This document shows, in pieces, positions 1-64,000 of a DNA stretch of 64,000 nt. This stretch comes from Paludisphaera mucosa. Its GTDB lineage: Bacteria; Planctomycetota; Planctomycetia; Isosphaerales; Isosphaeraceae. The stretch covers positions 2,852,001-2,916,000 of the forward strand of contig NZ_JARRAG010000002.1 in assembly GCF_029589435.1 (NCBI RefSeq), written 5' to 3'. Both the position numbers and the translations under genes were made by a program. Below the pieces are notes generated by a model. The model saw only the letters and a program-made list of their open reading frames with translations. It was not told the origin of the DNA and ran no database searches. Position 1 is the stretch's first letter. Each line of letters begins with the position of its first letter.

Positions 1-660
1 CAGACGTTGGGCTCCCAAACGTCTACCTCGACCGCGGCGCGGACGGCCTCTGGGCCTGGACCGCGGGCTTGGGCCTCGTCCAGGTCGGCGTCGCCGATCC
101 GGAGGGTTTTCGCGGTCGGCCGCGAGGGCTTCCTCTACGTCGACTACGGCCCGTATAAGCCCTGACGCCGGGCCGGCGACGCGCTCGTGCAGATCAACGC
201 GGCGAACCCCGAGAATGGCCTCGTCGCCCCCGACGGCACGCTCTACGTCGACTTCGGCCCCTACGGCCTGTGGCGCCGCGACGCGTCGGGAATCGCTCAG
301 GTCAACACGGCCGATCCCGAGGGCTTGGTCGCGGCCGACGACGGGACGCTCTACGTCGACTTCGGGCCGTTCGGATTCTGGCGGCGCGACGCGGCGGGCA
401 TCGTCCAGATCAACGCCGCGGACGCCGAGGGGTTCGCCCCCGGGGCCGACGGATCGATGTTCATCGACTTCGGCTCCTTCGGCCTGTGGAGCTGGACCCT
501 CGGGAGGTTCTCGCAGATCCGCACGGCAAACGCCGAGCACGTCGCGGTCGCCCGCGACGGCTTCGTCGATCTCGACTTCGGGCCCGCCGGTACCTGGCGT
601 CGAGGCCCCTCGTGCGCGTGCGAACGGATCGATCCCGCCGACGCCCAGTCGGTCGCCTGA
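1..660 (+). pseudogene. Broken tandem-repeat protein (36-residue repeats), 5' end outside window
   Basis: The readable part, from about 187 to the TGA at 658-660, holds repeats of about 36 residues with the pattern ADPEG...DGTLYVDFGPxGLWRRDAxG. The same repeat is visible further upstream but in two different frames: positions 3-110 read in frame 3, then an apparent extra T in the run near 105-110 moves it into frame 1, and a TGA at about 162-164 sits where the GLW of the repeat should be. The gene is therefore interrupted by one frameshift and one stop, and it also runs off the left edge. The repeats look like a beta-rich, possibly propeller-like, surface or secreted protein; that is inference, and I recognise no named family. 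No start codon with a ribosome binding site is seen at 187. Confidence 0.55.
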
Positions 661-692
661 CGTCGGAGGGGTGTCGAAAGCGAAGAAGGCCG

Positions 693-3305
693 TCAGGCGC
701 GACGCGGTGAACCGCGAGATTCGTCGGGCGATCGGCCAGGGCCGTCGCGGTCCGGATGCGAGCCGCTCAGGTATCGAGCCAGGTAAGGGGCGGTCCGGCT
801 GCTCGAAACTTCGACCACCTCCGAAGGCGGCCCCGCGGCGACGATGCGGCCCCCCTCGTCGCCCGCGCCGGGGCCGACGTCGACGACCCAGTCGCTCGCC
901 GCGACGACCTTCATCTCGTGCTCCACCACGATCACCGTGTTGCCCGACTCGACGAGCGCGTCGAGCTGCGCCATGAGTTTGTCGACGTCCGCCGGATGGA
1001 GCCCCGTCGTGGGCTCGTCGAGGACGTAGAGCGTCTCGCCGCGCTGGGGTCGCTGCAGCTCGGTCGCCAGCTTGATCCGCTGGGCTTCGCCGCCTGAGAG
1101 TTCGGTCGCGGGCTGTCCGAGGCGGATGTAGCCCAGCCCGACTTCCCGCAGGACGACCAGGGGGCGGAGCACCTGTGGCTCCTCGGCGAAGAACTCGCAG
1201 GCCGCGTCGACCGTCAGCCGCAGGACGTCGGCGACGTTCTTGCCGCGATACTCGACCGCGAGCGTCTCCTCGTTGTACCGGGCCCCTTGACACGTCGGGC
1301 AAGGGGCGTAGACGGAGGGCAGGAAGAGCAGCTCGACCATCACGAAGCCCTCGCCCTCGCATGTCTCGCAGCGCCCCTTGGCGACGTTGAAGGAGAATCG
1401 GCCGGCGTCGAAGCCGCTAGCCCTCGCCGCCTTGGTCGCGGCGAAAAGCTTGCGGATGGGATCGAAAAGCCCCGTATAGGTCGCCAGGTTGGATCGCGGC
1501 GTGCGGCCGATCGGCCGTTGATCGACCCGGACGAGACGCTTGACGCCCTCCATGCCGGCCGTGATCCGGCCGTCGAGGACGACCGCCGCCGGTCGCTCCA
1601 GTTCCGAGCCTTCCTCCTCGTCGACGGGGATGGAGTGGCCGAGCCGCTCGGCGACCAGCTCGACGAGCGCCTGGCTCACGAGGCTCGACTTGCCCGATCC
1701 CGAGACGCCGGTGACGCTCGTGAACAGGCCCAGCGGGAACGCGGCCTCCAAGTGATGCAGGTTGTTTCGGGTCACGTCGGCCAGCCGGAGCCAGCCCTTC
1801 GGCGTCCGAGGTTTTCGAAGGACCGACGAGGCGTCGCCGAAGAGATGCCGCCGGGTCTGCGAGGTTTCGACGTCGCTGAGGCCCGCGGGCGGGCCGCTGT
1901 AGAGCACGAATCCCCCCTGCTCGCCCGCCGCCGGGCCGACGTCGACGATCCAGTCGGCGTGCCGGATCACGTCGAGGTCGTGCTCGACGACAAACAGGGA
2001 GTTGCCGGAGGCCTTCAGCCGGTCGAGCGCCCGCAGGAGGGCCTCGGTGTCCGCGGGGTGCAGGCCCGCCGACGGCTCGTCCAGGACGTAGACCACGCCG
2101 AAGAGGTTGGAGCGCACCTGCGTGGCCAGCCGCAACCTCTGGAGTTCGCCCGGCGAGAGGGTCGGCGTGCTGCGCTCGAGCGCGAGATAGCCGAGCCCGA
2201 GGTCGATCAGGACGGCGAGGCGCCCGGCGAGATCCTCGCAGATCCGCCGGACGACCAGCAGCTTCTCCGGGTGATCGGCGGCGAGCTTCTTCGCCCCGGC
2301 GGCCGTCCCCTCGGCATAGGGTTTCAAAACGTCGGCGAGTCGGGCCAGGGGCAGGCGCGAAAAATCGGCGACGTCGAGCCCGGCGAACGTAACGTCCAGC
2401 GACTCGCGCCGGAGTCTCTTGCCCCTGCAGAGCGGGCACTCGCCGCTCACCATGAACTGGAGGGCCCGCTTCTTCATCATCGGGCTCTGGGTGGTGGCGA
2501 AAGTATGTAGAACGTGCCGCCGGGCGCTGGTGAACGTGCCCTGGTAGCTAGGCTCGTCCTTGCGTTTAAGGGCCCTCCTCACCTCCTGCGCCGTGAAGCC
2601 CGAGTAGACGGGAACGGTCGGCTGCTCGTCGGTGAACAGGATCCAGTCGCGATCTTTCCGAGGCAGGTCGCGCCAGGGGGTGTCCACGTCGTAGCCGAGC
2701 GTCATCAGGATCTCGCGCAGGTTCTGGCCGTGCCAGGCGGTCGGCCAGGCGGCCACGGCCCGCTCGCGGATCGTCAAGGAGTCGTCCGGCACCATGGACC
2801 GCTCGGTCGCCTCGTAGACCCGGCCCAGGCCGTGGCATTCGGGGCACGCGCCTTCGGGGGTGTTCGGCGAGAACGACTCGGCGTAGAGGATCGCACGGCC
2901 CGGCGGGTAGTCGCCGGCCCGCGAGTAGAGCATCCGCACGAGGTTGGACAGGGTCGTGACGCTGCCGACCGACGACCGGGTCGACGGCGAGCCGCGCTGC
3001 TGCTGCAGGGCCACGGCCGGGGGCAGGCCGTCGATCTCGTCGACCTCGGGGACCCCGAGCTGGTGGAAGAGCCGTCGGGCGTACGGCGAGACGGATTCGA
3101 GATAACGCCGCTGCGCCTCGCCGTAGAGCGTGCCGAACGCCAGCGACGACTTGCCCGACCCGGAGACGCCCGTGAAGACGACGAGGGCGTCCCTCGGGAT
3201 CTCCAGGTCGACGTTCTTGAGGTTGTGCTCCCTCGCCCCACGCACGCGGACGAAGCCCGTGAAATCCGGCCTCGCATCTCTCGGCGGTTGCGTCTCGTTG
3301 TCCAT
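693..3305 (-). CDS. uvrA: UvrA-type ABC ATPase lacking the UvrB-binding domain (UvrA2 class)
   Basis: An 870-residue protein with the UvrA layout: Walker A GVSGSGKS at 46-53, zinc-module cysteine pairs (CPEC, CPLC), a second Walker A with the same sequence near the middle, a second zinc module (CETC...CPTC), the signature LSGGEAQR and a C-terminal LDEPTTGLH Walker B. Compared with about 940 residues in E. coli UvrA, the segment between the first ATPase half and the first zinc pair, where the UvrB-interaction domain normally lies, is missing. The first signature reads LSPGE instead of LSGGE. Both traits are typical of UvrA2/DrrC-like paralogues linked to damage tolerance or DNA-binding drug resistance rather than core excision repair. 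Acts on DNA in the cytoplasm. It is monocistronic and flanked by decayed genes. The family is certain; independence from UvrB is inferred. Confidence 0.9.
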   Translation of the reverse strand: MDNETQPPRDARPDFTGFVRVRGAREHNLKNVDLEIPRDALVVFTGVSGSGKSSLAFGTLYGEAQRRYLESVSPYARRLFHQLGVPEVDEIDGLPPAVALQQQRGSPSTRSSVGSVTTLSNLVRMLYSRAGDYPPGRAILYAESFSPNTPEGACPECHGLGRVYEATERSMVPDDSLTIRERAVAAWPTAWHGQNLREILMTLGYDVDTPWRDLPRKDRDWILFTDEQPTVPVYSGFTAQEVRRALKRKDEPSYQGTFTSARRHVLHTFATTQSPMMKKRALQFMVSGECPLCRGKRLRRESLDVTFAGLDVADFSRLPLARLADVLKPYAEGTAAGAKKLAADHPEKLLVVRRICEDLAGRLAVLIDLGLGYLALERSTPTLSPGELQRLRLATQVRSNLFGVVYVLDEPSAGLHPADTEALLRALDRLKASGNSLFVVEHDLDVIRHADWIVDVGPAAGEQGGFVLYSGPPAGLSDVETSQTRRHLFGDASSVLRKPRTPKGWLRLADVTRNNLHHLEAAFPLGLFTSVTGVSGSGKSSLVSQALVELVAERLGHSIPVDEEEGSELERPAAVVLDGRITAGMEGVKRLVRVDQRPIGRTPRSNLATYTGLFDPIRKLFAATKAARASGFDAGRFSFNVAKGRCETCEGEGFVMVELLFLPSVYAPCPTCQGARYNEETLAVEYRGKNVADVLRLTVDAACEFFAEEPQVLRPLVVLREVGLGYIRLGQPATELSGGEAQRIKLATELQRPQRGETLYVLDEPTTGLHPADVDKLMAQLDALVESGNTVIVVEHEMKVVAASDWVVDVGPGAGDEGGRIVAAGPPSEVVEVSSSRTAPYLARYLSGSHPDRDGPGRSPDESRGSPRRA

Positions 3306-3488
3306 GCGTCGGGTTTCACAGTCGTGGGAGTCGGACCATCGTGGAGACGACGCCTTCGTCGGGCCGTCTCATCCGATCGGTCATGCTTCGAGGCGAGCTT
3401 GCAATCGATGCGCCAGGTCGAAGAGCGACCGGTCCCCATCCTCGGCGGGGACGACCTCGCGAGGCGATCGAGGTCTTCACGCCTATCT

Positions 3489-4071
3489 TCACCGCTGTTC
3501 CGGCCGCTTCCAGGCGCCCCGGAGTTTGCCGTAGTCGAACGCGATGTAACCCGCCTCGGCCAGCCGCTTCCCGCCCTCGACGTAATCGGCCGGGTCTCGA
3601 GACGCCCAGGTCCCAAGGCCCACCTCGTAGCGGTTGTACATGCAGAACGCCGCGGCGATCAGGACCGTATCGTGGATAGCCCGATCGTCCGCGCCTTCGG
3701 CCCTCTCCCGCTCGACGTCCCCGGCCTCCACGAGGCGGCCATCGCGGTGGGCCTTGTCGGCGATGGCGAGCAGGGCCTTCAATCTCGGCGCGATCGGCGC
3801 GTTTTCGACATTGGCGAGCACTCGATCGACGACGTCGCCATGCTCGCCCAGGTGGGTCCGGGCGGGCGGCGGCGCGGTGCTGGTGGCAGTAACCCCCTTC
3901 GTTGCCGGCCGAGACGTAGGCCGCGATCGTCTCGCGTACGCCGGGCGTGGGCGGCGACGGCCCGAGGAGCAGCACCTCGGACAGGCCTCTCAGCGGCCCT
4001 CGCGTCTCCGGATAGGCGCCCAGCAAGCCCCGGATGTCGGGGAGGCCCTCGGGCAGATCGATGCGCGCCAC
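3489..4071 (-). pseudogene. Frameshifted AhpD/carboxymuconolactone decarboxylase-like protein
   Basis: Translating from a GTG at 4071 gives the N-terminal half of an AhpD-like peroxidase-related protein (MARIDLPEGLPDIRGLLGAY...). Its sequence then continues in another frame from about 3860 down to the stop at 3489 (LANVENAPIAPRLKALL...). One extra base in the G/C run at 3858-3870 explains the shift. The redox centre in this family is usually CxxCxxxH; here it reads NEGGYCHQH, so the first cysteine is also lost to glycine. A frameshift together with loss of the peroxidatic motif argues for genuine inactivation rather than only a sequencing error. It would have been a cytoplasmic alkylhydroperoxidase-type protein. 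Confidence 0.7.
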
Positions 4072-4185
4072 GTTCGGGCTCCTAAAAGATCGGCGGGATC
4101 ACAGGTACGGCCAAGTCTATCGGACGACGAAACGCGACGAGAAGTCCCCAGCGGGTTGGAATCCTCGAACGGCCGCGACGCCCGT

Positions 4186-5205
4186 TCAGGCGGTCGCCGC
4201 CTTCGGCGCGACCTCGGGATTCTCCGATTCGACCTCGCTTCCCACGACCGAGAACCAGGCTACGAGGAGCCGTACCCCGGCCCCGATCGTGAAGACGACG
4301 TTTCCCGCCAGGTCGCTCGTCCCCTTCGATTCCAGCACGGGCTACTCGACGAAGGAGTGCCACGCATAGGTCGGCAGGGTGCCGCCGGCCAGGGCCAGGC
4401 GATGGCGACGTCCCCAGCCCGCCCGCACGTTGCACCGGATGATCAGCACCGCCGCGGTGCCGTAGAAGAGCAGGTAGGCGGCCACGATGGGCCACCCGCC
4501 GAGGAGATATCCCACCGCCAGGAATTCGCTCGGAGCCAGCAGCGAGAAGGCGCCGACCAGACTCACATTCTGTGACCGTCGATGGGTCGCGTGTCGGGGC
4601 TCCCGCGCGACGTACGCAGCGACGATCGCCGTCGCGGCCGCCACCGCCGCCCCTGCGAGCTGAGAGGTCGTCGCGAGGAAGCGTTCCTGCTGGTAAGTGC
4701 CGAAGAAAGTCGACGCGCAGCCCAGGACGAACGCGATGCCGTCCGCTGCCAGCCCGGGCCGGCGGAGTCAGAGCAAGGTCTCGCGCCTGGGCGTGAGCGC
4801 CTCGAAGAGCGTGATCGGCACGCTGATGCTCCAGACCGTATGCAGCGTGAGGACGAAGAGCGTCCACAACACGCCGATCCCGAGGGCCGGCACGTAGGCT
4901 TCGCGAAGCAGAGCGAGGCTGAAAGAGGAGGGGTTGAAGAGCGTCTGGGTCGCGAGCCCCTACTCGATCAGGCCGAAAGCCAGTGCGAGCAATATCATCG
5001 TCGGCCACCCTTTCCCGGCGCGGCGGGCGGACTCGCGGATGAGGACCGCCCCGCCGTCGTACATCGACGCCAGGATCAGGGCGAGGGGAAGAGCGTCGAT
5101 GGCGATGTTGCCGAGCAGGAACTCGGCTACGAGCGGCGAAAGGGCGAACAGTCCGAGCCCGGGGGCGATGCGACGCAGCATGATCGGCGAGCCTTCGAAA
5201 AACAA
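4186..5205 (-). pseudogene. Multi-pass membrane protein gene with three in-frame stops
   Basis: A single continuous reading frame of about 340 codons encodes hydrophobic helices separated by short loops, for example LGLFALSPLVAEFLLGNIAI and FLAVGYLLGGWPIVAAYLLF. It is interrupted by TAG at 4960-4962, TGA at 4768-4770 and TAG at 4342-4344. No frameshift is needed, and the coding character resumes directly after each stop, as expected when Glu or Trp codons mutate to stops. The start is a TTG at 5205 or an ATG at 5181; the natural end is the TGA at 4186. I do not recognise the family. It lies next to another broken gene, so this end of the window looks like a decaying segment. Confidence 0.65.
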
Positions 5206-5278
5206 ATGATGCTGTGTTCGCTCGATGGGGACGACAATTGGGTCGCAGTGACAAGGTATGGGATGGGCGAAGTGAGAA

Positions 5279-5755
5279 TCAGCCGTATTTCGCCTTCCAC
5301 TCGGTCTTCATCCTCGCGTAGACGGGCTTCGCCTCTGCCTTCCGCCAGGCCTCGTAGAAGATGGCGGCCGATTCGACCTTCGCCGGGTCGCCCGTGCCCT
5401 TCGCGAGCGGATGCTTGTCGGCCGCGTCGTACTTGCGCCCGCCCTTGTAGTTGGCGTAACGCCGCGCCCGCGTGAACCCCATCTGAAGGAACTTGCGAGC
5501 CATGTCGGCGCCGACGAAGTCGCCCCGGCGAAGGTGGGCGAGGAATAACTTGTAGATCGCACGACTGCTCACCTTCGCGATCTCCGGAGTCTTGAAACGC
5601 CAGTGCGGCGTCAATTCGCTCTTGTAGGGCTCGCAGATCAGCACGCCCTGCTCGCCCTTGCCGACCCGATAAAGCTCGGGATTCGCCCTGTAGTCGACGT
5701 CGGGCCGCCAGGGATACGCCGACTTGTCGAAATTCACATAGCTCGGCTTTTCCAT
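5279..5755 (-). CDS. DUF4385 domain-containing protein
   Basis: A 158-residue soluble protein without signal peptide or membrane segment, matching DUF4385 along its length (FDKSAYPWRPDVDYRANPEL near the start, then RARRYANYKGGRKY). The start at 5755 is fixed by an AGGAGG ribosome binding site five bases upstream; the same frame stays open much further upstream, but that part is antisense-like sequence over the neighbouring dehydrogenase genes. Members are small cytoplasmic proteins of unknown function found in many bacteria and some eukaryotes. It is the last gene of a same-strand run that includes the alcohol dehydrogenase 35 bases upstream, so co-transcription is likely. Confidence 0.8.
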   Translation of the reverse strand: MEKPSYVNFDKSAYPWRPDVDYRANPELYRVGKGEQGVLICEPYKSELTPHWRFKTPEIAKVSSRAIYKLFLAHLRRGDFVGADMARKFLQMGFTRARRYANYKGGRKYDAADKHPLAKGTGDPAKVESAAIFYEAWRKAEAKPVYARMKTEWKAKYG

Positions 5756-5790
5756 CCGGCCTCCTGGTTGTGCGGGGCGAGGGTCCTCCA

Positions 5791-7011
5791 TCACGCCCCG
5801 GGCTTCAACTCGACCTTCACCCAACCGGATTTCCGGCTGTCGAACGCCTTGTACGCCGAGATGGCGTCGGTCATCGGCTCGATCTCGGACAGCACCTTCA
5901 GGGGGTCCACCTTGCCGGCGACGACCGCTTCGATCAGTCGAGGGATATACTTCCGGTGCGGGCAGTTGCCCATTTGGAGGGTGAGGTTCTTGTTCATCGC
6001 CACGCCGATCGGGAACCGGGTCATGGTCTCCGGGTAGACCCCGATGATCGAGAGCGTGCCCGCCTTGGCCAGGGCCTTGACCGCCCACGTCAGGGCCTGC
6101 GACGGCGCGTCGCCCGGCACCCATTGCCCGCCCCATGTCGCCCCCGAGCCTTCGAGCTGGACCTCCTTCTGCTCCTCCTTGAACTGTGCCTTCTTGGCGC
6201 GCGACTCGGCGTGGGCCGGTCCGCTCTCCGGACGATAGGCGTCCACGCCGACGGCGTCGATCGCCCGCAGCACCCCGATGCCGCCCGTCAGCTCCTTGAG
6301 GCGTTCGACCGGGCTCTCGGCGTTGAAGTCGATCGTCTCGGCACCCAGCTCGCGGGCCTTTTCGAGCCTGTCGGGGAGCGTATCCACGGCGAAGACTCGA
6401 CCGGCCCCGAGTAGTTTGGCGCTGATGATCGCGAACAGGCCGACCGGGCCGCAGCCGAACACGCAGACGGTGTCGCCGCCCTTGATCTCGGCCGAGTCGG
6501 CCCCGAAGTAGCCGGTCGGGAAGATGTCGGACAGCAGGATCGCCCGGTCGTCGTCCATTTGGTCCGGCAGCTTGATGAGCGTAGGGTCGGCGAGCGGGAC
6601 TCGGGCGAACTCGGCCTGCAGGCCGTCGATCGGCCCGGTCGTCTTGGGGCCGCCGAAGAATGCGGTCCCGGCCTCCTTGCCGTTCGGGTTGGCGTTGTCG
6701 CACTGCGACTGGTAGCCGGCGGTGCAGTAGGCGCAGCGACCGCAGCAGATGGTCGACGGCACGACCACGCGGTCGCCGACCCGGAAGTCGCGGACGGACG
6801 CCCCGACGGCCTCGACGACGCCGACCCCTTCGTGCCCCATGATCGTGCCGGGCGTCATGCCGGGCATGGTGTCGCGGATCATGTGCAGGTCGGTTCCGCA
6901 GATGGCGCTCGCGGTCAGCCGCACGATCGCGTCGGTCGCCTGCTCGATCCGGGGCTCGGAGACCTCGTCGAGTCGAATGTCGCCGAGTCCGTGGAAAACC
7001 ACCGCCTTCAT
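5791..7011 (-). CDS. Zinc-dependent alcohol dehydrogenase, formaldehyde-dehydrogenase-like
   Basis: A 406-residue medium-chain dehydrogenase. Catalytic zinc ligands are visible as Cys38 in ICGTDLH and the GHEGVGVVE motif; the structural zinc lobe follows as CCGRCAYC...C. The Rossmann nucleotide-binding loop is FGCGPVGLFA. It is longer than the usual 350 residues because of a charged insert (HAESRAKKAQFKEEQKEVQ) found in the glutathione-dependent formaldehyde-dehydrogenase-like subfamily of soil bacteria. It oxidises an alcohol or aldehyde adduct with NAD(P) in the cytoplasm; the true substrate is not shown by the sequence. It lies with an SDR and a second zinc ADH on the same strand, suggesting a shared aldehyde- or stress-response unit. 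Confidence 0.88.
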   Translation of the reverse strand: MKAVVFHGLGDIRLDEVSEPRIEQATDAIVRLTASAICGTDLHMIRDTMPGMTPGTIMGHEGVGVVEAVGASVRDFRVGDRVVVPSTICCGRCAYCTAGYQSQCDNANPNGKEAGTAFFGGPKTTGPIDGLQAEFARVPLADPTLIKLPDQMDDDRAILLSDIFPTGYFGADSAEIKGGDTVCVFGCGPVGLFAIISAKLLGAGRVFAVDTLPDRLEKARELGAETIDFNAESPVERLKELTGGIGVLRAIDAVGVDAYRPESGPAHAESRAKKAQFKEEQKEVQLEGSGATWGGQWVPGDAPSQALTWAVKALAKAGTLSIIGVYPETMTRFPIGVAMNKNLTLQMGNCPHRKYIPRLIEAVVAGKVDPLKVLSEIEPMTDAISAYKAFDSRKSGWVKVELKPGA

Positions 7012-7038
7012 ATCCGATCTCCTGGGTGTCGCGGTCCG

Positions 7039-7911
7039 TCACATCATGGGCTTGCCGCCGGTGACCGCAACGGTCGCGCCGGCCATATAACTCGACTCGT
7101 CGGAGGCCAGCAGCACGAAAGCGGGGGCGACCTCTTTGGGCTGACCCGCCCGCCCCAGGGCCGTGTCCTTGCCGAAATTCTTCACCTTCTCCTCCGGCAT
7201 GGTGGCCGGGATCAGCGGCGTCCAGATCGGCCCCGGCGCGACGCAGTTCACACGGATGCCCTTCTTGCCGAGCATCTGAGCCAGGCCGTTGGTGAAGTTC
7301 TGGATCGCCGCCTTGGTGGAGGCGTAGGGGAGGAGGTTCGGGCTTGGGGCGTCGGCCTGGATGGATGTCGTGTTGATGATCGCCCCGCCCGCGGGCATGT
7401 GCGGCGCGGCGGCCTTGCACAGCCAGAACATGGCGTACAGGTTCGTCTTCATCGTCCGGTCGAATTCTTCCGTGCTGATCTCCTCGATGTCCTCCCGGCT
7501 CATCTGGAAGGCGGCGTTGTTGACCAGGACGTCGACCTTGCCGAATGCCTCCACCGCCCTGTCGATGATCGCCTGACAGTGGGACTCGTCCTGAATGTCG
7601 CCCGGGACGAGGACGCACTTCTGGCCGGCAGCCTCGACGACGCGGGCGGTCTCCCTGGCGTCGACCTCCTCGTCGAGATACGAGATGAGGATGTCCGCCC
7701 CCTCGCGGGCGTAGGCCAGGGCCACGGCCCGTCCGATCCCCGAATCGCCGCCGGTGATGACGACCGCCTTGCCTTCGAGCTTGCCAGAACCCTTGTAGCT
7801 GTCCTCACCATAATCCGGTGGCGGGTCCATCTCGGCTTCCACGCCCGGGGGCGCCTGCTTCTGGGGCGGGTGGGGCGGCTTCGGGCCTTTTTCGCGTGGG
7901 TCTTCTGGCAT
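7039..7911 (-). CDS. SDR family oxidoreductase, general-stress type
   Basis: A 290-residue short-chain dehydrogenase with a Pro-rich hydrophilic N-terminal tail of about 40 residues, typical of the YhdF/YdaD general-stress group. Motifs: nucleotide-binding TGGDSGIGRA, NNAA, catalytic Ser in NTTSIQAD and the YASTK Tyr-Lys pair, and PGPIWTPL after the active site. The start at 7911 follows an AAGGAG box seven bases upstream. It reduces or oxidises a carbonyl or sugar-type substrate with NAD(P); these proteins are often annotated as glucose 1-dehydrogenase but the substrate is unproven. It sits 23 bases downstream of one zinc ADH and 27 bases upstream of the other, so the three genes form a probable operon. 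Confidence 0.88.
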   Translation of the reverse strand: MPEDPREKGPKPPHPPQKQAPPGVEAEMDPPPDYGEDSYKGSGKLEGKAVVITGGDSGIGRAVALAYAREGADILISYLDEEVDARETARVVEAAGQKCVLVPGDIQDESHCQAIIDRAVEAFGKVDVLVNNAAFQMSREDIEEISTEEFDRTMKTNLYAMFWLCKAAAPHMPAGGAIINTTSIQADAPSPNLLPYASTKAAIQNFTNGLAQMLGKKGIRVNCVAPGPIWTPLIPATMPEEKVKNFGKDTALGRAGQPKEVAPAFVLLASDESSYMAGATVAVTGGKPMM

Positions 7912-7934
7912 GGTGGGGCTCCTTGAAGGTGGGA

Positions 7935-9047
7935 TTATTGCATCCGGAGGATCGGCTTGATGATCTTGTGGGCGTCGCTGTCGTCGATCGCCTGGTTGAC
8001 GTCCGCGAAGTCGTGGAACTTCACGGGCTTTTCCAGGGGGAAGCGGCCTTCCAACTGGAGCCGCATCAGGTCCTCGAGGAACATGGGCGATTGGCCGCCG
8101 CCGCCCATCGCCCCGACGATCCGCTTGCCCTTGAGGGGGACGTCGGCGAACTTGTACTGCACGGTCTCCGTCAACTTGGCCCCGCCCATCCTGGCGCACG
8201 TACCGCGGACGCCCAGGGCCTCGATCGCCTCGGACACGAGGTTGGACCCGTCCGTCGCCTCCATGCTGAAGTCGACGTTGTCCCTGATCAGGGCCTTCGG
8301 CTCCTCGACCGTGCCCGGCCCATGCTGCAGCGTGTGCGTGGCCCCCAGCTCCCCGGCCAGGGCCAACCGCTCCGCCACCTCGTCGACGGCGATGATCGTC
8401 GTCGCCCCGGTCATCCTCGCGGCCATGACGGCACCCAGACCGACGTTGCCCGCGCCGAAGCCGGCGATCGACGACCTGGGATAGGGCTTCAGTTCGTTGA
8501 AGTTGGTGCCCGCCCCGGTGGAGATCGAGCACCCGTACTGGCCGGTCAGGTCCAGGTCGAGGCCGTCGTGCGCCCGGGCGAGCTGACGCTCCAGGGCGAG
8601 CGTGTTCGGGACCCATGACGATTGCTGGAAGAACCGCCCGGCCAGCGTCTCGCCGTCCCGCGACATCGGGCTCGAACCGTCCATGCGGTAGCCCGAGGAC
8701 GTCAGGGCCATGTAGTTCTGGCAATAGCGGGGTTCTCCCCTGCGGCAGGTGAGGCAATGGCCGCAGAAGGGAACTCCGATCATGACCCGGTCGCCGGTCT
8801 TGACGAGGCTGACGCGGGAGCCGATCGCCTCGACGACCCCCGCACCTTCGTGCCCCAGGACGCCCGGAATGGGAAAGGGTTCGAGGCCGTGGATGCAGCC
8901 CTTGTCGGTCCCGCAGACGCCGCAGCTGGTGACCCGGATCAAGACCTCGTCTTCGCGCGGATCTTCCAGCTCGACTTTCTCCAATTTGATCCTGCGACGG
9001 GCTAGGACCCCGTCGGGCTTCTCCATCACGGCGGCGGTGATCTGCAC
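7935..9047 (-). CDS. Zinc-dependent alcohol dehydrogenase, aryl-alcohol type
   Basis: A 370-residue medium-chain dehydrogenase and probably the first gene of the dehydrogenase operon. Catalytic zinc ligands are in CGVCGTD and GHEGAGVVE; the structural zinc lobe is CGHCLTCRRGEPRYC. The dinucleotide loop GFGAGNVGLG and the GAGTNFNE stretch resemble class III and aryl-alcohol (benzyl alcohol-type) dehydrogenases. Expected reaction: NAD-dependent oxidation of a primary alcohol to aldehyde in the cytoplasm. It is unlike the other ADH in this cluster, so the two are not recent duplicates. The exact substrate cannot be read from the sequence. Confidence 0.88.
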   Translation of the reverse strand: MQITAAVMEKPDGVLARRRIKLEKVELEDPREDEVLIRVTSCGVCGTDKGCIHGLEPFPIPGVLGHEGAGVVEAIGSRVSLVKTGDRVMIGVPFCGHCLTCRRGEPRYCQNYMALTSSGYRMDGSSPMSRDGETLAGRFFQQSSWVPNTLALERQLARAHDGLDLDLTGQYGCSISTGAGTNFNELKPYPRSSIAGFGAGNVGLGAVMAARMTGATTIIAVDEVAERLALAGELGATHTLQHGPGTVEEPKALIRDNVDFSMEATDGSNLVSEAIEALGVRGTCARMGGAKLTETVQYKFADVPLKGKRIVGAMGGGGQSPMFLEDLMRLQLEGRFPLEKPVKFHDFADVNQAIDDSDAHKIIKPILRMQ

Positions 9048-9153
9048 GGTCTGCTCCGGGAGGTTTCCACCTTTTCTCGGAGCAAGTCGTTAGCAAGCCC
9101 TATGCCGCCGCCGAGGGCCCTCGAAGACCGTGCCTGTGGAAACGCCGCGCCCG

Positions 9154-10548
9154 CTATTTCGCCTTGAGCGTCGCCTCGGCGGTCTCGCCGCCCTTCAATT
9201 CGACCGTGATCCGTTCGCTTCGCTCATCGCTGGAACCGGGATTGGGCTGGCCCCAGATCACGTATCGGCCCGGCGGCACGATCTCGAAGGCCAGTTGGTT
9301 CCTGGCGTCGACGTCCCCGACGCCGCCGAACGATCCCTCGGCCTCGCCCCCCTCGGGCTCGATCTTGACCATGTATCCCCCGGGCCTCGCCGCGCCGCCG
9401 AAATCCACCGTCACACGGACGCCCGAGGCTTTCATCATCGTCAAGGCGACGTCTTCCGCGGGGCTCGTGATCGACAGGCCGAGTCCGGGTCGGCAATAGC
9501 CCGGCTTGAAGAGCCACACGCTCGCCGTCCCCTCCGGCACCGGCTCGGCCCGGAAACGGCCGTCGGCGTCGGTCGTGCAGCGGTATTCGCGAGACGACTC
9601 GTAGCGTCCTCCGGATTTCGGCTGCACGTTATCGAGCCTCACCTCGACCCCAGCGAGCGGACCGCCGGCCTCGTCGACGATCCGCCCCGACACGGACGCC
9701 GCCGCGGCGAGCCCGCAATCGAACGGCTGCCATCGGGGCTGTTCGTCGGCCTGGACGTACCCGGCCACCCGGGGGACGAACCCTTCTGCCGAGACCACCA
9801 CTCGGTGCCAGCCCGCGGGCGAGCGCCTCATGACCCAATGGCCCTGGGCGTCCGTCGTGGCCTCGACCGCGAGCGGATAGGCGTATCCACCCTTCTCCTG
9901 CGGCTCGACCCGCTCCAGCCTCACCGTGGCGGCGATCGGTCGCCCGCTCGACAGTTCCGCGACCTTCCCTTCCAGCACCCGGCCGTCGGCCGCGGTGAAC
10001 CCGTGGGCCTCCAGGCGTTGGTCGACGACCGTGAGACCGTCGGGCACGACGACGTCCGACCAGCGGATCTCGTCCGTGAAGACGTCGAGCTGGGCGGGCG
10101 GCGTGTCGTCGTCCGGTTCGGTCGGGTTCAGGTCGGCCGGCATTTCGTGGAGGCGCTCCCAGTTCGTCGCCTGCCAGACCATCAGGACCCAGTCGACCTT
10201 GACGCGCTTCTGCGGCTCGCCGTTCGGGGCCAGCCAGAAGCTGTAGCCGACGCCGTCGTGGACGACGACCCGCCGGGTTTTCGCATCGACCCTCGCGAAC
10301 TCGGCGAGGACGGCGTTCAGGGCGTTGGCGTCGCCGCGGCATTCGGAATGCCATTGGCCGCCCCCGAAGGGCGGGCCCTCCCACCAGGCGACCCGGCTGG
10401 GATGGTTGAAGATCCCCGCCGCCCCGGTAGGCCAGCCCGGATCATGCAACGGCTTGTTGCCGGCGTCGCCGCGGATCAACGCTTTCGCCTCCCGAGGGGA
10501 AGCTGCGGCGAGCAGGACGATCACGAGGGTCGTCGCGATTCTGGTCAT
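9154..10548 (-). CDS. Secreted protein with carboxypeptidase-regulatory-like (beta-sandwich) domains
   Basis: A 464-residue protein starting at 10548, where a GGGAGG box lies six bases upstream of the ATG; the in-frame extension further upstream lacks support. Residues 1-23 form a signal peptide (MTRIATTLVIVLLAAASPREAKA). Residues about 30-160 are an unrecognised globular region rich in Trp. The rest contains repeated CarboxypepD_reg-type sandwich segments, for example GKVAELSSGRPIAATVRLE and SGRIVDEAGGPLAGVEVRLD, with the usual TTDADGRF turn. Such domains are structural or binding modules in planctomycete cell-surface proteins. No catalytic motif is seen. Probably periplasmic or surface-exposed; the function is unknown. 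Confidence 0.75.
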   Translation of the reverse strand: MTRIATTLVIVLLAAASPREAKALIRGDAGNKPLHDPGWPTGAAGIFNHPSRVAWWEGPPFGGGQWHSECRGDANALNAVLAEFARVDAKTRRVVVHDGVGYSFWLAPNGEPQKRVKVDWVLMVWQATNWERLHEMPADLNPTEPDDDTPPAQLDVFTDEIRWSDVVVPDGLTVVDQRLEAHGFTAADGRVLEGKVAELSSGRPIAATVRLERVEPQEKGGYAYPLAVEATTDAQGHWVMRRSPAGWHRVVVSAEGFVPRVAGYVQADEQPRWQPFDCGLAAAASVSGRIVDEAGGPLAGVEVRLDNVQPKSGGRYESSREYRCTTDADGRFRAEPVPEGTASVWLFKPGYCRPGLGLSITSPAEDVALTMMKASGVRVTVDFGGAARPGGYMVKIEPEGGEAEGSFGGVGDVDARNQLAFEIVPPGRYVIWGQPNPGSSDERSERITVELKGGETAEATLKAK

Positions 10549-10683
10549 GGCACTCCCTCCCAGGACGATTTGGAGAGTCGCACGCAGGGTCGACGCATGA
10601 GCGAGAGGTTTCTTAGATGGTGGACGCCGACGGCGGCCTGAGCGTGCGGACTGGAAGGTTTCCAAGGTCGCTGCGGCCGCTGA

Positions 10684-12036
10684 TCACCCCGCTTCCGCCA
10701 GCGCCGGAGGCATCGCCGTGGCCGAGGCCGCGCCCACGCCCGGCAGGATGCCCAGGCGGACGTAGATCGGCCGGGCGTGGCTCCGCAGCCGGGGCAGTTG
10801 CATGGCGAAAGCCAGGCCGCCCAGCAGGACCAGGACTCCCGACCCCAGGACGACGTTGCGAGCGCCGGCCACCCCCGCGAGCCACCCGCTCAGCAGGCTC
10901 CCGAACGGGGCCGCACCCTGGAAGGCCATCCCGTAGAAGCCCATCACCCGGCCCCGCTTGTCCTCGTCGACCATCGTCTGGATCAGGGTATTCGACGCCG
11001 CCATCTGGACCATCATCCCGGCCCCGGTCGCCGTCAGCATGGCGGCCGACAGCCACAGCGATCCGGAACGTGAGAATCCCGCCAGCCCTAGCCCGAGGAG
11101 AACAGCCGCGGCCACGATCACCCGGCCCAGCCCGAGGACCGAGGGCCGCGAGGCCAGGTAGAGGGCCCCGCACAAGGCCCCCAGTCCGGTCGCCGCCGAC
11201 AGCACGCCGAGCGTGTGCGGCCCCCCGCCGAGCACCTGAGCCGCGAACACCGGCAAGAGCACCGTCTGGGGCATGGTGGCGAAGCTAATCAAGGCCAGCA
11301 GGAGCAGCAAGGCCCGGATCGGCGGGAAGCCGAACGCGTACCGCGCCCCCTCGACCAGATGCCGCCCGACCGACTCGGCAGAGGCCCTCATGGGCCGCGA
11401 CGGCAGGCGCATCGCCGTCAGGGCCGCGACCACCGCCACGTAGCTGACCGCGTCGACGACGAAGCACCACGCCTCGCCCGCTGCGGCGATCACGGCACCG
11501 GCGAGCGCCGGGCCGACGAGCCGCGCGCCGTTGACCAGCGACGAATTCAGGGCGATGGCGTTGGGCAAGTCCTCGCGACGACCCACCATCTCGACTAACA
11601 GGGACTGCCGGGCCGGCATATCGAACGCGTTGATCGCTCCTTGCGCAGCGCTCAGGACGACGATCAGCCATATCGAGGCGGCCCCCCCCTCGGCGCGGAA
11701 CGCCACCCAAGCGAGGGCCGCCGACTGAACGAGCGAAAGCACCTGGGTGACCACCATCACGCGGTGACGATCCCAGCGGTCCACGAACACCCCGGCCAAT
11801 GGGCCGAGGAAAAACGTCGGGGCGAGGCCCGCGAAGCTGACGACCCCGAGCAGCCACGGGGCCTCCGCGCCGCCAAGGCGGAAGACCAGCCACCCGGTCG
11901 CGAGCCGGGTCATCCAGGTGCCGACGAGGGAGACGCCTTGCCCCGCGAAGAAGAGCCGATAATTCCGGTTCCCGAACGCTCGGCCCATCGCGCTGAGCCG
12001 TGATCGCCGATCCGGCTCCGCGTCATCCGTCGACAT
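10684..12036 (-). CDS. MFS transporter, EntS/DHA3-like exporter
   Basis: A 450-residue protein with about twelve transmembrane helices. The N-terminal part FGNRNYRLFFAGQGVSLVGT is the hallmark of the MFS_3/EntS family (enterobactin exporter and DHA3-type drug efflux), followed by the cytoplasmic loop DRWDRHRV and the characteristic AFDMPARQSLLVEMV segment. It is expected to use the proton gradient to export a small molecule, such as a siderophore or drug, across the inner membrane. No siderophore biosynthesis genes are nearby, so the substrate is open. It is transcribed alone, with 303 bases between it and the next upstream gene. Confidence 0.88.
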   Translation of the reverse strand: MSTDDAEPDRRSRLSAMGRAFGNRNYRLFFAGQGVSLVGTWMTRLATGWLVFRLGGAEAPWLLGVVSFAGLAPTFFLGPLAGVFVDRWDRHRVMVVTQVLSLVQSAALAWVAFRAEGGAASIWLIVVLSAAQGAINAFDMPARQSLLVEMVGRREDLPNAIALNSSLVNGARLVGPALAGAVIAAAGEAWCFVVDAVSYVAVVAALTAMRLPSRPMRASAESVGRHLVEGARYAFGFPPIRALLLLLALISFATMPQTVLLPVFAAQVLGGGPHTLGVLSAATGLGALCGALYLASRPSVLGLGRVIVAAAVLLGLGLAGFSRSGSLWLSAAMLTATGAGMMVQMAASNTLIQTMVDEDKRGRVMGFYGMAFQGAAPFGSLLSGWLAGVAGARNVVLGSGVLVLLGGLAFAMQLPRLRSHARPIYVRLGILPGVGAASATAMPPALAEAG

Positions 12037-12339
12037 GCTCGCCCCTCTTTAGCTCCTGGCACCCCGAAGGTCGAGTAATCCCCGGCCCCGGGTGCGACGT
12101 TTTCGAACCTTGCGAGGCAACACGCATGCCGTCGGGGCCGGCGAAGGGGCCTGTCGATATCGCTGACCGAAAATAGGAAGTCGCGAATTCTCACGGCGGC
12201 CGCCCCGTCCCCTACGGTCGCAACGTTCCAATACCGGGAGCCTCGGGGCGACGTTGCAGATCAGAACTCCAAGCGGGCGGCGGGCGGCGAAGCGGCGGAA
12301 CCGGTCGCAGACCCGGCAGGTATAAAAGCTCTCGGCCAC
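12037..12339. other. Intergenic stretch, no convincing gene
   Basis: About 300 bases between the MFS gene and the GT39-like gene, both on the minus strand. A GTG-started frame of 96 codons follows directly in frame after the stop of the GT39-like gene, but its composition is Arg-rich and it has no ribosome binding site. I see no clear terminator or promoter and make no gene call. Confidence 0.4.
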
Positions 12340-13608
12340 TCACTCCATGAACCGATTCCGGCGCAAGTCGCCATGGCGGTTGAACTCGCGGGTGTGGGGC
12401 GGAACGGCCTCGTGGAGAGTGTCCCAAGTCGGGTAGACGACGAGGAAGGCCAGCACGGCGACGCACCAGGCGAATCCGCGGTGGCGACGGACGTGCTGCA
12501 CGCCCTCGGCGATCATGATGAAGCACGCCGGGGCCAGCCAGAGAATCAGGCGGCCGTGGAAGGGATATCGACGGACCACAGAGGCGGCGAACGCCAGCGC
12601 CATGGGCAGGACCAGCATCGCCAGCGCCCCGGCATCGCGGCGGGCGAGCCGAAGCGAGCCCTGCACCAGGATCACGAGCGCGAAGAGAGCGAAGAAATAG
12701 GAGAGCATCCTGGGCGTGAGGTTCAACGGCGTGACGAACGTCTCCAGGACGATCCCTATCGCCTGCGCCACGTCCGCCCGGCTCCGGGGCGGGAACGGCG
12801 GGAAGGCGAAATTCCAGAAGACGTACATCGACGTCGCCGGCCCGAGCAGCCGGCTTGAGATGCGATGGGCGACCAGCACGCTCGCCGCCCAGACGGCGGC
12901 CAACGCCAGCAACTCGGCGGCATCGCGGCGACGGCCTCGGCGCACCCGATCCAAGAGGAGCGCGAGGCCGCAGCCGGCGACTACGAAAGCGGCTGGGAAC
13001 GAAATCCAGGGCGACGCCGTGGCCAGGATCGCCAGGCCCGCGCGACGACTCGAGCTGGGGGCGTCGCGAAGCTCATTCAGACTGAGGAGCGTGATCAGGA
13101 GGGCCGACGCCACGTCCGATGAGTACGGCTTCAGTTCGTTGGAATAGTAGGTCAGGTCGTCGGAGAATGCGAAGAGGACCATCGCCAGCACGGCCGTCGA
13201 CGGTGACAGGAGCCGTTTCACCAGCGCGCGGAAGATGACGAGCGAGGCGAGCCCGCACGCCAGGGGGATCAGGCGGGTCGCATAGGGCGAGGAGCCGAGC
13301 AGGCTGATGACGATCCTCTCGGCCGCCAGGAAGGCCGGAGGCGCCAGTTGGTCGGAGGTCAGCGGGCCCGAGAAGTCGAACGCCGCGCGGTCGCGCAGGT
13401 TCCCTAGCAGCGAGCCCTCGTCCATCCAGTAGCTGCGACCCTGGAGGTAGACCCAGATCCTCAACGCCGCCCCGAGACAGGCGCAGACGGTGAGCGGACG
13501 CCGAGCGATCACATCGAACACGCGGTCGAGCAACGGCGTCAGGTCGACGGGGCGCGACAGGCCTTGGAGGATGGGCACGAGCGGAAGTCTCTTCGACCGG
13601 CGAAACAT
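12340..13608 (-). CDS. GT39-like multi-pass membrane glycosyltransferase
   Basis: A 422-residue integral membrane protein with roughly ten hydrophobic helices. The first periplasmic loop carries SYWMDEGSLLGNLRDR, matching the acidic (D/E)E catalytic-loop signature of PMT/ArnT-type (GT39, PF13231-like) enzymes, which transfer a sugar from a polyprenyl-phosphate donor to lipids or proteins on the outer face of the inner membrane. A second conserved-looking element is TYYSNELKPYSSD, typical of planctomycete members. The gene stands alone; no polyprenyl-phosphate sugar synthase is adjacent. The donor and acceptor are unknown. Confidence 0.75.
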   Translation of the reverse strand: MFRRSKRLPLVPILQGLSRPVDLTPLLDRVFDVIARRPLTVCACLGAALRIWVYLQGRSYWMDEGSLLGNLRDRAAFDFSGPLTSDQLAPPAFLAAERIVISLLGSSPYATRLIPLACGLASLVIFRALVKRLLSPSTAVLAMVLFAFSDDLTYYSNELKPYSSDVASALLITLLSLNELRDAPSSSRRAGLAILATASPWISFPAAFVVAGCGLALLLDRVRRGRRRDAAELLALAAVWAASVLVAHRISSRLLGPATSMYVFWNFAFPPFPPRSRADVAQAIGIVLETFVTPLNLTPRMLSYFFALFALVILVQGSLRLARRDAGALAMLVLPMALAFAASVVRRYPFHGRLILWLAPACFIMIAEGVQHVRRHRGFAWCVAVLAFLVVYPTWDTLHEAVPPHTREFNRHGDLRRNRFME

Positions 13609-13758
13609 TCATCGACTCAACGGCGGGCCGTCGCGGTCGTGACGGGCGGCGACAGGTCGCGTGCGTGCGGCCCTCCCGATAGACTGAGGCGACTCGCCCG
13701 GTCAGCCTATCCGATCCCGCGGCGAAGCGCCATGGGTGGGGCCGAGGAGGGCCGGGAA

Positions 13759-14380
13759 ATGAAGTCGACCTGGAGTATCGCGATCTGCCTCGTTGTGGGG
13801 GCACTCGCCCCGATTCTAGGTGCCCAGGGCGGCCGCAGCGTCCGGGGGATGGAACAGGGGCAGACGGCGGCGGGTCCGGCGGCAAGTGAGAACCCCGAGC
13901 TGGAAGGGCTCCATGCCGACGATCAGGCCGATCGCATCCCGGAACCTGGCCGGGAGATCGACTTCGCCCTCGTCCTCCCTCGGGTCAGGGCCCGGGAGGC
14001 CCGCGTCAAGGAGCTCTACAAGGCGGGCGAGATCCGCACGGGCCAGGACTACCACCGGGCCGCGATGGTCCTGCAACACGCGGACGGGCCTGACGACTAC
14101 CTGCTGGCCCACGAGTTCTGCGTCGTGGCCCTGGCGAAAGGAGAGATCGACGCCCGATCCCGCCGCCGCCGCGGAGGATCGATTTCTCGTGAAGCTCGGC
14201 CGCCGTCAGCGATTCGGCACCCAATATCACAAGAGCGACCCGAACCAGCCCAAGCAACTCGACGAGGTGGGGCCGGGGGTCACGGACGTGTTGCGACGCG
14301 AGATGAACGCTCCGACCCTGGACGAGGCTCGGAATCGGGCGGCCGAGATCGCCTCGCTCTTCAAGATCAAGAAATCCTAA
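13759..14380 (+). pseudogene. Frameshifted secreted protein (DUF6624-like)
   Basis: The ATG at 13759 opens a reading frame with a signal peptide (MKSTWSIAICLVVGALAPILG) and then the family core YKAGEIRTGQDYHRAAMVLQHADG and DDYLLAHEFCVVALAKGE. From about 14150-14165 the homologous sequence continues in the next frame (AAAAEDRFLVKLGRRQRFGT...) to the TAA at 14378-14380. A two-base loss, or one-base gain, in the CGC-rich run at 14155-14170 would explain this. Related proteins have a QHG..DYLLAH core and unknown function. Either a recent pseudogene or a sequencing error in a GC-rich run; apart from the shift the two halves look intact. Confidence 0.6.
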
Positions 14381-14461
14381 CGCAGCGTCCGTCCCCACCC
14401 CCTCGCTTCGGATTGCTTCGGCGGGATCCCGAGCCAATCGCTACTTCAGGAATCTGCACCG

Positions 14462-15124
14462 ATGCGAATTCTTTGGTACGGCCACGCCGCGTTTCTGATC
14501 GAAAATCCGGGCGTCCGGATCATCGTCGACCCCTTTCGCGCGCCCGACTCGGGCGGCTATGAGCCGATCGACGAGCCGGCCGACGTCGTGGTCGTCAGCC
14601 ACGAGAACGACCGCTATCACAGCCATCTCGGGCAGATCATCCCGCCGTTCCACGTCATTCGGGCCCTTAACCTGGGCGAGGCGGGCGAGAGTTTTCGCGG
14701 GGTCCTCTTCGAGGCGATCCGTGTGTTCGAGTCGCCCGAACGGAAGCCTGAGGACGAGGTGACGATCATCCACTTCCGTACCGAGGGGCTGCACGTCGTC
14801 TTCCTGGGAGACCTGGGCCACCTCTTGACGGAGTCCGAGCTGACACCGATCCGCGGTGCCGACGTGCTCCTAATCCCCGCAGGCGGCACGCCGACGATCG
14901 ACCTGGACGAGATCCCCGCCCTCCTCGACGCGATCGACCCCAGGATCGTCGTGCCGATGCACTACAAGACTCCGAAGATCAACCTGAACATCCAGCCCCT
15001 GGAGCGGTTCCTCGAACGCCTTCCCGACGATCCCATCGTCGCCGTCGATGGGTCGGAGTTCACGGTCGACACGGCGTCGCTGCCCTCACGGCGGACCATC
15101 TATCGAATGGAACATGCACGTTGA
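14462..15124 (+). CDS. MBL-fold metal-dependent hydrolase, UlaG-like
   Basis: A 220-residue cytoplasmic protein of the beta-lactamase-like fold: GHAAFLIE and IIVDPF at the N-terminus, a metal motif written HENDRYHSH (residues about 43-51) in place of classical HxHxDH, LGDLGH in the middle and VPMHYKTP near the C-terminus. This pattern fits the UlaG-like/YfhI group that cleaves phosphodiester or lactone-type bonds with bound divalent metal. Length is normal for the group. The substrate cannot be predicted. It lies 82 bases after the broken secreted protein and 138 bases before the aldo/keto reductase, which has its own promoter. Confidence 0.85.
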   Translation: MRILWYGHAAFLIENPGVRIIVDPFRAPDSGGYEPIDEPADVVVVSHENDRYHSHLGQIIPPFHVIRALNLGEAGESFRGVLFEAIRVFESPERKPEDEVTIIHFRTEGLHVVFLGDLGHLLTESELTPIRGADVLLIPAGGTPTIDLDEIPALLDAIDPRIVVPMHYKTPKINLNIQPLERFLERLPDDPIVAVDGSEFTVDTASLPSRRTIYRMEHAR

Positions 15125-15165
15125 AGGCGGGCCGACAACCCTCTTCTCGAATTCCGGTCGGCGAC

Positions 15166-15209
15166 TTGACGCCGAAGTCGACGAAGTTACATTTAGTGTA
15201 ATCTGTAAC
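15166..15209 (+). promoter_or_regulatory. Promoter with overlapping TetR-type operator for the AKR-TetR operon
   Basis: An AT-rich island in GC-rich DNA. TTGACG at 15166-15171 and TACATT at 15188-15193, spaced 16 bases, form a plausible sigma-70 promoter. Overlapping the -10 box is a dyad: TTACA at 15187-15191 and TGTAA at 15197-15201 around five bases, plus a second repeat GTTACA (15186-15191) / TGTAAC (15204-15209). Dyads of this size and position are typical TetR-family operators, and a TetR gene is the second gene downstream. Autoregulation is inferred. Confidence 0.65.
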
Positions 15210-15262
15210 CGTGGCGGCCCCACGTGGATCGTCCTATCGACACGACATTCCGGAGCAATTCC

Positions 15263-16243
15263 ATGGAGATGCGACGTTTGGGGGTCGAAGGCCCGCTGGT
15301 TTCGGCGGTGGGGCTGGGATGCATGGGAATGTCGGATTTCTACGGCCCGGCGGACGAGGGGGAGAGCGTCGCGACGATCCACGAGGCGATCGATCGCGGG
15401 GTGACTTTTCTGAACACCGGCGACTTCTACGGGATGGGGCACAACGAGCTGCTGATCGCGCGGGCGATCGAGGGGCGTCGCGACCGTGTCTTCATCTCGG
15501 TGAAGTTCGGGGCGCTCCGGACGCCCGACGCGCGGTTCATCGGGTTCGACGGTCGGCCGGCCGCGGTCAGGACGTTCCTGGCCTACAGCTTGAAGCGGCT
15601 CAAGACGGACTACATCGATCTGTACCAGCCGGCTCGAGTCGATCCTTCGGTCCCGATCGAGGAGACCGTGGGCGCGATCGCCGAGATGGTCCAGGCGGGC
15701 TATGTGCGACACATCGGCCTCAGCGAGGCGTCGGCCGCTACGGTGAAGCGAGCGCAGGCGGTCCACCCGATCGCGGCGCTGGAGACCGAGTATGCCGTGC
15801 TGACGCGCGAGGTCGAGGCCGAGATCCTGCCGGCGCTCCGAGAGCTGGGCATCGCGACCGTTGCCTACGGCGTCCTCTCGCGGGGCCTGATCGGAGGCGT
15901 GTCGAAGGGGCCGGGGGCGGCCGGGGATCACCGGTCGATGCTCCCTCGTTTCCAGGGCGATAACGTGGGCGCGAACGCGAAGCTGGTTGACGCCCTGGAC
16001 GCGATCGCGCGAGAGAAGGGCGCGACGGGGGCGCAGCTCGCCATTGCGTGGGTCCTCGCGCGAGGCCAGGATGTCATACCGCTGATCGGCGCCCGGACCC
16101 GGATCCGGCTGGCCGAGGCGATCCCCGCGCTTGACCTGACGTTGACAGCCGACGACCTGGCGCGGATCGACGCGGCCTTTCCCGTCGGCGCGGCGGCCGG
16201 CGATCGCTACGACAAGCACGGTATGGCGATGGTCAACCGCTGA
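15263..16243 (+). CDS. Aldo/keto reductase
   Basis: A 326-residue NADPH-dependent reductase with the TIM-barrel AKR signature: NTGDFYGMGHNE carries the catalytic Asp and Tyr and ISVKFG the Lys. The fourth tetrad residue, normally His in LxQxH, is replaced (LYQPARVDP), as is common in this bacterial subgroup. C-terminal VIPLIGARTRIRL contributes to cofactor binding. I place the start at the ATG at 15263, which has GGAG upstream; a GTG- or ATG-type extension to 15224 is possible but less likely. It reduces aldehydes or ketones in the cytoplasm. The TetR gene follows after 37 bases, suggesting an inducible detoxification pair controlled by the palindrome at 15186-15209. Confidence 0.9.
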   Translation: MEMRRLGVEGPLVSAVGLGCMGMSDFYGPADEGESVATIHEAIDRGVTFLNTGDFYGMGHNELLIARAIEGRRDRVFISVKFGALRTPDARFIGFDGRPAAVRTFLAYSLKRLKTDYIDLYQPARVDPSVPIEETVGAIAEMVQAGYVRHIGLSEASAATVKRAQAVHPIAALETEYAVLTREVEAEILPALRELGIATVAYGVLSRGLIGGVSKGPGAAGDHRSMLPRFQGDNVGANAKLVDALDAIAREKGATGAQLAIAWVLARGQDVIPLIGARTRIRLAEAIPALDLTLTADDLARIDAAFPVGAAAGDRYDKHGMAMVNR

Positions 16244-16280
16244 CCGTGGCCGACTCGCCACGCTTCGGCCCGGGGGCCTC

Positions 16281-16892
16281 ATGGCTCGCACGCGAAAGAG
16301 CGACACGACTGACGCCCAGCGCCAGCGGATCCTGGACGCGGCCGAGGTGGTGCTCCGCCGTCACGGTCCGGGAAAGACCAACGTCGTCGACGTCGCGCGC
16401 GAGTTGGGGCAGACGCACGCCAGCGTCTATCGCTACTTCGCCAGCAAGGCCGAGCTGTTCGACGCCCTCGTCGAACGCTGGCTCTCGCGAGTCTCCGAGC
16501 CCCTGGAAGCGATCGCCCGGAGCAATAGCCCGGCGGGCGAACGCCTACAGCGGTGGCTGATGGCGCTTTTTCGCTCAAAAGTCCGCAAAGTCACCGCCGA
16601 CCCAGAGTTGTTCATGACTTATCAGGCGATCGCCGCCGACTCTCCCACGTCCGTCGCGCGGCACCTTGCGATGATGGACGAACACGTCGCGACGATGGTG
16701 TCCGACGGCGTCGCGTCCGGCGAGTTTCCATCGGAAACCGATCCTCATCGAGCCGCCCGGGCGATTCTTAGCGGCTCGATCCGTTTCCACCACCCGGGGC
16801 TCCTGGCGACCTCCCCAGGACCGCCGGGCGAGCAGGAAGCCGAAGACGTTTTCGCCCTACTCCTCGCGGGCCTTTCGGCCCGGGGCCGATGA
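16281..16892 (+). CDS. TetR/AcrR family transcriptional regulator
   Basis: A 203-residue repressor. Residues about 10-57 form the TetR helix-turn-helix (RQRILDAAEVVLRRHG, then ARELGQTHASVYRYFASKAE), followed by a helical ligand-binding and dimerisation domain with the C-terminal part FALLLAGLSARG. It closely follows the aldo/keto reductase on the same strand and very likely represses it by binding the dyad that overlaps their promoter. The inducing ligand is unknown but is plausibly the reductase substrate or a related aldehyde. It faces the ABC transporter genes tail to tail, 18 bases apart. Confidence 0.9.
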   Translation: MARTRKSDTTDAQRQRILDAAEVVLRRHGPGKTNVVDVARELGQTHASVYRYFASKAELFDALVERWLSRVSEPLEAIARSNSPAGERLQRWLMALFRSKVRKVTADPELFMTYQAIAADSPTSVARHLAMMDEHVATMVSDGVASGEFPSETDPHRAARAILSGSIRFHHPGLLATSPGPPGEQEAEDVFALLLAGLSARGR

Positions 16893-16910
16893 CGACTCGG
16901 GCCGATCCGA

Positions 16911-18071
16911 TCAAAGCTCGCGGAGGGCCGAGATGACTTCCAGCCTGACCGCGCGGAGGGCGGGGATCATGCCGCCGAAGAGGCCCATGACGAGGGTCAT
17001 GATCAGGGCGACCGCCATGACCAGCGGACCGAACCGGAAGTTGATGGTGACCGAGGCGAAGGTGTTGAAATTCGACGTCTCGATCGAGAGGAAGCTCATC
17101 GGCAAGGTCGCCAGCAACCCGAGCGCGCCGCCCAGCAGGCTGAGCAGCACCGACTCTCCGAGGAAGCAGAAGAGCACGTCGCCGCGCGAGAACCCTAGGG
17201 CGCGCATCGTGCCGATCTCGCGGGTCCGCGACTTCACCGCGGAGAACATCGTGTTGGCCGCGGCGAACATCGCCCCGAAAGTCAACAAGACGGCGATGAG
17301 GGTCCCCGCGCCCTTTAGGAAGAGGCTCGACTCGGACTGGCCCGCGAAATAGGTCGACTCGGGGATCGCCGCCAGGCGGAACTGGGTGCCGTCCTCGATG
17401 TCCTTGCGGAGCTGGTCGAACGCCTTGGGGTCGGCGGCGCGGATCTGCACGCACGAGACGGAGCCGTCGCGGCCGGTGTTGCGTTCGACGTCCTTGAGGT
17501 CGGCCCAGACCTCGCTCTCGGCCGAGCTGCCGCCAGCGGTGAACACGCCGACGACGCGGTATTTCTCCTTCTCGCCGAAGACGAGCTGGCCGCCGACCTG
17601 CCCCCCTTTGTAGAGGCGGGCGATGCTCCGGCTGACGATGCACTCGCCCTTGCCGGGCTCGAAATCGCGGCCGGCCACGATCTTGAAGTCGGGCCGGAGC
17701 TTGCGCGAGGCGGGCTGGACGCCGCGGATGATCAGGTTGTTGAAGGTCTTGGCGTTACGCTCGGCGACGGCGATGTTGAGCAGTTCCTTGGCGCCGACCG
17801 GGCCGTCGGCGTCGCGGAGGATGCCGCCGAGCGTGAGCAGTTCGTCGGCCTTCTTGCCCTCGAAGCCGCCGGTGGTCTCGGCCGTCGCCCCCTTGCGCAG
17901 GATGATGAGGTCGAGCGGGTCGCCCGAGACCTTCAGGCTGTGCTCCAGCCCCTCGACCAGGCCGAACAGGATGCACGACGAGGCGACCAGCAGCGCGGTC
18001 CCGACGACCGTCATGAGAGTCGTCTTCCAGCGCACGCGGAGGTTGCGGACGTTGTACTTGAACGGGATCAT
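16911..18071 (-). CDS. ABC transporter permease, FtsX/MacB type (second permease)
   Basis: A 386-residue permease with the FtsX/MacB plan: one N-terminal helix (TLMTVVGTALLVASSCILFG), a periplasmic MacB_PCD-like domain of about 200 residues, then three helices at the C-terminus (LIAVLLTFGAMFAAANTMFS onward) with the typical cytoplasmic element SRTREIGTMRALGFSRGDV. It is the last gene of a four-gene unit: membrane-fusion protein, ATPase, permease, permease. Seven bases separate it from the preceding permease. Two different permeases for one ATPase suggest a heterodimeric LolCE- or MacB-like exporter of lipoproteins, peptides or drugs; the substrate is unknown. Confidence 0.9.
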   Translation of the reverse strand: MIPFKYNVRNLRVRWKTTLMTVVGTALLVASSCILFGLVEGLEHSLKVSGDPLDLIILRKGATAETTGGFEGKKADELLTLGGILRDADGPVGAKELLNIAVAERNAKTFNNLIIRGVQPASRKLRPDFKIVAGRDFEPGKGECIVSRSIARLYKGGQVGGQLVFGEKEKYRVVGVFTAGGSSAESEVWADLKDVERNTGRDGSVSCVQIRAADPKAFDQLRKDIEDGTQFRLAAIPESTYFAGQSESSLFLKGAGTLIAVLLTFGAMFAAANTMFSAVKSRTREIGTMRALGFSRGDVLFCFLGESVLLSLLGGALGLLATLPMSFLSIETSNFNTFASVTINFRFGPLVMAVALIMTLVMGLFGGMIPALRAVRLEVISALREL

Positions 18072-18078
18072 GGTGACC

Positions 18079-19278
18079 TCACACGACCTTTCGGAGACCG
18101 TCGATCACGGACGCGTTGGCGGCGAGAGCGGCGGGGGCCAGCCCGCTGGCGAGGCCGACGAAGAACGACACGCCCAGCCCGATCAGCGCGGTGTTCCAGG
18201 GGACGTAGAAGAACGGGAGCATCCCGCCCGTGAACTGCGACATGTCGACGGCCTCGCAGAGCGCCTTGCAGCCGAGCGAGCCGAGCGCGCCGCCGAAGCC
18301 GGCGACGAGCACCGCCTCGGACAGGACGAGGAGCAGCACGAGCCCCTTGGTGAAGCCGATCGCCTTCAGGACCGCCACCTCGGTCGTCCGCTCGCGCATC
18401 GCCATGGCCATCGCGTTGCCCGCGACGAAGAGCAGCGAGATCACGACGGCCCCGCCGATCCAGTAGATCGTGTCCTTGAGGTCGCCCAGCATCTCGGAGA
18501 ACATCTGGCCGAACGCTTCCTCCGTCTGGGTGCGGGTGGGGAATTCGGTGCTCCGGTATTCGTCGTCGATCTTCCGGCAGAGCGGCGCGGTCGAGTCGGC
18601 CGCCTTGCACTTCACGAAGACCATGCCGGCGTTGCCCGAGCGCTGCGACGACGAGGTCGCCAGCGAGCCGCCGGACGAGGCCATCGAGACCTGCTTCAGC
18701 AGCTCGTCGAGGTACTCGTAGTGGAAGATGCACATCCGCAGGTCGGATCGGGAGGAGCCGTCGTAGATGCCGCGGACGTTGAGCTTCAGGTCGACCGGGT
18801 AGATGTCGCCCTGGAGCGGCAGCGAGTCGCCGACCTTGAGCTTGAGGTCCTGGGCGAGCTTGCGGCCGATCACCGCGCCGTCCTTGTTGGCCTTGAAGTC
18901 GGCTAGCTGGTCCGGGGGGACCTTGAACTCGTCGAGCACGTCGAAGACCGAGTCGGCGTCGGCGGCGAACTGGGCGAAGAGCGCCCTTTCGTTCTGATAT
19001 TTGCCGCCGTACCACGAGAACGCCGTGGCCGCGGCCACGCCGTCCATGGCGGCGACCTGGCGCACGCGCGCCACGGGGACCATGCCGGCGAAGCCGTTGG
19101 CGTTCATGACGATGATCCGGTTGTAGGCCCGGCTGGCCTTCGTCGCCTCCTCGTTCATGGCGAAGAACGACAGGAGGATCATCATCAGGAAAAGGCAGAT
19201 GGCCGTCGACGCCACCGTCAACCCGGTGCGTACCGGGTTGCGGCGGGCGTTCCGCAGGATGTAGGTCAGGTATTTCAT
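18079..19278 (-). CDS. ABC transporter permease, FtsX/MacB type (first permease)
   Basis: A 399-residue protein of the same architecture as its downstream partner: N-terminal helix (GLTVASTAICLFLMMILLSF), a large periplasmic domain, and three C-terminal helices with the cytoplasmic loop RERTTEVAVLKAIGFTKGLV. It starts one base after the ATPase stop, so the two are almost certainly translated together. The two permeases share the fold but little sequence, which supports a heterodimer. The complex probably extracts a substrate from the periplasm or inner membrane and passes it to the membrane-fusion protein encoded upstream. Confidence 0.9.
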   Translation of the reverse strand: MKYLTYILRNARRNPVRTGLTVASTAICLFLMMILLSFFAMNEEATKASRAYNRIIVMNANGFAGMVPVARVRQVAAMDGVAAATAFSWYGGKYQNERALFAQFAADADSVFDVLDEFKVPPDQLADFKANKDGAVIGRKLAQDLKLKVGDSLPLQGDIYPVDLKLNVRGIYDGSSRSDLRMCIFHYEYLDELLKQVSMASSGGSLATSSSQRSGNAGMVFVKCKAADSTAPLCRKIDDEYRSTEFPTRTQTEEAFGQMFSEMLGDLKDTIYWIGGAVVISLLFVAGNAMAMAMRERTTEVAVLKAIGFTKGLVLLLVLSEAVLVAGFGGALGSLGCKALCEAVDMSQFTGGMLPFFYVPWNTALIGLGVSFFVGLASGLAPAALAANASVIDGLRKVV

Positions 19279-19279
19279 G

Positions 19280-19996
19280 TCAGGAGGCCGCCGACATCGG
19301 GGATTCGTTGATCACGTCGTCCACGAGACGACCCTTGTCGAGGTGGAGGACCCGGCCGGCTCGGCGGGCCGCCAGCGGGTCGTGAGTGACCATGACGATC
19401 GTCTTCTGGAACTCGCGGTTGAGCTGCTCCAGGAGTTCCAGGATCTCGTCGGCCGTGTTGCGGTCGAGGTCGCCGGTGGGCTCGTCCGCGACGAGCAGGA
19501 AGGGGTCGGTGACGATCGCCCGAGCGATGGCCACTCGCTGTTCCTGGCCACCGGAGAGCTGCCGGGGATAATGGTGCTCGCGGCCTTCGAGGCCGACAAC
19601 GCGGAGCGCGGTGGCGACGTTCTCGCGGCGGCGCTTGCGCGAAAGGCTCGTGAGCAGCAACGGCAGCTCGACGTTCTCGGCCGCCGTCAGCACGGGGATG
19701 AGGTTGTAGGTCTGGAAGATGAAGCCGACGTTGTCGGCGCGCCAGCGGGTGATCTCGGATTCCGAGAGCCGCCCCAGGTCCTGTCCGTGGACGATCACCT
19801 GGCCCCGGGTGGCGACGTCGAGGCCCGCGACCAGGTTCAACAGGGTGGTCTTGCCCGAGCCTGACGGGCCCATGAGCGCCAGATACTCGCCCTCGGCGAC
19901 GTTCAGGTCCAGGCCCTGGAGGACGGGGACGACGAACTCGTCGCGGCGGTACTCCTTCTCGACTCCGCGCAGCTCGATCGAAGGGGACGCTTCCAT
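19280..19996 (-). CDS. ABC transporter ATPase, LolD/MacB type
   Basis: A 238-residue nucleotide-binding subunit: Walker [11 protein letters not shown]-loop [18 protein letters not shown], signature [14 protein letters not shown], Walker [13 protein letters not shown] and switch His in MVTHD. The Q-loop continuation YNLIPVLT is typical of the LolD/MacB/FtsE branch. I start at the ATG at 19996, which has GAGG at good spacing; an in-frame upstream codon at 20029 is less likely. It hydrolyses ATP to drive the two FtsX-type permeases encoded immediately downstream. Located on the cytoplasmic face of the inner membrane. Confidence 0.93.
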
Positions 19997-20109
19997 GTGG
20001 GACCTCGTAGGGAATGGCGGTGTGATCACCGTCCGGTCGCGCGGGGCCCGATGAGGGGCTCCCGACGTTCCGGACCCAACGGTGCGGGCCGGGCCGGGGG
20101 AAGTTCGAC

Positions 20110-21453
20110 TCAGCGGCTGGCCTCGCGCACCAGCTCGCCGTCGCGGAGCCCGCGCGGGGGGTTCAAAACGACCTTGTCGTCCGCCTCCAGCCCGGACTCG
20201 ACGCGGGTCGAGCCTTTATTCGAGTTGGCGACCTCGATCTTGCGGCGGGCGACCCGGGAATTGCGGTCGAACACCCAGACCCAGTCGCGGCCGTCCTCCT
20301 GGAACACGGCCTCGCTCGGAACGTAGAGGAACGCCAGGTTGGCGTCGGACTCGGCGGCCTTCTTGTCGGGGAGGAAGTGGACCGTCGCGGCCAGCTCCGG
20401 GAAGAGCTTGTCGTCCGGGTCGAGGATCTCGACCTTCACCTTGACCGTGGCCCGGGTGCGGTCGCCCATCGGCGTGATCTGGCGGAGCCGGCCGCGATAC
20501 CGCTTGGTCGGCACGGCGGTCACGGAGATCTCGGCGGGCTGGCCCTCGGCCACACGGTACATCTGCTCTTCGGGGATGTCGGCCTCGACGTCCATCTGGG
20601 ACAGGTCGGCGATCGTCACGACCGCCGAGCGGCCCAGCGACGAACTCATGGCCATCGGGCTGATGATCTCGCCCACCTCGCCCTGCTTCTCGACGACCGT
20701 GCCGTCGAACGGGGCGTAGAGGAACATCTGATGGTGGATCGTGGCCTCGATCTCGTCGATGTTCGACCTCGTGACCTGGATCGCCGCCGCGGTGGCCGCG
20801 ACCCGCGCCTCGGCGGAGCGACGGGCGGCGACGGCCTTATCGTAGTCCTCCTGGGGCGTCATGTGCTTGTCGAACAGCTTCGCCAGCCGCTTTTCCTGGC
20901 GTTCCTTGTCCCAGACCTCGACCTTGGCCTCCTCCAGCTCGGCCTCGGCCCGGGCGAGGCCGGCCTTGCGCTGGAGGAGCATGGCGTCCATGTCGTGGTG
21001 CTCGATGACCGCGAGGATCTCGCCCTTCTTGACCGTCACCCGCTCGCGGACCCGCATCTCCTCGACCCGGCCGGCGATCTTGGTGCCGATCATCGCCTGG
21101 GAACGCGACTTCAGGTAGCCCTTCGAGCTGAGCAGCTTCTCGGCCTCGCCCAGCGTCATCTTCTGGACGATGCCGACGGTGACCTCGGGCTTCGAGCGCA
21201 TCTGGTCGTACTGGCGATAGGCCACCGCGCCGGCGACGCTCACGACGCCCAGCGGGATCAGCCAGAGCAGCATCGAGACGAGTCGGAGCCCGAAGCCGCG
21301 GCGCCGCTTGTAGTCGCTCAACGAGCCGTGCGACGAGGTCGGGTGGGTCGCCGGGGAGGACGCGGCGACCGGGCGGCGCTCTGGGGTCGGACGAGCCGAT
21401 TTCGTCCTCTCGATGCGGAGCGACGCCAGCTCGTCGCGCAAGTTGCTCGCCAT
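20110..21453 (-). CDS. Membrane-fusion (HlyD/MacA-like) efflux adaptor
   Basis: A 447-residue adaptor. After about 70 charged cytoplasmic residues comes one membrane anchor ([20 protein letters not shown]), then the lipoyl/barrel-sandwich half, an alpha-hairpin with long coiled coil ([18 protein letters not shown]...), the returning barrel ([20 protein letters not shown]) and the beta-barrel with [16 protein letters not shown]. The start at 21453 is preceded by a GAGG box. The unusually long cytoplasmic N-terminus is rich in Ser, Pro and Arg. It links the ABC exporter encoded 113 bases downstream to the outer envelope, as MacA does for MacB. No TolC-like gene is in the window. Confidence 0.9.
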
Positions 21454-21694
21454 GACGGGCCTCGGGGCTTTCGATGAGATCGACCGAACTCCGCGACCCA
21501 TCCTCGGGCGCGATAAGTATGGATTCGGCTCGACTATACTTGGGGTCGCCGATCGACGCGAGGTCGATCTCCTCGACCTGATCACTCGTACCCGAGTGTA
21601 CCGTCGCTATTCGACGGATGCGTCGGTCCATTTCCAAGGTTTCGATTTTTTCATGCGCCCGCACGACGGCTCGTGCTCGCGGGGTCGAACCCGA

Positions 21695-22723
21695 TCAGGG
21701 ACGCTCGGGGGGCAAGAGCGGACTCGCATCCGGCTCCGGTTCCGCGATTGCGGTGGCCTGAGGGCCGACCGACAGGGAGAAGATCCGGCTCTGCTCGTCG
21801 AGCGACCGGAGCTTCCCGCGCTGGATGATGACGCGGCCGGCATGCTTGATCCTCACCTGCCACTGCGTCGGCTTGGATATGCCGCCGAATCCGCCATAAT
21901 AAGCCACGAACCAGCGATACACTCCCGGCGGGCCGTCGCCGCGAATCTTGGCCGAGTCGGCCCCGGCGGGCGCGACCAGCCAGTAGATGTTTTCGGGGCC
22001 GAAGCCCTTGGTGTTGTCGACGTCGAGTTCGCCCCCCTGGGCCCCCTTGCGTTGCTCCCAGAAGATCTCCTTGCCGCCGGGCTCGATGATGTGGAGGTCG
22101 AGGTCGACGTCGGTGTCCCAGATCAGGGTGAACTGGGGGTCGCCGACCTTGACCTCGATTCCGCGTATACGCTCGGAGCCGTCGCCGAAGCGGGCGAGGC
22201 CGAACCCTTCGCCGTCGCCCGCGCCGGGGTTGTCGTTGGGAGCCCCGCCGCCGGCTGCCGGCTTACCGCCCCGGCCTTTCAAGGCGATGCGGCCGACCTC
22301 GACGGGGGCCAGGTCCAGAAGCGGTTCGGGGGACGGGGCCAGGGTCGCCTCGGACATCCCGATTTCGTCCTCCGGGGTCCGCAGGCCGCCCAAAAGCGTC
22401 ATCCCCTCGGCGACGCCGTCGGGCGAGCCGCCGATGCGGGAGTCGAACTCGATCGGCGGTCGGAGCGGGGGCGAGAAGTACCAGAACGCCAGGAGCAGCA
22501 GGAACACGGCATGCAGGCCGACCGAGCCGCCCCAGCTCCTGAGGGTCGCCACCGACCTGAGGTTCGCGAAAAGCGGCGCGACGGGCTCGGAAAGCGACGT
22601 GAAGGCCGCGGCGGCCTCGCGAGCCGGCCTTGGCGCGCGGCGGGGGTCCCTGGGCGGGTAGGCGACCGGGATCGGGGCGCGAGTCTGGCCGGGGCCGGTG
22701 CGCTCTTGGGGAGGGGTGGACAT
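21695..22723 (-). CDS. Single-pass membrane protein with DUF2135 (YfaP-like) domain
   Basis: A 342-residue protein. The first 80 residues are Pro/Arg-rich, then one membrane helix (GLHAVFLLLLAFWYFSPPL), a Gly/Pro-rich linker and a C-terminal domain with WDTDVDLDLHIIEPGGKEIF and ELDVDNTKGFGPENI, the DUF2135 pattern also seen in YfaP, where Asp clusters suggest calcium or carbohydrate binding. The start at 22723 is the first ATG with a purine-rich GGGGAGG box upstream. It lies 241 bases upstream of the membrane-fusion gene on the same strand and may belong to the exporter unit, but no motif proves this. TonB-like topology: anchored inside, domain in the periplasm. Confidence 0.7.
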   Translation of the reverse strand: MSTPPQERTGPGQTRAPIPVAYPPRDPRRAPRPAREAAAAFTSLSEPVAPLFANLRSVATLRSWGGSVGLHAVFLLLLAFWYFSPPLRPPIEFDSRIGGSPDGVAEGMTLLGGLRTPEDEIGMSEATLAPSPEPLLDLAPVEVGRIALKGRGGKPAAGGGAPNDNPGAGDGEGFGLARFGDGSERIRGIEVKVGDPQFTLIWDTDVDLDLHIIEPGGKEIFWEQRKGAQGGELDVDNTKGFGPENIYWLVAPAGADSAKIRGDGPPGVYRWFVAYYGGFGGISKPTQWQVRIKHAGRVIIQRGKLRSLDEQSRIFSLSVGPQATAIAEPEPDASPLLPPERP

Positions 22724-22913
22724 TCGGCCGAGGCCCCCGGGCGTCGTTAGGTTTCGACCGCAACTCGCGCCAGCCGTCAAACTAGCACGCCGCCGGGTGG
22801 CCGCGGTAGCTCAATCCGGTTGCGGATTCCCGGCGTCGCCGTTACGGTTGATCGGAATCCGACGCGTCCGCCGGACGACGCGACCCGCCCTCCCTCGATG
22901 GAACTTCGGCCTT

Positions 22914-23708
22914 ATGATCCCACGCCACCTGGCGCAGCTGTTCGAGGCCCTCGCGGCCGGGGAGATGACGCCCGAGAAGGCTGCGCAGGCGCTCGAATCC
23001 CACCAGGGGTTCGCCGAGGCCGGCGGCTTCGCGCACGTCGACCTCCATCGCCGCAGCCGCTGCGGGTTCCCCGAGGTCGTCTTCGGGCTGGGCAAGACCG
23101 GCGACCAGATCGAGGCCATCCTGAAAACGCTCATCGAGCACGGTCAGGGCTGCCTGGTGACGCGCGTCGACCCCCGGATCGCCGACCGCCTCACGGCCGC
23201 GTTCCCCGGCGGAGCGTACAACCCGGTGGCGCGGACGTTCCGCAGGCCGGGGCCCGAGGCGGAAGAGCCCAAGCTCGGCCGGGTGACGGTCGTGACGGCC
23301 GGCACCAGCGACCTCCCCGTCGCCGAGGAGGCCCGCGTCACCGCCGAGGCCTGGAACTGCGACGTCGACCTGCTCGCCGACGTGGGCGTCGCGGGGATCC
23401 ATCGCCTGCTCAGCCGGCTCGACCGCCTGACCGACGCCGACGCCCTCGTCGTCGCGGCCGGGATGGAAGGCGCCCTGCCCAGCGTGGTGGGCGGCCTCAG
23501 CTCCTGCCCGGTGATCGCCGTGCCGACCAGCATCGGCTACGGGGCCAGCTTCCAGGGCCTCGCGGCGCTCCTCGGCATGCTCAACAGTTGCTCGTCGAAT
23601 GTCGTCGTCGTGAACATCGACGCCGGCTTCAACGGCGGATACGTCGCCGGACTGATCGCCCACCGGGCCGGTCTGGCCCGCGCGTCGGCCGCCGACACCC
23701 CTTCCTAA
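22914..23708 (+). CDS. larB: Nickel-pincer cofactor biosynthesis protein LarB (AIR carboxylase-like)
   Basis: A 264-residue enzyme with the N-terminal helical LarB segment (LFEALAAGEMTPEKAAQAL) and a C-terminal AIR-carboxylase-like domain (VTAGTSDLPVAEEA, LLADVGVAGIHR, VVAAGMEGALPSVVGGL, then VPTSIGYGASFQGLAALLGM). In lactate-racemase maturation LarB carboxylates nicotinic acid adenine dinucleotide and hydrolyses its phosphoanhydride, the first step to the nickel-pincer nucleotide. The start at 22914 is the ATG of MIPRHLAQL. It is followed after 18 bases by nnrD, another gene of pyridine-nucleotide chemistry. Neither larC nor larE is in the window, so cofactor synthesis here depends on genes elsewhere. 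Confidence 0.9.
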   Translation: MIPRHLAQLFEALAAGEMTPEKAAQALESHQGFAEAGGFAHVDLHRRSRCGFPEVVFGLGKTGDQIEAILKTLIEHGQGCLVTRVDPRIADRLTAAFPGGAYNPVARTFRRPGPEAEEPKLGRVTVVTAGTSDLPVAEEARVTAEAWNCDVDLLADVGVAGIHRLLSRLDRLTDADALVVAAGMEGALPSVVGGLSSCPVIAVPTSIGYGASFQGLAALLGMLNSCSSNVVVVNIDAGFNGGYVAGLIAHRAGLARASAADTPS

Positions 23709-23726
23709 GCGAAAGTCGCTCTCTCC

Positions 23727-24635
23727 ATGGCATTGAAACGGGTCGAATCGATCCCGAGGCTCCTCAAGCGTTCCCCCGACGGCCACAAGGGGAATTACGG
23801 CTCCATCCTGATCATCGCCGGCGGCCGCGGCATGGCCGGCGCGGCGGCGCTCTGCGGGGCCTCGGCCCTGCGTTCCGGCTCGGGCCTCGTCCGCGTCGCC
23901 TGCCCGGCCGAGGTCCAGCCGACGGTGGCCTCGTTCGAGCCGTCGTACATGACCTATCCGCTCCCCTGCGACGGCGAGGGCCTCGTCGATTTCGCCGCCT
24001 CGCGGCCCGTCCTCGAAAAGCTCGTCCAGAAGGCCGACGTCGTGGCCGTCGGCCCCGGCCTGGGCGAGAGCGACGACGTCCTGGAACTGGTCCGCTGGGC
24101 CGTCGAATCGGCCGGCAAGCCGCTGGTCCTGGACGCCGACGCGCTCAACGCCCTGGCCAAGGACGTCGGCCTTGTGGACCGGCTTGAGACGCCGACCGTC
24201 GTGACGCCGCACCCCGGCGAGTTCGCGCGCTTGACGGGTATGACGACGAAGCTGGCGAAGGCCGAGCGCGAGCCTCGCTCGGCGGCCTTCGCGGCCCGGA
24301 ATGCGAACCTGGTCGTCGTGCTCAAGGGGGGCGGCACGCTGGTGACGGACGGCGATCGCGTCTACGTGAACACGACCGGCAACCCCGGGATGGCGACCGG
24401 CGGCGCGGGCGACGTGCTGACCGGCGTCGTCGCCGCGATGCTGGGCCAGAAGCTGGCCGCCTTCGAGGCCGCCCAACTCGCCGTGTACGCCCACGGCCTC
24501 GCCGGCGACATCGCCCGGGACGACTCGGGCGAAGTCGGCCTCATCGCCGGCGACATCGCCGACGCCCTGCCTGACGCTTTTCACCATGGCGTCCGTGAGC
24601 AGGAAATCGACGAAGAGGAAGACGACGTCGAGTAA
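23727..24635 (+). CDS. nnrD: ADP/ATP-dependent (S)-NAD(P)H-hydrate dehydratase
   Basis: A 302-residue repair enzyme of the ribokinase-like fold (YjeF C-terminal domain). Motifs: HKGNYGSILIIAGG at the N-terminus, VVAVGPGLGE, VLDADALNAL, TPHPGEFARL and the nucleotide/anion-hole loop GNPGMATGGAGDVLTG near 215-230 with the catalytic Asp. It dehydrates damaged NADHX and NADPHX back to the normal cofactors using ADP or ATP. The N-terminal epimerase domain (NnrE) found fused in many bacteria is absent. The acidic tail EIDEEEDDVE is an addition. It forms a probable two-gene operon with larB, both acting on pyridine nucleotides. Confidence 0.92.
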   Translation: MALKRVESIPRLLKRSPDGHKGNYGSILIIAGGRGMAGAAALCGASALRSGSGLVRVACPAEVQPTVASFEPSYMTYPLPCDGEGLVDFAASRPVLEKLVQKADVVAVGPGLGESDDVLELVRWAVESAGKPLVLDADALNALAKDVGLVDRLETPTVVTPHPGEFARLTGMTTKLAKAEREPRSAAFAARNANLVVVLKGGGTLVTDGDRVYVNTTGNPGMATGGAGDVLTGVVAAMLGQKLAAFEAAQLAVYAHGLAGDIARDDSGEVGLIAGDIADALPDAFHHGVREQEIDEEEDDVE

Positions 24636-24649
24636 GCGCGGAGAGATCC

Positions 24650-24684
24650 GGCCGCCCGCCTCGAAAAAGAGGTGGGGCGGCGGC
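24650..24684 (+). terminator. Putative terminator after larB-nnrD
   Basis: Just after nnrD the bases GGCCGCC...GCCTC and GAGG...GGCGGCGGCC form an imperfect GC-rich hairpin around the loop GAAAAA. There is no clean T tract, so termination is only likely. Confidence 0.45.
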
Positions 24685-24889
24685 CTTCCAGATGCCGATG
24701 ATGCGGTCTGCGCTGACCCTGTGGGATCGGCGGACGGTGCGGACGCGCCCTGTACGATTCGTATCGGATAGGATATACTTGAAAGCCTCTCCCGGTCCGA
24801 TCGAGTCCGGTCGGGCGAACCTCTGGAACCGCCCCCTCGGCGAGCGTCCTCATCCCTCTGCCCCGCCAGATGTAGCGAAGGAGGTCGGA

Positions 24890-25396
24890 GTGTCAGCCCC
24901 CGAGAATCCATCCTCGGCGTCGTGGACGTATCGCATGGAAGTTTCGCCGACCGGCCAGGGCTCTTCGGGGTCGGCCGCCGGGCCGAACGATCCGATCGTC
25001 TTGCTCCACCATCTGGTCAACCTGCAGAACCAGACGCTCGACGTCCTCCGCCAGAACCTGGAGATGAGTCGGCAGGAACTGGAACTGACCCGCGAGATCG
25101 TCCAGGTCAACCGCGAGCAACGCGCCCGCCAGATCGCCGAACTGGAGCGCTGGCAGAACGGCCATCAACGCGTCCTGGACTCCAGCCGCGAGGCGCTCGG
25201 CCGCCTGGAGCAGGTCCACGCCTCGTTGATCGGCGAACTGGCCGACTACGTCGAGGAGAACCACGAGAACCTGCTCGACGGCGACTTCGCCCTGAGTGAC
25301 TTCGTCGATCGCTTCGGCCCCCGCCTGGCCCACCTGAACACGATGCTCGCCGTGCTCCGCCCCCTGGCGGTGGCTCGCTCGCGTCCAGACGCCTGA
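24890..25396 (+). CDS. Coiled-coil protein of unknown function
   Basis: A 168-residue protein starting with GTG at 24890; the AAGGAGG box five to six bases upstream decides this start over longer in-frame options. Residues 1-40 are low-complexity Ser/Pro/Gly. Residues about 45-125 are a continuous amphipathic helix rich in Gln, Glu, Leu and Arg (LVNLQNQTLDVLRQNLEM, then ELTREIVQVNREQRARQI), clearly coiled coil. No signal peptide or membrane helix. The C-terminal part (DFALSDFVDRFGPRLAHLNT) is compact and may be conserved in planctomycetes. I cannot assign a function; a scaffold or oligomerisation role would fit. It stands between the nnrD terminator and a strong bidirectional terminator. Confidence 0.75.
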   Translation: MSAPENPSSASWTYRMEVSPTGQGSSGSAAGPNDPIVLLHHLVNLQNQTLDVLRQNLEMSRQELELTREIVQVNREQRARQIAELERWQNGHQRVLDSSREALGRLEQVHASLIGELADYVEENHENLLDGDFALSDFVDRFGPRLAHLNTMLAVLRPLAVARSRPDA

Positions 25397-25430
25397 GGGC
25401 GTTCGCGGCCTCACCCGCGGCCCGAAACGA

Positions 25431-25480
25431 GAAACGCCCCGCGGCCCAGAGATGGGAGCCGCGGGGCGTTTCGTGTTTTA
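25431..25480 (+). terminator. Bidirectional intrinsic terminator
   Basis: A perfect 15-base stem (GAAACGCCCCGCGGC at 25431-25445 with its complement at 25458-25472) and a 12-base loop, followed by GTGTTTTA on the plus strand. It lies between two convergent genes and can serve both. Confidence 0.85.
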
Positions 25481-25500
25481 CGCATCGCTGGATTCAGCGA

Positions 25501-25908
25501 TCAATAACGATCGCCACGGTCGTAACCGCCCCGGCCGCCGCGACCACCGCCGCCGCCGCCGTAGCCGCCGCCACCGCCGCCATAGCCGCCACCGCCGCCG
25601 CCGTAGCCGCCGCGACCACCGCCGCCGCCATAGCCGCCACCGCCGCCGCCGGAGCGGGGCTCACGAGGACGCGCCTCGTTGACGGTCAGACGCCGACCGT
25701 CCGACTCGTGATCGTGCAGGCCGTCGATGGCGGCCTGCGCCTCGGCGTCCGAGCTCATCTCGACGAAACCGAACCCCTTGCTGCGGCCGGTCTCGCGATC
25801 GGAGATGACCTCCGCGCTCTCCACGGTGCCGAACTGCGAGAACAACTGCTCCAGGTCGGAGCTGTTCACGCGGTACGAGAGATTCCCGACATACAGTTTC
25901 TTGCCCAC
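25501..25908 (-). CDS. RRM-domain glycine-rich RNA-binding protein
   Basis: A 135-residue protein: residues 3-80 form one RNA-recognition motif with RNP2 (KLYVGNLSYRV) and RNP1 (SKGFGFVEM), and residues 85-135 are a GGYGGGG/RGG-rich tail. The tail is encoded by a run of GGC/GGT/TAC codons at about 25520-25665, which is repetitive at DNA level. Such small RRM proteins occur in cyanobacteria and planctomycetes and resemble plant glycine-rich proteins; in bacteria they are linked to cold response and mRNA handling. The RGG-like tail is expected to be disordered and to bind RNA loosely. It is monocistronic and ends at the shared terminator. Confidence 0.92.
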   Translation of the reverse strand: MGKKLYVGNLSYRVNSSDLEQLFSQFGTVESAEVISDRETGRSKGFGFVEMSSDAEAQAAIDGLHDHESDGRRLTVNEARPREPRSGGGGGGYGGGGGRGGYGGGGGGYGGGGGGYGGGGGGRGGRGGYDRGDRY

Positions 25909-26305
25909 CTGCTAACTCCTAGCGTGGCGACTCGACTCGACCCACTACTCACTTTCCGGGTCCTGAAAGGGGCCGGGGGACCGGCCCAAGTGGTGGAAAG
26001 GCGGATGAGGCAGACGAGAAGCTCTTATTGGGATCTGCGGCACGCGCTCGTTCGGTTTCCAGCCAAGCCAAAGTATAGGGACCTTGCGACTGCAATGGTA
26101 GATCGATTCCGCATCTCTGGGCGGATTCTCGAAATTCTTCCATTCTAACGTTCCGTAGTCGTCCCGGCCAGACGGTGGGGATCCTCGCGTCTCCTCGAAT
26201 CCGCGGAAATCAGGCGTCTTTCGGCGAGGTCGGCCCGGATTTTGAATACTCGGAACACATTTGAGTTTTCCTCCCACACCTCCACCCGCAGCGGAGACGT
26301 GAGCG
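25909..26305. other. Long divergent intergenic region, no gene found
   Basis: About 400 bases between the divergent RRM gene and the small stress-type gene, lower in GC than the surroundings. On the minus strand this is the leader of the RRM gene and could hold a regulatory 5' UTR. A 64-codon minus-strand frame at 25949-26143 has no ribosome binding site and no familiar sequence. I see no clear hairpin or promoter pair to report. Confidence 0.35.
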
Positions 26306-26620
26306 ATGCCAAGGGGTGACAAGTCGAAATACACGGACAAGCAGAAGCGACAGGCCGAGCACATCGCCGAGGGCTACGAGGATCGCGGGGTCCCCGACGC
26401 CGAGGCCGAGCACCGAGCCTGGGCGACGGTCAACAAGGAGACCGGCGGCGGCAACAAGTCAGGCAGCGGCCGCGGCAAGGCCGACACCAACGTCTCCAGC
26501 GAGAGGGGGGGCAAGGCCGGCGGAGCCGCCTCCGCCGCACGGCCGGCCTCGGCCCGGTCCGAAGCCGCAAAGAAAGCCGCGGCCACCCGCAAGCGCAACA
26601 AGGAAAAGAGCGCGAGCTGA
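26306..26620 (+). CDS. Small basic protein, 'plasmid stabilization'-annotated family
   Basis: A 104-residue hydrophilic protein. Residues 1-50 carry the conserved part: KYTDKQKRQAEHIAEGYEDR, then GVPDAEAEHRAWATVNKETG. The C-terminal half is a low-complexity Ala/Ser/Lys/Arg tail ending in TRKRNKEK, resembling histone-H1-like tails. Relatives are often labelled plasmid stabilization protein, a name without experimental basis that I would not lean on; they are common on chromosomes of soil bacteria, often beside stress genes. The basic tail suggests nucleic-acid binding, which is inference. It converges on the GNAT gene with seven bases between. Confidence 0.75.
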   Translation: MPRGDKSKYTDKQKRQAEHIAEGYEDRGVPDAEAEHRAWATVNKETGGGNKSGSGRGKADTNVSSERGGKAGGAASAARPASARSEAAKKAAATRKRNKEKSAS

Positions 26621-26627
26621 GCGTCGG

Positions 26628-27164
26628 CTAGGGGCTCTTGGGCGCGACTGGAGCCGGCCTCCGGCCGCGCCTTATCCCGTAGACCGCGACCGGAATGTCG
26701 TCGAAAAGCTCGGTCCGCCCTTCCAGCCGCATCCCCAGGCGGCGGGCGACGCGGATCGACGGCAGGTTGTCGCCGTGGATCATGCTGATGACGTGAGGCT
26801 CGCCAATCTGCTCGAACGCCACGTCCAGCGAGGCGCGGGCCGCCTCGGTGGCGTAGCCGCGGCCCCAATAAGCCCGCCGCAAGGTCCAGCCGACTTCCAG
26901 GCCGGGCCAGCCCTCCGGCCGCCAGCAGCCCACTCGGCCGACCATCTCGCCGGTGTCGCGTTCCTCCACGGCCCACATCCCGAAGCCACGCAGCCTCCAG
27001 TGGCCCAGGATCATCGCCATGTTGCGCCAGGCTTCCGAGCGGCCCATGGGGCCCGCCCCGAGGTAACGCATCACCTCGGGGTCGGCGGCCATCTCGGCGT
27101 AGGCGTCCAGGTCGGAATCGCGGAACTGGCGCAGGATCAACCGCTCGGTTTCAAGGGTCTCCAT
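26628..27164 (-). CDS. GNAT family N-acetyltransferase, RimJ/RimL-like
   Basis: A 178-residue acetyltransferase (Acetyltransf_3). ETERLILRQFRDSDLDAYAE begins the fold; the acetyl-CoA pyrophosphate-binding loop is RRAYWGRGYATEAARA (Q/RxxGxG/A), and NLPSIRVARRLGMRLEGR matches the conserved N.AS...EKLGF region. It transfers acetyl from acetyl-CoA to an amino group of a protein N-terminus or small molecule in the cytoplasm; the acceptor is unknown. Transcribed alone. Confidence 0.9.
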   Translation of the reverse strand: METLETERLILRQFRDSDLDAYAEMAADPEVMRYLGAGPMGRSEAWRNMAMILGHWRLRGFGMWAVEERDTGEMVGRVGCWRPEGWPGLEVGWTLRRAYWGRGYATEAARASLDVAFEQIGEPHVISMIHGDNLPSIRVARRLGMRLEGRTELFDDIPVAVYGIRRGRRPAPVAPKSP

Positions 27165-27379
27165 GGCAATCGTCCAAGCCGACCGGCGGTCGTGATCGCG
27201 GATGACGGGGCTCTGGGTCCGGATGCGCCAGTCTAGCAGCGGGACTTCGGCCCGAGAAGCCGCCGAGCACTTGAGCTTGAGGCCCCTCCGGCTTTCGCCG
27301 ATAGTGAGACGGAGGGATTCCGCGCGCAGGGCGCGCCCGAGTCGGCCTCGCTGCTCGTCCAGGGAAAGGGTCCAGGGTC

Positions 27380-28879
27380 ATGAACCGGATTCGCCTACGC
27401 CGCCCGTGCTCGCTCATCCTGCTGACGACCCTCCTCGCCGCCCAGGGGGCCGCCGCCCGCGCGCAGGACTCGTGGGACGCCGTCTTCCTGGCCGGCAACA
27501 AGATCGGTTATATCCATATCTTCATCGAGAAGGTCAGCGAGAAGGGCCGGCCGCTCAACCGGGTCCGGGTCGACACGGTCCTGAGCTTCCGCCGCGGCGA
27601 CGACGTAGTGACCCAGAAGATGATGTATGGCACGATCGAGACGACCGAGGGCGAGGTCCTCCGGCTCGACACGCGCACCCTCACCAGCGACAACGAGATC
27701 CGCGTGTACGGCGACGCCGTCAAGGGCCAGATGAAGCTGATCCTGGAGGGGACCAAGCAGCGCCAGGAGCAGGTCATCCCCTGGGGGCCCGAGGTCCGCG
27801 GCCCCTACGCCGCCGAGCAGACGATGGCGAAGAAGCCCATGGCCGAGGGCGAGAGCCGGACGCTCAAGATGTACATCCCCGACCTCAACCGCATCGTCGA
27901 CGTCGAGCTGAAGGCGGGCGCGAACGCCGACATCGAGCTGGGCGACGGCCTCAAGCGGCCGCTGCGGAAGGTCGAGCAGCTTGCGACGCTCGACGGCAAG
28001 CCTCGCCCCGAGCTGAACGCCGTGCTCTGGGTCGACGCCGCCGGGCAAGTCCTCAAGCAGGACGTCGACCTCCTGGGCGGGATGACGACCTACCGTACCA
28101 CCGAGCAGGGTGCCAAGGCCCCCGGCGGCCGGATCAAGTACGACCAGATCCGCGGCACCATCGTCAAGTCGGGCCGGGAGATCCCCACCCCGTACCAGAC
28201 CCAGTACGTCAAATACCAGGTTACGCTGAAGGACGAGGATCCGGCCAAGGTGATCCCCGCCGACCGCAGGCAGTCGGTCCAGTCGTCCGGCGACGGCAAG
28301 TCGGCGACCCTGGTCATCCAGTCGATGGGTCCCAACGACGGCCAGGCGGCGACTGCGGCCCTCGGCCCCGAGTTCCTCCGCCCCAACGGGATGATCACGA
28401 GCGCCGACAGCCGCGTGAAGCGGCTCGCCGACCGGGCCGTCGAGAAGTCGGTCGACCCCTGGGATCAGGCGGTCCGCATCAACCACTGGGTCTTCCAGAA
28501 CATGCGGAGCAACTTCGAGACGACTTTCGCGCCGGCCAGCGAGGCCGCGCTCAACCTCACCGGCGATTGCACCGAGCACTCGGTGCTGGCCGCCGCAATG
28601 TCGCGCGCCAAGGGCATCCCGTCGCGGGTCGCCGTGGGCCTGATCTACGTCGACAACAAGCAGATGAAGTCCAAGGGCTTCGGCTTCCACATGTGGCACG
28701 AGGTCTACGTCAACAACCGCTGGGTCGCCCTCGACTCCTCGTTCGACCAATCGCAGGTCGACGCCACCCACATCAAGCTGTCGGAATCGAGCCTCGAAGG
28801 GGTCTCGCCGTTCGAGTCGTTCCTGCCCATCCTCCGGGTCCAGGGAAAGGTGACGATCGATCCCCTGGAACTCCGCTGA
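27380..28879 (+). CDS. Secreted transglutaminase-like domain protein
   Basis: A 499-residue exported protein with signal peptide MNRIRLRRPCSLILLTTLLA...AQG. Residues about 30-330 are a beta-rich region typical of planctomycete members (GNKIGYIHIFIEKV...). The C-terminal 150 residues hold the transglutaminase core: LTGDCTEHSVLAAAMSRAKG with the catalytic Cys, FHMWHEVYVNNRW with the His, and ALDSSFD with the Asp. Such proteins act in the periplasm as cysteine peptidases or crosslinking enzymes. The complete triad argues that it is active. The gene is monocistronic, with about 95 bases before the sugar-binding protein gene. Confidence 0.88.
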   Translation: MNRIRLRRPCSLILLTTLLAAQGAAARAQDSWDAVFLAGNKIGYIHIFIEKVSEKGRPLNRVRVDTVLSFRRGDDVVTQKMMYGTIETTEGEVLRLDTRTLTSDNEIRVYGDAVKGQMKLILEGTKQRQEQVIPWGPEVRGPYAAEQTMAKKPMAEGESRTLKMYIPDLNRIVDVELKAGANADIELGDGLKRPLRKVEQLATLDGKPRPELNAVLWVDAAGQVLKQDVDLLGGMTTYRTTEQGAKAPGGRIKYDQIRGTIVKSGREIPTPYQTQYVKYQVTLKDEDPAKVIPADRRQSVQSSGDGKSATLVIQSMGPNDGQAATAALGPEFLRPNGMITSADSRVKRLADRAVEKSVDPWDQAVRINHWVFQNMRSNFETTFAPASEAALNLTGDCTEHSVLAAAMSRAKGIPSRVAVGLIYVDNKQMKSKGFGFHMWHEVYVNNRWVALDSSFDQSQVDATHIKLSESSLEGVSPFESFLPILRVQGKVTIDPLELR

Positions 28880-28975
28880 CGGCGCGTTGACCGACCCGGG
28901 ACCTCGCCGGCACAATGGGGCCTCGTGCGAGCGACAGTCCCCCGTCCGCGACCCGTCGTAACCGGAGCCGAAGCG

Positions 28976-29941
28976 ATGTTGACGACGAAGCGACTGCATC
29001 GGCTGATCCTGTTTTCGTTCCTGCCCTCCCTGCTCTCCGGATGCGGGACGGAGTCGACGCCGACTTCCTCCCGCGGGAAGGCCGGGTCGGGAAAGATCGG
29101 GGCGGTCCTTCCCACCTTCAGTCATCCCTTCTTCCTGGCGATGAAGGACGGGATGGAGGCCAAGGCGAAAGAGCTGGCCCTGGACGTCGACGTCCGCGAC
29201 GGCCAGGACGACGACGCCAAGCAGATCGGCCAGGTCGAGACGCTGCTCAACCTGGGCTGCCGGGCCGTGATCCTCTGCCCCCGCGACGAGGACGCCCTGA
29301 CCCCGGCCGTCGAGGCGGCCAACCGCGCCAACGTGCCAATCCTGGCCGTGAACCGCCGCATCAACGGCGGCGACGTCGTCAGCTATGTCGGGGCCGACGA
29401 CGCCGAGGGGGGCGTCCTCCAGGGCGAGGAGCTGGTGCGGGTGCTCGGCCCTAAGGGGGGCCGGATCATCTACCTGGAAGGGACCGAGGGCTCCAGCCCC
29501 CAGCGCAAGCGGAACGCCGGCCTGACCGCGGTGCTCCAGAAGCATCCCGAGATCGTGATCGCCGACAGCCGGTTCGCCGGCTTCCAGGAGGATAAGGCCA
29601 AGGGGGTCATGACCGACCTCGTCCGCCGTTTCAAGCCCGGAGAGATCCGCGCCGTGGTCGCCCAGTCCGACGAGATGGCCCTCCCCGCCGCCGAGGTCGC
29701 GCAGGCCGAGGGTTGGAAGGACGTCGTCGTCCTGGGCTTCGACGGAAGCAAAGCGGCCTTCGAAGCCGTCCGCGACGGCCGCCTGGAATCCACGGTCCTC
29801 CAGGACCCCCGCGAGCAAGGCGCGAAGGCCGTCGAGGTCATGGCCGCCAAGCTCAAAGGCGAGACCATCGACCGTGAGATCGTCACCCCGCTCCGCCTCA
29901 TCAACAGGGCGAGCGTCGACCAGCATCAGCCCGCATATTGA
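28976..29941 (+). CDS. Sugar ABC transporter substrate-binding lipoprotein (ribose-type)
   Basis: A 321-residue periplasmic-binding protein 4 family member. The start at 28976 gives a lipoprotein signal: MLTTKRLHRLILFSFLPSLL ending in the lipobox SGC. The mature part shows KIGAVLPTFSHPFFLAMKDG, LNLGCRAVILCPRDEDALTP, ILAVNRRINGGDVVSYVGAD and VVVLGFDGSKAAFEAVRDGR, all typical of RbsB-like proteins for pentoses, hexoses or polyols. The matching ATPase and permease genes lie at 34,537-37,014 on the same strand, separated by dapF, an S2P protease and lon. Whether the three work together is inferred. Confidence 0.9.
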   Translation: MLTTKRLHRLILFSFLPSLLSGCGTESTPTSSRGKAGSGKIGAVLPTFSHPFFLAMKDGMEAKAKELALDVDVRDGQDDDAKQIGQVETLLNLGCRAVILCPRDEDALTPAVEAANRANVPILAVNRRINGGDVVSYVGADDAEGGVLQGEELVRVLGPKGGRIIYLEGTEGSSPQRKRNAGLTAVLQKHPEIVIADSRFAGFQEDKAKGVMTDLVRRFKPGEIRAVVAQSDEMALPAAEVAQAEGWKDVVVLGFDGSKAAFEAVRDGRLESTVLQDPREQGAKAVEVMAAKLKGETIDREIVTPLRLINRASVDQHQPAY

Positions 29942-29963
29942 TTGGACGACTCCTAGGCGAAGC

Positions 29964-30803
29964 TCAGGCCCCGCACCACTCGCCGGAGAAGACTTCGGTC
30001 GCCGGACCGGTCATGAGGACGGAGGCCTCGCGGGCGGGCCATTCCAACTCGAGGTCGCCTCCCGGCAGGTGGGCGAGGATCCGGGGGCCCGTCCGGCCGG
30101 TCAGGACGCCGGCCACGCACACGGCGCACGCGCCGGTGCCGCAGGCCAGGGTGACGCCCGAGCCTCGCTCCCAGGTCCGCATCCGGACCTCGTTCGGCGA
30201 AATCACCTGGACGGCGTGGAAATTGACCCTCTTGGGAAACGTCGGATGACGTTCGATCAGGGGGCCGAGAGCTTCGAGCGGGAAGGCCCGGACGTCGTCG
30301 ACGAACAGCACGGCGTGCGGATTCCCCATCGAGACGGCCGTGAGCCGGAGATCCTTGCCGCCGATCTCGATCGGCACGTCGATCGGGGGATCGCCCGGCA
30401 GGGTGGTCGGGATTGCTTTGGAATCGAGGATGGGCGTCCCCATGTCGACTCGTACGAGCTTCGTCCGGCCGGCCTCGATCGTGAGGTCGAGCGTCAGGAC
30501 GCCCCGGCCGGTCTCGATCGTGACGCGAGGCCTCCGCGCCAGGCCATGGTCGTGGACGTACTTGGCGACGCAGCGCACGCCGTTGCCGCACATCTCGCCC
30601 TCGGAGCCGTCGGCGTTGAACATCCTCATACGGGCGTCGGCTTTCGAGCTGGGCATGATCAGGATCAAGCCGTCCGAGCCCACGCCGAAATGACGGTCGC
30701 TGACCGCACGCGCGAGCGATGATGGGTCGGGCGGGGCGGGTTGAGAGAAGGTCTCGACGTAGACGTAGTCGTTGCCGAGTCCGTGCATCTTGGTGAATTT
30801 CAT
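29964..30803 (-). CDS. dapF: Diaminopimelate epimerase
   Basis: A 279-residue cytoplasmic isomerase converting LL- to meso-diaminopimelate for lysine and peptidoglycan synthesis. The N-terminus is [17 protein letters not shown]; the two catalytic cysteines are visible in [14 protein letters not shown] and [14 protein letters not shown], with the substrate loop [16 protein letters not shown] start at the ATG at 30803, which matches the family N-terminus; the frame is open upstream. Length matches E. coli DapF (274). A possible -10 box for this gene (TACAAT on the minus strand, 30886-30891) lies in the divergent intergenic region. Presence of DapF supports meso-DAP peptidoglycan in this planctomycete. 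Confidence 0.96.
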
Positions 30804-30951
30804 AGGCGGGATGAGGTCGTGAGGGCGGGGCCGGATCTTCGCTGGCGGCCCACCCGTTGGCCGGAGGGGTGGGCGCGACGGTAACATTGTAGGCTCGACC
30901 CCGATCAGGCAACCAGCGCCCGTCCCCGCCTTGGGGAACTGCGAGGATCCG

Positions 30952-31746
30952 ATGAGCACCGCCGCGCCCCCGACGTCTTACGACCTCAACTTCCGGCTGC
31001 TGGGCGTCCCCGTCCGCGTCCACCCCTTCTTCTGGCTCTTCAGCGCCATGCTCGGCCTGAGCGGCAACCAGGACGACCTGAGCCTGGTCGCCCTCTGGGT
31101 CGGCTGCGTCTTCCTCTCGATCCTCGTCCACGAGTTCGGCCACGCCTTGATGGGGAAACGCTTCGGAGGCTCGCCGTCGATCCTCCTCTACAGCCTCGGC
31201 GGCCTTTGCTATTCGGGATCGGAACGGACGCCTTGGCAGCGCCTGGCGGTCATCCTCGCCGGGCCGGGCGCCGGCTTCTTGCTCTTCCTCGCCACTCTCA
31301 TCGCCGCCGGGGTCGTCGATCGCATTTCCCCGGTGGAAAATCTGGCCATGGTGCTCCGGCTGATGGGCCTGCCCCACGACCCCGAGTCCTACTTCGGCGG
31401 CAGATCGAAATTGGGCGACGGTATGCCTGCGCAGGCGTACTTCATGATGGTTCAGATCAACCTATACTGGACGATCATCAACCTGCTGCCGATCTGGCCG
31501 CTCGACGGCGGCCAGGCGACGCAGGTCGTCCTGTCCCAGGTGGATCGTCGTAACGGCGTGCGACGCAGCCACATCATTTCGTTCCTGACGGCGGGGGCGC
31601 TGGCGATCTTCCTGGGTGTGCGGAGCGGCAGCTTGTTCATCACCCTCTTCATGGGCTACTTCGCATACACCAACTTTCAAATCCTGCAATCCATGCATGA
31701 AGCGAAGCGATTCGGCTACCAGCAAGACGACTGGTGGAGAAAGTGA
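30952..31746 (+). CDS. Site-2 protease family (M50) membrane metalloprotease
   Basis: A 264-residue intramembrane protease with about five to six helices. The zinc motif HEFGH lies in [17 protein letters not shown] and the third ligand region is [13 protein letters not shown] (NxxPxxxLDG). The start at 30952 follows a GAGGAT box. This is the short S2P form without PDZ or CBS domains, similar to the rhomboid-distant Rv1733/YwhC-like group. It cleaves membrane-bound regulators or signal fragments; the target is unknown. It lies upstream of lon on the same strand with 194 bases between, and diverges from dapF. Confidence 0.9.
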
Positions 31747-31802
31747 ACGTCTGTGCCAAAATGCATCGCCAGACACTTCGGGATTGATTTCATAAAGCTT
31801 TG

Positions 31803-31830
31803 TTGAATAAACGTTTGCGTTAGATCATAT
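31803..31830 (+). promoter_or_regulatory. Weak candidate promoter upstream of lon
   Basis: The 194-base gap before lon contains an AT-rich patch with TTGAAT at 31803-31808 and TCATAT at 31825-31830, 16 bases apart. The -10 box is poor. No CIRCE dyad or heat-shock sigma consensus was seen. Confidence 0.3.
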
Positions 31831-31940
31831 GGGCGCATAGAGTCCCCCCTTCCTTTTGGGAACGGTATGGACCACAATTCACGAGTCCGCCTCCTGGCCG
31901 ACATAAGCGTCGATCGAGAGCACGAGCAGAACGGGGATTC

Positions 31941-34502
31941 ATGCACTCACGCACGAAGAGAGTCCCTTCGAGGAAACGGTCGGGGACCAGGCAAGAGGCT
32001 TCGACCACGGAGGGGCGCAGCGGGTCGCGACCGGCGACGACCTCGGACGGCATCGAAAACCCTGTGCCATCGCGTCCCAACCGATTGCCTCTTTTGCCCT
32101 TACGTTCGGATCTGGTTTTCCCGCAGACGGTGGTCCCGCTGGTGATCAACCGGCCCAGCGGGATCCGGCTGATGGACGAGGTCCTGGTTGGCGAGCGGCT
32201 GGTCGGATTGGCCAGTCAGCTCCATCCCGAGATCGATGATCCGGGGATGAACGACCTCTTTCCGACGATCTGCGTGGGCACCGTCCTCAAGATGCTCAAG
32301 TTCCCGGACGGTTCCACCCGGATCGTCTGCCAGGGGCAGACGCGCGCCAAGTTGGTGAGGGTCGTCCAAACCGAGCCCTACTTGATCGGCGAGGTCGAGC
32401 CGCTGGAGGAGGTCGAAGAGGAAGGGGTCGAGATCGACGCCCTGGTGCATCATATCAACCGTCTTTTTCAGCGGATGGTGGACCAGAGCCAGCAGATCCC
32501 CGAGGAGTTGCAGGTCGCCGCCATGAACACCCGCGAGCCCGGCCGGCTCGCGGACCTTCTGGCCTCGAGCCTCCCCTTCTCGATCGAAGAACGGCAGATC
32601 ATGCTGGGCGAGATCAACGTCCGGCTCCGCCTGGAGCGGCTCTCGCAGTTCCTCTCGCGTCAGCTCGCGGTGCTGGAGCTGTCGACCAAGATTCAGGAAC
32701 AGGTCGGGTCGGAGCTGTCCAAGGCCCAGCGCGACCACTTCCTACGCCAGCAGTTGAAGGCCATCCAGGAAGAGCTGGGCGAGGGCGACTCCGAGAACCC
32801 CGAGGTCGCCGAGCTTTGGGAGCGGATCAAAACGGCCAACCCCCCCGAGGAGGTCCAGCGCGAGGCCGAACGCGAACTTGAGCGGCTGGTCGCGATGCAC
32901 CCCAGCTCGGCCGAGTACTCGATCGTCCGGACCTATCTCGACTGGCTCGCGCTCCTGCCCTGGGACAAGGCCAGCAAGGATCGCCTCGACCTCCGCCGCG
33001 CCCGCAAGATCCTCGACGCCGACCACTACGACCTGGAGAAGATCAAGGAGCGGATCCTCGAATACCTCGCGGTCCGCAAGCTCAAGCAGGACATGAAGGG
33101 GCCGATCCTTTGCTTCGCCGGGCCGCCGGGGACCGGCAAGACGTCGCTGGGCAAGAGCATCGCCAAGGCCCTCGGCCGCGAGTTCATCCGCGTCAGCCTG
33201 GGAGGCGTGCACGACGAGGCCGAGATCCGGGGCCATCGCCGCACCTACGTCGCCGCCATGCCGGGACGGATTGTGCAGGGCATCCGCAAGGCCGGCACCA
33301 ACAACCCCGTCTTCATGCTCGACGAGGTCGACAAGCTGGGCAACGACTTCCGCGGCGACCCCTCCGCCGCGCTTTTGGAGGTCCTCGACCCCGAGCAGAA
33401 CAGCACCTTCCGGGACCACTACCTCGACGTCGACTTCGACCTGTCGAAGGTGATGTTCATCGCTACGGCCAACGTCCTGGATACGATCCCGTCGCCGCTG
33501 CTCGACCGGATGGAGGTGCTCAACCTCCCCGGCTACAGCGAAGAAGAGAAGACGCTGATCGCCCAGAAGTACATCATCCCCAAGCAGCTCGAGGCCCACG
33601 GCCTGGTCGCCGCGGATCTGGACATCACCGACCACGCGGTCCGCAAGGTCATCGCCGACTACACCCGGGAGGCCGGCCTGCGGAACCTGGAACGCGAGGT
33701 CGCCGCCGTCTGCCGCAAGGTCGCCCGCCGTCGCGCCGAGGGCAAGAAGAAGGCTGTGACGATCGGCCCGGGCCAGGTCGCCGACCTACTTGGGCCCTCG
33801 CGTTACTTCCGCGAGCTGGCCGACCGGACCGGAATTCCGGGAGTGGCCACCGGCCTGGCCTGGACCCCGACCGGGGGCGAGATCCTGTTCATCGAGGCCA
33901 CAGGCATGCCCGGCAAGGGGGGCCTGACCCTTACCGGGCTGCTCGGCGACTCAATGCGCGAGAGCGCGCAAGCGGCGATGAGCTACCTCCGCAGCCACGC
34001 CAAACTGCTGGCGCTGGACATCCCCAAGCTGAGCAAGACCGACGTCCACATCCACGTCCCCGCCGGCGCGGTTCCGAAGGATGGGCCGTCGGCCGGCGTG
34101 GCGATCGCCTCGGCCCTGATCAGCCTCTTCCGCGATCGGCCGATCCGGAAGGAGCTGGCCATGACCGGCGAGGTCACGCTGACCGGCCGAGTGCTGCCCG
34201 TGGGGGGCGTCCGCGACAAGATCCTGGCCGCCCGCCGCGCTGGGATCCGCACGATCCTGCTCCCCCGGCACAACGAGAAGGACCTGGTCGAGCTGCCGGC
34301 CGACGTGAAGGCGGACCTGACTTTCCGGCTCGTCGACACGCTCGACGACGTCTTGCCCAAGCTCTTCGACGACCTACCGGCCAAGGCCCAGCCGGTCAAG
34401 CCGTCGTCGGGCCGCGTCCGCACTGCGGGGCCCAAGAAGTCGGCCGCGTCCGACGAGCCCAAGAGCAAGTTCCCCGGCCAGCACCCGCGTCGACGTCCCT
34501 GA
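31941..34502 (+). CDS. lon: ATP-dependent Lon protease
   Basis: An 853-residue cytoplasmic AAA+ protease that degrades misfolded and regulatory proteins. Order: about 45 residues of Ser/Arg-rich extension, LonN substrate domain (LPLLPLRSDLVFPQTVVPL onward), helical region, AAA+ module with Walker A GPPGTGKT around Lys400 and Walker B VFMLDEVDKLG, and the protease domain with the Ser717-Lys760 dyad (KDGPSAGVAI and VRDKILAARRAG). The C-terminal tail is basic and disordered. The N-terminal extension is absent from E. coli Lon and a start further in cannot be excluded. Followed after 34 bases by the sugar ABC ATPase gene. Confidence 0.96.
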   Translation: MHSRTKRVPSRKRSGTRQEASTTEGRSGSRPATTSDGIENPVPSRPNRLPLLPLRSDLVFPQTVVPLVINRPSGIRLMDEVLVGERLVGLASQLHPEIDDPGMNDLFPTICVGTVLKMLKFPDGSTRIVCQGQTRAKLVRVVQTEPYLIGEVEPLEEVEEEGVEIDALVHHINRLFQRMVDQSQQIPEELQVAAMNTREPGRLADLLASSLPFSIEERQIMLGEINVRLRLERLSQFLSRQLAVLELSTKIQEQVGSELSKAQRDHFLRQQLKAIQEELGEGDSENPEVAELWERIKTANPPEEVQREAERELERLVAMHPSSAEYSIVRTYLDWLALLPWDKASKDRLDLRRARKILDADHYDLEKIKERILEYLAVRKLKQDMKGPILCFAGPPGTGKTSLGKSIAKALGREFIRVSLGGVHDEAEIRGHRRTYVAAMPGRIVQGIRKAGTNNPVFMLDEVDKLGNDFRGDPSAALLEVLDPEQNSTFRDHYLDVDFDLSKVMFIATANVLDTIPSPLLDRMEVLNLPGYSEEEKTLIAQKYIIPKQLEAHGLVAADLDITDHAVRKVIADYTREAGLRNLEREVAAVCRKVARRRAEGKKKAVTIGPGQVADLLGPSRYFRELADRTGIPGVATGLAWTPTGGEILFIEATGMPGKGGLTLTGLLGDSMRESAQAAMSYLRSHAKLLALDIPKLSKTDVHIHVPAGAVPKDGPSAGVAIASALISLFRDRPIRKELAMTGEVTLTGRVLPVGGVRDKILAARRAGIRTILLPRHNEKDLVELPADVKADLTFRLVDTLDDVLPKLFDDLPAKAQPVKPSSGRVRTAGPKKSAASDEPKSKFPGQHPRRRP

Positions 34503-34536
34503 GACTGTCGCGACGTCCCCCGAAACTCGCCGCCGC

Positions 34537-36033
34537 ATGACCCCAGAAAGCCCCCCGCCCCGCCGCGTCGCGCTGAACGGACTGACGCGTTCGTTCGCCG
34601 GCGTGCGCGCGCTCAAGGGGGTCGATCTGGAGCTTCGCGGCGGCGAGATCCACGCCCTCTGCGGCGAGAATGGCGCGGGCAAGAGCACGCTCATCCAGAT
34701 CCTGGGCGGCGTCGTCCGCCCCGACGCGGGCTCGATCGTCGTCGACGGCCGCCCCGTCCGGTTCGCGAACCCCGCCGCCGCGATCGACGAGGGGATCGCG
34801 ATCATCTACCAGGAGTTGAGCCTGGTCGCCGAGTTCACCGTCGCCGAGAACCTCGCGCTGGGGAACGAGCCCCGCTGCGGGCCCTGGATCGATCGCCGGG
34901 CGATGATCCGCGAGGCGCGACGGCGGCTCGACGAGCTGGGCTTCGCGCTCGACCCCCGGGCCCGCGTCGGCTCGCTGACGATCGGCCAGCGTCAACAGGT
35001 CGAGATCGCCAAGGCGCTGGGGCGGGACGTACGGGTGCTGGTACTGGACGAGCCGACCGCCGCGCTCTCGCGGGCCGAATCGGAACGGCTGTTCGACGTC
35101 CTCCGCGACCTCCGACGCCGTGGGATCGCCGTACTCTATGTCTCGCATCACCTGGAGGAAGTCTTCATGATCGCCGACCGGATTACGGTCCTTCGGGACG
35201 GATCTCGCGTCGGCTCGTGGCCTGCGTCGGAGCTGACGCTCGACGAGGTCGTGGCGCACATGGTCGGCGAGGCCGTCGACTTCCGGGAACGGCCGCCCCG
35301 AAAGGCCCTCGGCGAGCCCCGGCTCCGCGTGACCGGGGCCGCGGGGGCGACCCTGAGAGGCCTCGACCTGGCCGTTGCGCCGGGCGAGGTCGTCGGCCTC
35401 ACCGGCCTCGCCGGCTCGGGGCAGGAGGAGCTGGCCGCGATCCTCTTCGGCACCTCGCGACCGACGGCGGGCGAGATCGTCTGGAACGGCCGTCCGTTCC
35501 GCCCCCGCCACCCGGCCGACGCGGCCCGGCAGGGCGTGGCGATGGTCCCCTCCGACCGTCGCGGCCAGGGCCTGATCCCTTCGCAGGGGATTTTGGAGAA
35601 CCTCACGCTCGCCAGCTATCACGAGCTCGCCCGAAGCGGGTGGATACGCCGCCGCCCCCAACGCGAGCTGGCCCAGGCCTGGTGCCGCAAGTTCGAGGTT
35701 GCCTCGGCGGGCCTCACCCAACGCGTGCTGACGCTCTCGGGCGGGAATCAGCAGAAAGTGCTGCTCGCGCGGTGGGCGGCGCGGAACCCGGAGCTGTTCA
35801 TCCTCAACGAGCCGACGCGGGGGATCGACGTGAAGACTCGCGAGGCCATCCACCGCTGGATCGACGAACTGGCCGACTCGGGCCGCTGCATCCTCCTGAT
35901 CACGTCCGACGCCCAGGAGCTGGTCCGGCTCGCCGACCGCTGCGTCGTCCTGAGGGCGGGGAAGGTCGCAAAGATCCTCGAGCCCCCCGCCATCAGCGAG
36001 CATGCGGTCGTGGCCGCCGTGGTCGAGGGCTGA
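34537..36033 (+). CDS. Sugar ABC transporter ATPase, RbsA/MglA-like (two ABC domains)
   Basis: A 498-residue double ATPase of the carbohydrate-uptake CUT2 group. First half: Walker A GENGAGKST, signature TIGQRQQVEIAKAL and Walker B VLVLDEPTAALS. Second half: Walker A degenerated to GLAGSGQEE, signature LSGGNQQKVLLARW and LFILNEPTRGIDV. This asymmetry is normal for CUT2 ATPases. It powers uptake of a monosaccharide with the permease encoded 33 bases downstream and probably the binding lipoprotein at 28,976. Cytoplasmic face of the inner membrane. Transcription may run through from lon, since only 34 bases separate them. Confidence 0.94.
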   Translation: MTPESPPPRRVALNGLTRSFAGVRALKGVDLELRGGEIHALCGENGAGKSTLIQILGGVVRPDAGSIVVDGRPVRFANPAAAIDEGIAIIYQELSLVAEFTVAENLALGNEPRCGPWIDRRAMIREARRRLDELGFALDPRARVGSLTIGQRQQVEIAKALGRDVRVLVLDEPTAALSRAESERLFDVLRDLRRRGIAVLYVSHHLEEVFMIADRITVLRDGSRVGSWPASELTLDEVVAHMVGEAVDFRERPPRKALGEPRLRVTGAAGATLRGLDLAVAPGEVVGLTGLAGSGQEELAAILFGTSRPTAGEIVWNGRPFRPRHPADAARQGVAMVPSDRRGQGLIPSQGILENLTLASYHELARSGWIRRRPQRELAQAWCRKFEVASAGLTQRVLTLSGGNQQKVLLARWAARNPELFILNEPTRGIDVKTREAIHRWIDELADSGRCILLITSDAQELVRLADRCVVLRAGKVAKILEPPAISEHAVVAAVVEG

Positions 36034-36066
36034 GCCGCGCCATCCTTGAGTTCCAGGGAAACCACC

Positions 36067-37014
36067 ATGCCCCGCACGCTGCGATCTGTGCTGAGTCGAC
36101 TTCCCCAGATCCTGCTGATCGCGGGGGCGTTGGGGTTGATGTTCCGGACCGAGCGGTTCTTCACTCCCGGAACGCTGACGAGCATCCTGACCCAGGCGAG
36201 CATCGTAGGGGTGCTGGCGATCGGCCAGGCGTTCGTGCTGATCGGCGGCGGCTTCGACCTCTCGCAGGGGGCGATGCTCGCGCTCGTCGCGGCGACGGTC
36301 GGCCATCTCTCGCAGGCGGGCTGGCCTCCGCTGGTCTGCGTGGCTGCGGCGCTCGTCGTCGGCCTGGGCCTAGGGGCGATCAACGGCTTCTTCGTCTCGG
36401 TCGTGCGGACGAACCCGTTCGTGACGACACTCAGCACGTTACTCATCTTCCGCGGTGCCGCTTTCATCGCGCTGGGCGGGCGGCCGATCGCGAACATCCG
36501 CGTCTTCCAGGCCGTCGATTCGGGATTTCAGTTCGGGGCGACCTTCATCCCGTACCGCGGCCTTATCTTCTTGGCGGTGACGCTCGCCGCCTGGGTCGTC
36601 CTGCGGCGTTCGATCTTCGGCCAGTACGTCTACGCGCTCGGCGGCAACGCCGAGGCCGCGCGGCTGGCGGGGGTGAGGACGGTCCGCCTGCGCACGTGGA
36701 CTTTCGCGATCAGCGGCCTGGCGACGGGGCTGGCGACGATCCTCTTCCTGTCCTGGCTGCGGGTCTCGAAGCCCGACACCGGCACCGGATACGAGCTCGA
36801 CTCGATCGCCGCATGCGTGGTCGGCGGCGTCTCGCTCCAGGGCGGCCGCGGGAGCATCCTAGGCGCGGCGGCGGGCTGCCTGCTGCTGCAGGCCCTCCGC
36901 ACCCAGATCACGATGAGCGGCTTCCCGGAGGAGTACCGGACGTTCGTCACCGGCCTGGTCATCCTCACTTTCGCCGCCGCCGACGCACTCGCCCGCCGCA
37001 ACGAGCGAAGTTGA
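36067..37014 (+). CDS. Sugar ABC transporter permease, RbsC-like
   Basis: A 315-residue permease of the CUT2 group with about eight to ten helices. Hallmarks: AIGQAFVLIGGGFDLSQGAM near the N-terminus, TNPFVTTLSTLLIFRGAAF in the middle, GGNAEAARLAGVRT in the cytoplasmic loop, and VVGGVSLQGGRGSILGAAAG near the C-terminus. I use the ATG at 36067; a TTG at 36046 in frame is an alternative start. It forms the membrane channel for the ATPase encoded immediately upstream. A clear intrinsic terminator follows at 37,087. Confidence 0.93.
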   Translation: MPRTLRSVLSRLPQILLIAGALGLMFRTERFFTPGTLTSILTQASIVGVLAIGQAFVLIGGGFDLSQGAMLALVAATVGHLSQAGWPPLVCVAAALVVGLGLGAINGFFVSVVRTNPFVTTLSTLLIFRGAAFIALGGRPIANIRVFQAVDSGFQFGATFIPYRGLIFLAVTLAAWVVLRRSIFGQYVYALGGNAEAARLAGVRTVRLRTWTFAISGLATGLATILFLSWLRVSKPDTGTGYELDSIAACVVGGVSLQGGRGSILGAAAGCLLLQALRTQITMSGFPEEYRTFVTGLVILTFAAADALARRNERS

Positions 37015-37086
37015 GCCGACGAGGCTCGAATCGATCGCCGACCGAGTCGGCGAAAGCAGGCTTCGCAAGAAGCTGGGGACGTCGGC

Positions 37087-37109
37087 CTGGGAGCGATTCC
37101 CAGTTTTTT
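37087..37109 (+). terminator. Intrinsic terminator after the sugar ABC genes
   Basis: Stem CTGGGA at 37087-37092 with TCCCAG at 37098-37103, five-base loop, followed by TTTTTT at 37104-37109. A textbook rho-independent signal, 72 bases after the permease stop. Confidence 0.8.
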
Positions 37110-37219
37110 GGAAATACCGGGAAGGAAATCGCGAGAAGCTGCATGTTCAGGGTAGACGGCCGCCGCCCGACGTCCTGATCGCGGGGCTGGGTCCTTCACA
37201 CCGGACGCGAGGCACGCCC

Positions 37220-38785
37220 ATGAGCGGGAGACATCCGTCGGCCATGGTCGACGAGTTCGGGATCTTGTTCGGCACAGGGGCGATCGGCGGACTCTCCGAC
37301 GCTCAGCTCCTCAAAATGTTCGTGAACAGCCGGGGGGGATTGGCCGAATCGGCCTTCGAAGTCCTCGTTCAGCGTCACGGCCCGATGGTTTGGGGCGTCT
37401 GTACGCGGATCCTGAACGAGCCCCACGACGCCGCCGACGCCTTCCAATCGACGTTCCTGGTCCTGGTGCGGAAGGCCCCCGCGATCCGCGTCGAGGACTC
37501 GCTGGGTCGTTGGCTCCATGGAGTCAGCCGCAAGGTGGCGTTGAGGGCAAGGAAGTCTCAGGTCCGTCGGCCGGTCCTTGGAGGCGGCCATGACGAAAGG
37601 GTGTCGGCGTCCGACGTCGCGCCCGATCGAACCGAGTTGCTCGCCGTCCTGGACGACGAAATCGCCCGGCTTCCGGAGCGGTACCGAGCGGTGGTCGAGC
37701 TGTGCGACATCGGGGGTGTGGCGCACGGGGAGGCCGCTCGGCGACTCGGATGCGCCTTGGGGACCGTCGGCAGTCGCCTGTCTCGGGGCCGCGAACGGCT
37801 GCGTCGGCGCCTGGTCCGCCGCGGCCTGGTCCTTTCGACGAGTTTCGCTGCGGCGTGGTCGCCAACGCGAGCGGTTTCGTCCTCGTTGCCGAAAGCTCTG
37901 GCGGCATCCACCGCGCGGGCCGTTCTGCGGATGGCCAGAGATGACGGTGCATCGGTCGCGACGAACGTTTCTGCGTTATCGAGAGGAGTTCTCACAGCCA
38001 TGCTTTGGACTCGATTACGGTACTTCTCAGCCCTTGCCGCACTGGCGACGGCCGGCATGATGGTCCTCGCGTCCGGTGCCGCCCAGGATCCCGAGGCCGC
38101 GAAAGCGGCGGTCCAGGGTGCGGCCTCCGGCGCACCGGCGTCGGAAACCCCAGAGCAGTTTCTCGCCGGAGTCTTCAAGACTTATGCTGGCGCGAAGTCG
38201 TACGAGGACGAGGGCGAGTCGACGGCCGTGTTCATCTCGGCGGCGGGCGGCAGGCGCACGGTGAAGAAGCCCTTTTCGACGCGATTCGTGCGGCCGAAGC
38301 TCTTCTATTACGAGTTCACGGCGCGAAACGGCGAGGGCGAGGAAGAGAAGAGTCGCTACGTCGTCTGGACGGACGCGGCCCCCGAGCGATCGAAGATCTG
38401 GTGGACCCTCCGGCCCGAAATCCAGGACGAGTCGTTGCACCTGGCCCTCGGAAGCGGAGCGGGGATTTCGGGCGGGTCGGCCACGATCATCCCCGCGCTG
38501 CTGATGCCCGAGACGATCATGGCGAACAGGCTCCGAGTTTTGAAGGGCCTCAAGTTCGCCGGCGAGGAGGTGGTCGACGAGTCCGCCTGCCGCAAGTTCG
38601 AGGGGAAGAATCTCCAGGGGGAGGTCGAGACGATCTGGGTCGACAAGACGACGTTGATGGTGCGGCGGATCGTTTCGACGATGAAGATCCCCGGGCACAC
38701 GGTCGAGACGACGACCACGTATCGCCCGCGTATGGACGTCGAGATCCCTCGCGAGCGGTTCGACTTCACTCCGCCCGGCTCGTGA
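37220..38785 (+). CDS. ECF RNA polymerase sigma factor with membrane anchor and extracytoplasmic C-terminal domain
   Basis: A 521-residue fusion. Residues about 45-110 are sigma-70 region 2 (FEVLVQRHGPMVWGVCTRIL, DAADAFQSTFLVLVRKA), residues about 135-195 region 4 (LPERYRAVVELCDIGGVAHG, GCALGTVGSRLSRGRERLRR). A single membrane helix follows near 266-284 (YFSALAALATAGMMVLASGA). Residues 300-521 form a secreted-type domain (FLAGVFKTYAGAKSYEDEGE, PKLFYYEFTAR, LMVRRIVSTMKIPG) that resembles the LolA/RseB-like fold. Long C-terminal extensions are known for planctomycete ECF01-Gob type sigma factors. The layout suggests a sigma factor tethered to the membrane and controlled by an envelope signal. 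No separate anti-sigma gene is adjacent. Confidence 0.88.
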   Translation: MSGRHPSAMVDEFGILFGTGAIGGLSDAQLLKMFVNSRGGLAESAFEVLVQRHGPMVWGVCTRILNEPHDAADAFQSTFLVLVRKAPAIRVEDSLGRWLHGVSRKVALRARKSQVRRPVLGGGHDERVSASDVAPDRTELLAVLDDEIARLPERYRAVVELCDIGGVAHGEAARRLGCALGTVGSRLSRGRERLRRRLVRRGLVLSTSFAAAWSPTRAVSSSLPKALAASTARAVLRMARDDGASVATNVSALSRGVLTAMLWTRLRYFSALAALATAGMMVLASGAAQDPEAAKAAVQGAASGAPASETPEQFLAGVFKTYAGAKSYEDEGESTAVFISAAGGRRTVKKPFSTRFVRPKLFYYEFTARNGEGEEEKSRYVVWTDAAPERSKIWWTLRPEIQDESLHLALGSGAGISGGSATIIPALLMPETIMANRLRVLKGLKFAGEEVVDESACRKFEGKNLQGEVETIWVDKTTLMVRRIVSTMKIPGHTVETTTTYRPRMDVEIPRERFDFTPPGS

Positions 38786-38928
38786 GGGGCCGATGAGCCG
38801 CCCGAGGCTCGATCGAGCTGGCCTGGCGTCGATCGGAGGTTTCGCATAAGCTCCTCCTCGCGCCCCCGATCCGTCGGCGATCGATCGGGGCGGGCGGTTC
38901 ACTTCCAGGGAAGGAAGGCGAGGCGGGC

Positions 38929-39591
38929 ATGAAGATCCAGCATCCGCTGCTCATCCAGGCCGTGGGCTGCGTCGGCTCTCAAATGATCCGATCGCTGGGC
39001 CGGACCTGGGATTTCCATTTCCGCTACGAGGATCCCGCAGCGGACCCGGAGGTCGCCCGGCGGTCGGGCCAACGTTATATCTACGCGTTCTTCCACGAGG
39101 TGATGCTCTTCCCGGCCTATTACTGGAACTGGCCGACGATGCATATCCTCATCAGCGACCACCGCGACGGCGAGATGATCACGCAGGTCGTCAAGCGGCT
39201 GGGATTCGGCGTCGTCCGCGGCTCGTCGACGCGCGGCGGGGCGCGGGCGCTCCGCGAGATGACCGGCCGGATCGACGGCAACCTCTGTGTGACGCCCGAC
39301 GGGCCCCGCGGGCCGCGGCGCCATGTCCACCAGGGCATCGCCTATCTGGCCAGCCGCACCGGGCTGCCGGTCGTCGGGACGGGACTGGCGTTCAAGGACG
39401 CCTGGCGAGCGAAGAGCTGGGACCGATTCTGCATCCCCAAGCCCGGCTCCAAGGCCGCCGCCGTGACGCCCGCGCCGGTGATCATCGCCCCCGACGCCGA
39501 CCGCGAGGCCCTGGAGGCCGGCCGCCTGGAGATCGAGCGGCGGATGCAGGCGGCGATGGTCGAGGCCGAGGCGTGGGTCGAGATGCTCTGA
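38929..39591 (+). CDS. DUF374 lysophospholipid acyltransferase-like protein
   Basis: A 220-residue protein of the DUF374/LPLAT superfamily. The acyltransferase HxxxxD-like element is FFHEVMLFPAYY; further conserved blocks are ISDHRDGEMITQVVKRLGF, VRGSSTRGGARALREM and VTPDGPRGPRRHVHQG. These match DUF374 proteins, which are related to LpxL-type acyltransferases and probably acylate a lipid on the inner face of the inner membrane. There is a hydrophobic N-terminal stretch but no clear signal peptide. Transcribed alone. Confidence 0.9.
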   Translation: MKIQHPLLIQAVGCVGSQMIRSLGRTWDFHFRYEDPAADPEVARRSGQRYIYAFFHEVMLFPAYYWNWPTMHILISDHRDGEMITQVVKRLGFGVVRGSSTRGGARALREMTGRIDGNLCVTPDGPRGPRRHVHQGIAYLASRTGLPVVGTGLAFKDAWRAKSWDRFCIPKPGSKAAAVTPAPVIIAPDADREALEAGRLEIERRMQAAMVEAEAWVEML

Positions 39592-39696
39592 TTCGGGGTT
39601 GCCAGGAATCGGCCGGGGCTGTACGGTGCGTCGGCATTTCCCGATGATTCGCGTCCGACGGCCGGCCTCTCGACGGGCCTTCCCGGTCTCCCTGCG

Positions 39697-40380
39697 ATGA
39701 ACGCTCCTCTTTCGAATCGACCCCTCCTCTCGCAGCCGATCCGGTGGTCCTTCGCGGCCCTGGCGGTCGGACTGATGGTCATGCTGGCGGTCGCCCGCCG
39801 GCTGGAGCCGGACCCACGCGGGTTCGGCTCGCACGAACAGCTCGGGCTCGCTCCCTGCTCCTTCCTGCTCGCGACCGGCCGTTTGTGCCCCTTCTGCGGG
39901 GCGACGACGGCCGTGGCCGAGACGACGAGGGGGAGGATGGACCGGGCCTGGCGGGCGAATCCGGCGGGCGCGCTGTTGGGCGTGCTCTCGGGACCTTTGA
40001 TCGTCTGGCTGCTCTTGGGCGTAGTCACGCGGAGGCCTCCGGGCTTCCAATCGCCTGGGGCGCCGTTGGTGGGCCTGCTGTTCCTGTTCGTCCTGGTGGG
40101 TTCCGCATTCTGGTTGATGCGATTTCTTGACGGCCCGGCCTACCTGGCCCCCGCCGGCGTGGCGCCGGCTTTCGGCCCGGTCCCGCTCGCGCCCGAACCA
40201 AGGAAGGAGGGGGTGGACGATGACCCCCCGTACGATGACGAGGATGCGACGTCTGGCCCCCGCCGCGATGGCCGTGGGCCTGCTTCTGACCCTGGCGGGC
40301 TGCGACCCGCGGACGCTCTTCTACTTCCTCCAGCCTTTCGAGCCCACGATTCCGGCTCCAGGGCCGTCGCTCAAGAATAA
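39697..40380 (+). CDS. DUF2752 membrane protein with unusual C-terminal extension
   Basis: A 227-residue protein. Residues 1-150 hold three hydrophobic helices and the DUF2752 signature LCPFCGATTAVAETTRG, a Cys pair possibly binding metal or acting in redox. After the last helix (LLFLFVLVGSAFWLMRFL) the protein continues as a Pro/Asp/Gly-rich tail with no family similarity. The tail overlaps the start of the following lipoprotein gene by 161 bases in another frame. DUF2752 proteins are usually about 130-160 residues, so the natural stop may have been lost. The function of the family is unknown. Confidence 0.75.
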   Translation: MNAPLSNRPLLSQPIRWSFAALAVGLMVMLAVARRLEPDPRGFGSHEQLGLAPCSFLLATGRLCPFCGATTAVAETTRGRMDRAWRANPAGALLGVLSGPLIVWLLLGVVTRRPPGFQSPGAPLVGLLFLFVLVGSAFWLMRFLDGPAYLAPAGVAPAFGPVPLAPEPRKEGVDDDPPYDDEDATSGPRRDGRGPASDPGGLRPADALLLPPAFRAHDSGSRAVAQE

Positions 40381-40930
40381 GAAGGTCGTCGTCCTGGCCA
40401 GCGCCGACGAGGCCACGCTGGCGAAGTACCCCGGGCTGGATCGCGACCTGGGGCGGCAGTTCAACAGCAACCTCAAGAAGAACAAGAAGATCACGACCGT
40501 CGACTCCGAGAAGGTGGCCGACTGGATCCAGGGCCATCCCGGCTGGTCCGACCCCTCCGAGGCGGCCCGCGACTTCGAGGCCGACGTGGTGGTCGTCCTG
40601 GAGGTCGAGCAGTTCCAGACGCGACACCCGGGGAGCCTCAACGTCCTGGAAGGGACGTCCAAGGTCCACATCCAGGCGTTCGAGCTGAAGCACCCCACCA
40701 ACAGCAAGGGGAAGGCGATCAAGGACCAGGAGAAGGAATCCGAGTCGATCTACGACGATTATCAGGAGACGACCTTCCCGATCCGCGGCCCCATCCCGAT
40801 GGACTCGGGCGTGGGCGAGTCGACATTCAAGAGCAAGCTGCTGCAGGTGGTCGCCAACGAGTGCTCCTGGCACTTCATCGAACACTCGCAGGAAGACATC
40901 ATTCAGGACGTCCGATTTAACGGCCGCTGA
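40220..40930 (+). CDS. Planctomycete lipoprotein of unknown function
   Basis: A 236-residue lipoprotein. An AAGGAGG box eight bases before the ATG at 40220 fixes the start. Signal MTPRTMTRMRRLAPAAMAVG followed by LLLTLAGC, lipobox LAGC. The mature protein begins DPRTLFYFLQPFEP and includes KKVVVLASADEATLAKYPGL, DRDLGRQFNSNLKKNKKITT and VVVVLEVEQFQTRHPGSLNV. The alternating beta strands and VVVLEV pattern resemble proteins that assemble with outer-membrane or secretion components (LptE/CsgG-like), but I cannot assign a family. It overlaps the DUF2752 gene and is closed by a strong terminator. Confidence 0.8.
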   Translation: MTPRTMTRMRRLAPAAMAVGLLLTLAGCDPRTLFYFLQPFEPTIPAPGPSLKNKKVVVLASADEATLAKYPGLDRDLGRQFNSNLKKNKKITTVDSEKVADWIQGHPGWSDPSEAARDFEADVVVVLEVEQFQTRHPGSLNVLEGTSKVHIQAFELKHPTNSKGKAIKDQEKESESIYDDYQETTFPIRGPIPMDSGVGESTFKSKLLQVVANECSWHFIEHSQEDIIQDVRFNGR

Positions 40931-40962
40931 CGGCCGGTCCGCAACGACGACGCTTCGCATCC

Positions 40963-41000
40963 GGGCCGGGCCACGCCCCTCAAGGCGTGGCCCGGCCCTT
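40963..41000 (+). terminator. Intrinsic terminator-like hairpin after the lipoprotein gene
   Basis: A perfect 15-base stem, GGGCCGGGCCACGCC at 40963-40977 and its complement at 40984-40998, with loop CCTCAA and only a short TT tail. Confidence 0.7.
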
Positions 41001-41045
41001 CGGCGTGGTTCGACCCGCGCACTTTTCGGTAACGTCGACTTTCAG

Positions 41046-41074
41046 TTGAGTTTGGCTCGGACGTGCTGTACGAT
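41046..41074 (+). promoter_or_regulatory. Sigma-70-type promoter of the ThuA-like gene
   Basis: TTGAGT at 41046-41051 and TACGAT at 41069-41074 with a 17-base spacer, in a low-GC patch about 100 bases upstream of the ThuA-like start. Confidence 0.65.
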
Positions 41075-41171
41075 TAACGCTGAAATCGATTGCGAATTCC
41101 GATTTCCACCCGCACTCGCCCCCGCCCCACGCCCCGCTCCGAACCTGGATCCCCCCTCCAGGAGGTCTCTC

Positions 41172-41930
41172 TTGAACGTCGATCGTCGATCGTTCCTGCC
41201 CAGGCTCGTCTTGGTCGCGCCGTTCGTCGCGGCCTTCGTGGGAGCCTCGGCGTCGGCACAGACGTCGCCGCCGGTCCGGGTGCGTATCTGGTGCGAAGGC
41301 GAGACGTCGACCTCGGCTTATCCCGAGGGGGTGGACGCGGCCCTCGCCGACGGATTGTCGCGGCGGCCGGACCTGCAGGTGACTCGCGGACGGCTCGGCG
41401 ACCCTCACGCGGGACTGCGCGACGGCGACCTCGACGCGACCGACGTTCTGGTCTGGTGGGGCCGCGCCCGCCACGACGAGGTCCCCGACGAGCGCGCCCA
41501 GGCCGTGGCGACGCGGGTCCGCGAGGGCCGGATGGGGCTGGTGGCGCTCTACGCCTCGTGCGGTAGCAAGCCCTTCCGCCTGCTGATGAACAGCATGCCC
41601 TGTGAGCCCGGCAGTTGGCGCGAGGACGGCCGGCCCGAGTTTGTCGCCGTGAAGGCCCCCGAGCACCCGATCGCCGCCGGTGTCGTCCCGTTCACCATCC
41701 TCAAGTCCGATATGTTCTCCGAGCCTTTCGCCGTCCCCGAGCCCGAGACCATCGTCTTCGTCTCGAACTGGGAGCGCGGCGAGTCAGTCCGCAGCGGCCT
41801 GACCTGGTCAGTCGGCAAGGGGCGGGTCGTCTACCTCCGGACCGGCCCGGAATCCTTCCCCGTGCTCTTCCACCCGTCGGTCCGGCGGTCGATCGCGAAC
41901 GCCGTGGTCTGGGGCGCGCGCCGCTCCTGA
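41172..41930 (+). CDS. ThuA-domain secreted protein
   Basis: A 252-residue protein of the ThuA/trehalose-utilisation, class I glutamine amidotransferase-like fold. The TTG start at 41172 is fixed by AGGAGG six bases upstream. The N-terminus NVDRRSFLPRLVLVAPFVAA has the RR-x-F-L pattern of a Tat signal. Core motifs: RIWCEGETSTSAYPEG, LDATDVLVWWGRARHDEVPD, VALYASCGSK at the amidotransferase-like elbow, APEHPIAAGV, and GKGRVVYLRTGPESFPVLFH. ThuA proteins occur with sugar dehydrogenases and handle trehalose-type disaccharides, but no such partner is adjacent. Probably periplasmic. Has its own promoter at 41,046. Confidence 0.88.
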   Translation: MNVDRRSFLPRLVLVAPFVAAFVGASASAQTSPPVRVRIWCEGETSTSAYPEGVDAALADGLSRRPDLQVTRGRLGDPHAGLRDGDLDATDVLVWWGRARHDEVPDERAQAVATRVREGRMGLVALYASCGSKPFRLLMNSMPCEPGSWREDGRPEFVAVKAPEHPIAAGVVPFTILKSDMFSEPFAVPEPETIVFVSNWERGESVRSGLTWSVGKGRVVYLRTGPESFPVLFHPSVRRSIANAVVWGARRS

Positions 41931-41990
41931 GCCGGTCCGAGGATGCGTGGGATCAGGCGGCGGGCGACCTGCGGGGCGACGGCTGGGTTG

Positions 41991-42018
41991 TTGACTGGCC
42001 GGGCGTGGTTCTTATAAT
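41991..42018 (+). promoter_or_regulatory. Strong sigma-70-type promoter with long leader
   Basis: TTGACT at 41991-41996 and the perfect TATAAT at 42013-42018, spacer 16. The next gene starts at 42262, so the transcript would have an untranslated leader of about 235 bases. I see no recognised riboswitch in it. Confidence 0.75.
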
Positions 42019-42261
42019 CGAGCGGACGTCGCCGGCGAATGCGTCAGCTCGTCCATCGCGTCCTCATCCTGCGAAATACGCGAATCGACAGGCCGGGAAG
42101 ACCAGCTACAACGCTTTCTCCAGAAAGCTGAACGTTCCGAGGGACGCGCCGTCGGCCGGCGCGGCCTTCGCCTCGACCGATCGGTGGTTCGTCCTGTGGG
42201 CGAGGGAGTCGCTCCTTCGACTACCGGCCCAGACCTCACACCCCAGACGGAGTTAGCATCG

Positions 42262-42876
42262 ATGCGGAATGTCCTTTTTAGCATGGTCGCCGTCGCCCTG
42301 GCGGGCACGGCCTTCGCGGGCGAGCGTTACAACAAGGTCGTGAAGCCCGGCGACAAGGCCCCCACCTTCTCGGGCGTCCCCGCCTACTCGCCCTCCGGCG
42401 AGCAGACCAGCCTCACCCTGTCCGACCTGAAGGACGACGTGGTCGTCGTCGTCTTCCTGGCCAACCATTGCCCCGCCGTGGTGGGCGTCGAGGACCGCCT
42501 CAACGAGTTCACCAGCGAGTACAAGGACAAGGGCGTCCGCGTCGTCGGCATCTGCGTCAACGACATCGAGGAAGACAAGCTCCCCGCCATCCTGAAGCGG
42601 GTCACCGACAAGAACGACAAGAAGATCAACTACGTCTACGGCCACGACGAGACCCAGGCCGTCGGTAAGGCCTACGGCGCCACCCGGACGCCGTACTTCT
42701 TCGTCCTCGACAAGGAGCGGACCATCCGCTACCTCGGCGCTTTCGACGACAACGCCAAGGAAGAGAAGGTCACGAAGCACTACGTCAAGGACGCCGTCGA
42801 CGCCCTGCTGGCCGGCAAGTCGCCCGCGGTCGAAGAGTCGCAGGCCGCCGGCTGCGGCATCCAGTACAAGAAGTAA
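42262..42876 (+). CDS. Secreted thioredoxin-like (redoxin) protein
   Basis: A 204-residue exported protein: signal peptide MRNVLFSMVAVALAGTAFAG, then an AhpC/TSA-redoxin fold with VKPGDKAPTFSG, VVVVFLANHCPAVVGVEDRL, GVRVVGICVNDI and GATRTPYFFVLDKERTIRYL. The active-site region has a single Cys (NHCPAV) rather than CxxC, the pattern of the planctomycete thioredoxin-like group that carries NHCP. A C-terminal Cys in AAGCGIQYKK might serve as partner. Periplasmic redox role likely. Driven by the TTGACT/TATAAT promoter and followed by a second thioredoxin-like gene 146 bases on. Confidence 0.88.
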   Translation: MRNVLFSMVAVALAGTAFAGERYNKVVKPGDKAPTFSGVPAYSPSGEQTSLTLSDLKDDVVVVVFLANHCPAVVGVEDRLNEFTSEYKDKGVRVVGICVNDIEEDKLPAILKRVTDKNDKKINYVYGHDETQAVGKAYGATRTPYFFVLDKERTIRYLGAFDDNAKEEKVTKHYVKDAVDALLAGKSPAVEESQAAGCGIQYKK

Positions 42877-43022
42877 TCGCCTCGGCCGTCGAGCGTGCGC
42901 CCAGGCGCTCGCCGTGACGTCGAAACCCCTCGGGCCGTCGGACCTCGCGTCCGACGGCTCGATTCGCTTACCCCCCGGCGTCGCCCGCCTGATCGACCAC
43001 CCCCCGGAGGACCGGCAAGACA

Positions 43023-43562
43023 ATGATCCGCACGACCGCCCTGTTGACGGCCTGCCTCGTCGCCGCGCTCGCCGCCCAAGCGCCGGCCCGGGCCGAAGAC
43101 CCGGAGACCGAGGCCGTCTCCCTCCGTCAGCTCACCTGGGCCGACTTTCAGAAACACCTGGCCTCCAACAAGGACGCCAAGTGGATCATGGTCGACGCCT
43201 GGGCCACGAACTGCGGCCCTTGCAAGGAGAACTTCCCCCACGTCGTCGAGATGCACCGCAAGTACGGCCCCAAGGGGCTCGCGGTGATCTCCCTGTCACT
43301 CGACGACATCGAGGACGTCAAGGCCGTCGCTGACGCCGAGAAGTTCCTCCGCGACAACAAGGCGACGTTCACCAACGTGCTCCTGAAGGAGGAGTCCGGC
43401 GTGGGCTTCGAGAAGCTCAACGTCGGCGCCATCCCGGCCGTCTTCCTGTTCGGCCCCGACGGCCAGGAGGTGATGCGCTTCACCTGGGACGACCCGAACA
43501 ATCAGTTCACGTACGACGAAGTAGAGAAGGAAGTGATCAAGCGTCTCGGCGCCTCGAATTGA
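43023..43562 (+). CDS. TlpA-like periplasmic thioredoxin
   Basis: A 179-residue exported thioredoxin: signal peptide up to PARA (residue about 23), then the thioredoxin fold with the active site CGPC in WATNCGPCKENFPHVVEM, GLAVISLSLDD, and the cis-Pro loop VGAIPAVFLFGPDG. It should reduce or form disulfides in the periplasm, for example in cytochrome c maturation or protein quality control. It follows the single-Cys redoxin gene, and the large DsbD-type protein at 60,893 could supply its electrons, which is inference. Confidence 0.9.
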   Translation: MIRTTALLTACLVAALAAQAPARAEDPETEAVSLRQLTWADFQKHLASNKDAKWIMVDAWATNCGPCKENFPHVVEMHRKYGPKGLAVISLSLDDIEDVKAVADAEKFLRDNKATFTNVLLKEESGVGFEKLNVGAIPAVFLFGPDGQEVMRFTWDDPNNQFTYDEVEKEVIKRLGASN

Positions 43563-43564
43563 CC

Positions 43565-43594
43565 TTGGGACCCCCCGCCGGGATATGATATGCT
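43565..43594 (+). promoter_or_regulatory. Candidate promoter of rpmE-prfA-prmC
   Basis: TTGGGA at 43565-43570 and TATGCT at 43589-43594, 18-base spacer; an alternative -10 TATGAT lies at 43584-43589. AT-rich patch about 70 bases upstream of rpmE. Confidence 0.5.
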
Positions 43595-43665
43595 GACGAC
43601 TTCGGCCGAGGCTCGAGCCAGATCGGGCCCGGTCGCCACTCTCAACCGAGAAAAGACAGACGGCG

Positions 43666-43905
43666 ATGAAAGACGGCATCCACCCCAAGTACGTCGACTC
43701 CGTGGTCACCTGCGGTTGCGGCAACTCGTTCGAGACCCGCAGCACCAAGCCCAAGATCGCGGTCGAAGTCTGCTCGAAGTGCCACCCGTTCTTCACCGGC
43801 TCGGTGAAATTCGTGGACGCGGCCGGCCGGGTCGACAAGTTCAACAAGAAGTTCCAGGGCACCTACGGCAAGGCCAAGAAGGCCGCCGAGCCCGCCAAGG
43901 TCTAG
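43666..43905 (+). CDS. rpmE: Ribosomal protein bL31, zinc-binding form
   Basis: A 79-residue ribosomal protein of the large subunit: [20 protein letters not shown] at the N-terminus, then [20 protein letters not shown]. The cysteines (CGC and CSKC) are the zinc ligands of the C+ type L31, used when zinc is sufficient. It bridges the 50S and 30S subunits. It heads the common bacterial order rpmE-prfA-prmC. The C-terminal KKAAEPAKV tail is slightly longer than in E. coli. Confidence 0.97.
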
Positions 43906-43930
43906 CCCTTTCGCTTCGACGCAGCAAGCC

Positions 43931-43973
43931 ACGGCCCGCGGGACGGTCTGACCGAGTCCGCCGGGCCGTTTCG
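43931..43973 (+). terminator. Putative terminator or attenuator between rpmE and prfA
   Basis: ACGGCCCG... and ...CGGGCCGT form an imperfect hairpin followed by TTTCG. It may reduce read-through and give rpmE more transcript than prfA. Confidence 0.5.
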
Positions 43974-44038
43974 CTTGATCCCGCGCAAGAGGCGGCCGAT
44001 CGTTCTCCGGTCCTCGCTCCTGGTAGGTTCTTCAGGCC

Positions 44039-45106
44039 GTGTTCGAGAAGCTGCAGGCGGACTATCGACGCTTCCTCGAGATCGAGCAGGCGATGCTCGA
44101 CCCCACGGTGACGGCCGACTCCGCGCGCGTGACCACGCTCTCCCGTGAGCGCGGCAAGATCGCGAAGGTCGCGACCCTGTACGGCCGCTATCTCGACCTG
44201 GGCAAGCAGATCGACGAGGCCGAGACCCTGGTCGACGCCGAGCCCGACGCCGCGATGCGCACCTACGCCGAGGGCGAGATCGCGACCCTCCGCGAGCGCC
44301 GGGAGGTCGACGCCGAGTCCCTCCGCAACCTGCTCTACGACCGCGAGTCGGGTGCCGACCGCGCCGCGCTCATCATGGAGATCCGGGCCGGCGCCGGCGG
44401 CGACGAGGCCGCGCTCTTCGCCCGCGACCTGTACGAGATGTACCGCCGCTTCGCCGAGTCGATGGGCTGGAAGTTCGAGCTGCTGGACATGGAGGCCACC
44501 GAGCTGGCGGGCTTCCGCGAGGTCTCGTTCAGCGTTTCCGGCGAGGGGGCCTTCCGGCTCCTCCAGTTCGAGAGCGGCGGACACCGCGTCCAGCGCGTGC
44601 CCCAGACCGAGGCGCAGGGCCGGATCCACACCTCGGCCGCGACCGTCGCCGTGCTCCCCGAGCCCGAAGACGTCGAGATCGACATCCGCACCGAGGACGT
44701 CCGGGTCGACCTGATGTGCTCCGGAGGCCCGGGCGGCCAGCACCAGAACAAAACCGAGAGCGGCGTCCGGCTCACGCACCTGCCGACCGGGATCGTCGTC
44801 AATTGCCGCGACGAGCGGAGCCAGCACAAGAACAAGGCCAAGGCCTACCGGGTCCTCCGCTCGCGGATCTACGACCTGCTCCAGGAGCAGACCCGATCGA
44901 AGCGCGACCAGGCCCGCCGCTCGCTGATCGGCTCGGGCGACCGCTCGCAGCGGATCCGCACCTACAGCTATCCTCAGAATCGGGTCACCGACCATCGGAT
45001 CGGGCTGACGCTCTACAACCTGGACCAGGTGATCCAGGGCGACCTGCTGGGCCTGCTGAAGGCCCTGGTCGACCACGATCGCCGCGAGCAGCTGGGCGAC
45101 CTCTGA
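44039..45106 (+). CDS. prfA: Peptide chain release factor 1
   Basis: A 355-residue class I release factor that ends translation at UAA and UAG. Starts with GTG. The peptidyl-tRNA hydrolysis motif GGQ is in [20 protein letters not shown]; the stop-codon-recognition tripeptide of RF1 is PQT in [20 protein letters not shown], in place of PAT in E. coli, which fits the PxT rule and distinguishes it from RF2. Length matches the family. It is followed after 26 bases by prmC, the enzyme that methylates its GGQ glutamine. Confidence 0.97.
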
Positions 45107-45132
45107 ACGGTCCTCACGGAGAGAGGAGCGCG

Positions 45133-46053
45133 ATGCGGCCCGACACCCCGGATTCTGCGTCGGCCGGCGAGGCCCCCGGCCCCCGCGCCGAGGCCCCCTG
45201 GACCATCGGCCGGCTCCTCGCCTGGACCGCCGATTATCTCAAGAAACGTGGGGCCGAGAGCCCTCGTCTCGACGCCGAAGTCATGCTTGCTCACGTGCTC
45301 AGTTACGAGCGCGTCCAACTCTACACGCACTTCGAAGACGTCGTCGACGAGGCTGCGCGTGCTCGGTTTCGCGACCTCGTCCGCCGCCGCGCCGAGGGCG
45401 CGCCCGTCGCCTACCTCGTAGGGCGCAAGGAATTTTTCTCGCTCCGCTTCGACGTCGCGCCGGCCGTGCTGATCCCCCGGCCCGAGACGGAATACGTCGT
45501 GCTGGGCTTCCTGGAGTTCGCCAAGGAGATCGAGGCCCCCGTCGCCGCCGACGTCGGCACCGGGTCCGGCTGCGTGGCCGTGGCCTGCGCGCGGCGCCAC
45601 GCTGGGGCCCGCTTCACGGCGATCGATCTCTCGCCCGAGGCCCTCGAGGTGGCCCGCAAGAACGCCGCCCGCCACGAGGTGACGGATCGCGTCGAGTTCC
45701 TGCAGGGCGACCTGCTCGGGCCGGCGGCGGGTCGGCCGCCGTTCGACGCGATCGTCTCCAATCCGCCCTACATCCCCACCGGCGACATCGCCGGCCTCGA
45801 TCCGGGCGTCCGCGACTACGAACCCCGGCTCGCCCTCGACGGCGGGCCCGACGGCCTCGCGCTCGTGACCCGGCTCGTCGAGCAGGCGATCCCCCTGCTC
45901 AAGCCCGGCGGCCGCCTGATCCTGGAGATCGGCTCGGACCAGGAGGAGGCGGTGCGTCGGCTGTTCGCCGAACGCGCCGAATACCAACTCCTCCCCACGG
46001 TCCGGGACCTCCAGGGGCACCCGCGCGTCATCCATGCGACTCGCACGCCCTGA
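45133..46053 (+). CDS. prmC: Peptide chain release factor N5-glutamine methyltransferase
   Basis: A 306-residue SAM-dependent methyltransferase that modifies the Gln of the GGQ motif in release factors. Start at the ATG at 45133 with GAGAGGAG upstream. N-terminal helical domain (IGRLLAWTADYLKKRGAESP, RLDAEVMLAHVL), then PVAYLVGRKEFF and LIPRPETE, SAM loop ADVGTGSGCVAVA and the catalytic IVSNPPYIP (NPPY). Next to prfA, its substrate gene, as in many bacteria. About 20 residues longer at the N-terminus than E. coli PrmC. Confidence 0.96.
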   Translation: MRPDTPDSASAGEAPGPRAEAPWTIGRLLAWTADYLKKRGAESPRLDAEVMLAHVLSYERVQLYTHFEDVVDEAARARFRDLVRRRAEGAPVAYLVGRKEFFSLRFDVAPAVLIPRPETEYVVLGFLEFAKEIEAPVAADVGTGSGCVAVACARRHAGARFTAIDLSPEALEVARKNAARHEVTDRVEFLQGDLLGPAAGRPPFDAIVSNPPYIPTGDIAGLDPGVRDYEPRLALDGGPDGLALVTRLVEQAIPLLKPGGRLILEIGSDQEEAVRRLFAERAEYQLLPTVRDLQGHPRVIHATRTP

Positions 46054-46258
46054 CCCGCCGAGGCCGTCGCGACGGCCGTCCCGGAGCCTTCGCGGCCTCA
46101 TGACGAACGTCTCATGATAGGAGTTTCATCTCTTCGCGCTTGATATGCGTCGGTTTTTCGCGATCAAATGAAAGAGCGAGGGCCGCGCCCGCGCGATCGA
46201 TCTTGGTCGCCGCGGCGGCGCGTCGAAGAAGGTTGGACCGAGGCCAGGGAGCCGCGCG

Positions 46259-47161
46259 ATGATCGATTACACGTTCCGCTACGATCCTTCGAACGGGCCT
46301 TCCTCCCCCCAGCCCGGGACGGCGGAGGAGGCCCGTCAGACGCTGATGGCCGGCAATCGTTCGTTCTCCGAATGGATGAAGTCGTGCCGCGCGGCCGACG
46401 GCGAGCACAAGCAGTTCGTCACGAACGCCAGCGGATTAAGCTCGATTCTGTCGTCCGAGGCCCACGAATTCCCGACGCAGAAGCCGTTCGCCGTCGTCGT
46501 CGGCTGTTCCGACGCGCGGGTGCCGACGGAGATGCTGTTCGGCCAGGGCTTCAACGACCTCTTCGTGGTCCGCAACGCGGGCAACGTCCTGGGCGAGGTC
46601 GCGATGGGGAGCATCGACTTCACGCTCCTGGCTCTCCGCGACAGCGTCCGCGTGATCGTCTCGCTCGGCCACACGAACTGCGGGGCGGTGAAGGGTGCGG
46701 TGAAGGCCTATCTGAACCCGGGGTCGTTCTGGTCGACGGATTATTCTCCCGAACTTCGGGCGATCTTCCAGGAGATCTTCGTGGCGGTCCGCGAGTCGGA
46801 CAACATGCTCCGGGAAGTCTGGGGACCTAGCGCCGCCACCATGCCGGGCTACGAAGACGCGCTGATCGAGTGCGCCGTCTGCCTGAACGCCGCCCACACG
46901 GCCCTGGCGATCCAGCAGGAGGTCGAGGAGACGGGCCACAAGGGGATCGACGTCCTCTACGGGGTCTATGACGTGCGGGTCCATCAGGTCTGCATGCCGA
47001 CGCTCCCCTATGAGCGATCGAACGCGGATCACGTCAATCTGGCCCACGCCCCCCGACGCCCCGAGGAACTCGCGGCCCTGGCGAGGGAGATCGTCACCGC
47101 GTTCAAGCCCGGGAATGCGGCCGCCCCGACGGGGGCGGTGGCGTGCGGGCCTCATCGCTGA
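46259..47161 (+). CDS. Beta-class carbonic anhydrase
   Basis: A 300-residue enzyme interconverting CO2 and bicarbonate. Zinc and active-site motifs: CxDxR in VVVGCSDARVPTE (Cys83, Asp85, Arg87) and HxxC in SLGHTNCGAVKGA. The stretch FVVRNAGNVLG is typical of beta-CAs. It has an N-terminal extension of about 75 residues and a C-terminal region with LYGVYDVRVHQVC beyond the usual core. No signal peptide, so cytoplasmic. It converges with the DAB-type operon; their 3' ends overlap by ten bases. Functional partnership is likely but they are transcribed separately. Confidence 0.93.
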   Translation: MIDYTFRYDPSNGPSSPQPGTAEEARQTLMAGNRSFSEWMKSCRAADGEHKQFVTNASGLSSILSSEAHEFPTQKPFAVVVGCSDARVPTEMLFGQGFNDLFVVRNAGNVLGEVAMGSIDFTLLALRDSVRVIVSLGHTNCGAVKGAVKAYLNPGSFWSTDYSPELRAIFQEIFVAVRESDNMLREVWGPSAATMPGYEDALIECAVCLNAAHTALAIQQEVEETGHKGIDVLYGVYDVRVHQVCMPTLPYERSNADHVNLAHAPRRPEELAALAREIVTAFKPGNAAAPTGAVACGPHR

Positions 47162-48630
47162 CGGCCGCCAGAACCGGCGGGCGGGGCTGGACGGACGTGG
47201 GCGACCGGCGGCGCGGGCCACGGGGCCGGTCGCGCCGCCTCGGCGACCCTCGCCCGCTCGGCCAGGAGCTGGAGGGCCGCGTGGTAGCGGCTCGTGACGC
47301 CCCACTGCGGGAACAAGCCGCCGCCGATGATCAGGAACGTCGTGATCATCACCGCGATCCGCTCCGGCCTCCGGATCCTCAGGTCGATCGAAGAGGAGGC
47401 CGACCTTCCGGCGAAGATCCGGAAGTACGCCTGGGTGACCGCCAGGCCGTTGAGCGCCGTGACGATCACGATGAGCGGCCCCACGAACGGCAGCGCCTGG
47501 ACGGCGGCCTCGACGATCAGCTCGATGCTGATGAACCCGGCGGTGCCGGGGAAGCCGACGCTCGCCAGCCCCGTGAGCAGGAAGAGCCCGGCCATCATCG
47601 GAATCTGGTCGTACAGCCCGAGGAACTCGGTCAGCAAGATCCGCCCCACCCGCGCCTCGACGCAGCGGAGGACCAGCCCGAAGCCGGTCAGCGACAGCGA
47701 GACCGACAGCCAGAGGCTCAGCGAGCCGGTCAGGCCGATCGGCGTGGCCGTCTCGATCCCGACCAGAACCAGCGACGAGTGGCTGAGGAAGATGTAGCAG
47801 AAGAACCGCCGCGCGTCGCGCTGGACGAGCGCCATGCCGGCGGCGTAGATGGCCGTGATCAGCGACATCACCGAGATGATCTGCAACGCCCACGTCGGTG
47901 CGACGGGCACCACCAGCCGCGTCACGCCAAACGCCGCGGTCATGGGCGTGACGAACAGCAGCGCCGTCCCGAACGAGGCGTGCTCGAACAGGTCCGTCAT
48001 CCAGCAATGGACAGGGACGACGCCGCCTCGGAGGAGCACGGCCAGGGTGAGCATCAAAATCGCCCACAGCGGCTGCTCCTGCGGGGTCGCCGCGCGTGAC
48101 ACTCCCATCTCTCCCAGGACGAGGAGGATTACGAACAGCCCCATGTGCGCGAGGTAGACGCGACTCGGTTGCCTTTGCTGGATCGACTCCAGGAACCGCG
48201 GCACTACGGCGAGGGCCATCATGGTCACGACCCCCCACGACGTCGAGGCTGAGAAGATCGAGAGCAGGATCGACTCGGAGATCAGCGTGCGGGGGAGAGA
48301 GAACTCCCGGAACTTGGTTCGCAGCGTGCTCAGGATCGTCAGGAAATTGAGGAGCGCCCCCAGCGGCATGAGCGGCGCGTTGAGGGCGTCGATCGCCAGC
48401 AGGTCGCGGCCCGTGAACTGCGACAGCGGATGCGAGGGATCCTGGGCGGTACGGGTGCCGAGATTCGCGAAGTCGGCCCACGCCCCCAGGGTGGCGAGCA
48501 GGGTCAGTGCCGTGATCGCCAGGGCGTGCCGCCGCGCGACCCGGGGGTCGCGTCGGAACTTGACCCAGATCGCGCCCAGCACCGGCAGAATGATCGCCAG
48601 TTCCAGCCAGGGGAATCGCATCGAGCTCAT
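47152..48630 (-). CDS. NuoM-like proton-conducting membrane subunit (third gene of DAB operon)
   Basis: A 492-residue integral membrane protein of the proton-antiporter family PF00361 (NuoL/M/N-like), with about 12-14 helices. It shows [20 protein letters not shown] and [20 protein letters not shown] where complex I has the lysine- and histidine-bearing channel helices, and [20 protein letters not shown]. The C-terminal part is Pro/Ala-rich. The start ATG at 48630 overlaps the stop of the upstream NuoL-like gene by four bases (ATGA), giving translational coupling. Most described DAB systems have only one PF00361 protein (DabB), so this extra subunit is notable. Probably contributes to ion coupling of the complex. 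Confidence 0.88.
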
Positions 48631-50045
48631 GACGGTTCCTCGATGGGCGGCGACGTCGCCTTCGAGACGACCTGATCGAGATGGCGGTGGCGTGCGTGAT
48701 CGGGAGGGCGGCTGCGACGCCCGGCGAGGATGTCGGTCCAGCCCCTCTCCATCCGGTCGCACCATCGGAAGCAGCGGACGAACGGACGGACGACGAACCG
48801 ATCGAGCGACGCGTCGAGCTGACCGCGGTCGATGCCGATTCGGTAGAGCCGCAGCCGCGTCTCGGGCGAAAGCCGCTGCTCGGTGACGCCCGGGACGTGC
48901 GGGATCGGGCCGCCGAGGGCGTTCTCCAGCAGTCGGTAGTCGTTGAGCAACGAAGGCGCCCGAAGCAGCTGGAGCGACCGCTGGCAGGCGTGGCCGATGA
49001 TGTGGATCAGCGCGACGTAGCGGAAGCCCAGGCCGATCTCGGCCGTGATCACGCCCACCTGCGTCAGCGAGGCGTACGCGAGCGCCGACTTGATGTCCGT
49101 CTGCACCCGGCCGGCGACGACGCCGAACAAGGCCGAGGCCGCGCCGATCGCCACCACGCAGGCGCAGAGAAGCCACGACGCGTTCAGGATCGGGCTCACC
49201 CGCAAGAGCAGATACGCTCCCAGGTGGACCGAGAGGGCCCCGTAGAACACGGCGCTCGACGGGGTGGGCCCTTCCATCGCCCGCGGCAGCCATCCCGAGA
49301 ACGGCACGAGCGCCGACTTCCCCGCGGCCGCGATCAGCAGCAGCAGCCCGACCCCGAAGGCCTGTCCGGGCGCGATGACCGTCTCCGACTGCGGCCAGGG
49401 TCCCGAGCCCGTGAAGGCCGCGAAGTCGCCCGCGCCCGACAGGTGGTGCAGCGTCAGGGCGGCGATCAGGAAGGCCGCGTCCGAGATCCGGTAAACGGTC
49501 CAGATCCGCTGCGCGTTGACGACGGGAGCGGAACGCTCGTGGAAGAAGGCCACAAGGAGCGCCGACGCCAGGCCCACCAGCTCCCAGCCGATGAACAGGG
49601 TCTCGATCGTCCCCGCGAGGGCCGCGACCACCATCCCCATCAGGAACACCGCGAAGTACAGGAAGAACCGGCGGTAGCCCGGCTCGCGATGGAGGTAGCG
49701 ATTGGCGAACGCACCGGTCACGCCGACCAGCATGAACGTCAGCGCCGAGAAGGGGACGGAGAGGCGGTCGAAGAGGAACTTGAGCCGGAAGTGGAAGTCC
49801 TCCGCTGGCAGGGCGACCCAGTCGCCGACCTCGACGGGCACCTCGCGATCCCCCGTCCAGAGCATCATCAGGAACATGGCGACGACCGAGAAGAGCCCGT
49901 AAGAGACGCACGACGCGGTCAGCCGCGCCATGGTCCGCTCGCTCAACTTCCGGTCGGAGAACGTCGCCAGCCCGAAGGTCGACAGCAGGAGCAGCGGGGC
50001 CCCGACGGCCCCCAGCCCGAAGAAGCGGGCGACCCATTCGTTCAC
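48627..50045 (-). CDS. dabB: DabB-like (NuoL family) proton-conducting subunit
   Basis: A 472-residue membrane protein with about 13 helices, matching PF00361 and the DabB/MpsA-type NuoL relatives: [20 protein letters not shown] with the conserved Glu, [39 protein letters not shown] with the key Lys, [20 protein letters not shown], and [20 protein letters not shown]. The GTG start at 50045 overlaps the dabA stop (GTGA), with CAGGAG upstream. In DAB complexes DabB couples cation flow to DabA, which hydrates CO2 to bicarbonate in one direction. The soluble C-terminal tail ([20 protein letters not shown]) is typical for the family. Confidence 0.9.
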
Positions 50046-53000
50046 GATCGAGGCTCCTGGCCCATGGCGGGGGCCGGCGACGCGGGAGGGGTGGGGACGA
50101 TCGAGGCGAACCCGAGGTGGTCGCGACACCCGCGATACCAATCGACCGAAGAGGGCGCCTTCGGCAGGTCGGGGACCGCTCCGTCGTAGCGTTCGAAGCC
50201 GTCGCCGCGGAACTGGTGGAGGACCGAGGCCTCGGGGTCGAGGGTCGCGATCCGGACCCAACCGTTGCGGACCATCTGGATCATGAAATCGTTCGCCTCG
50301 AGCACCCGGGTGAGCCGCTCCGGCGTGGTCTCGACGACGATGAGGATCCGGATCGGCTCGTGAAGCTCGACCATCTGCCAGGGTAGGCCGGGCCGCAGAT
50401 CGCTCGACGCGCCGTCCATCACCCCCAGGAGCGAGGTGATGTTGTGCGGCAGTTTGGACCCGCAGCCGTAGCCCGTCGGGTCGACGCGCGAGAAGTAATA
50501 TTCGAGGTTGATGCCGCCGCAGACGGGGAAGACCGCGCGGAGCAGCCCCGTGAGGATCGCGCCGTCCTCGTCCTGAGAGGCGTCGTACGAGGTGAGGAAC
50601 GAGCGGCGGTCGAGGAAGAGGCCCCGGGTCCGCGCCCTGCGGCCGACGACGCAAAGGGCGTTGGTCGCGTGGCCCAGCTCCGGACGGGTCTGCGACAGAT
50701 CCTCCGCCCTCCCCTCCACGTGCCGGACCGCGTCGTCGAACGACTGCGAGAGCGGCGCCGACTCGAAGCGGCGGCACCGCTCGTGAGCGTTCCGCTTGCG
50801 CGCCGCGTCGAGGGCGGCGGCCGCCTCCTCGAACCGGTGCTCGTGGGAGGACGGCAGCCGGTCGAGGTCGAAGAAGCCGACCGAGTCCTCGCAGGTGTTG
50901 TGATATCCGCCAACGAAATAGACGTCGTCGGGGATCGTCAGCCCGAGTCGTTCCAGGGCCAGCCGCACCCGCGGGTCGTTGGCCATCTGGGCGAAGGCGC
51001 GGGCGTTGGGTCCGCCCTGCGACCCGCCGCAGGCGCCGCAGTCGTAGGCCGCCTTCTGGGGGTTGTTCAGGCTCGACGAGCCGTGCCCCACGACCGCGAT
51101 CAGGGGGGCGAAGCGGTCGCGGTCGGTCAGACCGATCATCTTTAGACCGCCGGCGACCACGTCGGTCATCTCGGCGACCGTGAAGCCAAGGCCCCCGTTC
51201 TCAGGCCCCGGCTCCTGCTTGCCCCGCTCCAGGCGGAGTTGGGTGAGCGGCGGCGTCATGACCCGGTTCCAAAGGCCGCGGAGCCGCGCCGTGTCGCGTG
51301 GCAAAAGCACCCTGGCCAGCAGCGGCATGGTGGCGAAGGCGCCCAGCATGCCGGTCAGGACCCCGCCGAGGAACGTCCGCGACCCCATATGGACTCGATG
51401 CGCGAGCGTCCCGAACCCGCGTCTCATCCCCTCCTGGAATCGGCTCGCGCGGGTGAGCGAGCGGAACGACTCCTCGCGGACGAAGATCCTGGGCTTCACG
51501 TTGACCGGGCAGAGCGGCCGGAACTGGGCCTCGGCCACGCCCTTGTAGTAGATCGCCACGCCGAAGAAGCCGGCCATGCCGAAGGTTTCACAACGGGGCT
51601 CGACCTCCTCCAGATGCCGTCTCAGCGATTCCTCGCGCTCGTCGATGCAACAGACGACCTGGAAGAGCGGGGCCTGGTCGCCGGGTCGGTCGTCGTGCAC
51701 CACGGCGGGCCGGGCGGCCGGGCGGTGCGCCAGCAGGGCCTGCGCCGCCTTGAGCTGGTACCGACGCTCATAGGCGAGCTGGTAGACCTGCCTTCGTCCC
51801 AGGCCGTCGAACTCCTCGATCTCGGTCGCCAACCGGGTCCACTCGTCCTTCGAGAGCCTGGCCAGCTCCCTCGGGCTCCAGCCTCGGACCTGCGCCAGCT
51901 GGAAGACCAGGAACGCCCGACGGTCGACGCTGGCCCTCGGCGGGTGGGGACGCAGGCGGCCCAGGACGCGCCGCAGGTCGCGGAGGGGGACCGCCTCGCC
52001 GAGGAATTGCTCGGACGCCCAGGCGATGGCCAGCCGTTCGAGGAGCAAGCGGACGGCCACGTAATCGACCAGGGTGCCGGCGGGGGCGGGCCGAGCCGCC
52101 CATTCGGCGTTCGTCTCGAGCTGCCAGATGATGCCCGCCCAGCCCCGCAAGGCGAGCAGCGTGTGCCGGATGTAATCGAACGCCTCGGAGGCCGGGACTC
52201 CCAGCTCGCGGAGCGACTCGGCGATCGATTGCAAGGGCGTCATCCCTGCGGCCTCGATCCGCTTCAGCTCCCCCGGCAAGGGTTGGAGCCATTTGGCGAT
52301 TGGCTTCGCGTCTTTGTACAGTTCGCGAAACGCCCCGAAATAGCCTTGGTCGCGGTTCGGCAAGGCCCAGGCCGCGAACCCCTGGTCGAGGAACGCCGAG
52401 GAGAATCGGATCAGGTATTTGTGGACGAGCTGGTCCGTGTCGACGCCCGAGGCCGCCCGAAGGCCGTCGCGATGACGGAGCGGCGACGGGGCCGGAGGAT
52501 GTGCGCGTCGGACGCCGTGGGCCCCGTGGTGGCAGACTCGCCAGAGGAGCGTGAGCGTGAAGGCCTCCCAGGTCGCCTCGGTCCACTGCTTGACGCTCGC
52601 CCCCCGGAAGTCGCGCGACTCCAGGAGAACGTCGACCACGTCGCGAGCCGGCTTCTCTGGCCCTTCCCGGGAGCCGGCGTATTCCCGCATGATCCAGTGC
52701 CGGGTCTGGTCGATGAGCCGGCCGCGGGTCTCAGCGGGCGTCTCGGAGCGGAACCGCTGCAATGCGTCGGTCTCGGCGATGACCCACTGAAGCTCGGCGT
52801 CGCTTCCCGTACGGAGAGCATGTTCGAGCATGGCCAGCCGCAGGTGGTAGCGTGTGCCCATGAAGCCGATCAGCCGATCGGCCTCGTCGCCCAGGCTTTC
52901 CAGCAGCGCCCAGGAGAGATCTTCCGGGAGGATTCGGCCCCGGGCCAGCTCGCGACGAAAGTGGTCTTCGCTCAGGTACGGGTCGGAACCATACATCGAC

Positions 53001-53197
53001 GTCGCCGCGACGACGGCGCGCTCGAACGGCAGGTCCTCGAACGCGTGCAGGGTGTTGTGATGGACGAAGACCGAGATCGGCCCTTGCGACGGCAGGTAGT
53101 GCGCCGCGTGCTCGATCGAACGGGCCAGCAGCGCGAGGTGGGATTCGCCGTCGACGGCCGCGTGCGATTCAGTCGCCTCGACGTGTGTAGGACTCAC
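50042..53197 (-). CDS. dabA: DabA-like (DUF2309) inorganic carbon transport subunit
   Basis: A 1,051-residue protein if started at the GTG at 53197; the frame is open to 53416, but the first residues matching DUF2309 ([20 protein letters not shown]) lie just after this GTG. It carries the beta-CA-like zinc site known from Halothiobacillus DabA: Cys517 and Asp519 in [11 protein letters not shown], His705 in VVGHGSSS and Cys720 in [13 protein letters not shown]; the His-Cys spacing of 15 equals that of the studied protein. It is longer than typical DabA (about 800) because of extra N-terminal sequence. Member of the membrane-associated DAB complex that traps CO2 as bicarbonate in the cytoplasm. 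First gene of a three-gene coupled operon with its own promoter. Confidence 0.92.
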
Positions 53198-53479
53198 GAG
53201 TGGTCCGCTCCGGATCCTCGAGGAAGGAGACGCGGGCTCGACGCGCGGCCTGCCGCCGCGTCCAGGGGCGCAACCTTGAAGAACGTCATCGGTCTTCTTC
53301 TCGGTGGACGTCCAGGCGACGTCGCTAGCCGCGCCCAACCGAGATTCCGGGCCTCCGCTTCGGGGCGGACGGTTCCGAACGTCCGGCGGACGAGCGGAAT
53401 CCCATGATAACACCAATCATCTTCGTGCGTCCGGGAGGGTGGGAGGAACGCACGCGTCGATTCGACGTTACATGAAATG

Positions 53480-53507
53480 ATTTTAGACTTTCGGAGCCGG
53501 CTGTCAA
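53480..53507 (-). promoter_or_regulatory. Strong sigma-70-type promoter of the DAB operon
   Basis: Reading the minus strand: perfect TTGACA (complement of 53502-53507) and TAAAAT (complement of 53480-53485) with a 16-base spacer, in a pronounced AT-rich patch. The leader to the dabA start is about 270 bases. Confidence 0.75.
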
Positions 53508-53581
53508 TCCGAGATAGGCGTCGAGGGCGGGATGGTAAGGGTCAAAACGTGGTCGCCACGTCGGCGGTCTTAGAAACGCGA

Positions 53582-53623
53582 AGGCCGGGCGCGCACGCCC
53601 ATGTGACGTGCGTGGCCCGGCCT
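53582..53623 (-). terminator. Terminator-like hairpin after the Kelch gene
   Basis: AGGCCGGGC...GCACG and CGTGCGTGGCCCGGCCT pair with one small bulge around a nine-base loop, just past the Kelch gene stop and before the DAB promoter. Confidence 0.55.
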
Positions 53624-53643
53624 CGTGGAAGCAACCTTCTCGA

Positions 53644-55302
53644 TCAGCGGGTCGTCGACGCGGTCGTGGTCGGCCGGGGGCCCTCGATGCGCACGGCCTC
53701 GATGACGGCCGTCTGGGCGGCCCCTCGGGCGTTGCCGCCGACGGCCAGGATCGTGTCGCCCAGGCCGGGCAAGAGGCGATGCGTCAGGCGCGGGAGCGCC
53801 CAGGCGCCGACGGCCTCCCAGGCGTCGCCGGCGTCGTTCATGCGGAAGATCCGCCCCGACGCACCGCTGTAATAGATCCGGCCGGCGACCTCGAAGGCCG
53901 AGGTCCCGAAGCCCTCCGTGCGGCCGCCCCCCGGCAGGTCGGGCCCGCGTGACCAGGCGCCCGAGGCCGGATCGTAAACGTCGACGCGGCGGTCGACCGT
54001 CATGCCACCGCCGACCAGGCCGCCCAGGACGTAGAGCTTGCCCTCACGCCCGGCCGCCGAGAGGGCCCGGCGCTGGAACGGTTGGGGGATGGTCTTCCAG
54101 CCGTCTTCGGGCTTGTCCAGGTTGAACGCGGCCACGTTCTCGAGAAACGTCGACTCCTCCGTGGCTCCCTTCATATTCCAGCCGCCGACGGCGTAGATGG
54201 TCCGGCCGATCACGACCGCGTCGTGGGTCGAACGCGGCTCGGGGAGCGGGGCCATGGCGGTCCACGCCTTCGCCTCGGGGTCGAAGCGGGCGAACTCGGC
54301 GACCGAGTGCAGGTCGTGCTCGTCGCCGGGCTGGTTGAGGGCGGCCATCCCGCCCAGCCGATAGAGGTACCGGCCGTCGCTGAGCAGGGCGAGCCCTTGC
54401 AGGTCCCTCTCCATCGGCAGCTCTTCCCACGTCCTACCGTCCTCGAGGTTCAGCCGGCGGAAATGCCTAGACGTGGTGTTGACGTCGTAGCTGTGGGTCT
54501 TGCCGACGTGGCCGCCGTAAATATACAACCACTTGCCCTGGACGGCCCCGCCGAAGCTGTTGACGGCCGGGTCGGGGATGCTGGCGATCGTCGTCGCTTC
54601 GAGCGGGGCCTTGCCGCTCAGCAGGGTCGACGCCGGGGTGAAGGTCAGGGTCGCGTAGAACCGCGTCTCGGTGAAAGGCTTGCCGGCCACCTCGCCGGCC
54701 GTGGGGTCGACGTGGTTCGCCCACACGGCGGTCCGGCCTTCGGCGAGGCCCGCGATCGCGAGTCGCCCGCTCTCGTCGGTCGTCGCCTCGGTCGCCGCGC
54801 CTTCGGACGGATAGACCTTCACGCGGGCCTTGGCGACGGGCGACCCATTGAAGAGGACTTCGAGCACCGGCCCGGAGTCGGTCGCGACCAGGCGGGCGCG
54901 GAGCTTGTCGGCGGCTTCCTTGGTCTTGTCGGCGACGGCCTCGGTCTGGGCGCGGGCGGTGTAATAGAGGCGGTAAGACTTGCCCCCCTTCGTCATCAAG
55001 CCCAGGTCGTGCTCGGCGTCGACGAGGATCGGGGGCTTGCCTCCCCAGCCGGCCCTGCGCGTGGCCGCGGTCAGCTCGGACGGGACGACCTGGCCGTCGA
55101 CGGTGAGCTTGAGGTCGCGGAGGTGCTTCTGGAAGGCCGCGTCGGGCTCGGGGTCCTCGTTGAAGAACGCCTGGACGACGGTCTCGCCGGGCTTCGCGCC
55201 GGGCTCGGCCTTCAGCCAGATGAAGTGGGCCCGGGCCGTTTGCGGCAGGGCGGCCGCGACGAGGAGGGCCCAAAAGAACTTGCGGGAACGGGCGGATCGC
55301 AT
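53644..55302 (-). CDS. Secreted DUF4198-like and Kelch-repeat protein
   Basis: A 552-residue exported protein. Residues 1-25 form the signal peptide (MRSARSRKFFWALLVAAALP). Residues 26-245 resemble DUF4198/CarboxypepD_reg proteins: AHFIWLKAEPGAKPGETVVQ at the mature N-terminus and TTDESGRLAIAGLAEGRTAV. Residues about 255-535 contain five to six Kelch repeats with the GG..Y motif (LYIYGGHVGKTHSYDV, TIYAVGGWNMKG, KLYVLGGLVGGG), which would make a beta-propeller. DUF4198 proteins are often linked to metal handling or to DUF1559 cassettes. It is the third gene behind DUF1559 and a small lipoprotein on the same strand. Probably periplasmic or surface-located. Confidence 0.85.
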   Translation of the reverse strand: MRSARSRKFFWALLVAAALPQTARAHFIWLKAEPGAKPGETVVQAFFNEDPEPDAAFQKHLRDLKLTVDGQVVPSELTAATRRAGWGGKPPILVDAEHDLGLMTKGGKSYRLYYTARAQTEAVADKTKEAADKLRARLVATDSGPVLEVLFNGSPVAKARVKVYPSEGAATEATTDESGRLAIAGLAEGRTAVWANHVDPTAGEVAGKPFTETRFYATLTFTPASTLLSGKAPLEATTIASIPDPAVNSFGGAVQGKWLYIYGGHVGKTHSYDVNTTSRHFRRLNLEDGRTWEELPMERDLQGLALLSDGRYLYRLGGMAALNQPGDEHDLHSVAEFARFDPEAKAWTAMAPLPEPRSTHDAVVIGRTIYAVGGWNMKGATEESTFLENVAAFNLDKPEDGWKTIPQPFQRRALSAAGREGKLYVLGGLVGGGMTVDRRVDVYDPASGAWSRGPDLPGGGRTEGFGTSAFEVAGRIYYSGASGRIFRMNDAGDAWEAVGAWALPRLTHRLLPGLGDTILAVGGNARGAAQTAVIEAVRIEGPRPTTTASTTR

Positions 55303-55370
55303 GGGGGCTTGCTCGCTGTATCTAAAGGTGATCAGGGTGCGTCAGAATTCCTGGGCCGGAACGTCGCGGC

Positions 55371-55610
55371 TCAGCCTTCCTGTGGGAGATTCCGGAACTT
55401 TTTCTTCGTGGCGGCCTTCGCCTCCTGCTCTTTGCGGAGGCGACGTTCGGCCTCGTCCTCGGCCAGGGCTTTCTTGCCCGCCTCCGAGTCCGCCGAGACG
55501 ACGGGGCTCACGGGCGGGGGGGATGCGTCGTGGCATCCCGACGATGCGGCCCCGGCCCAGACCAGGGCCAGGACGGCGAGCGTTTCCATCGAGCGTTGGG
55601 GGAACTTCAA
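55371..55610 (-). CDS. Small lipoprotein of the DUF1559 cassette
   Basis: A 79-residue lipoprotein. The TTG start at 55610 is supported by AGGAG nine bases upstream; an internal ATG at 55589 has no such box. Signal MKFPQRSMETLAVLALVWAG followed by the lipobox ASSGC; the mature part is a short charged helix (AEDEAERRLRKEQEAKAATK). Small lipoproteins of this kind regularly follow DUF1559 genes in Planctomycetes. The role is unknown; it might anchor or escort the pseudopilin-like protein. Confidence 0.75.
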   Translation of the reverse strand: MKFPQRSMETLAVLALVWAGAASSGCHDASPPPVSPVVSADSEAGKKALAEDEAERRLRKEQEAKAATKKKFRNLPQEG

Positions 55611-55658
55611 CGTCCCGCACTCCTGCTTGAACGAGGTCGAGGTATGGGGCGGCGTCGA

Positions 55659-56741
55659 TTACATCGCGTCGGACGAGACGACCTCGCCGCCGGCGACCGT
55701 CGAAAGCGCCTGGTAGGCGGCGGGGGAGATCGAGTCCTTGACGCCGCGAACGGTGCCGTCGCCGAAGAGGAAGTTGGTGGTGCCGGGGTGAGTGGAACGG
55801 AAGTTGGTCAGCTTCTGGCCGGAGGCGGGATAGGCCAGGCCGGGCGCGGCGTCGAAGACGTCGGTGTACGACTCGCCGGCGCAGTCGTTGACCGGGTAGG
55901 CGTTGCCCACCGAGTCGACGGTTCGTGCCACGAGGCCGCCGATGATCCGTGCCGTCGAGCCGCCCACCGTCCAGGTCCGGGACCGCCCGTAGGCCATGAA
56001 CATGAGGTTGTCGTAGTAGACCGGCCCGGCCGTGTTGTAGGAGGCCAGCGGCATGCAGACGCGGTTCGTCGTCCCGGCGGCGTAGAACTTGTTGCGCTGA
56101 TTGCCGCCGGCGGATTCGCCCATCAGGAACGTATTGCTCGTGCCGTCCTGGATCTCGGCGAGCCGCGTCGCGGTGTCGAAGCCGAACGGGCCCATCCGGT
56201 TGGTCTCGCCGTAGCCCTTCAGGACGTAACGGTTGGCCCCGCCGCTGAACAGGTAATCCGTTACTGCGACCTTGTCCAGCGACCAGCCGTCGCTGGTGGT
56301 CGCACCGACCTCGCCCGTCGCCCGGTTCGACGGACAGAGAAAGAGGCCGAACTGGAGCGCGAACGCCGTGCTGTTGCCCGGCTTCGACCAGCCCTGGATC
56401 GGCGACGCCCCGCCGGAGTTGAGGCTGAAATTGAACAGGTTGTAGCCGTTGGTCTGTTCGATGTAAGGCAGCAGTAAGCTGTAACCGGTGTAGTTCATGT
56501 AGACTGCGCCCAGGCCCCCCTGTGCGGCCGGGGGCAGGACGTTGTGCGAGTCGAGGTAGTTGTGCACCGCCAGCCCGAGTTGCTTCATGTTGTTCGTGCA
56601 CTGGATCCGCCGAGCCGCTTCACGCGCCGACTGCACTGCGGGCAGGAGCAAGGCGATGAGGACCGCGATGATCGCGATCACCACAAGAAGCTCGATGAGC
56701 GTGAAACCCCTGGTGCGACCGTCCCGCGAAATCTTCATCAT
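55659..56741 (-). CDS. DUF1559 pseudopilin-like protein
   Basis: A 360-residue protein of the large planctomycete DUF1559 family. The N-terminus has a type IV prepilin-like signal: short basic leader MMKISRDGRTR, then GFTLIELLVVIAIIAVLIAL with Gly before the cleaved site and Glu at +5. After the helix comes QSAREAARRIQCTNNMKQLG, the family hallmark, and near the C-terminus FLFGDGTVRGVKDSI (the H/F-x-DG element). These proteins are processed by prepilin peptidase and are thought to form surface or periplasmic filaments or scaffolds; dozens occur per genome. First gene of a cassette with a small lipoprotein and the Kelch protein, with a good promoter at 56,854. Confidence 0.94.
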   Translation of the reverse strand: MMKISRDGRTRGFTLIELLVVIAIIAVLIALLLPAVQSAREAARRIQCTNNMKQLGLAVHNYLDSHNVLPPAAQGGLGAVYMNYTGYSLLLPYIEQTNGYNLFNFSLNSGGASPIQGWSKPGNSTAFALQFGLFLCPSNRATGEVGATTSDGWSLDKVAVTDYLFSGGANRYVLKGYGETNRMGPFGFDTATRLAEIQDGTSNTFLMGESAGGNQRNKFYAAGTTNRVCMPLASYNTAGPVYYDNLMFMAYGRSRTWTVGGSTARIIGGLVARTVDSVGNAYPVNDCAGESYTDVFDAAPGLAYPASGQKLTNFRSTHPGTTNFLFGDGTVRGVKDSISPAAYQALSTVAGGEVVSSDAM

Positions 56742-56831
56742 GGATGATGCTCCGTCGAATGGCGATTGGGTGCGGTGAATCCGGCGTTCCAGCCCCGTGA
56801 CACTTAAGAGGCTCTACCGCACACTTGCAAT

Positions 56832-56846
56832 TGAGATTCAGTCTCA
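56832..56846. promoter_or_regulatory. Small inverted repeat downstream of the DUF1559 promoter
   Basis: TGAGA at 56832-56836 and TCTCA at 56842-56846 around five bases. It lies just past the -10 box, near the expected transcription start, and could be an operator or an mRNA leader hairpin. Confidence 0.4.
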
Positions 56847-56853
56847 GTTCGAG

Positions 56854-56882
56854 AATTTATCGAGATCGCGACCAAATGTCAA
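56854..56882 (-). promoter_or_regulatory. Sigma-70-type promoter of the DUF1559 cassette
   Basis: On the minus strand: perfect TTGACA (complement of 56877-56882) and TAAATT (complement of 56854-56859), 17-base spacer, about 115 bases upstream of the DUF1559 start. Confidence 0.7.
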
Positions 56883-57034
56883 CGAGGTCATTGGGCCTTG
56901 CGACGAATTGTGCGCGGCCGCCAACACCCGGATGTCCGGTAACATGCGAAAAGGGTGACGTGAAATCCGTGCGGCGCGTCGGAGGGGCGCGCAATCCGGC
57001 GGCAGTCGTCCAGGGCGTACGGGCCGGGAGGAAC

Positions 57035-57940
57035 TTAGCGCAGGGGGCGCTTGGGGGGAATGGCGCGGAGGTGGTCGGCGAGATTCGCCAGCGAGGGCCA
57101 GCGGTCGCGCTTGTCGACGGCGACGAGCTTGAGGAGGACGTCCCGGACCTCGTCCGAGAGCTTGGCCTTGATCGCCTGGGGGTCGCTGGGGGGCGTGCGG
57201 AAGCGCTGGAGCAGGGCGTTAGGGGACGCCGCGACGTCATATGGCAGCTTGCCGGTCATGAAGTGGAAGGCTACGACGCCGAAGCCGAAGACGTCGATCT
57301 GCTCATCGATGGCCTCACGGCGGATCAACTCGGGAGCCATATACAAAAGGCAGCCGGTCCGGTTCCCGGGCTTGCGGAAGGCGGGCGTGCTGGGGACGGT
57401 CAGGCCGAAATCGATCACCTTGGCGTGATGGTCGTGGCCGCGATCGACCAGGAAATTGCGCGGGTTGACGTCGTGGTGGATGAATCCGGCGCGGTGGACG
57501 GCGTCGAGGCCCTCGGCCGCCTGGGCGAGCCATTCGAGCTTCTGGGCCGTCCGGCCGAGGCCTTCCTCCTGGATGCGTTCGAAGCTGATCCCGTTGATGT
57601 ATTCCATCACGAGATATTGCTCGCCGCGCGAGGTCGTCCCATATTCGAACGTCCGGGCGACGTGGGGATGGCGGATCTGGATCGCAATCGCCCCTTCAGG
57701 CGGGCGTTCCTCGTGGCGTGACGCCCTGGCCAACGCGACCTCGTTCTTCTCGCGATCCTGGACCTTGAGGCAGACGCTCTTGCCCGTCTCGGAGTCGATC
57801 GCCTTGTAAACCCGCGACATGCTCCCCTGAGAGGAGACGTCCGACTGGATCAGGAATCGCCTTTGGACGTCTACGCCGGTGCGACGGCTCCCGCCCTGCG
57901 CGGCGGTCGTGACGAACATCCCTTTGAGTTTACCGATCAT
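57035..57940 (-). CDS. Serine/threonine protein kinase with altered catalytic loop
   Basis: A 301-residue Hanks-type kinase without membrane segment. The start at 57940 has GGAGGG upstream. Lys59 (VCLKVQ) is the ATP Lys; the Gly-rich loop is degenerate (SSQGSMSRVYKA). The catalytic loop reads HHDVNPRN: catalytic Asp157 and Asn162 are kept, but Arg of HRD is His (non-RD kinase) and the usual Lys is Asn159. DFG is intact (IDFG, Asp177), and MAPELIRREAIDEQIDVFGF is the APE region. It may be active with low or unusual activity. Soluble kinases like this are abundant in planctomycetes. The target is unknown; the gene stands alone. Confidence 0.88.
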   Translation of the reverse strand: MIGKLKGMFVTTAAQGGSRRTGVDVQRRFLIQSDVSSQGSMSRVYKAIDSETGKSVCLKVQDREKNEVALARASRHEERPPEGAIAIQIRHPHVARTFEYGTTSRGEQYLVMEYINGISFERIQEEGLGRTAQKLEWLAQAAEGLDAVHRAGFIHHDVNPRNFLVDRGHDHHAKVIDFGLTVPSTPAFRKPGNRTGCLLYMAPELIRREAIDEQIDVFGFGVVAFHFMTGKLPYDVAASPNALLQRFRTPPSDPQAIKAKLSDEVRDVLLKLVAVDKRDRWPSLANLADHLRAIPPKRPLR

Positions 57941-58290
57941 GTCGCCACGCCCTCCTGTCATGCTACCGGGCGAGGTCCGCCAGGGAATTTCTGCGTGGAT
58001 GATAGCGGTGCGGGTCGGTCATCGAGTTCGTCCCGAGGCCGGTGCGTCGGGTGCGTCGCCATGAGTGTGGAGAGTTGAAATCCGGATTCTCTCCCGACGG
58101 CACTACGAAGGATTCGGCCGGCTGTGACGAGGATTCAGTCGAATTTCCCCCGTCTCTCGGGATGAGCCACCATCCATCTTAGGATCTTCCAAAACCCTTA
58201 AAGCGTTCGTCTTGCGAAAGATGAGGGAATTTTCCAGGCGCGAGAGGTCGAGGCCGCTGGGAGGTTTTCCGCTTGGCGGGTCTGTGCGGA
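57941..58290. other. Intergenic region upstream of the kinase gene
   Basis: About 350 bases between the kinase start and the end of the GT39-like gene on the same strand. It contains a lower-GC patch near 58,170-58,220 that probably carries the kinase promoter, but I see no convincing -35/-10 pair and no gene. Confidence 0.35.
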
Positions 58291-60018
58291 TCAGCCAGGT
58301 GCGGGCACTCGGGAGACGAGGCGTCCCGATGGGGTCAGGAGGACGCCTTCCGTCCTGGCCAGAATCCGCCGACTGCCGGCCGGGTTGGGGGGCTCGAAGG
58401 TGGCGACCTTGACCAATTTGGGCGCGCTCGGCGGCCAGTTTTCGTACTCGGATTCCAGGAGCAGGACGTGGCGGCTCTCATCGGTCGCCGGGAAGGCCAG
58501 GTGCTGCGGGCTGTGGAGCACGCGGATTGGCCGGCCGATCGCCCAGGCGAGGTCCTCGGGCCATTCGTGGAGCGTGTGGATCGTCCAGTGCGGCAAGAGC
58601 CACTGGCCGATGGCTCGTCCCCAGGGACCCTGACCGTATCGATAGTTCCACTCGGGGGTGTAATAGCCCCAATGCGCCCACTTCAAGCACGCGGTCAGGA
58701 CGAGCATCGCGATGACCGCGCGGCGGTCGCTGCGCGTCTCGAAGGCCCGCCATGCCAGCGCGGCCACGCCCAGGCTGGCGACCGCGAAGACGATGCCGAT
58801 GGGACGGTAGTAGGTGAAGACGATCGTCAGGAGGTAAGTCCCGTAAAACGCGACGAACACCCAGCCCGCCGTCAGGACGACTACCATGGCGAGGAATCCG
58901 CCTCGCGCCCGCGTCGCGAGCTTGCCCGACCAGGCGGCGTCCAGGCCGGCGGCTGCGACGACGAGCAAACCCATCAGGGCGACCGGTGCAGCGGCCGAGG
59001 CTAGACCAGGAATCACGGCCCCACCGATGAGGGCCGCGACGCCAACTCGGAGCCAATCCAGCACGATCCCTCCACCCTCCTCCTGAAGATCGCGCCGCAA
59101 CGGGCCGCTGAGGCTCAGAAACGCGAAAGGCGAGAGGGGAAGGCCGATCAGGAAAACGCCCAAGGGGTACGCCCAGGCCGGCCTCTGGCTCAGCGGGCCG
59201 GCCAGGGCGGCGGCGATGGAGCCGACCGAATTGGGCAGGGTCCAGGCGAGTTTCTGGGTCAACGGCCAGACGAGAGCCGCGGCGGCGGCCTCGGCGGAGG
59301 CGGCCTGCACCGTCCAGCCCAGCCATGCCAGAGCGGTCAGCACCGGGGGCGCGACCATCTTGATTGAGAAATCGGCGTCGCGACGCCCCAGCACGAGCAC
59401 GGCCAGTCCCAAGAGCAGCAAAGGCGGCCAACCTCCGGCAAGGAACGCGACCGACGCCCAGAATCCGGTGAGCCAATCGGAGCGGCGGCCGAGCAATCGG
59501 TCGAGCGCGGCGATCGTCGCCAAGCCCGAGAGAAAGTCGATCCCCGAACTTCCCGCGTGGTTCAGGAGCGCTAGCGAGCCGAACCAGGCGAAGCCAAAGA
59601 GGAGGGCCGTGGTCGTCCGGCCGAGGGCGATCAGCCGACGTGCGACGATCCAGCCGGCGGTCAGGCCGGCGATCGCCGACGGCCAGAGGACGACCCCGCC
59701 GTCGGGCCGGCCCGGCTCGCCGAGGAGGTACACCGATCGGGCCAGGGCCGCACGGAGAGGCCAGATGTCGGGCCGCCACTGGCCGTAGACCTGCCCCAGC
59801 GGGCCGAAGCCCTCGCTCGCCGCCAGCCCAAGTCTTGCGTCGGCCCCCGTCAGGTCCGCGTCGGAACCGCCGACCAGCACGTACGCCAGGCCCAGGACGA
59901 CCAGCACCGGCGCGCACCAGGCGCGGACTTCGGGGAGCCTCAAAACGACCTTGCCCTCGTCGGCCCGGAACCGCTTCGGGGCGTCGACCCGCGTGGTCTG
60001 CATGCCGTCAATGCTCAT
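58291..60018 (-). CDS. Large GT39-like/ArnT-type membrane glycosyltransferase
   Basis: A 575-residue membrane protein with about 12 helices. The start at 60018 follows AGGAGG six bases upstream and overlaps the end of the phosphatase gene by 11 bases. The first loop ADLTGADARLGLAASEGFGP and further YGQWRPDIWPLRAALARSVY sit where PMT/ArnT-type enzymes have their acidic catalytic loop; helices with WPSAIAGLTAGWIVARRLIA and a soluble C-terminal domain (VLLLESEYENWPPSAPKLVK) follow. Likely transfers sugars from a polyprenyl-phosphate donor at the periplasmic face. Assignment rests on topology and weak motif similarity. Translational coupling suggests cooperation with the phosphatase. Confidence 0.65.
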   Translation of the reverse strand: MSIDGMQTTRVDAPKRFRADEGKVVLRLPEVRAWCAPVLVVLGLAYVLVGGSDADLTGADARLGLAASEGFGPLGQVYGQWRPDIWPLRAALARSVYLLGEPGRPDGGVVLWPSAIAGLTAGWIVARRLIALGRTTTALLFGFAWFGSLALLNHAGSSGIDFLSGLATIAALDRLLGRRSDWLTGFWASVAFLAGGWPPLLLLGLAVLVLGRRDADFSIKMVAPPVLTALAWLGWTVQAASAEAAAAALVWPLTQKLAWTLPNSVGSIAAALAGPLSQRPAWAYPLGVFLIGLPLSPFAFLSLSGPLRRDLQEEGGGIVLDWLRVGVAALIGGAVIPGLASAAAPVALMGLLVVAAAGLDAAWSGKLATRARGGFLAMVVVLTAGWVFVAFYGTYLLTIVFTYYRPIGIVFAVASLGVAALAWRAFETRSDRRAVIAMLVLTACLKWAHWGYYTPEWNYRYGQGPWGRAIGQWLLPHWTIHTLHEWPEDLAWAIGRPIRVLHSPQHLAFPATDESRHVLLLESEYENWPPSAPKLVKVATFEPPNPAGSRRILARTEGVLLTPSGRLVSRVPAPG

Positions 60019-60622
60019 CGGCGGCCTCCTCGGGCGACGTCGCTGTGGGCGCGTTCCGCTCATCGATGGTGATGGGGTGGTGCAGGTCGGAGTCGGGCTT
60101 GTTGCGGGCCATGGCGAAGATGTACCCCGGGATCCAACCCTCGCGGTAGGTCTGCCGGCGGGTCTCGGCGGCGACGTCCTGGATCGTCCAGCCGTCGCGC
60201 TCGAAGCGGTAGAGGGCGACGGCGGATCCGGTGCGGCAGGTTCCGCGGGCGCAGTGGACGAGCACCGGACGACGCTCGGGGTCGTCGACCACCTCCAGGA
60301 TCTTACGGAACTGCACCTCGCGTCCGAAGCCGTCGCCGGGCATCGGTAGGTTGACGAAGCCGACGTTCAACCGCCGGGCCTGCGTGCGCTCGGCCTGCAT
60401 CTCCCCGCCCGGGAGCTGCAGGTTCACGACGGTCCGGATCCCGTAGCGGCGAACGGCCTCGTCGAGCTGGCCGCTCGTGAGTTGGCCGCTGCGGTAGAGG
60501 ACGCCCGGCTTGACCACGTCCCAGTGGTCCCACCGCAGGCGGTTCTGGCGGTCGAGCACGGCCATCCAAACGGCGGCGGCGGCGCCCGTCGCGAAGATCG
60601 CGCCGAGGAGGATTCTGCGCAT
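60008..60622 (-). CDS. Membrane-anchored dual-specificity/tyrosine phosphatase-like protein
   Basis: A 204-residue protein with an N-terminal helix (ILLGAIFATGAAAAVWMAVL) acting as signal anchor. The phosphatase signature HCxxGxxR is complete in VLVHCARGTCRTGSAVALYR; the general-acid region is LPMPGDGF. YRSGQLTSGQLDEAVRRYGI and IRTVVNLQLPG match the DSP/PTEN-like family of bacterial cysteine phosphatases. The active site would face the periplasm if the helix is an N-in anchor. It is the upstream gene of a coupled pair with the GT39-like enzyme and could dephosphorylate a lipid-phosphate carrier or a protein; that is inference. Confidence 0.88.
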   Translation of the reverse strand: MRRILLGAIFATGAAAAVWMAVLDRQNRLRWDHWDVVKPGVLYRSGQLTSGQLDEAVRRYGIRTVVNLQLPGGEMQAERTQARRLNVGFVNLPMPGDGFGREVQFRKILEVVDDPERRPVLVHCARGTCRTGSAVALYRFERDGWTIQDVAAETRRQTYREGWIPGYIFAMARNKPDSDLHHPITIDERNAPTATSPEEAADEH

Positions 60623-60892
60623 TCAGCCCCATCCTGTCGCTGAAGAGTCGAACCGTTCTGGTTCCCGGGCGCCCGGACGTCGATCGGTCGGTGGGGGGAC
60701 GCGAGGAGCGAGCCGTTCCGAGGCGGCCGGGATGGTAGGCGACGGCCGCCGAACGGTCAATCCGAACCGCCGCCGTCGTCGACCGAGTCCGCGACGGCTT
60801 GCCCCTCCGGACGGCCCGACATACGATAAGTCTGACCAAGGAGTTCAGAAGAGCGCGGTGCCCGCCGCGACCGTGTCCCTCAGGGTCTCCCC

Positions 60893-63727
60893 ATGCCGCA
60901 CCTTCCTCTCGTCGGGTCGTCCGGCCGCCGCGCGCCGTTCCTGGCGTCCGCCGTGGCCCTCCTGCTGTCCCTGATCGCCGTCCCGGCCTTCGCCGACGGC
61001 CCCCAGCCCGCCCAGAAAGACAGCAACGTCCGCGCGAAGCCCAAGGACGTCACCATCACGGCGACCGTCGAGCCGGGCGAGGCGAAGCCCGGCGATGTGG
61101 TCAAGCTCAAGGTCGTCGCCAACCTCAAGCCCGGCTGGCACATCTACACCTATGCGGAGAAACAGCGCGACGCCGGCCCGCGCCACACCCTGTTCGACGC
61201 CTTCGACCTCGCCGGACTGGAGAAGACCGGTTCGTGGACCGCCTCGAAGGAGCCCGAGTCGAAGTCCGAGCCCGCGTTCGACAACAAGACCTTCGAATTC
61301 TTCGAGGACGAGGTCGCCTGGACGCTCGACCTGAAGGTCCCCGCCGACGCCGCCCCGGGCAAGAAAACGGTGCAAGTGCAGGCGAGCTACCAGATCTGCA
61401 ACGCCCAGAGCTGCAGCTTCCCCGGCCGCTGGACCCTTCCCGGCGCGAGCCTGACCGTGGTCGGCGGCCAGACCGCGAACCCGCCGCCGGCCGCCGCGCC
61501 GATCGCCGCCCCGAAGCGGCCGGACACGCCCGAACACCTCCGCATCAAGGGCGTCTCGCCGACGCCTTCGGTCGAGCCCGTCGAGGTGAAGCCCGGCGGT
61601 ACGGTGAGGTACAAGGTGGCGGTCAAGCTCGACCACGGCCTGCACATCTACGACGTCGCCAAGCCCCGGGACGGCTACGACGGCCCGATCCCAACCTCGT
61701 TCGACTTGTTTGAGACGGGGGGCCTCGTGGCCGACCCGACGACCTGGAAAGCCTCGCAAGACCCGATCCTCAAGCCCGAGCCGGCGTTCGGCGAGAACGT
61801 CGTCGTCGCCTTCTTCGAGGATGAGGCGGCCTGGACGGTCGAATTGAAGGTCCCCGCCGACGCGAAGCCCGGCGACCATCCGATCCGTTCCCAGATCACC
61901 TACCAGATCTGCAACGAGAACGCCTGCTTCCCGCCGACCTATCAGACGCTCCCGGAAGTCGTGGTGAAGGTGGGGTCCCCGGCCGCCGCCAGCCCGGCCG
62001 TCGCATTTGCGAGTCCCGCGCCGACGCAGACGCCGACGGCGCCGTCGGCCGTGACCCCGACCCTCTTCACAGCTCCCAAGGAGACGCCGGCTACTCCGGT
62101 CGTCGCGGCGGCCCCTCCGCAGGCGTCGCCGGCGGCCTCGCTGGTCGCGGCCGCTCCCGCACCTGCGGCCGCTACGGCCACGGCACCCGAAGGACCCTCG
62201 GTCGCTTCGGCCGCCGCCCCGATCAGCGAGATCGCCCGCACGGCGCAGCAGGGCTTGATCCCGTTCCTGATCGCCTCGGCTCTGGGCGGCCTGTTCGCGC
62301 TGGTGATGCCCTGCGTCTGGCCGATGGTGCCGATCACCGTCAACTTCTTCCTCAAGCAGGGGAAGGAGGGCAAGTCGAAGACGACGGGCTTGGCGTTCGC
62401 TTACTGCCTGGCGATCATCGGCATCTTCACGATGGTCGGCGTCTTCTTCTCGTTCTTTTTCTCGGCCGCGTTCCTCCAGAACCTGGCGAACAACCCCTGG
62501 CTCAACCTGGTCGTCGCCGCGCTCTTCCTGGCGTTCGGCCTGAGCCTGCTGGGCCTGTTCGAGATCAGCCTGCCGAGCTTCCTGCTCAACGCCTCGTCGA
62601 AGGGCGAGAGCCGAGGCGGGCTGATCGGCGTCATCTTCATGGCGTTGACCCTGACGATCACCTCGTTCACCTGCACCTTCCCGGTCGTGGGCGGGCTGCT
62701 GGTCATGGCGGCCGGTGGCAACTTCCTCTACCCGATCATCGGCCTGGCGACCTTCGCCACGGTCCTCGCCCTGCCCTTCTTCCTGCTGGCCCTGGCTCCT
62801 GGCCTGCTCTCGAAGATGCCCCGCAGCGGCGACTGGATGAACTCGGTCAAAGTCGTGGGCGGCCTGGTGGAGATCGGCGCGGCGCTCAAGTTCCTGAACA
62901 CGGCCGAGCTGGGCTACGTCACCCCCGAGAACGCCTGGTTCGACGCCCAGGTCGTGCTGACCGCCTGGATCGTGCTGGCGATCGTCTGCGGCGTCTATCT
63001 CCTCGGCCTCTTCCGCACCGACCACGATTACGACGAGGTGAAGGTCGGCCCCGGCCGGATTTTGTTCGGCTGCCTATTCCTCGGCCTGGGCCTTTACATG
63101 ACGCCCGCCCTCTTCGGCCGGCCTCCCCAGGGCCTGATCTGGGACCGCATGATCGTAGGCATACTCCCCCCCGACTCGAGCGAGTTGGTCGCCGAGGTCC
63201 GATCTGCCGGGACCGGAGCCGGCGAGGCCGTCGACGAGGTCAAGGCGACGTCGACCGACCCCGCGAAGGCCGAGCGAGAGCAGAAGAACCTTCACGGCGT
63301 CCTCTGGGGCATGAGCCTCGACCAGGCGAAGGAGGAGGCCGCCGCCAAGGGGCGACCGGTGCTGATCGACTTCACGGGCGTCAACTGCGCCAACTGCCGG
63401 CTGATGGAGCGGAACGTCCTGCCCCGGCAAGACGTCGTGAAGCTCCTCAAGAAGTTCGTCACGGTCCAGCTCTACACTGACCGGGTGCCGATCGCCTCGC
63501 TCACGGCCAGGCAGCGCGAGGACCTGGCGCTCCTCAACCAGGAGCGGCAGCTCGACCTGGCCGCCGAGCAGACGAATCCGTTCTACGTCATCATGACGCC
63601 CGACGGTAAAGTCGTCTCGTCGATCGGCGGCTACAACGAGCCGGCAGTCTTCCAGGAGTTCCTGACCAAGGCTCTCGACAAGGCCCAGGGGGGGGCACGC
63701 GTCGCGCAGGTCGGCGAGCCGCGTTGA
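60893..63727 (+). CDS. DsbD-type thiol:disulfide interchange protein with duplicated N-terminal domain
   Basis: A 944-residue protein. Signal peptide to about residue 35; two successive DsbD-alpha/DUF1573-like sandwich domains (residues about 45-200 and 215-365), each with YQICNxxxC (SYQICNAQSCSFPG and TYQICNENACFPPT); an Ala/Pro-rich linker; an eight-helix DsbD transmembrane domain with conserved cysteines in ALVMPCVWPMVPITVNFFLK and TITSFTCTFPVVGGLL; and a C-terminal thioredoxin domain with VNCANC in DFTGVNCANCRLME. It carries electrons from cytoplasmic thioredoxin to periplasmic thiol proteins. The start at 60893 has only a weak box, so a nearby start is possible. Partners may be the thioredoxin-like proteins at 42,262 and 43,023. 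Confidence 0.9.
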   Translation: MPHLPLVGSSGRRAPFLASAVALLLSLIAVPAFADGPQPAQKDSNVRAKPKDVTITATVEPGEAKPGDVVKLKVVANLKPGWHIYTYAEKQRDAGPRHTLFDAFDLAGLEKTGSWTASKEPESKSEPAFDNKTFEFFEDEVAWTLDLKVPADAAPGKKTVQVQASYQICNAQSCSFPGRWTLPGASLTVVGGQTANPPPAAAPIAAPKRPDTPEHLRIKGVSPTPSVEPVEVKPGGTVRYKVAVKLDHGLHIYDVAKPRDGYDGPIPTSFDLFETGGLVADPTTWKASQDPILKPEPAFGENVVVAFFEDEAAWTVELKVPADAKPGDHPIRSQITYQICNENACFPPTYQTLPEVVVKVGSPAAASPAVAFASPAPTQTPTAPSAVTPTLFTAPKETPATPVVAAAPPQASPAASLVAAAPAPAAATATAPEGPSVASAAAPISEIARTAQQGLIPFLIASALGGLFALVMPCVWPMVPITVNFFLKQGKEGKSKTTGLAFAYCLAIIGIFTMVGVFFSFFFSAAFLQNLANNPWLNLVVAALFLAFGLSLLGLFEISLPSFLLNASSKGESRGGLIGVIFMALTLTITSFTCTFPVVGGLLVMAAGGNFLYPIIGLATFATVLALPFFLLALAPGLLSKMPRSGDWMNSVKVVGGLVEIGAALKFLNTAELGYVTPENAWFDAQVVLTAWIVLAIVCGVYLLGLFRTDHDYDEVKVGPGRILFGCLFLGLGLYMTPALFGRPPQGLIWDRMIVGILPPDSSELVAEVRSAGTGAGEAVDEVKATSTDPAKAEREQKNLHGVLWGMSLDQAKEEAAAKGRPVLIDFTGVNCANCRLMERNVLPRQDVVKLLKKFVTVQLYTDRVPIASLTARQREDLALLNQERQLDLAAEQTNPFYVIMTPDGKVVSSIGGYNEPAVFQEFLTKALDKAQGGARVAQVGEPR

Positions 63728-63750
63728 GCCGACGCTTCACGGCTAGAGGA

Positions 63751-64000
63751 TCATCGATAGAGCGGTTCCAGGCCCAGCGCCGTCCGCTCCCGTTCGACCG
63801 CGAACGGGTCGTTGACGGGGTTGTCGGGCCGCCGGCCGGAGAGCACGTTGAGGACGTCGCGCGCGACCATCGTGGCCATGTTTCGCAGGCCTTCCTCGGT
63901 CTGTGCGGCGCTATGGGGCGTGAGCATGACGTCGCGACGGCCGATCAGCGGGTGGTCGAGCGGTGGCGGCTCGACGTCGAACACGTCGGCCCCGTAGCCC
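63751..64000 (-). CDS. D-2-hydroxyacid dehydrogenase, C-terminal part (cut by window edge)
   Basis: The last 82 codons of an NAD-dependent D-isomer 2-hydroxyacid dehydrogenase, entering from the right edge. GADVFDVEPPPLDHPLIGRR and MLTPHSAAQTEEGLRNMATM are the conserved end of the NAD domain, with the catalytic His in TPHSA. The substrate (lactate-, glycerate- or phosphoglycerate-like) cannot be judged from this part. It converges with the DsbD-type gene, 23 bases apart. Confidence 0.85.
   Translation of the reverse strand, partial: GYGADVFDVEPPPLDHPLIGRRDVMLTPHSAAQTEEGLRNMATMVARDVLNVLSGRRPDNPVNDPFAVERERTALGLEPLYR

Follow-up and report, generated by a model that had tools for sequence, protein, structure and literature searches.

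A planctomycete DAB-type locus, found in a window of 64,000 nucleotides (the whole stretch of DNA that was analysed), carries a second antiporter-like gene that overlaps dabB. We think it somewhat probable that the gene products form a three-subunit DIC-accumulating complex of the DAC/DAB type, a vectorial carbonic anhydrase (CA) driven by the PMF, in which two chains would share a single proton path. The anatomy of the system, which combines a short DabB with an altered NuoM-like subunit, seems to be what is new.

Organisation of the locus

The gene order reported in the first-pass annotation, with dabA, a NuoL-like dabB and a NuoM-like gene joined by GTGA and ATGA overlaps, is fully present in the sequence (Table 1). 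We recognised DAC/DAB systems by a PF10070 DabA with Cys, Asp-Arg, His and Cys zinc-site residues and by an adjoining DabB of the PF00361/NuoL kind; the locus has both, with dabA and dabB overlapping by 4 bp. The zinc site had been described as intact, and alignment to DabA2 indeed places it at Cys517, Asp519, Arg521, His705 and Cys720. Across 85 DabAs, with gaps and misses counted, these positions hold C in 80, D in 81, R in 79, H in 83 and C in 83, the remaining entries being 2–4 gaps per position, one W, one K and one G. The promoter proposed earlier was also recovered, as a single promoter-like site with 11 of 12 matches (one found, versus a shuffle mean of 0.0, sd 0.3); by eye, Paludisphaera soli (L111) shows a similar TTGACT-16-TAAGAT ahead of dabA, and a stricter promoter pattern gave no match in L110 or L111.

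Table 1. Positions of genes, overlaps and promoter in the window.
Feature	Position	Strand	Details
dabA	50042-53197	minus	1051 aa, GTG start; PF10070 785.8 bits across all 747 profile positions
GTGA overlap, dabA stop/dabB start	50042-50045	minus	sequence reading
dabB, NuoL-like	48627-50045	minus	472 aa; PF00361 120.2 bits, PF00662 32.3 bits
ATGA overlap, dabB stop/third-gene start	48627-48630	minus	sequence reading
Third gene, NuoM-like	47152-48630	minus	492 aa; PF00361 78.7 bits
Beta-carbonic anhydrase, convergent with operon	46259-47161	plus	300 aa; PF00484 71.8 bits
Sigma-70-like promoter TTGACA-16-TAAAAT	53507-53480	minus	about 280 bp upstream of dabA start

The same genome, listed as 100% complete, gave no match to RuBisCO (PF00016), a look-up that the first-pass annotation had suggested; it holds a PEP carboxylase gene and a second, canonical dabB-dabA system, and neither of its two PF00916 (COG0659-type) genes is in the window.

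A three-subunit DAB had been thought possibly undescribed. This does not hold for the architecture, since the passages of a 2017 report (PMC5700660) that deal with such operons state that COG1008 (NuoM) is frequent nearby where a nuoL homologue follows the DabA gene (COG3002/YbcC). In the COGNAT 'clade C' operons of those passages, ybcC precedes a nuoL homologue, often with COG1008 and COG0659; gene order and NuoM-family neighbour are alike in the window locus, which probably belongs to the same group. NuoM topology and channel residues, not treated in those passages, are analysed here. DAB1 of Halothiobacillus neapolitanus (DabA1, DabB1 and hneap_0908; PMC13144422) is likewise a three-gene DAC, but its third protein is a small hypothetical TM protein, set apart by this description from our 492-aa protein with a NuoM fold. 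MpsAB(C) of Staphylococcus aureus comprises DabA/DabB homologues in a non-autotroph, as here; MpsC, according to passages of PMC8552792, is not a functional part of the mps operon.

A shortened DabB and an altered NuoM-like protein

The DAB2 system of H. neapolitanus (DabA2-DabB2, PDB 9rd0; PMC13144422) has the DabA family, the zinc-site residues and the NuoL-like DabB helices 1–11 in common with the window locus. DAB2 consists of two subunits and its DabB2 has 15 TM helices, including helices 12–15, whereas the window DabB has about 11 and is accompanied by an extra NuoM-like subunit. In the single-chain AF2 model of DabB (pLDDT 86.8), 11 long helices extend up to residue 377 and are followed by helices at 394–405 and 407–441, the last being a predicted C-terminal helix of 35 residues after the NuoL-like helices 1–11; the chain lacks the four TM segments with which canonical DabB ends. 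Hydrophobic segments number 10 in the window DabB and 9–11 in 20 DabBs of its type, compared with 12–14 in 10 canonical planctomycete DabBs, in which four segments lie behind about residue 350. Among 69 relatives, 55 have 10 segments, and in 11 a segment lies past residue 350. That the chain is short through an error in sequencing or annotation was rejected, as 93 DabBs of 400 aa or more, drawn from two samples, can be aligned, most of them called at 430–520 aa.

The top solved chain among the 50 matches listed for the DabB model is NuoL 8e9g_L (Z 47.6, rmsd 4.6), and the alignment spans chain positions 5–585 with only 410 of 625 residues aligned, so a block is skipped. No DAB2 chain occurs among these 50 structural matches, which is no argument against DAB2 likeness. 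The DabB tail shows a weak sequence match to the C-terminal part of NuoL (prob 40.3, E 2.9e-4), a point that speaks against the reading we prefer.

Residue counts excluded DabAs and DabBs below 400 aa and third proteins below 300 aa, and for all three proteins they pool two samples with a few loci common to both. Equivalents of DabB2 K235, S256, K310 and H339 are kept in 93 of 93 DabBs, and that of H343 in 89 of 93. At the positions of His260 and Lys347, on both of which DAB2 depends, all 93 carry Tyr and Arg, and the Ser316 position is Ala in 89 of the 93; the DabB half-path thus differs from that of DAB2 as well, which again tells against our preferred explanation. All 93 DabBs retain Glu155, which aligns with NuoL Glu144 and DabB2 Ile151.

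In the DAB2 structure, a DabA finger with the essential Glu444 completes the channel (PMC13144422). The finger hairpin of the window DabA has no acid, the Glu444 of DabA2 being absent, and an acid occurs in 2 of 81 DabA finger segments, near the segment ends. Two canonical loci (L091 and L093) have Gly in place of the finger Glu, and three-gene systems are therefore not alone in having lost it.

For the third protein, which has 13 hydrophobic segments, the top NCBIfam model is NuoM TIGR01972 at 133.4 bits, below the cut-off of 263.8. Its single-chain AF2 model (pLDDT 90.8) superposes on NuoM 8e9g_M with Z 45.0 and rmsd 2.2 over 453 aligned residues, a predicted antiporter-like, NuoM-like fold along the whole chain. 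Numbering NuoM as in PMC9271201, we found R201 at the position of K234 (Arg in 103/103 third proteins), M230 at that of K265 (Lys in 0/103) and A139 at that of E144 (acid in 0/71), so that the window protein has neither Lys265 nor the Glu144-Lys234 ion pair. Where NuoL has Asp400, a proposed proton exit, the window protein has E370, and 101/103 third proteins have an acid; at the NuoM Glu407 position, Glu occurs in 8/103 and the acid sits one residue further, which counts against the best explanation. Invariant residues number 4 within positions 1–180 versus 40 within 181–466, and Gln270, Arg274, Arg275 and Arg327 are invariant in 71/71. Complex I likewise unites NuoL-like and NuoM-like membrane-subunit folds, but the three-gene operon has no electron-transfer subunit, its third protein scores short of TIGR01972 and its channel residues are changed. 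That the third gene is a plain complex-I NuoM was rejected, given the unmatched TIGR01972 cut-off and two separate NuoL/M/N-like sets, defined by mutual similarity, in its own genome. Four distant PF00361 proteins (L028, L031, L035 and L040), which gave no match, were left out of the profiles.

Relatives, distribution and the adjacent carbonic anhydrase

In the DabA tree, the three-gene type groups with a sister group, IIIa (support 0.973), in which DabB continues beyond helix 11 with a stretch of the NuoM/third kind, as judged by hhalign from 4 sequences. This fused part matched the third protein with prob 97.5 and E 6.9e-12, NuoM with 96.1 and 3.4e-9, and NuoL with 16.7. The idea that it resembles the third protein more closely than it does NuoM was dropped as an artefact of profile depth (99 vs 6 sequences): at equal depth, with six third proteins drawn ten times, the NuoM value of 3.4e-9 was bettered in four draws and not in the other six, and there is no clear difference. 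DabB and third-protein tree distances correlate at r 0.917 over 70 loci (3 of 73 dropped as near-duplicates). The dabA, dabB and third-gene trees agree only in part, a point against the preferred explanation: the dabA-third rank correlation is 0.49, and of the 33 well-supported third-protein splits the dabB tree shares 23 and the dabA tree 18.

The first-pass annotation had let its proposal hang on conservation of the third gene, and the gene is conserved. It is present in 20 of the 39 DabA-bearing genomes in a sample of 294 planctomycete genomes searched for DabA independently (DabA loci were read in 35 of the 39, leaving out G153, G168, G217 and G292), and it immediately follows dabB in 78 of the 80 GTDB loci retrieved with it as query (80 of 274 matches listed). 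Plasmids gave DabA matches below 60% identity and, among 15 listed, third-protein matches of about 23–27%, some annotated NuoM. The genes are scattered in Schlesneria-type genomes, where the third gene is present in 5/5 searched and four have dabB and the third gene paired with no dabA beside them. Two Schlesneria-type genomes run against the preferred explanation: at L209, dabA and dabB are paired with no third gene adjoining, and at L214, dabA and the third gene are paired with no dabB.

The beta-CA was correctly placed tail to tail with the operon, its 3' end overlapping the third gene by 10 bp. Its PF00484 match exceeds the cut-off of 25.7 bits over profile positions 1–97 of 156 only, and CxDxR and HxxC, which we take to define the beta-carbonic anhydrase motif, can be read in the sequence. 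A match of at least 25 bits to this CA was found at 13 of 80 GTDB loci (80 of 274 matches listed), a search that more distant CAs may escape. The matching gene is convergent in the same place as in the window at L110 and L111, downstream on the same strand at L120 and L158, divergent from dabA at L117, L136, L140 and L153, and 2.7–4.2 kb behind the third gene at L145, L148, L155, L172 and L177. In the phylum sample, a CA is divergent from dabA in L073, L075, L076 and L078 and 2 kb off in L074; a Pfam check of ten proteins identified seven as CAs, all seven matching PF00484. With 13 of the 80 listed loci and several arrangements, a role for the CA as a fixed fourth part of the system was rejected.

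A possible shared proton path

We infer the assembly, proton path, direction and physiology of the complex as follows. The DabA zinc site would hydrate CO2 to bicarbonate, while DabB helices 1–11 would provide one half, on the cytoplasmic side, of a proton path like that in NuoL. The NuoM-like subunit would dock on DabB, perhaps via the 35-residue C-terminal helix, and its second half would make good the losses in DabB and the DabA finger, Glu370 being the likely acid on the exit side. Protons flowing in would power one-way CO2 hydration, the bicarbonate would feed carboxylases (the PEP carboxylase gene being present and RuBisCO not), and the neighbouring beta-CA may bring CO2 and bicarbonate into equilibrium. 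Of the earlier proposal of two different antiporter subunits, the co-encoded second antiporter-like gene stands; two pumps fit less well than one shared path, since DabB is without its C-terminal helices and the third protein without the conserved first-half residues. More tentatively, a NuoL-type chain minus its exit half and a NuoM-type chain minus its entry half might together form a single channel, coupled to the zinc enzyme that hydrates CO2, an acid of the second chain replacing the DabA finger glutamate. If the split path is true, half-channels of complex-I type that complement one another would act as a module in evolution, as a sister lineage has both kinds of half fused.

Two independent pathways, with one ion moved by DabB, another by the third subunit and thus more ions per CO2, are unlikely: the predicted NuoM-like fold of the third protein is complete, and passages of PMC5700660 suggest that ion number may depend on how many membrane subunits there are, but the Glu144/Lys234 pair and Lys265 of NuoM are missing from the third protein, as are the C-terminal helices from DabB. 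Rather unlikely, too, is a third subunit acting as a non-conducting scaffold or stabiliser, a structural stand-in for the missing DabB helices. Its loss of first-half channel residues would suit such a role, as would the instability of DAB2, which required a fusion for cryo-EM (PMC13144422); conservation strongest in the second half, including the acid at the Glu370 position and the invariant Gln and Arg residues, argues against it. For MpsAB, a role in ion-coupled bicarbonate import or in pH/Na+ homeostasis has been argued. We consider it improbable that such a role, and not vectorial CA activity, applies to the present system, because the DabA zinc site retains its Asp-Arg dyad; MpsAB is described as a bicarbonate transporter in passages of the Mps literature, and the conserved Glu155 of DabB means that coupling may differ from DAB2. 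A dispensable passenger, suggested by dabA without the third gene beside it at L209–L213 and L215, is scarcely credible in view of the third gene's frequency behind dabB and in DabA-bearing genomes, its presence in every Schlesneria-type genome searched and the NuoM-type half fused to DabB in the sister group.

The present account of DAB coupling rests on the DAB2 structure, with the DabA finger Glu444 completing the channel. Here, a widespread natural variant has neither the finger glutamate nor the neighbouring DabB helices, for which another chain may substitute, and this makes the proposed coupling of protons to CO2 directly testable. Under the shared path that we favour, it suggests that the antiporter halves of complex I are exchangeable between chains, and that RuBisCO-free planctomycetes invest in an energised bicarbonate supply.

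Gene order and conservation of the three-gene system

In Paludisphaera mucosa, dabA, dabB and a NuoM-like third gene form a minus-strand operon in which dabA overlaps dabB at GTGA and dabB overlaps the third gene at ATGA, and the third gene is itself overlapped by 10 bp by a beta-carbonic anhydrase gene. A site similar to the promoter-like sequence is visible in the related Paludisphaera soli (L111). The name DAB reportedly stems from Desmarais et al. 2019.

Positions and properties of the features (window positions, or positions within the named locus)
Feature	Position	Strand	Properties
dabA	50042-53197	minus	1051 aa; Pfam match 785.8 bits
dabB	48627-50045	minus	472 aa; PF00361 120.2 bits, PF00662 32.3 bits
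Third gene	47152-48630	minus	492 aa; PF00361 78.7 bits
Promoter-like TTGACA-16-TAAAAT	53507-53480	minus	one match; shuffle mean 0.0, sd 0.3
Beta-carbonic anhydrase	46259-47161		convergent with operon; PF00484 71.8 bits
Long DabB, 848-883 aa	L094:4891-7437, L096:4921-7572		adjoining DabA about 1100 aa, finger Glu kept

The arrangement is conserved. In an evenly drawn sample of 294 planctomycete genomes, PF10070 was present in 39, from 35 of which DabA loci were taken in (G153, G168, G217 and G292 were left out), and the third gene lay behind dabB in 20 of the 39, at 21 loci (two in G134); G191, whose contig ends directly behind dabB, was not countable. The DabA of G065 occurred only as a fragment on a separate contig. 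Scanning the third protein against GTDB genomes gave 274 relatives, and the titles of the best 80 of these name planctomycetes (by genus names that we take to be planctomycete) or say simply 'bacterium'; one carries the label Verrucomicrobia. Among the best 80 of 274, dabB lay directly upstream in 78, the other two being a locus with a dabB fragment only (L140) and one at a contig edge (L166). dabA was also found at 66 of these 78 loci; eight of the other 12 are contig edges and four have no dabA there. Spacing was -4 or -1 between dabB and the third gene at 54/78 loci, and -4 between dabA and dabB at 27/66. Three further loci stood out: a lone ORF in G054, a genome with no DabA found, comprises slightly more than the third protein's second half (L109:7691-8659), while a dabA broken by a stop (L080:13361-16516) and a dabB spread over two frames (L083:8476-9773) may each reflect draft error or decay. 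The first-pass annotation had considered a three-subunit variant possibly undescribed; the three-gene architecture is already in print, as excerpts of PMC5700660 (2017) record, which list NuoM genes as frequent neighbours where the DabA gene precedes the nuoL homologue.

Changes in DabB, the DabA finger and the third protein

Hydrophobic segments numbered 9–11 in 20 DabBs of the three-gene type versus 12–14 in 10 canonical DabBs (from two-gene dabB-dabA systems), four of these lying past about residue 350 in the canonical proteins. Of a further 69 relatives, 55 had 10 segments and 11 had one beyond residue 350. The AlphaFold2 model of the window DabB (pLDDT 86.8, 60 sequences) has 11 long helices to residue 377, followed by 394–405 and 407–441. 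Its highest-Z solved chain was NuoL 8e9g_L (Z 47.6, rmsd 4.6), and since the 410 aligned residues stretch from 4–444 of the model over 5–585 of the 625 in NuoL, the alignment passes over a stretch of NuoL and places the DabB tail close to the NuoL C-terminal helix; by sequence, the tail matched the C-terminal part of NuoL weakly (prob 40.3). Excerpts of PMC3274701 describe the NuoL lateral helix as long and amphipathic, and report reduced pumping after residues were inserted where NuoL and NuoM adjoin; the DabB tail helix may have a docking role. Equivalents of K235, S256, K310 and H339 of DabB2 from Halothiobacillus neapolitanus are kept in 93/93 DabBs of this type and that of H343 in 89/93 (Asn in 4), while the positions of H260, K347 and Ile151 hold Tyr, Arg and Glu, respectively, in 93/93 and that of S316 holds Ala in 89/93.

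In the cryo-EM structure of DAB2, Glu444 of the DabA finger hairpin is required and stands in for NuoL Lys399 and Asp400, according to excerpts of PMC13144422. The finger of three-gene-type DabA is without this acid, with acids in 2/81 segments, near the ends. Canonical planctomycete loci mostly retain the finger Glu; two (L091, L093) read 'FVGPVGL', with Gly where DAB2 has its essential Glu.

The third protein is predicted to adopt a NuoM-like fold (pLDDT 90.8), its model matching NuoM 8e9g_M (Z 45.0, rmsd 2.2) and MrpD 7qru_D (Z 44.9, rmsd 2.5), and profile comparison gave E 7.7e-39 for NuoM (6 sequences) and 7.6e-15 for NuoL (2 sequences). Of the NuoM pair Glu144-Lys234, termed an ion pair in excerpts of PMC9271201, the first position is Ala139 in the window protein (acid in 0/71) and the second Arg201 (Arg in 103/103); NuoM Lys265 corresponds to Met230 (Lys in 0/103). 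The position of NuoM Glu407 holds Glu in 8/103 third proteins, and the residue next to it is Glu in 94/103 and Asp in 7/103. Because Glu407 is homologous to NuoL Lys399, this neighbour corresponds to NuoL Asp400, the proposed proton exit (both from excerpts of PMC9271201). Invariant residues numbered 4 in 1–180 versus 40 in 181–466 (71 sequences). It is conceivable, and we suggest it tentatively, that the proton channel is split over two chains, with Glu370 of the third protein replacing the DabA finger acid.

Co-inheritance and fused forms

Across 70 loci, tree distances correlated at 0.917 for dabB and the third gene, 0.766 for dabA and dabB and 0.696 for dabA and the third gene (rank 0.49), values to which shared ancestry alone adds; of 33 well-supported splits in the third-gene tree, the dabB tree shares 23 and the dabA tree 18. 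The three genes are scattered in Schlesneria-type genomes, as dabB-third pairs without dabA (L156, L157, L160, L162), lone dabA genes (L210–L213, L215), a dabA-dabB pair (L209) and a dabA-third pair (L214), and DabA and third-protein matches were present in 5/5 such genomes searched. Retention of dabB and the third gene as a pair suggests that they constitute a module. By eye, the pair in L162 lies behind ORFs of flagellar look, and a Schlesneria-type MAG (L216) carries two full, converging gene sets.

Five dabA-first loci of a sister form (L092, L102, L103, L104, L106; eight systems) encode DabBs of 625–666 aa, and no third gene was found beside them. In the four DabBs of 625–628 aa, the part after helix 11 was of the NuoM/third kind, matching the third profile (prob 97.5, E 6.9e-12), which was far deeper than the NuoM profile, as well as NuoM (prob 96.1, E 3.4e-9), with prob 16.7 to NuoL; against the eight most distant third proteins, E was 2.8e-13. 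At equal depth (six sequences each), third-protein draws beat the NuoM value in 4/10 cases and did not in 6/10, so that the 625–628 aa DabB bears a NuoM-type half with no clear preference between NuoM and the third protein. The 665–666 aa form matched this kind weakly (44.7). In a midpoint-rooted DabA tree (40 sequences), three-gene and fused forms group together (support 0.973), apart from canonical systems. A further form (L094, L096) joins a canonical-type DabB to a NuoM-like terminal half (E 2.3e-18 to NuoM). In L102, L103 and L104, three genomes of one family, two different dabA-dabB pairs diverge back to back. No description of the shortened DabB, of the lost residues or of the fusion was found in excerpts of the open-licence PMC literature, including PMC10880623, PMC8552792 and PMC13399641.

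Host genome and proposed function

The host genome (8.2 Mb, completeness listed as 100%) gave zero matches to RuBisCO PF00016, one PEP carboxylase and four PF00484 matches. Its second DAB system is canonical dabB-dabA (L011:6901-11050; C2, about 392–396 kb), with a DabA finger that keeps the glutamate of 'FVE'. NuoL-, NuoM- and NuoN-like proteins fall into two sets by mutual similarity (L001–L006).

The best-supported view, which we favour with moderate confidence, is a PMF-driven vectorial carbonic anhydrase in which the third subunit completes the proton path. Its anatomy and conservation are documented here, and we infer the assembly, ion path and direction of such a three-subunit complex, which would deliver bicarbonate to carboxylases.
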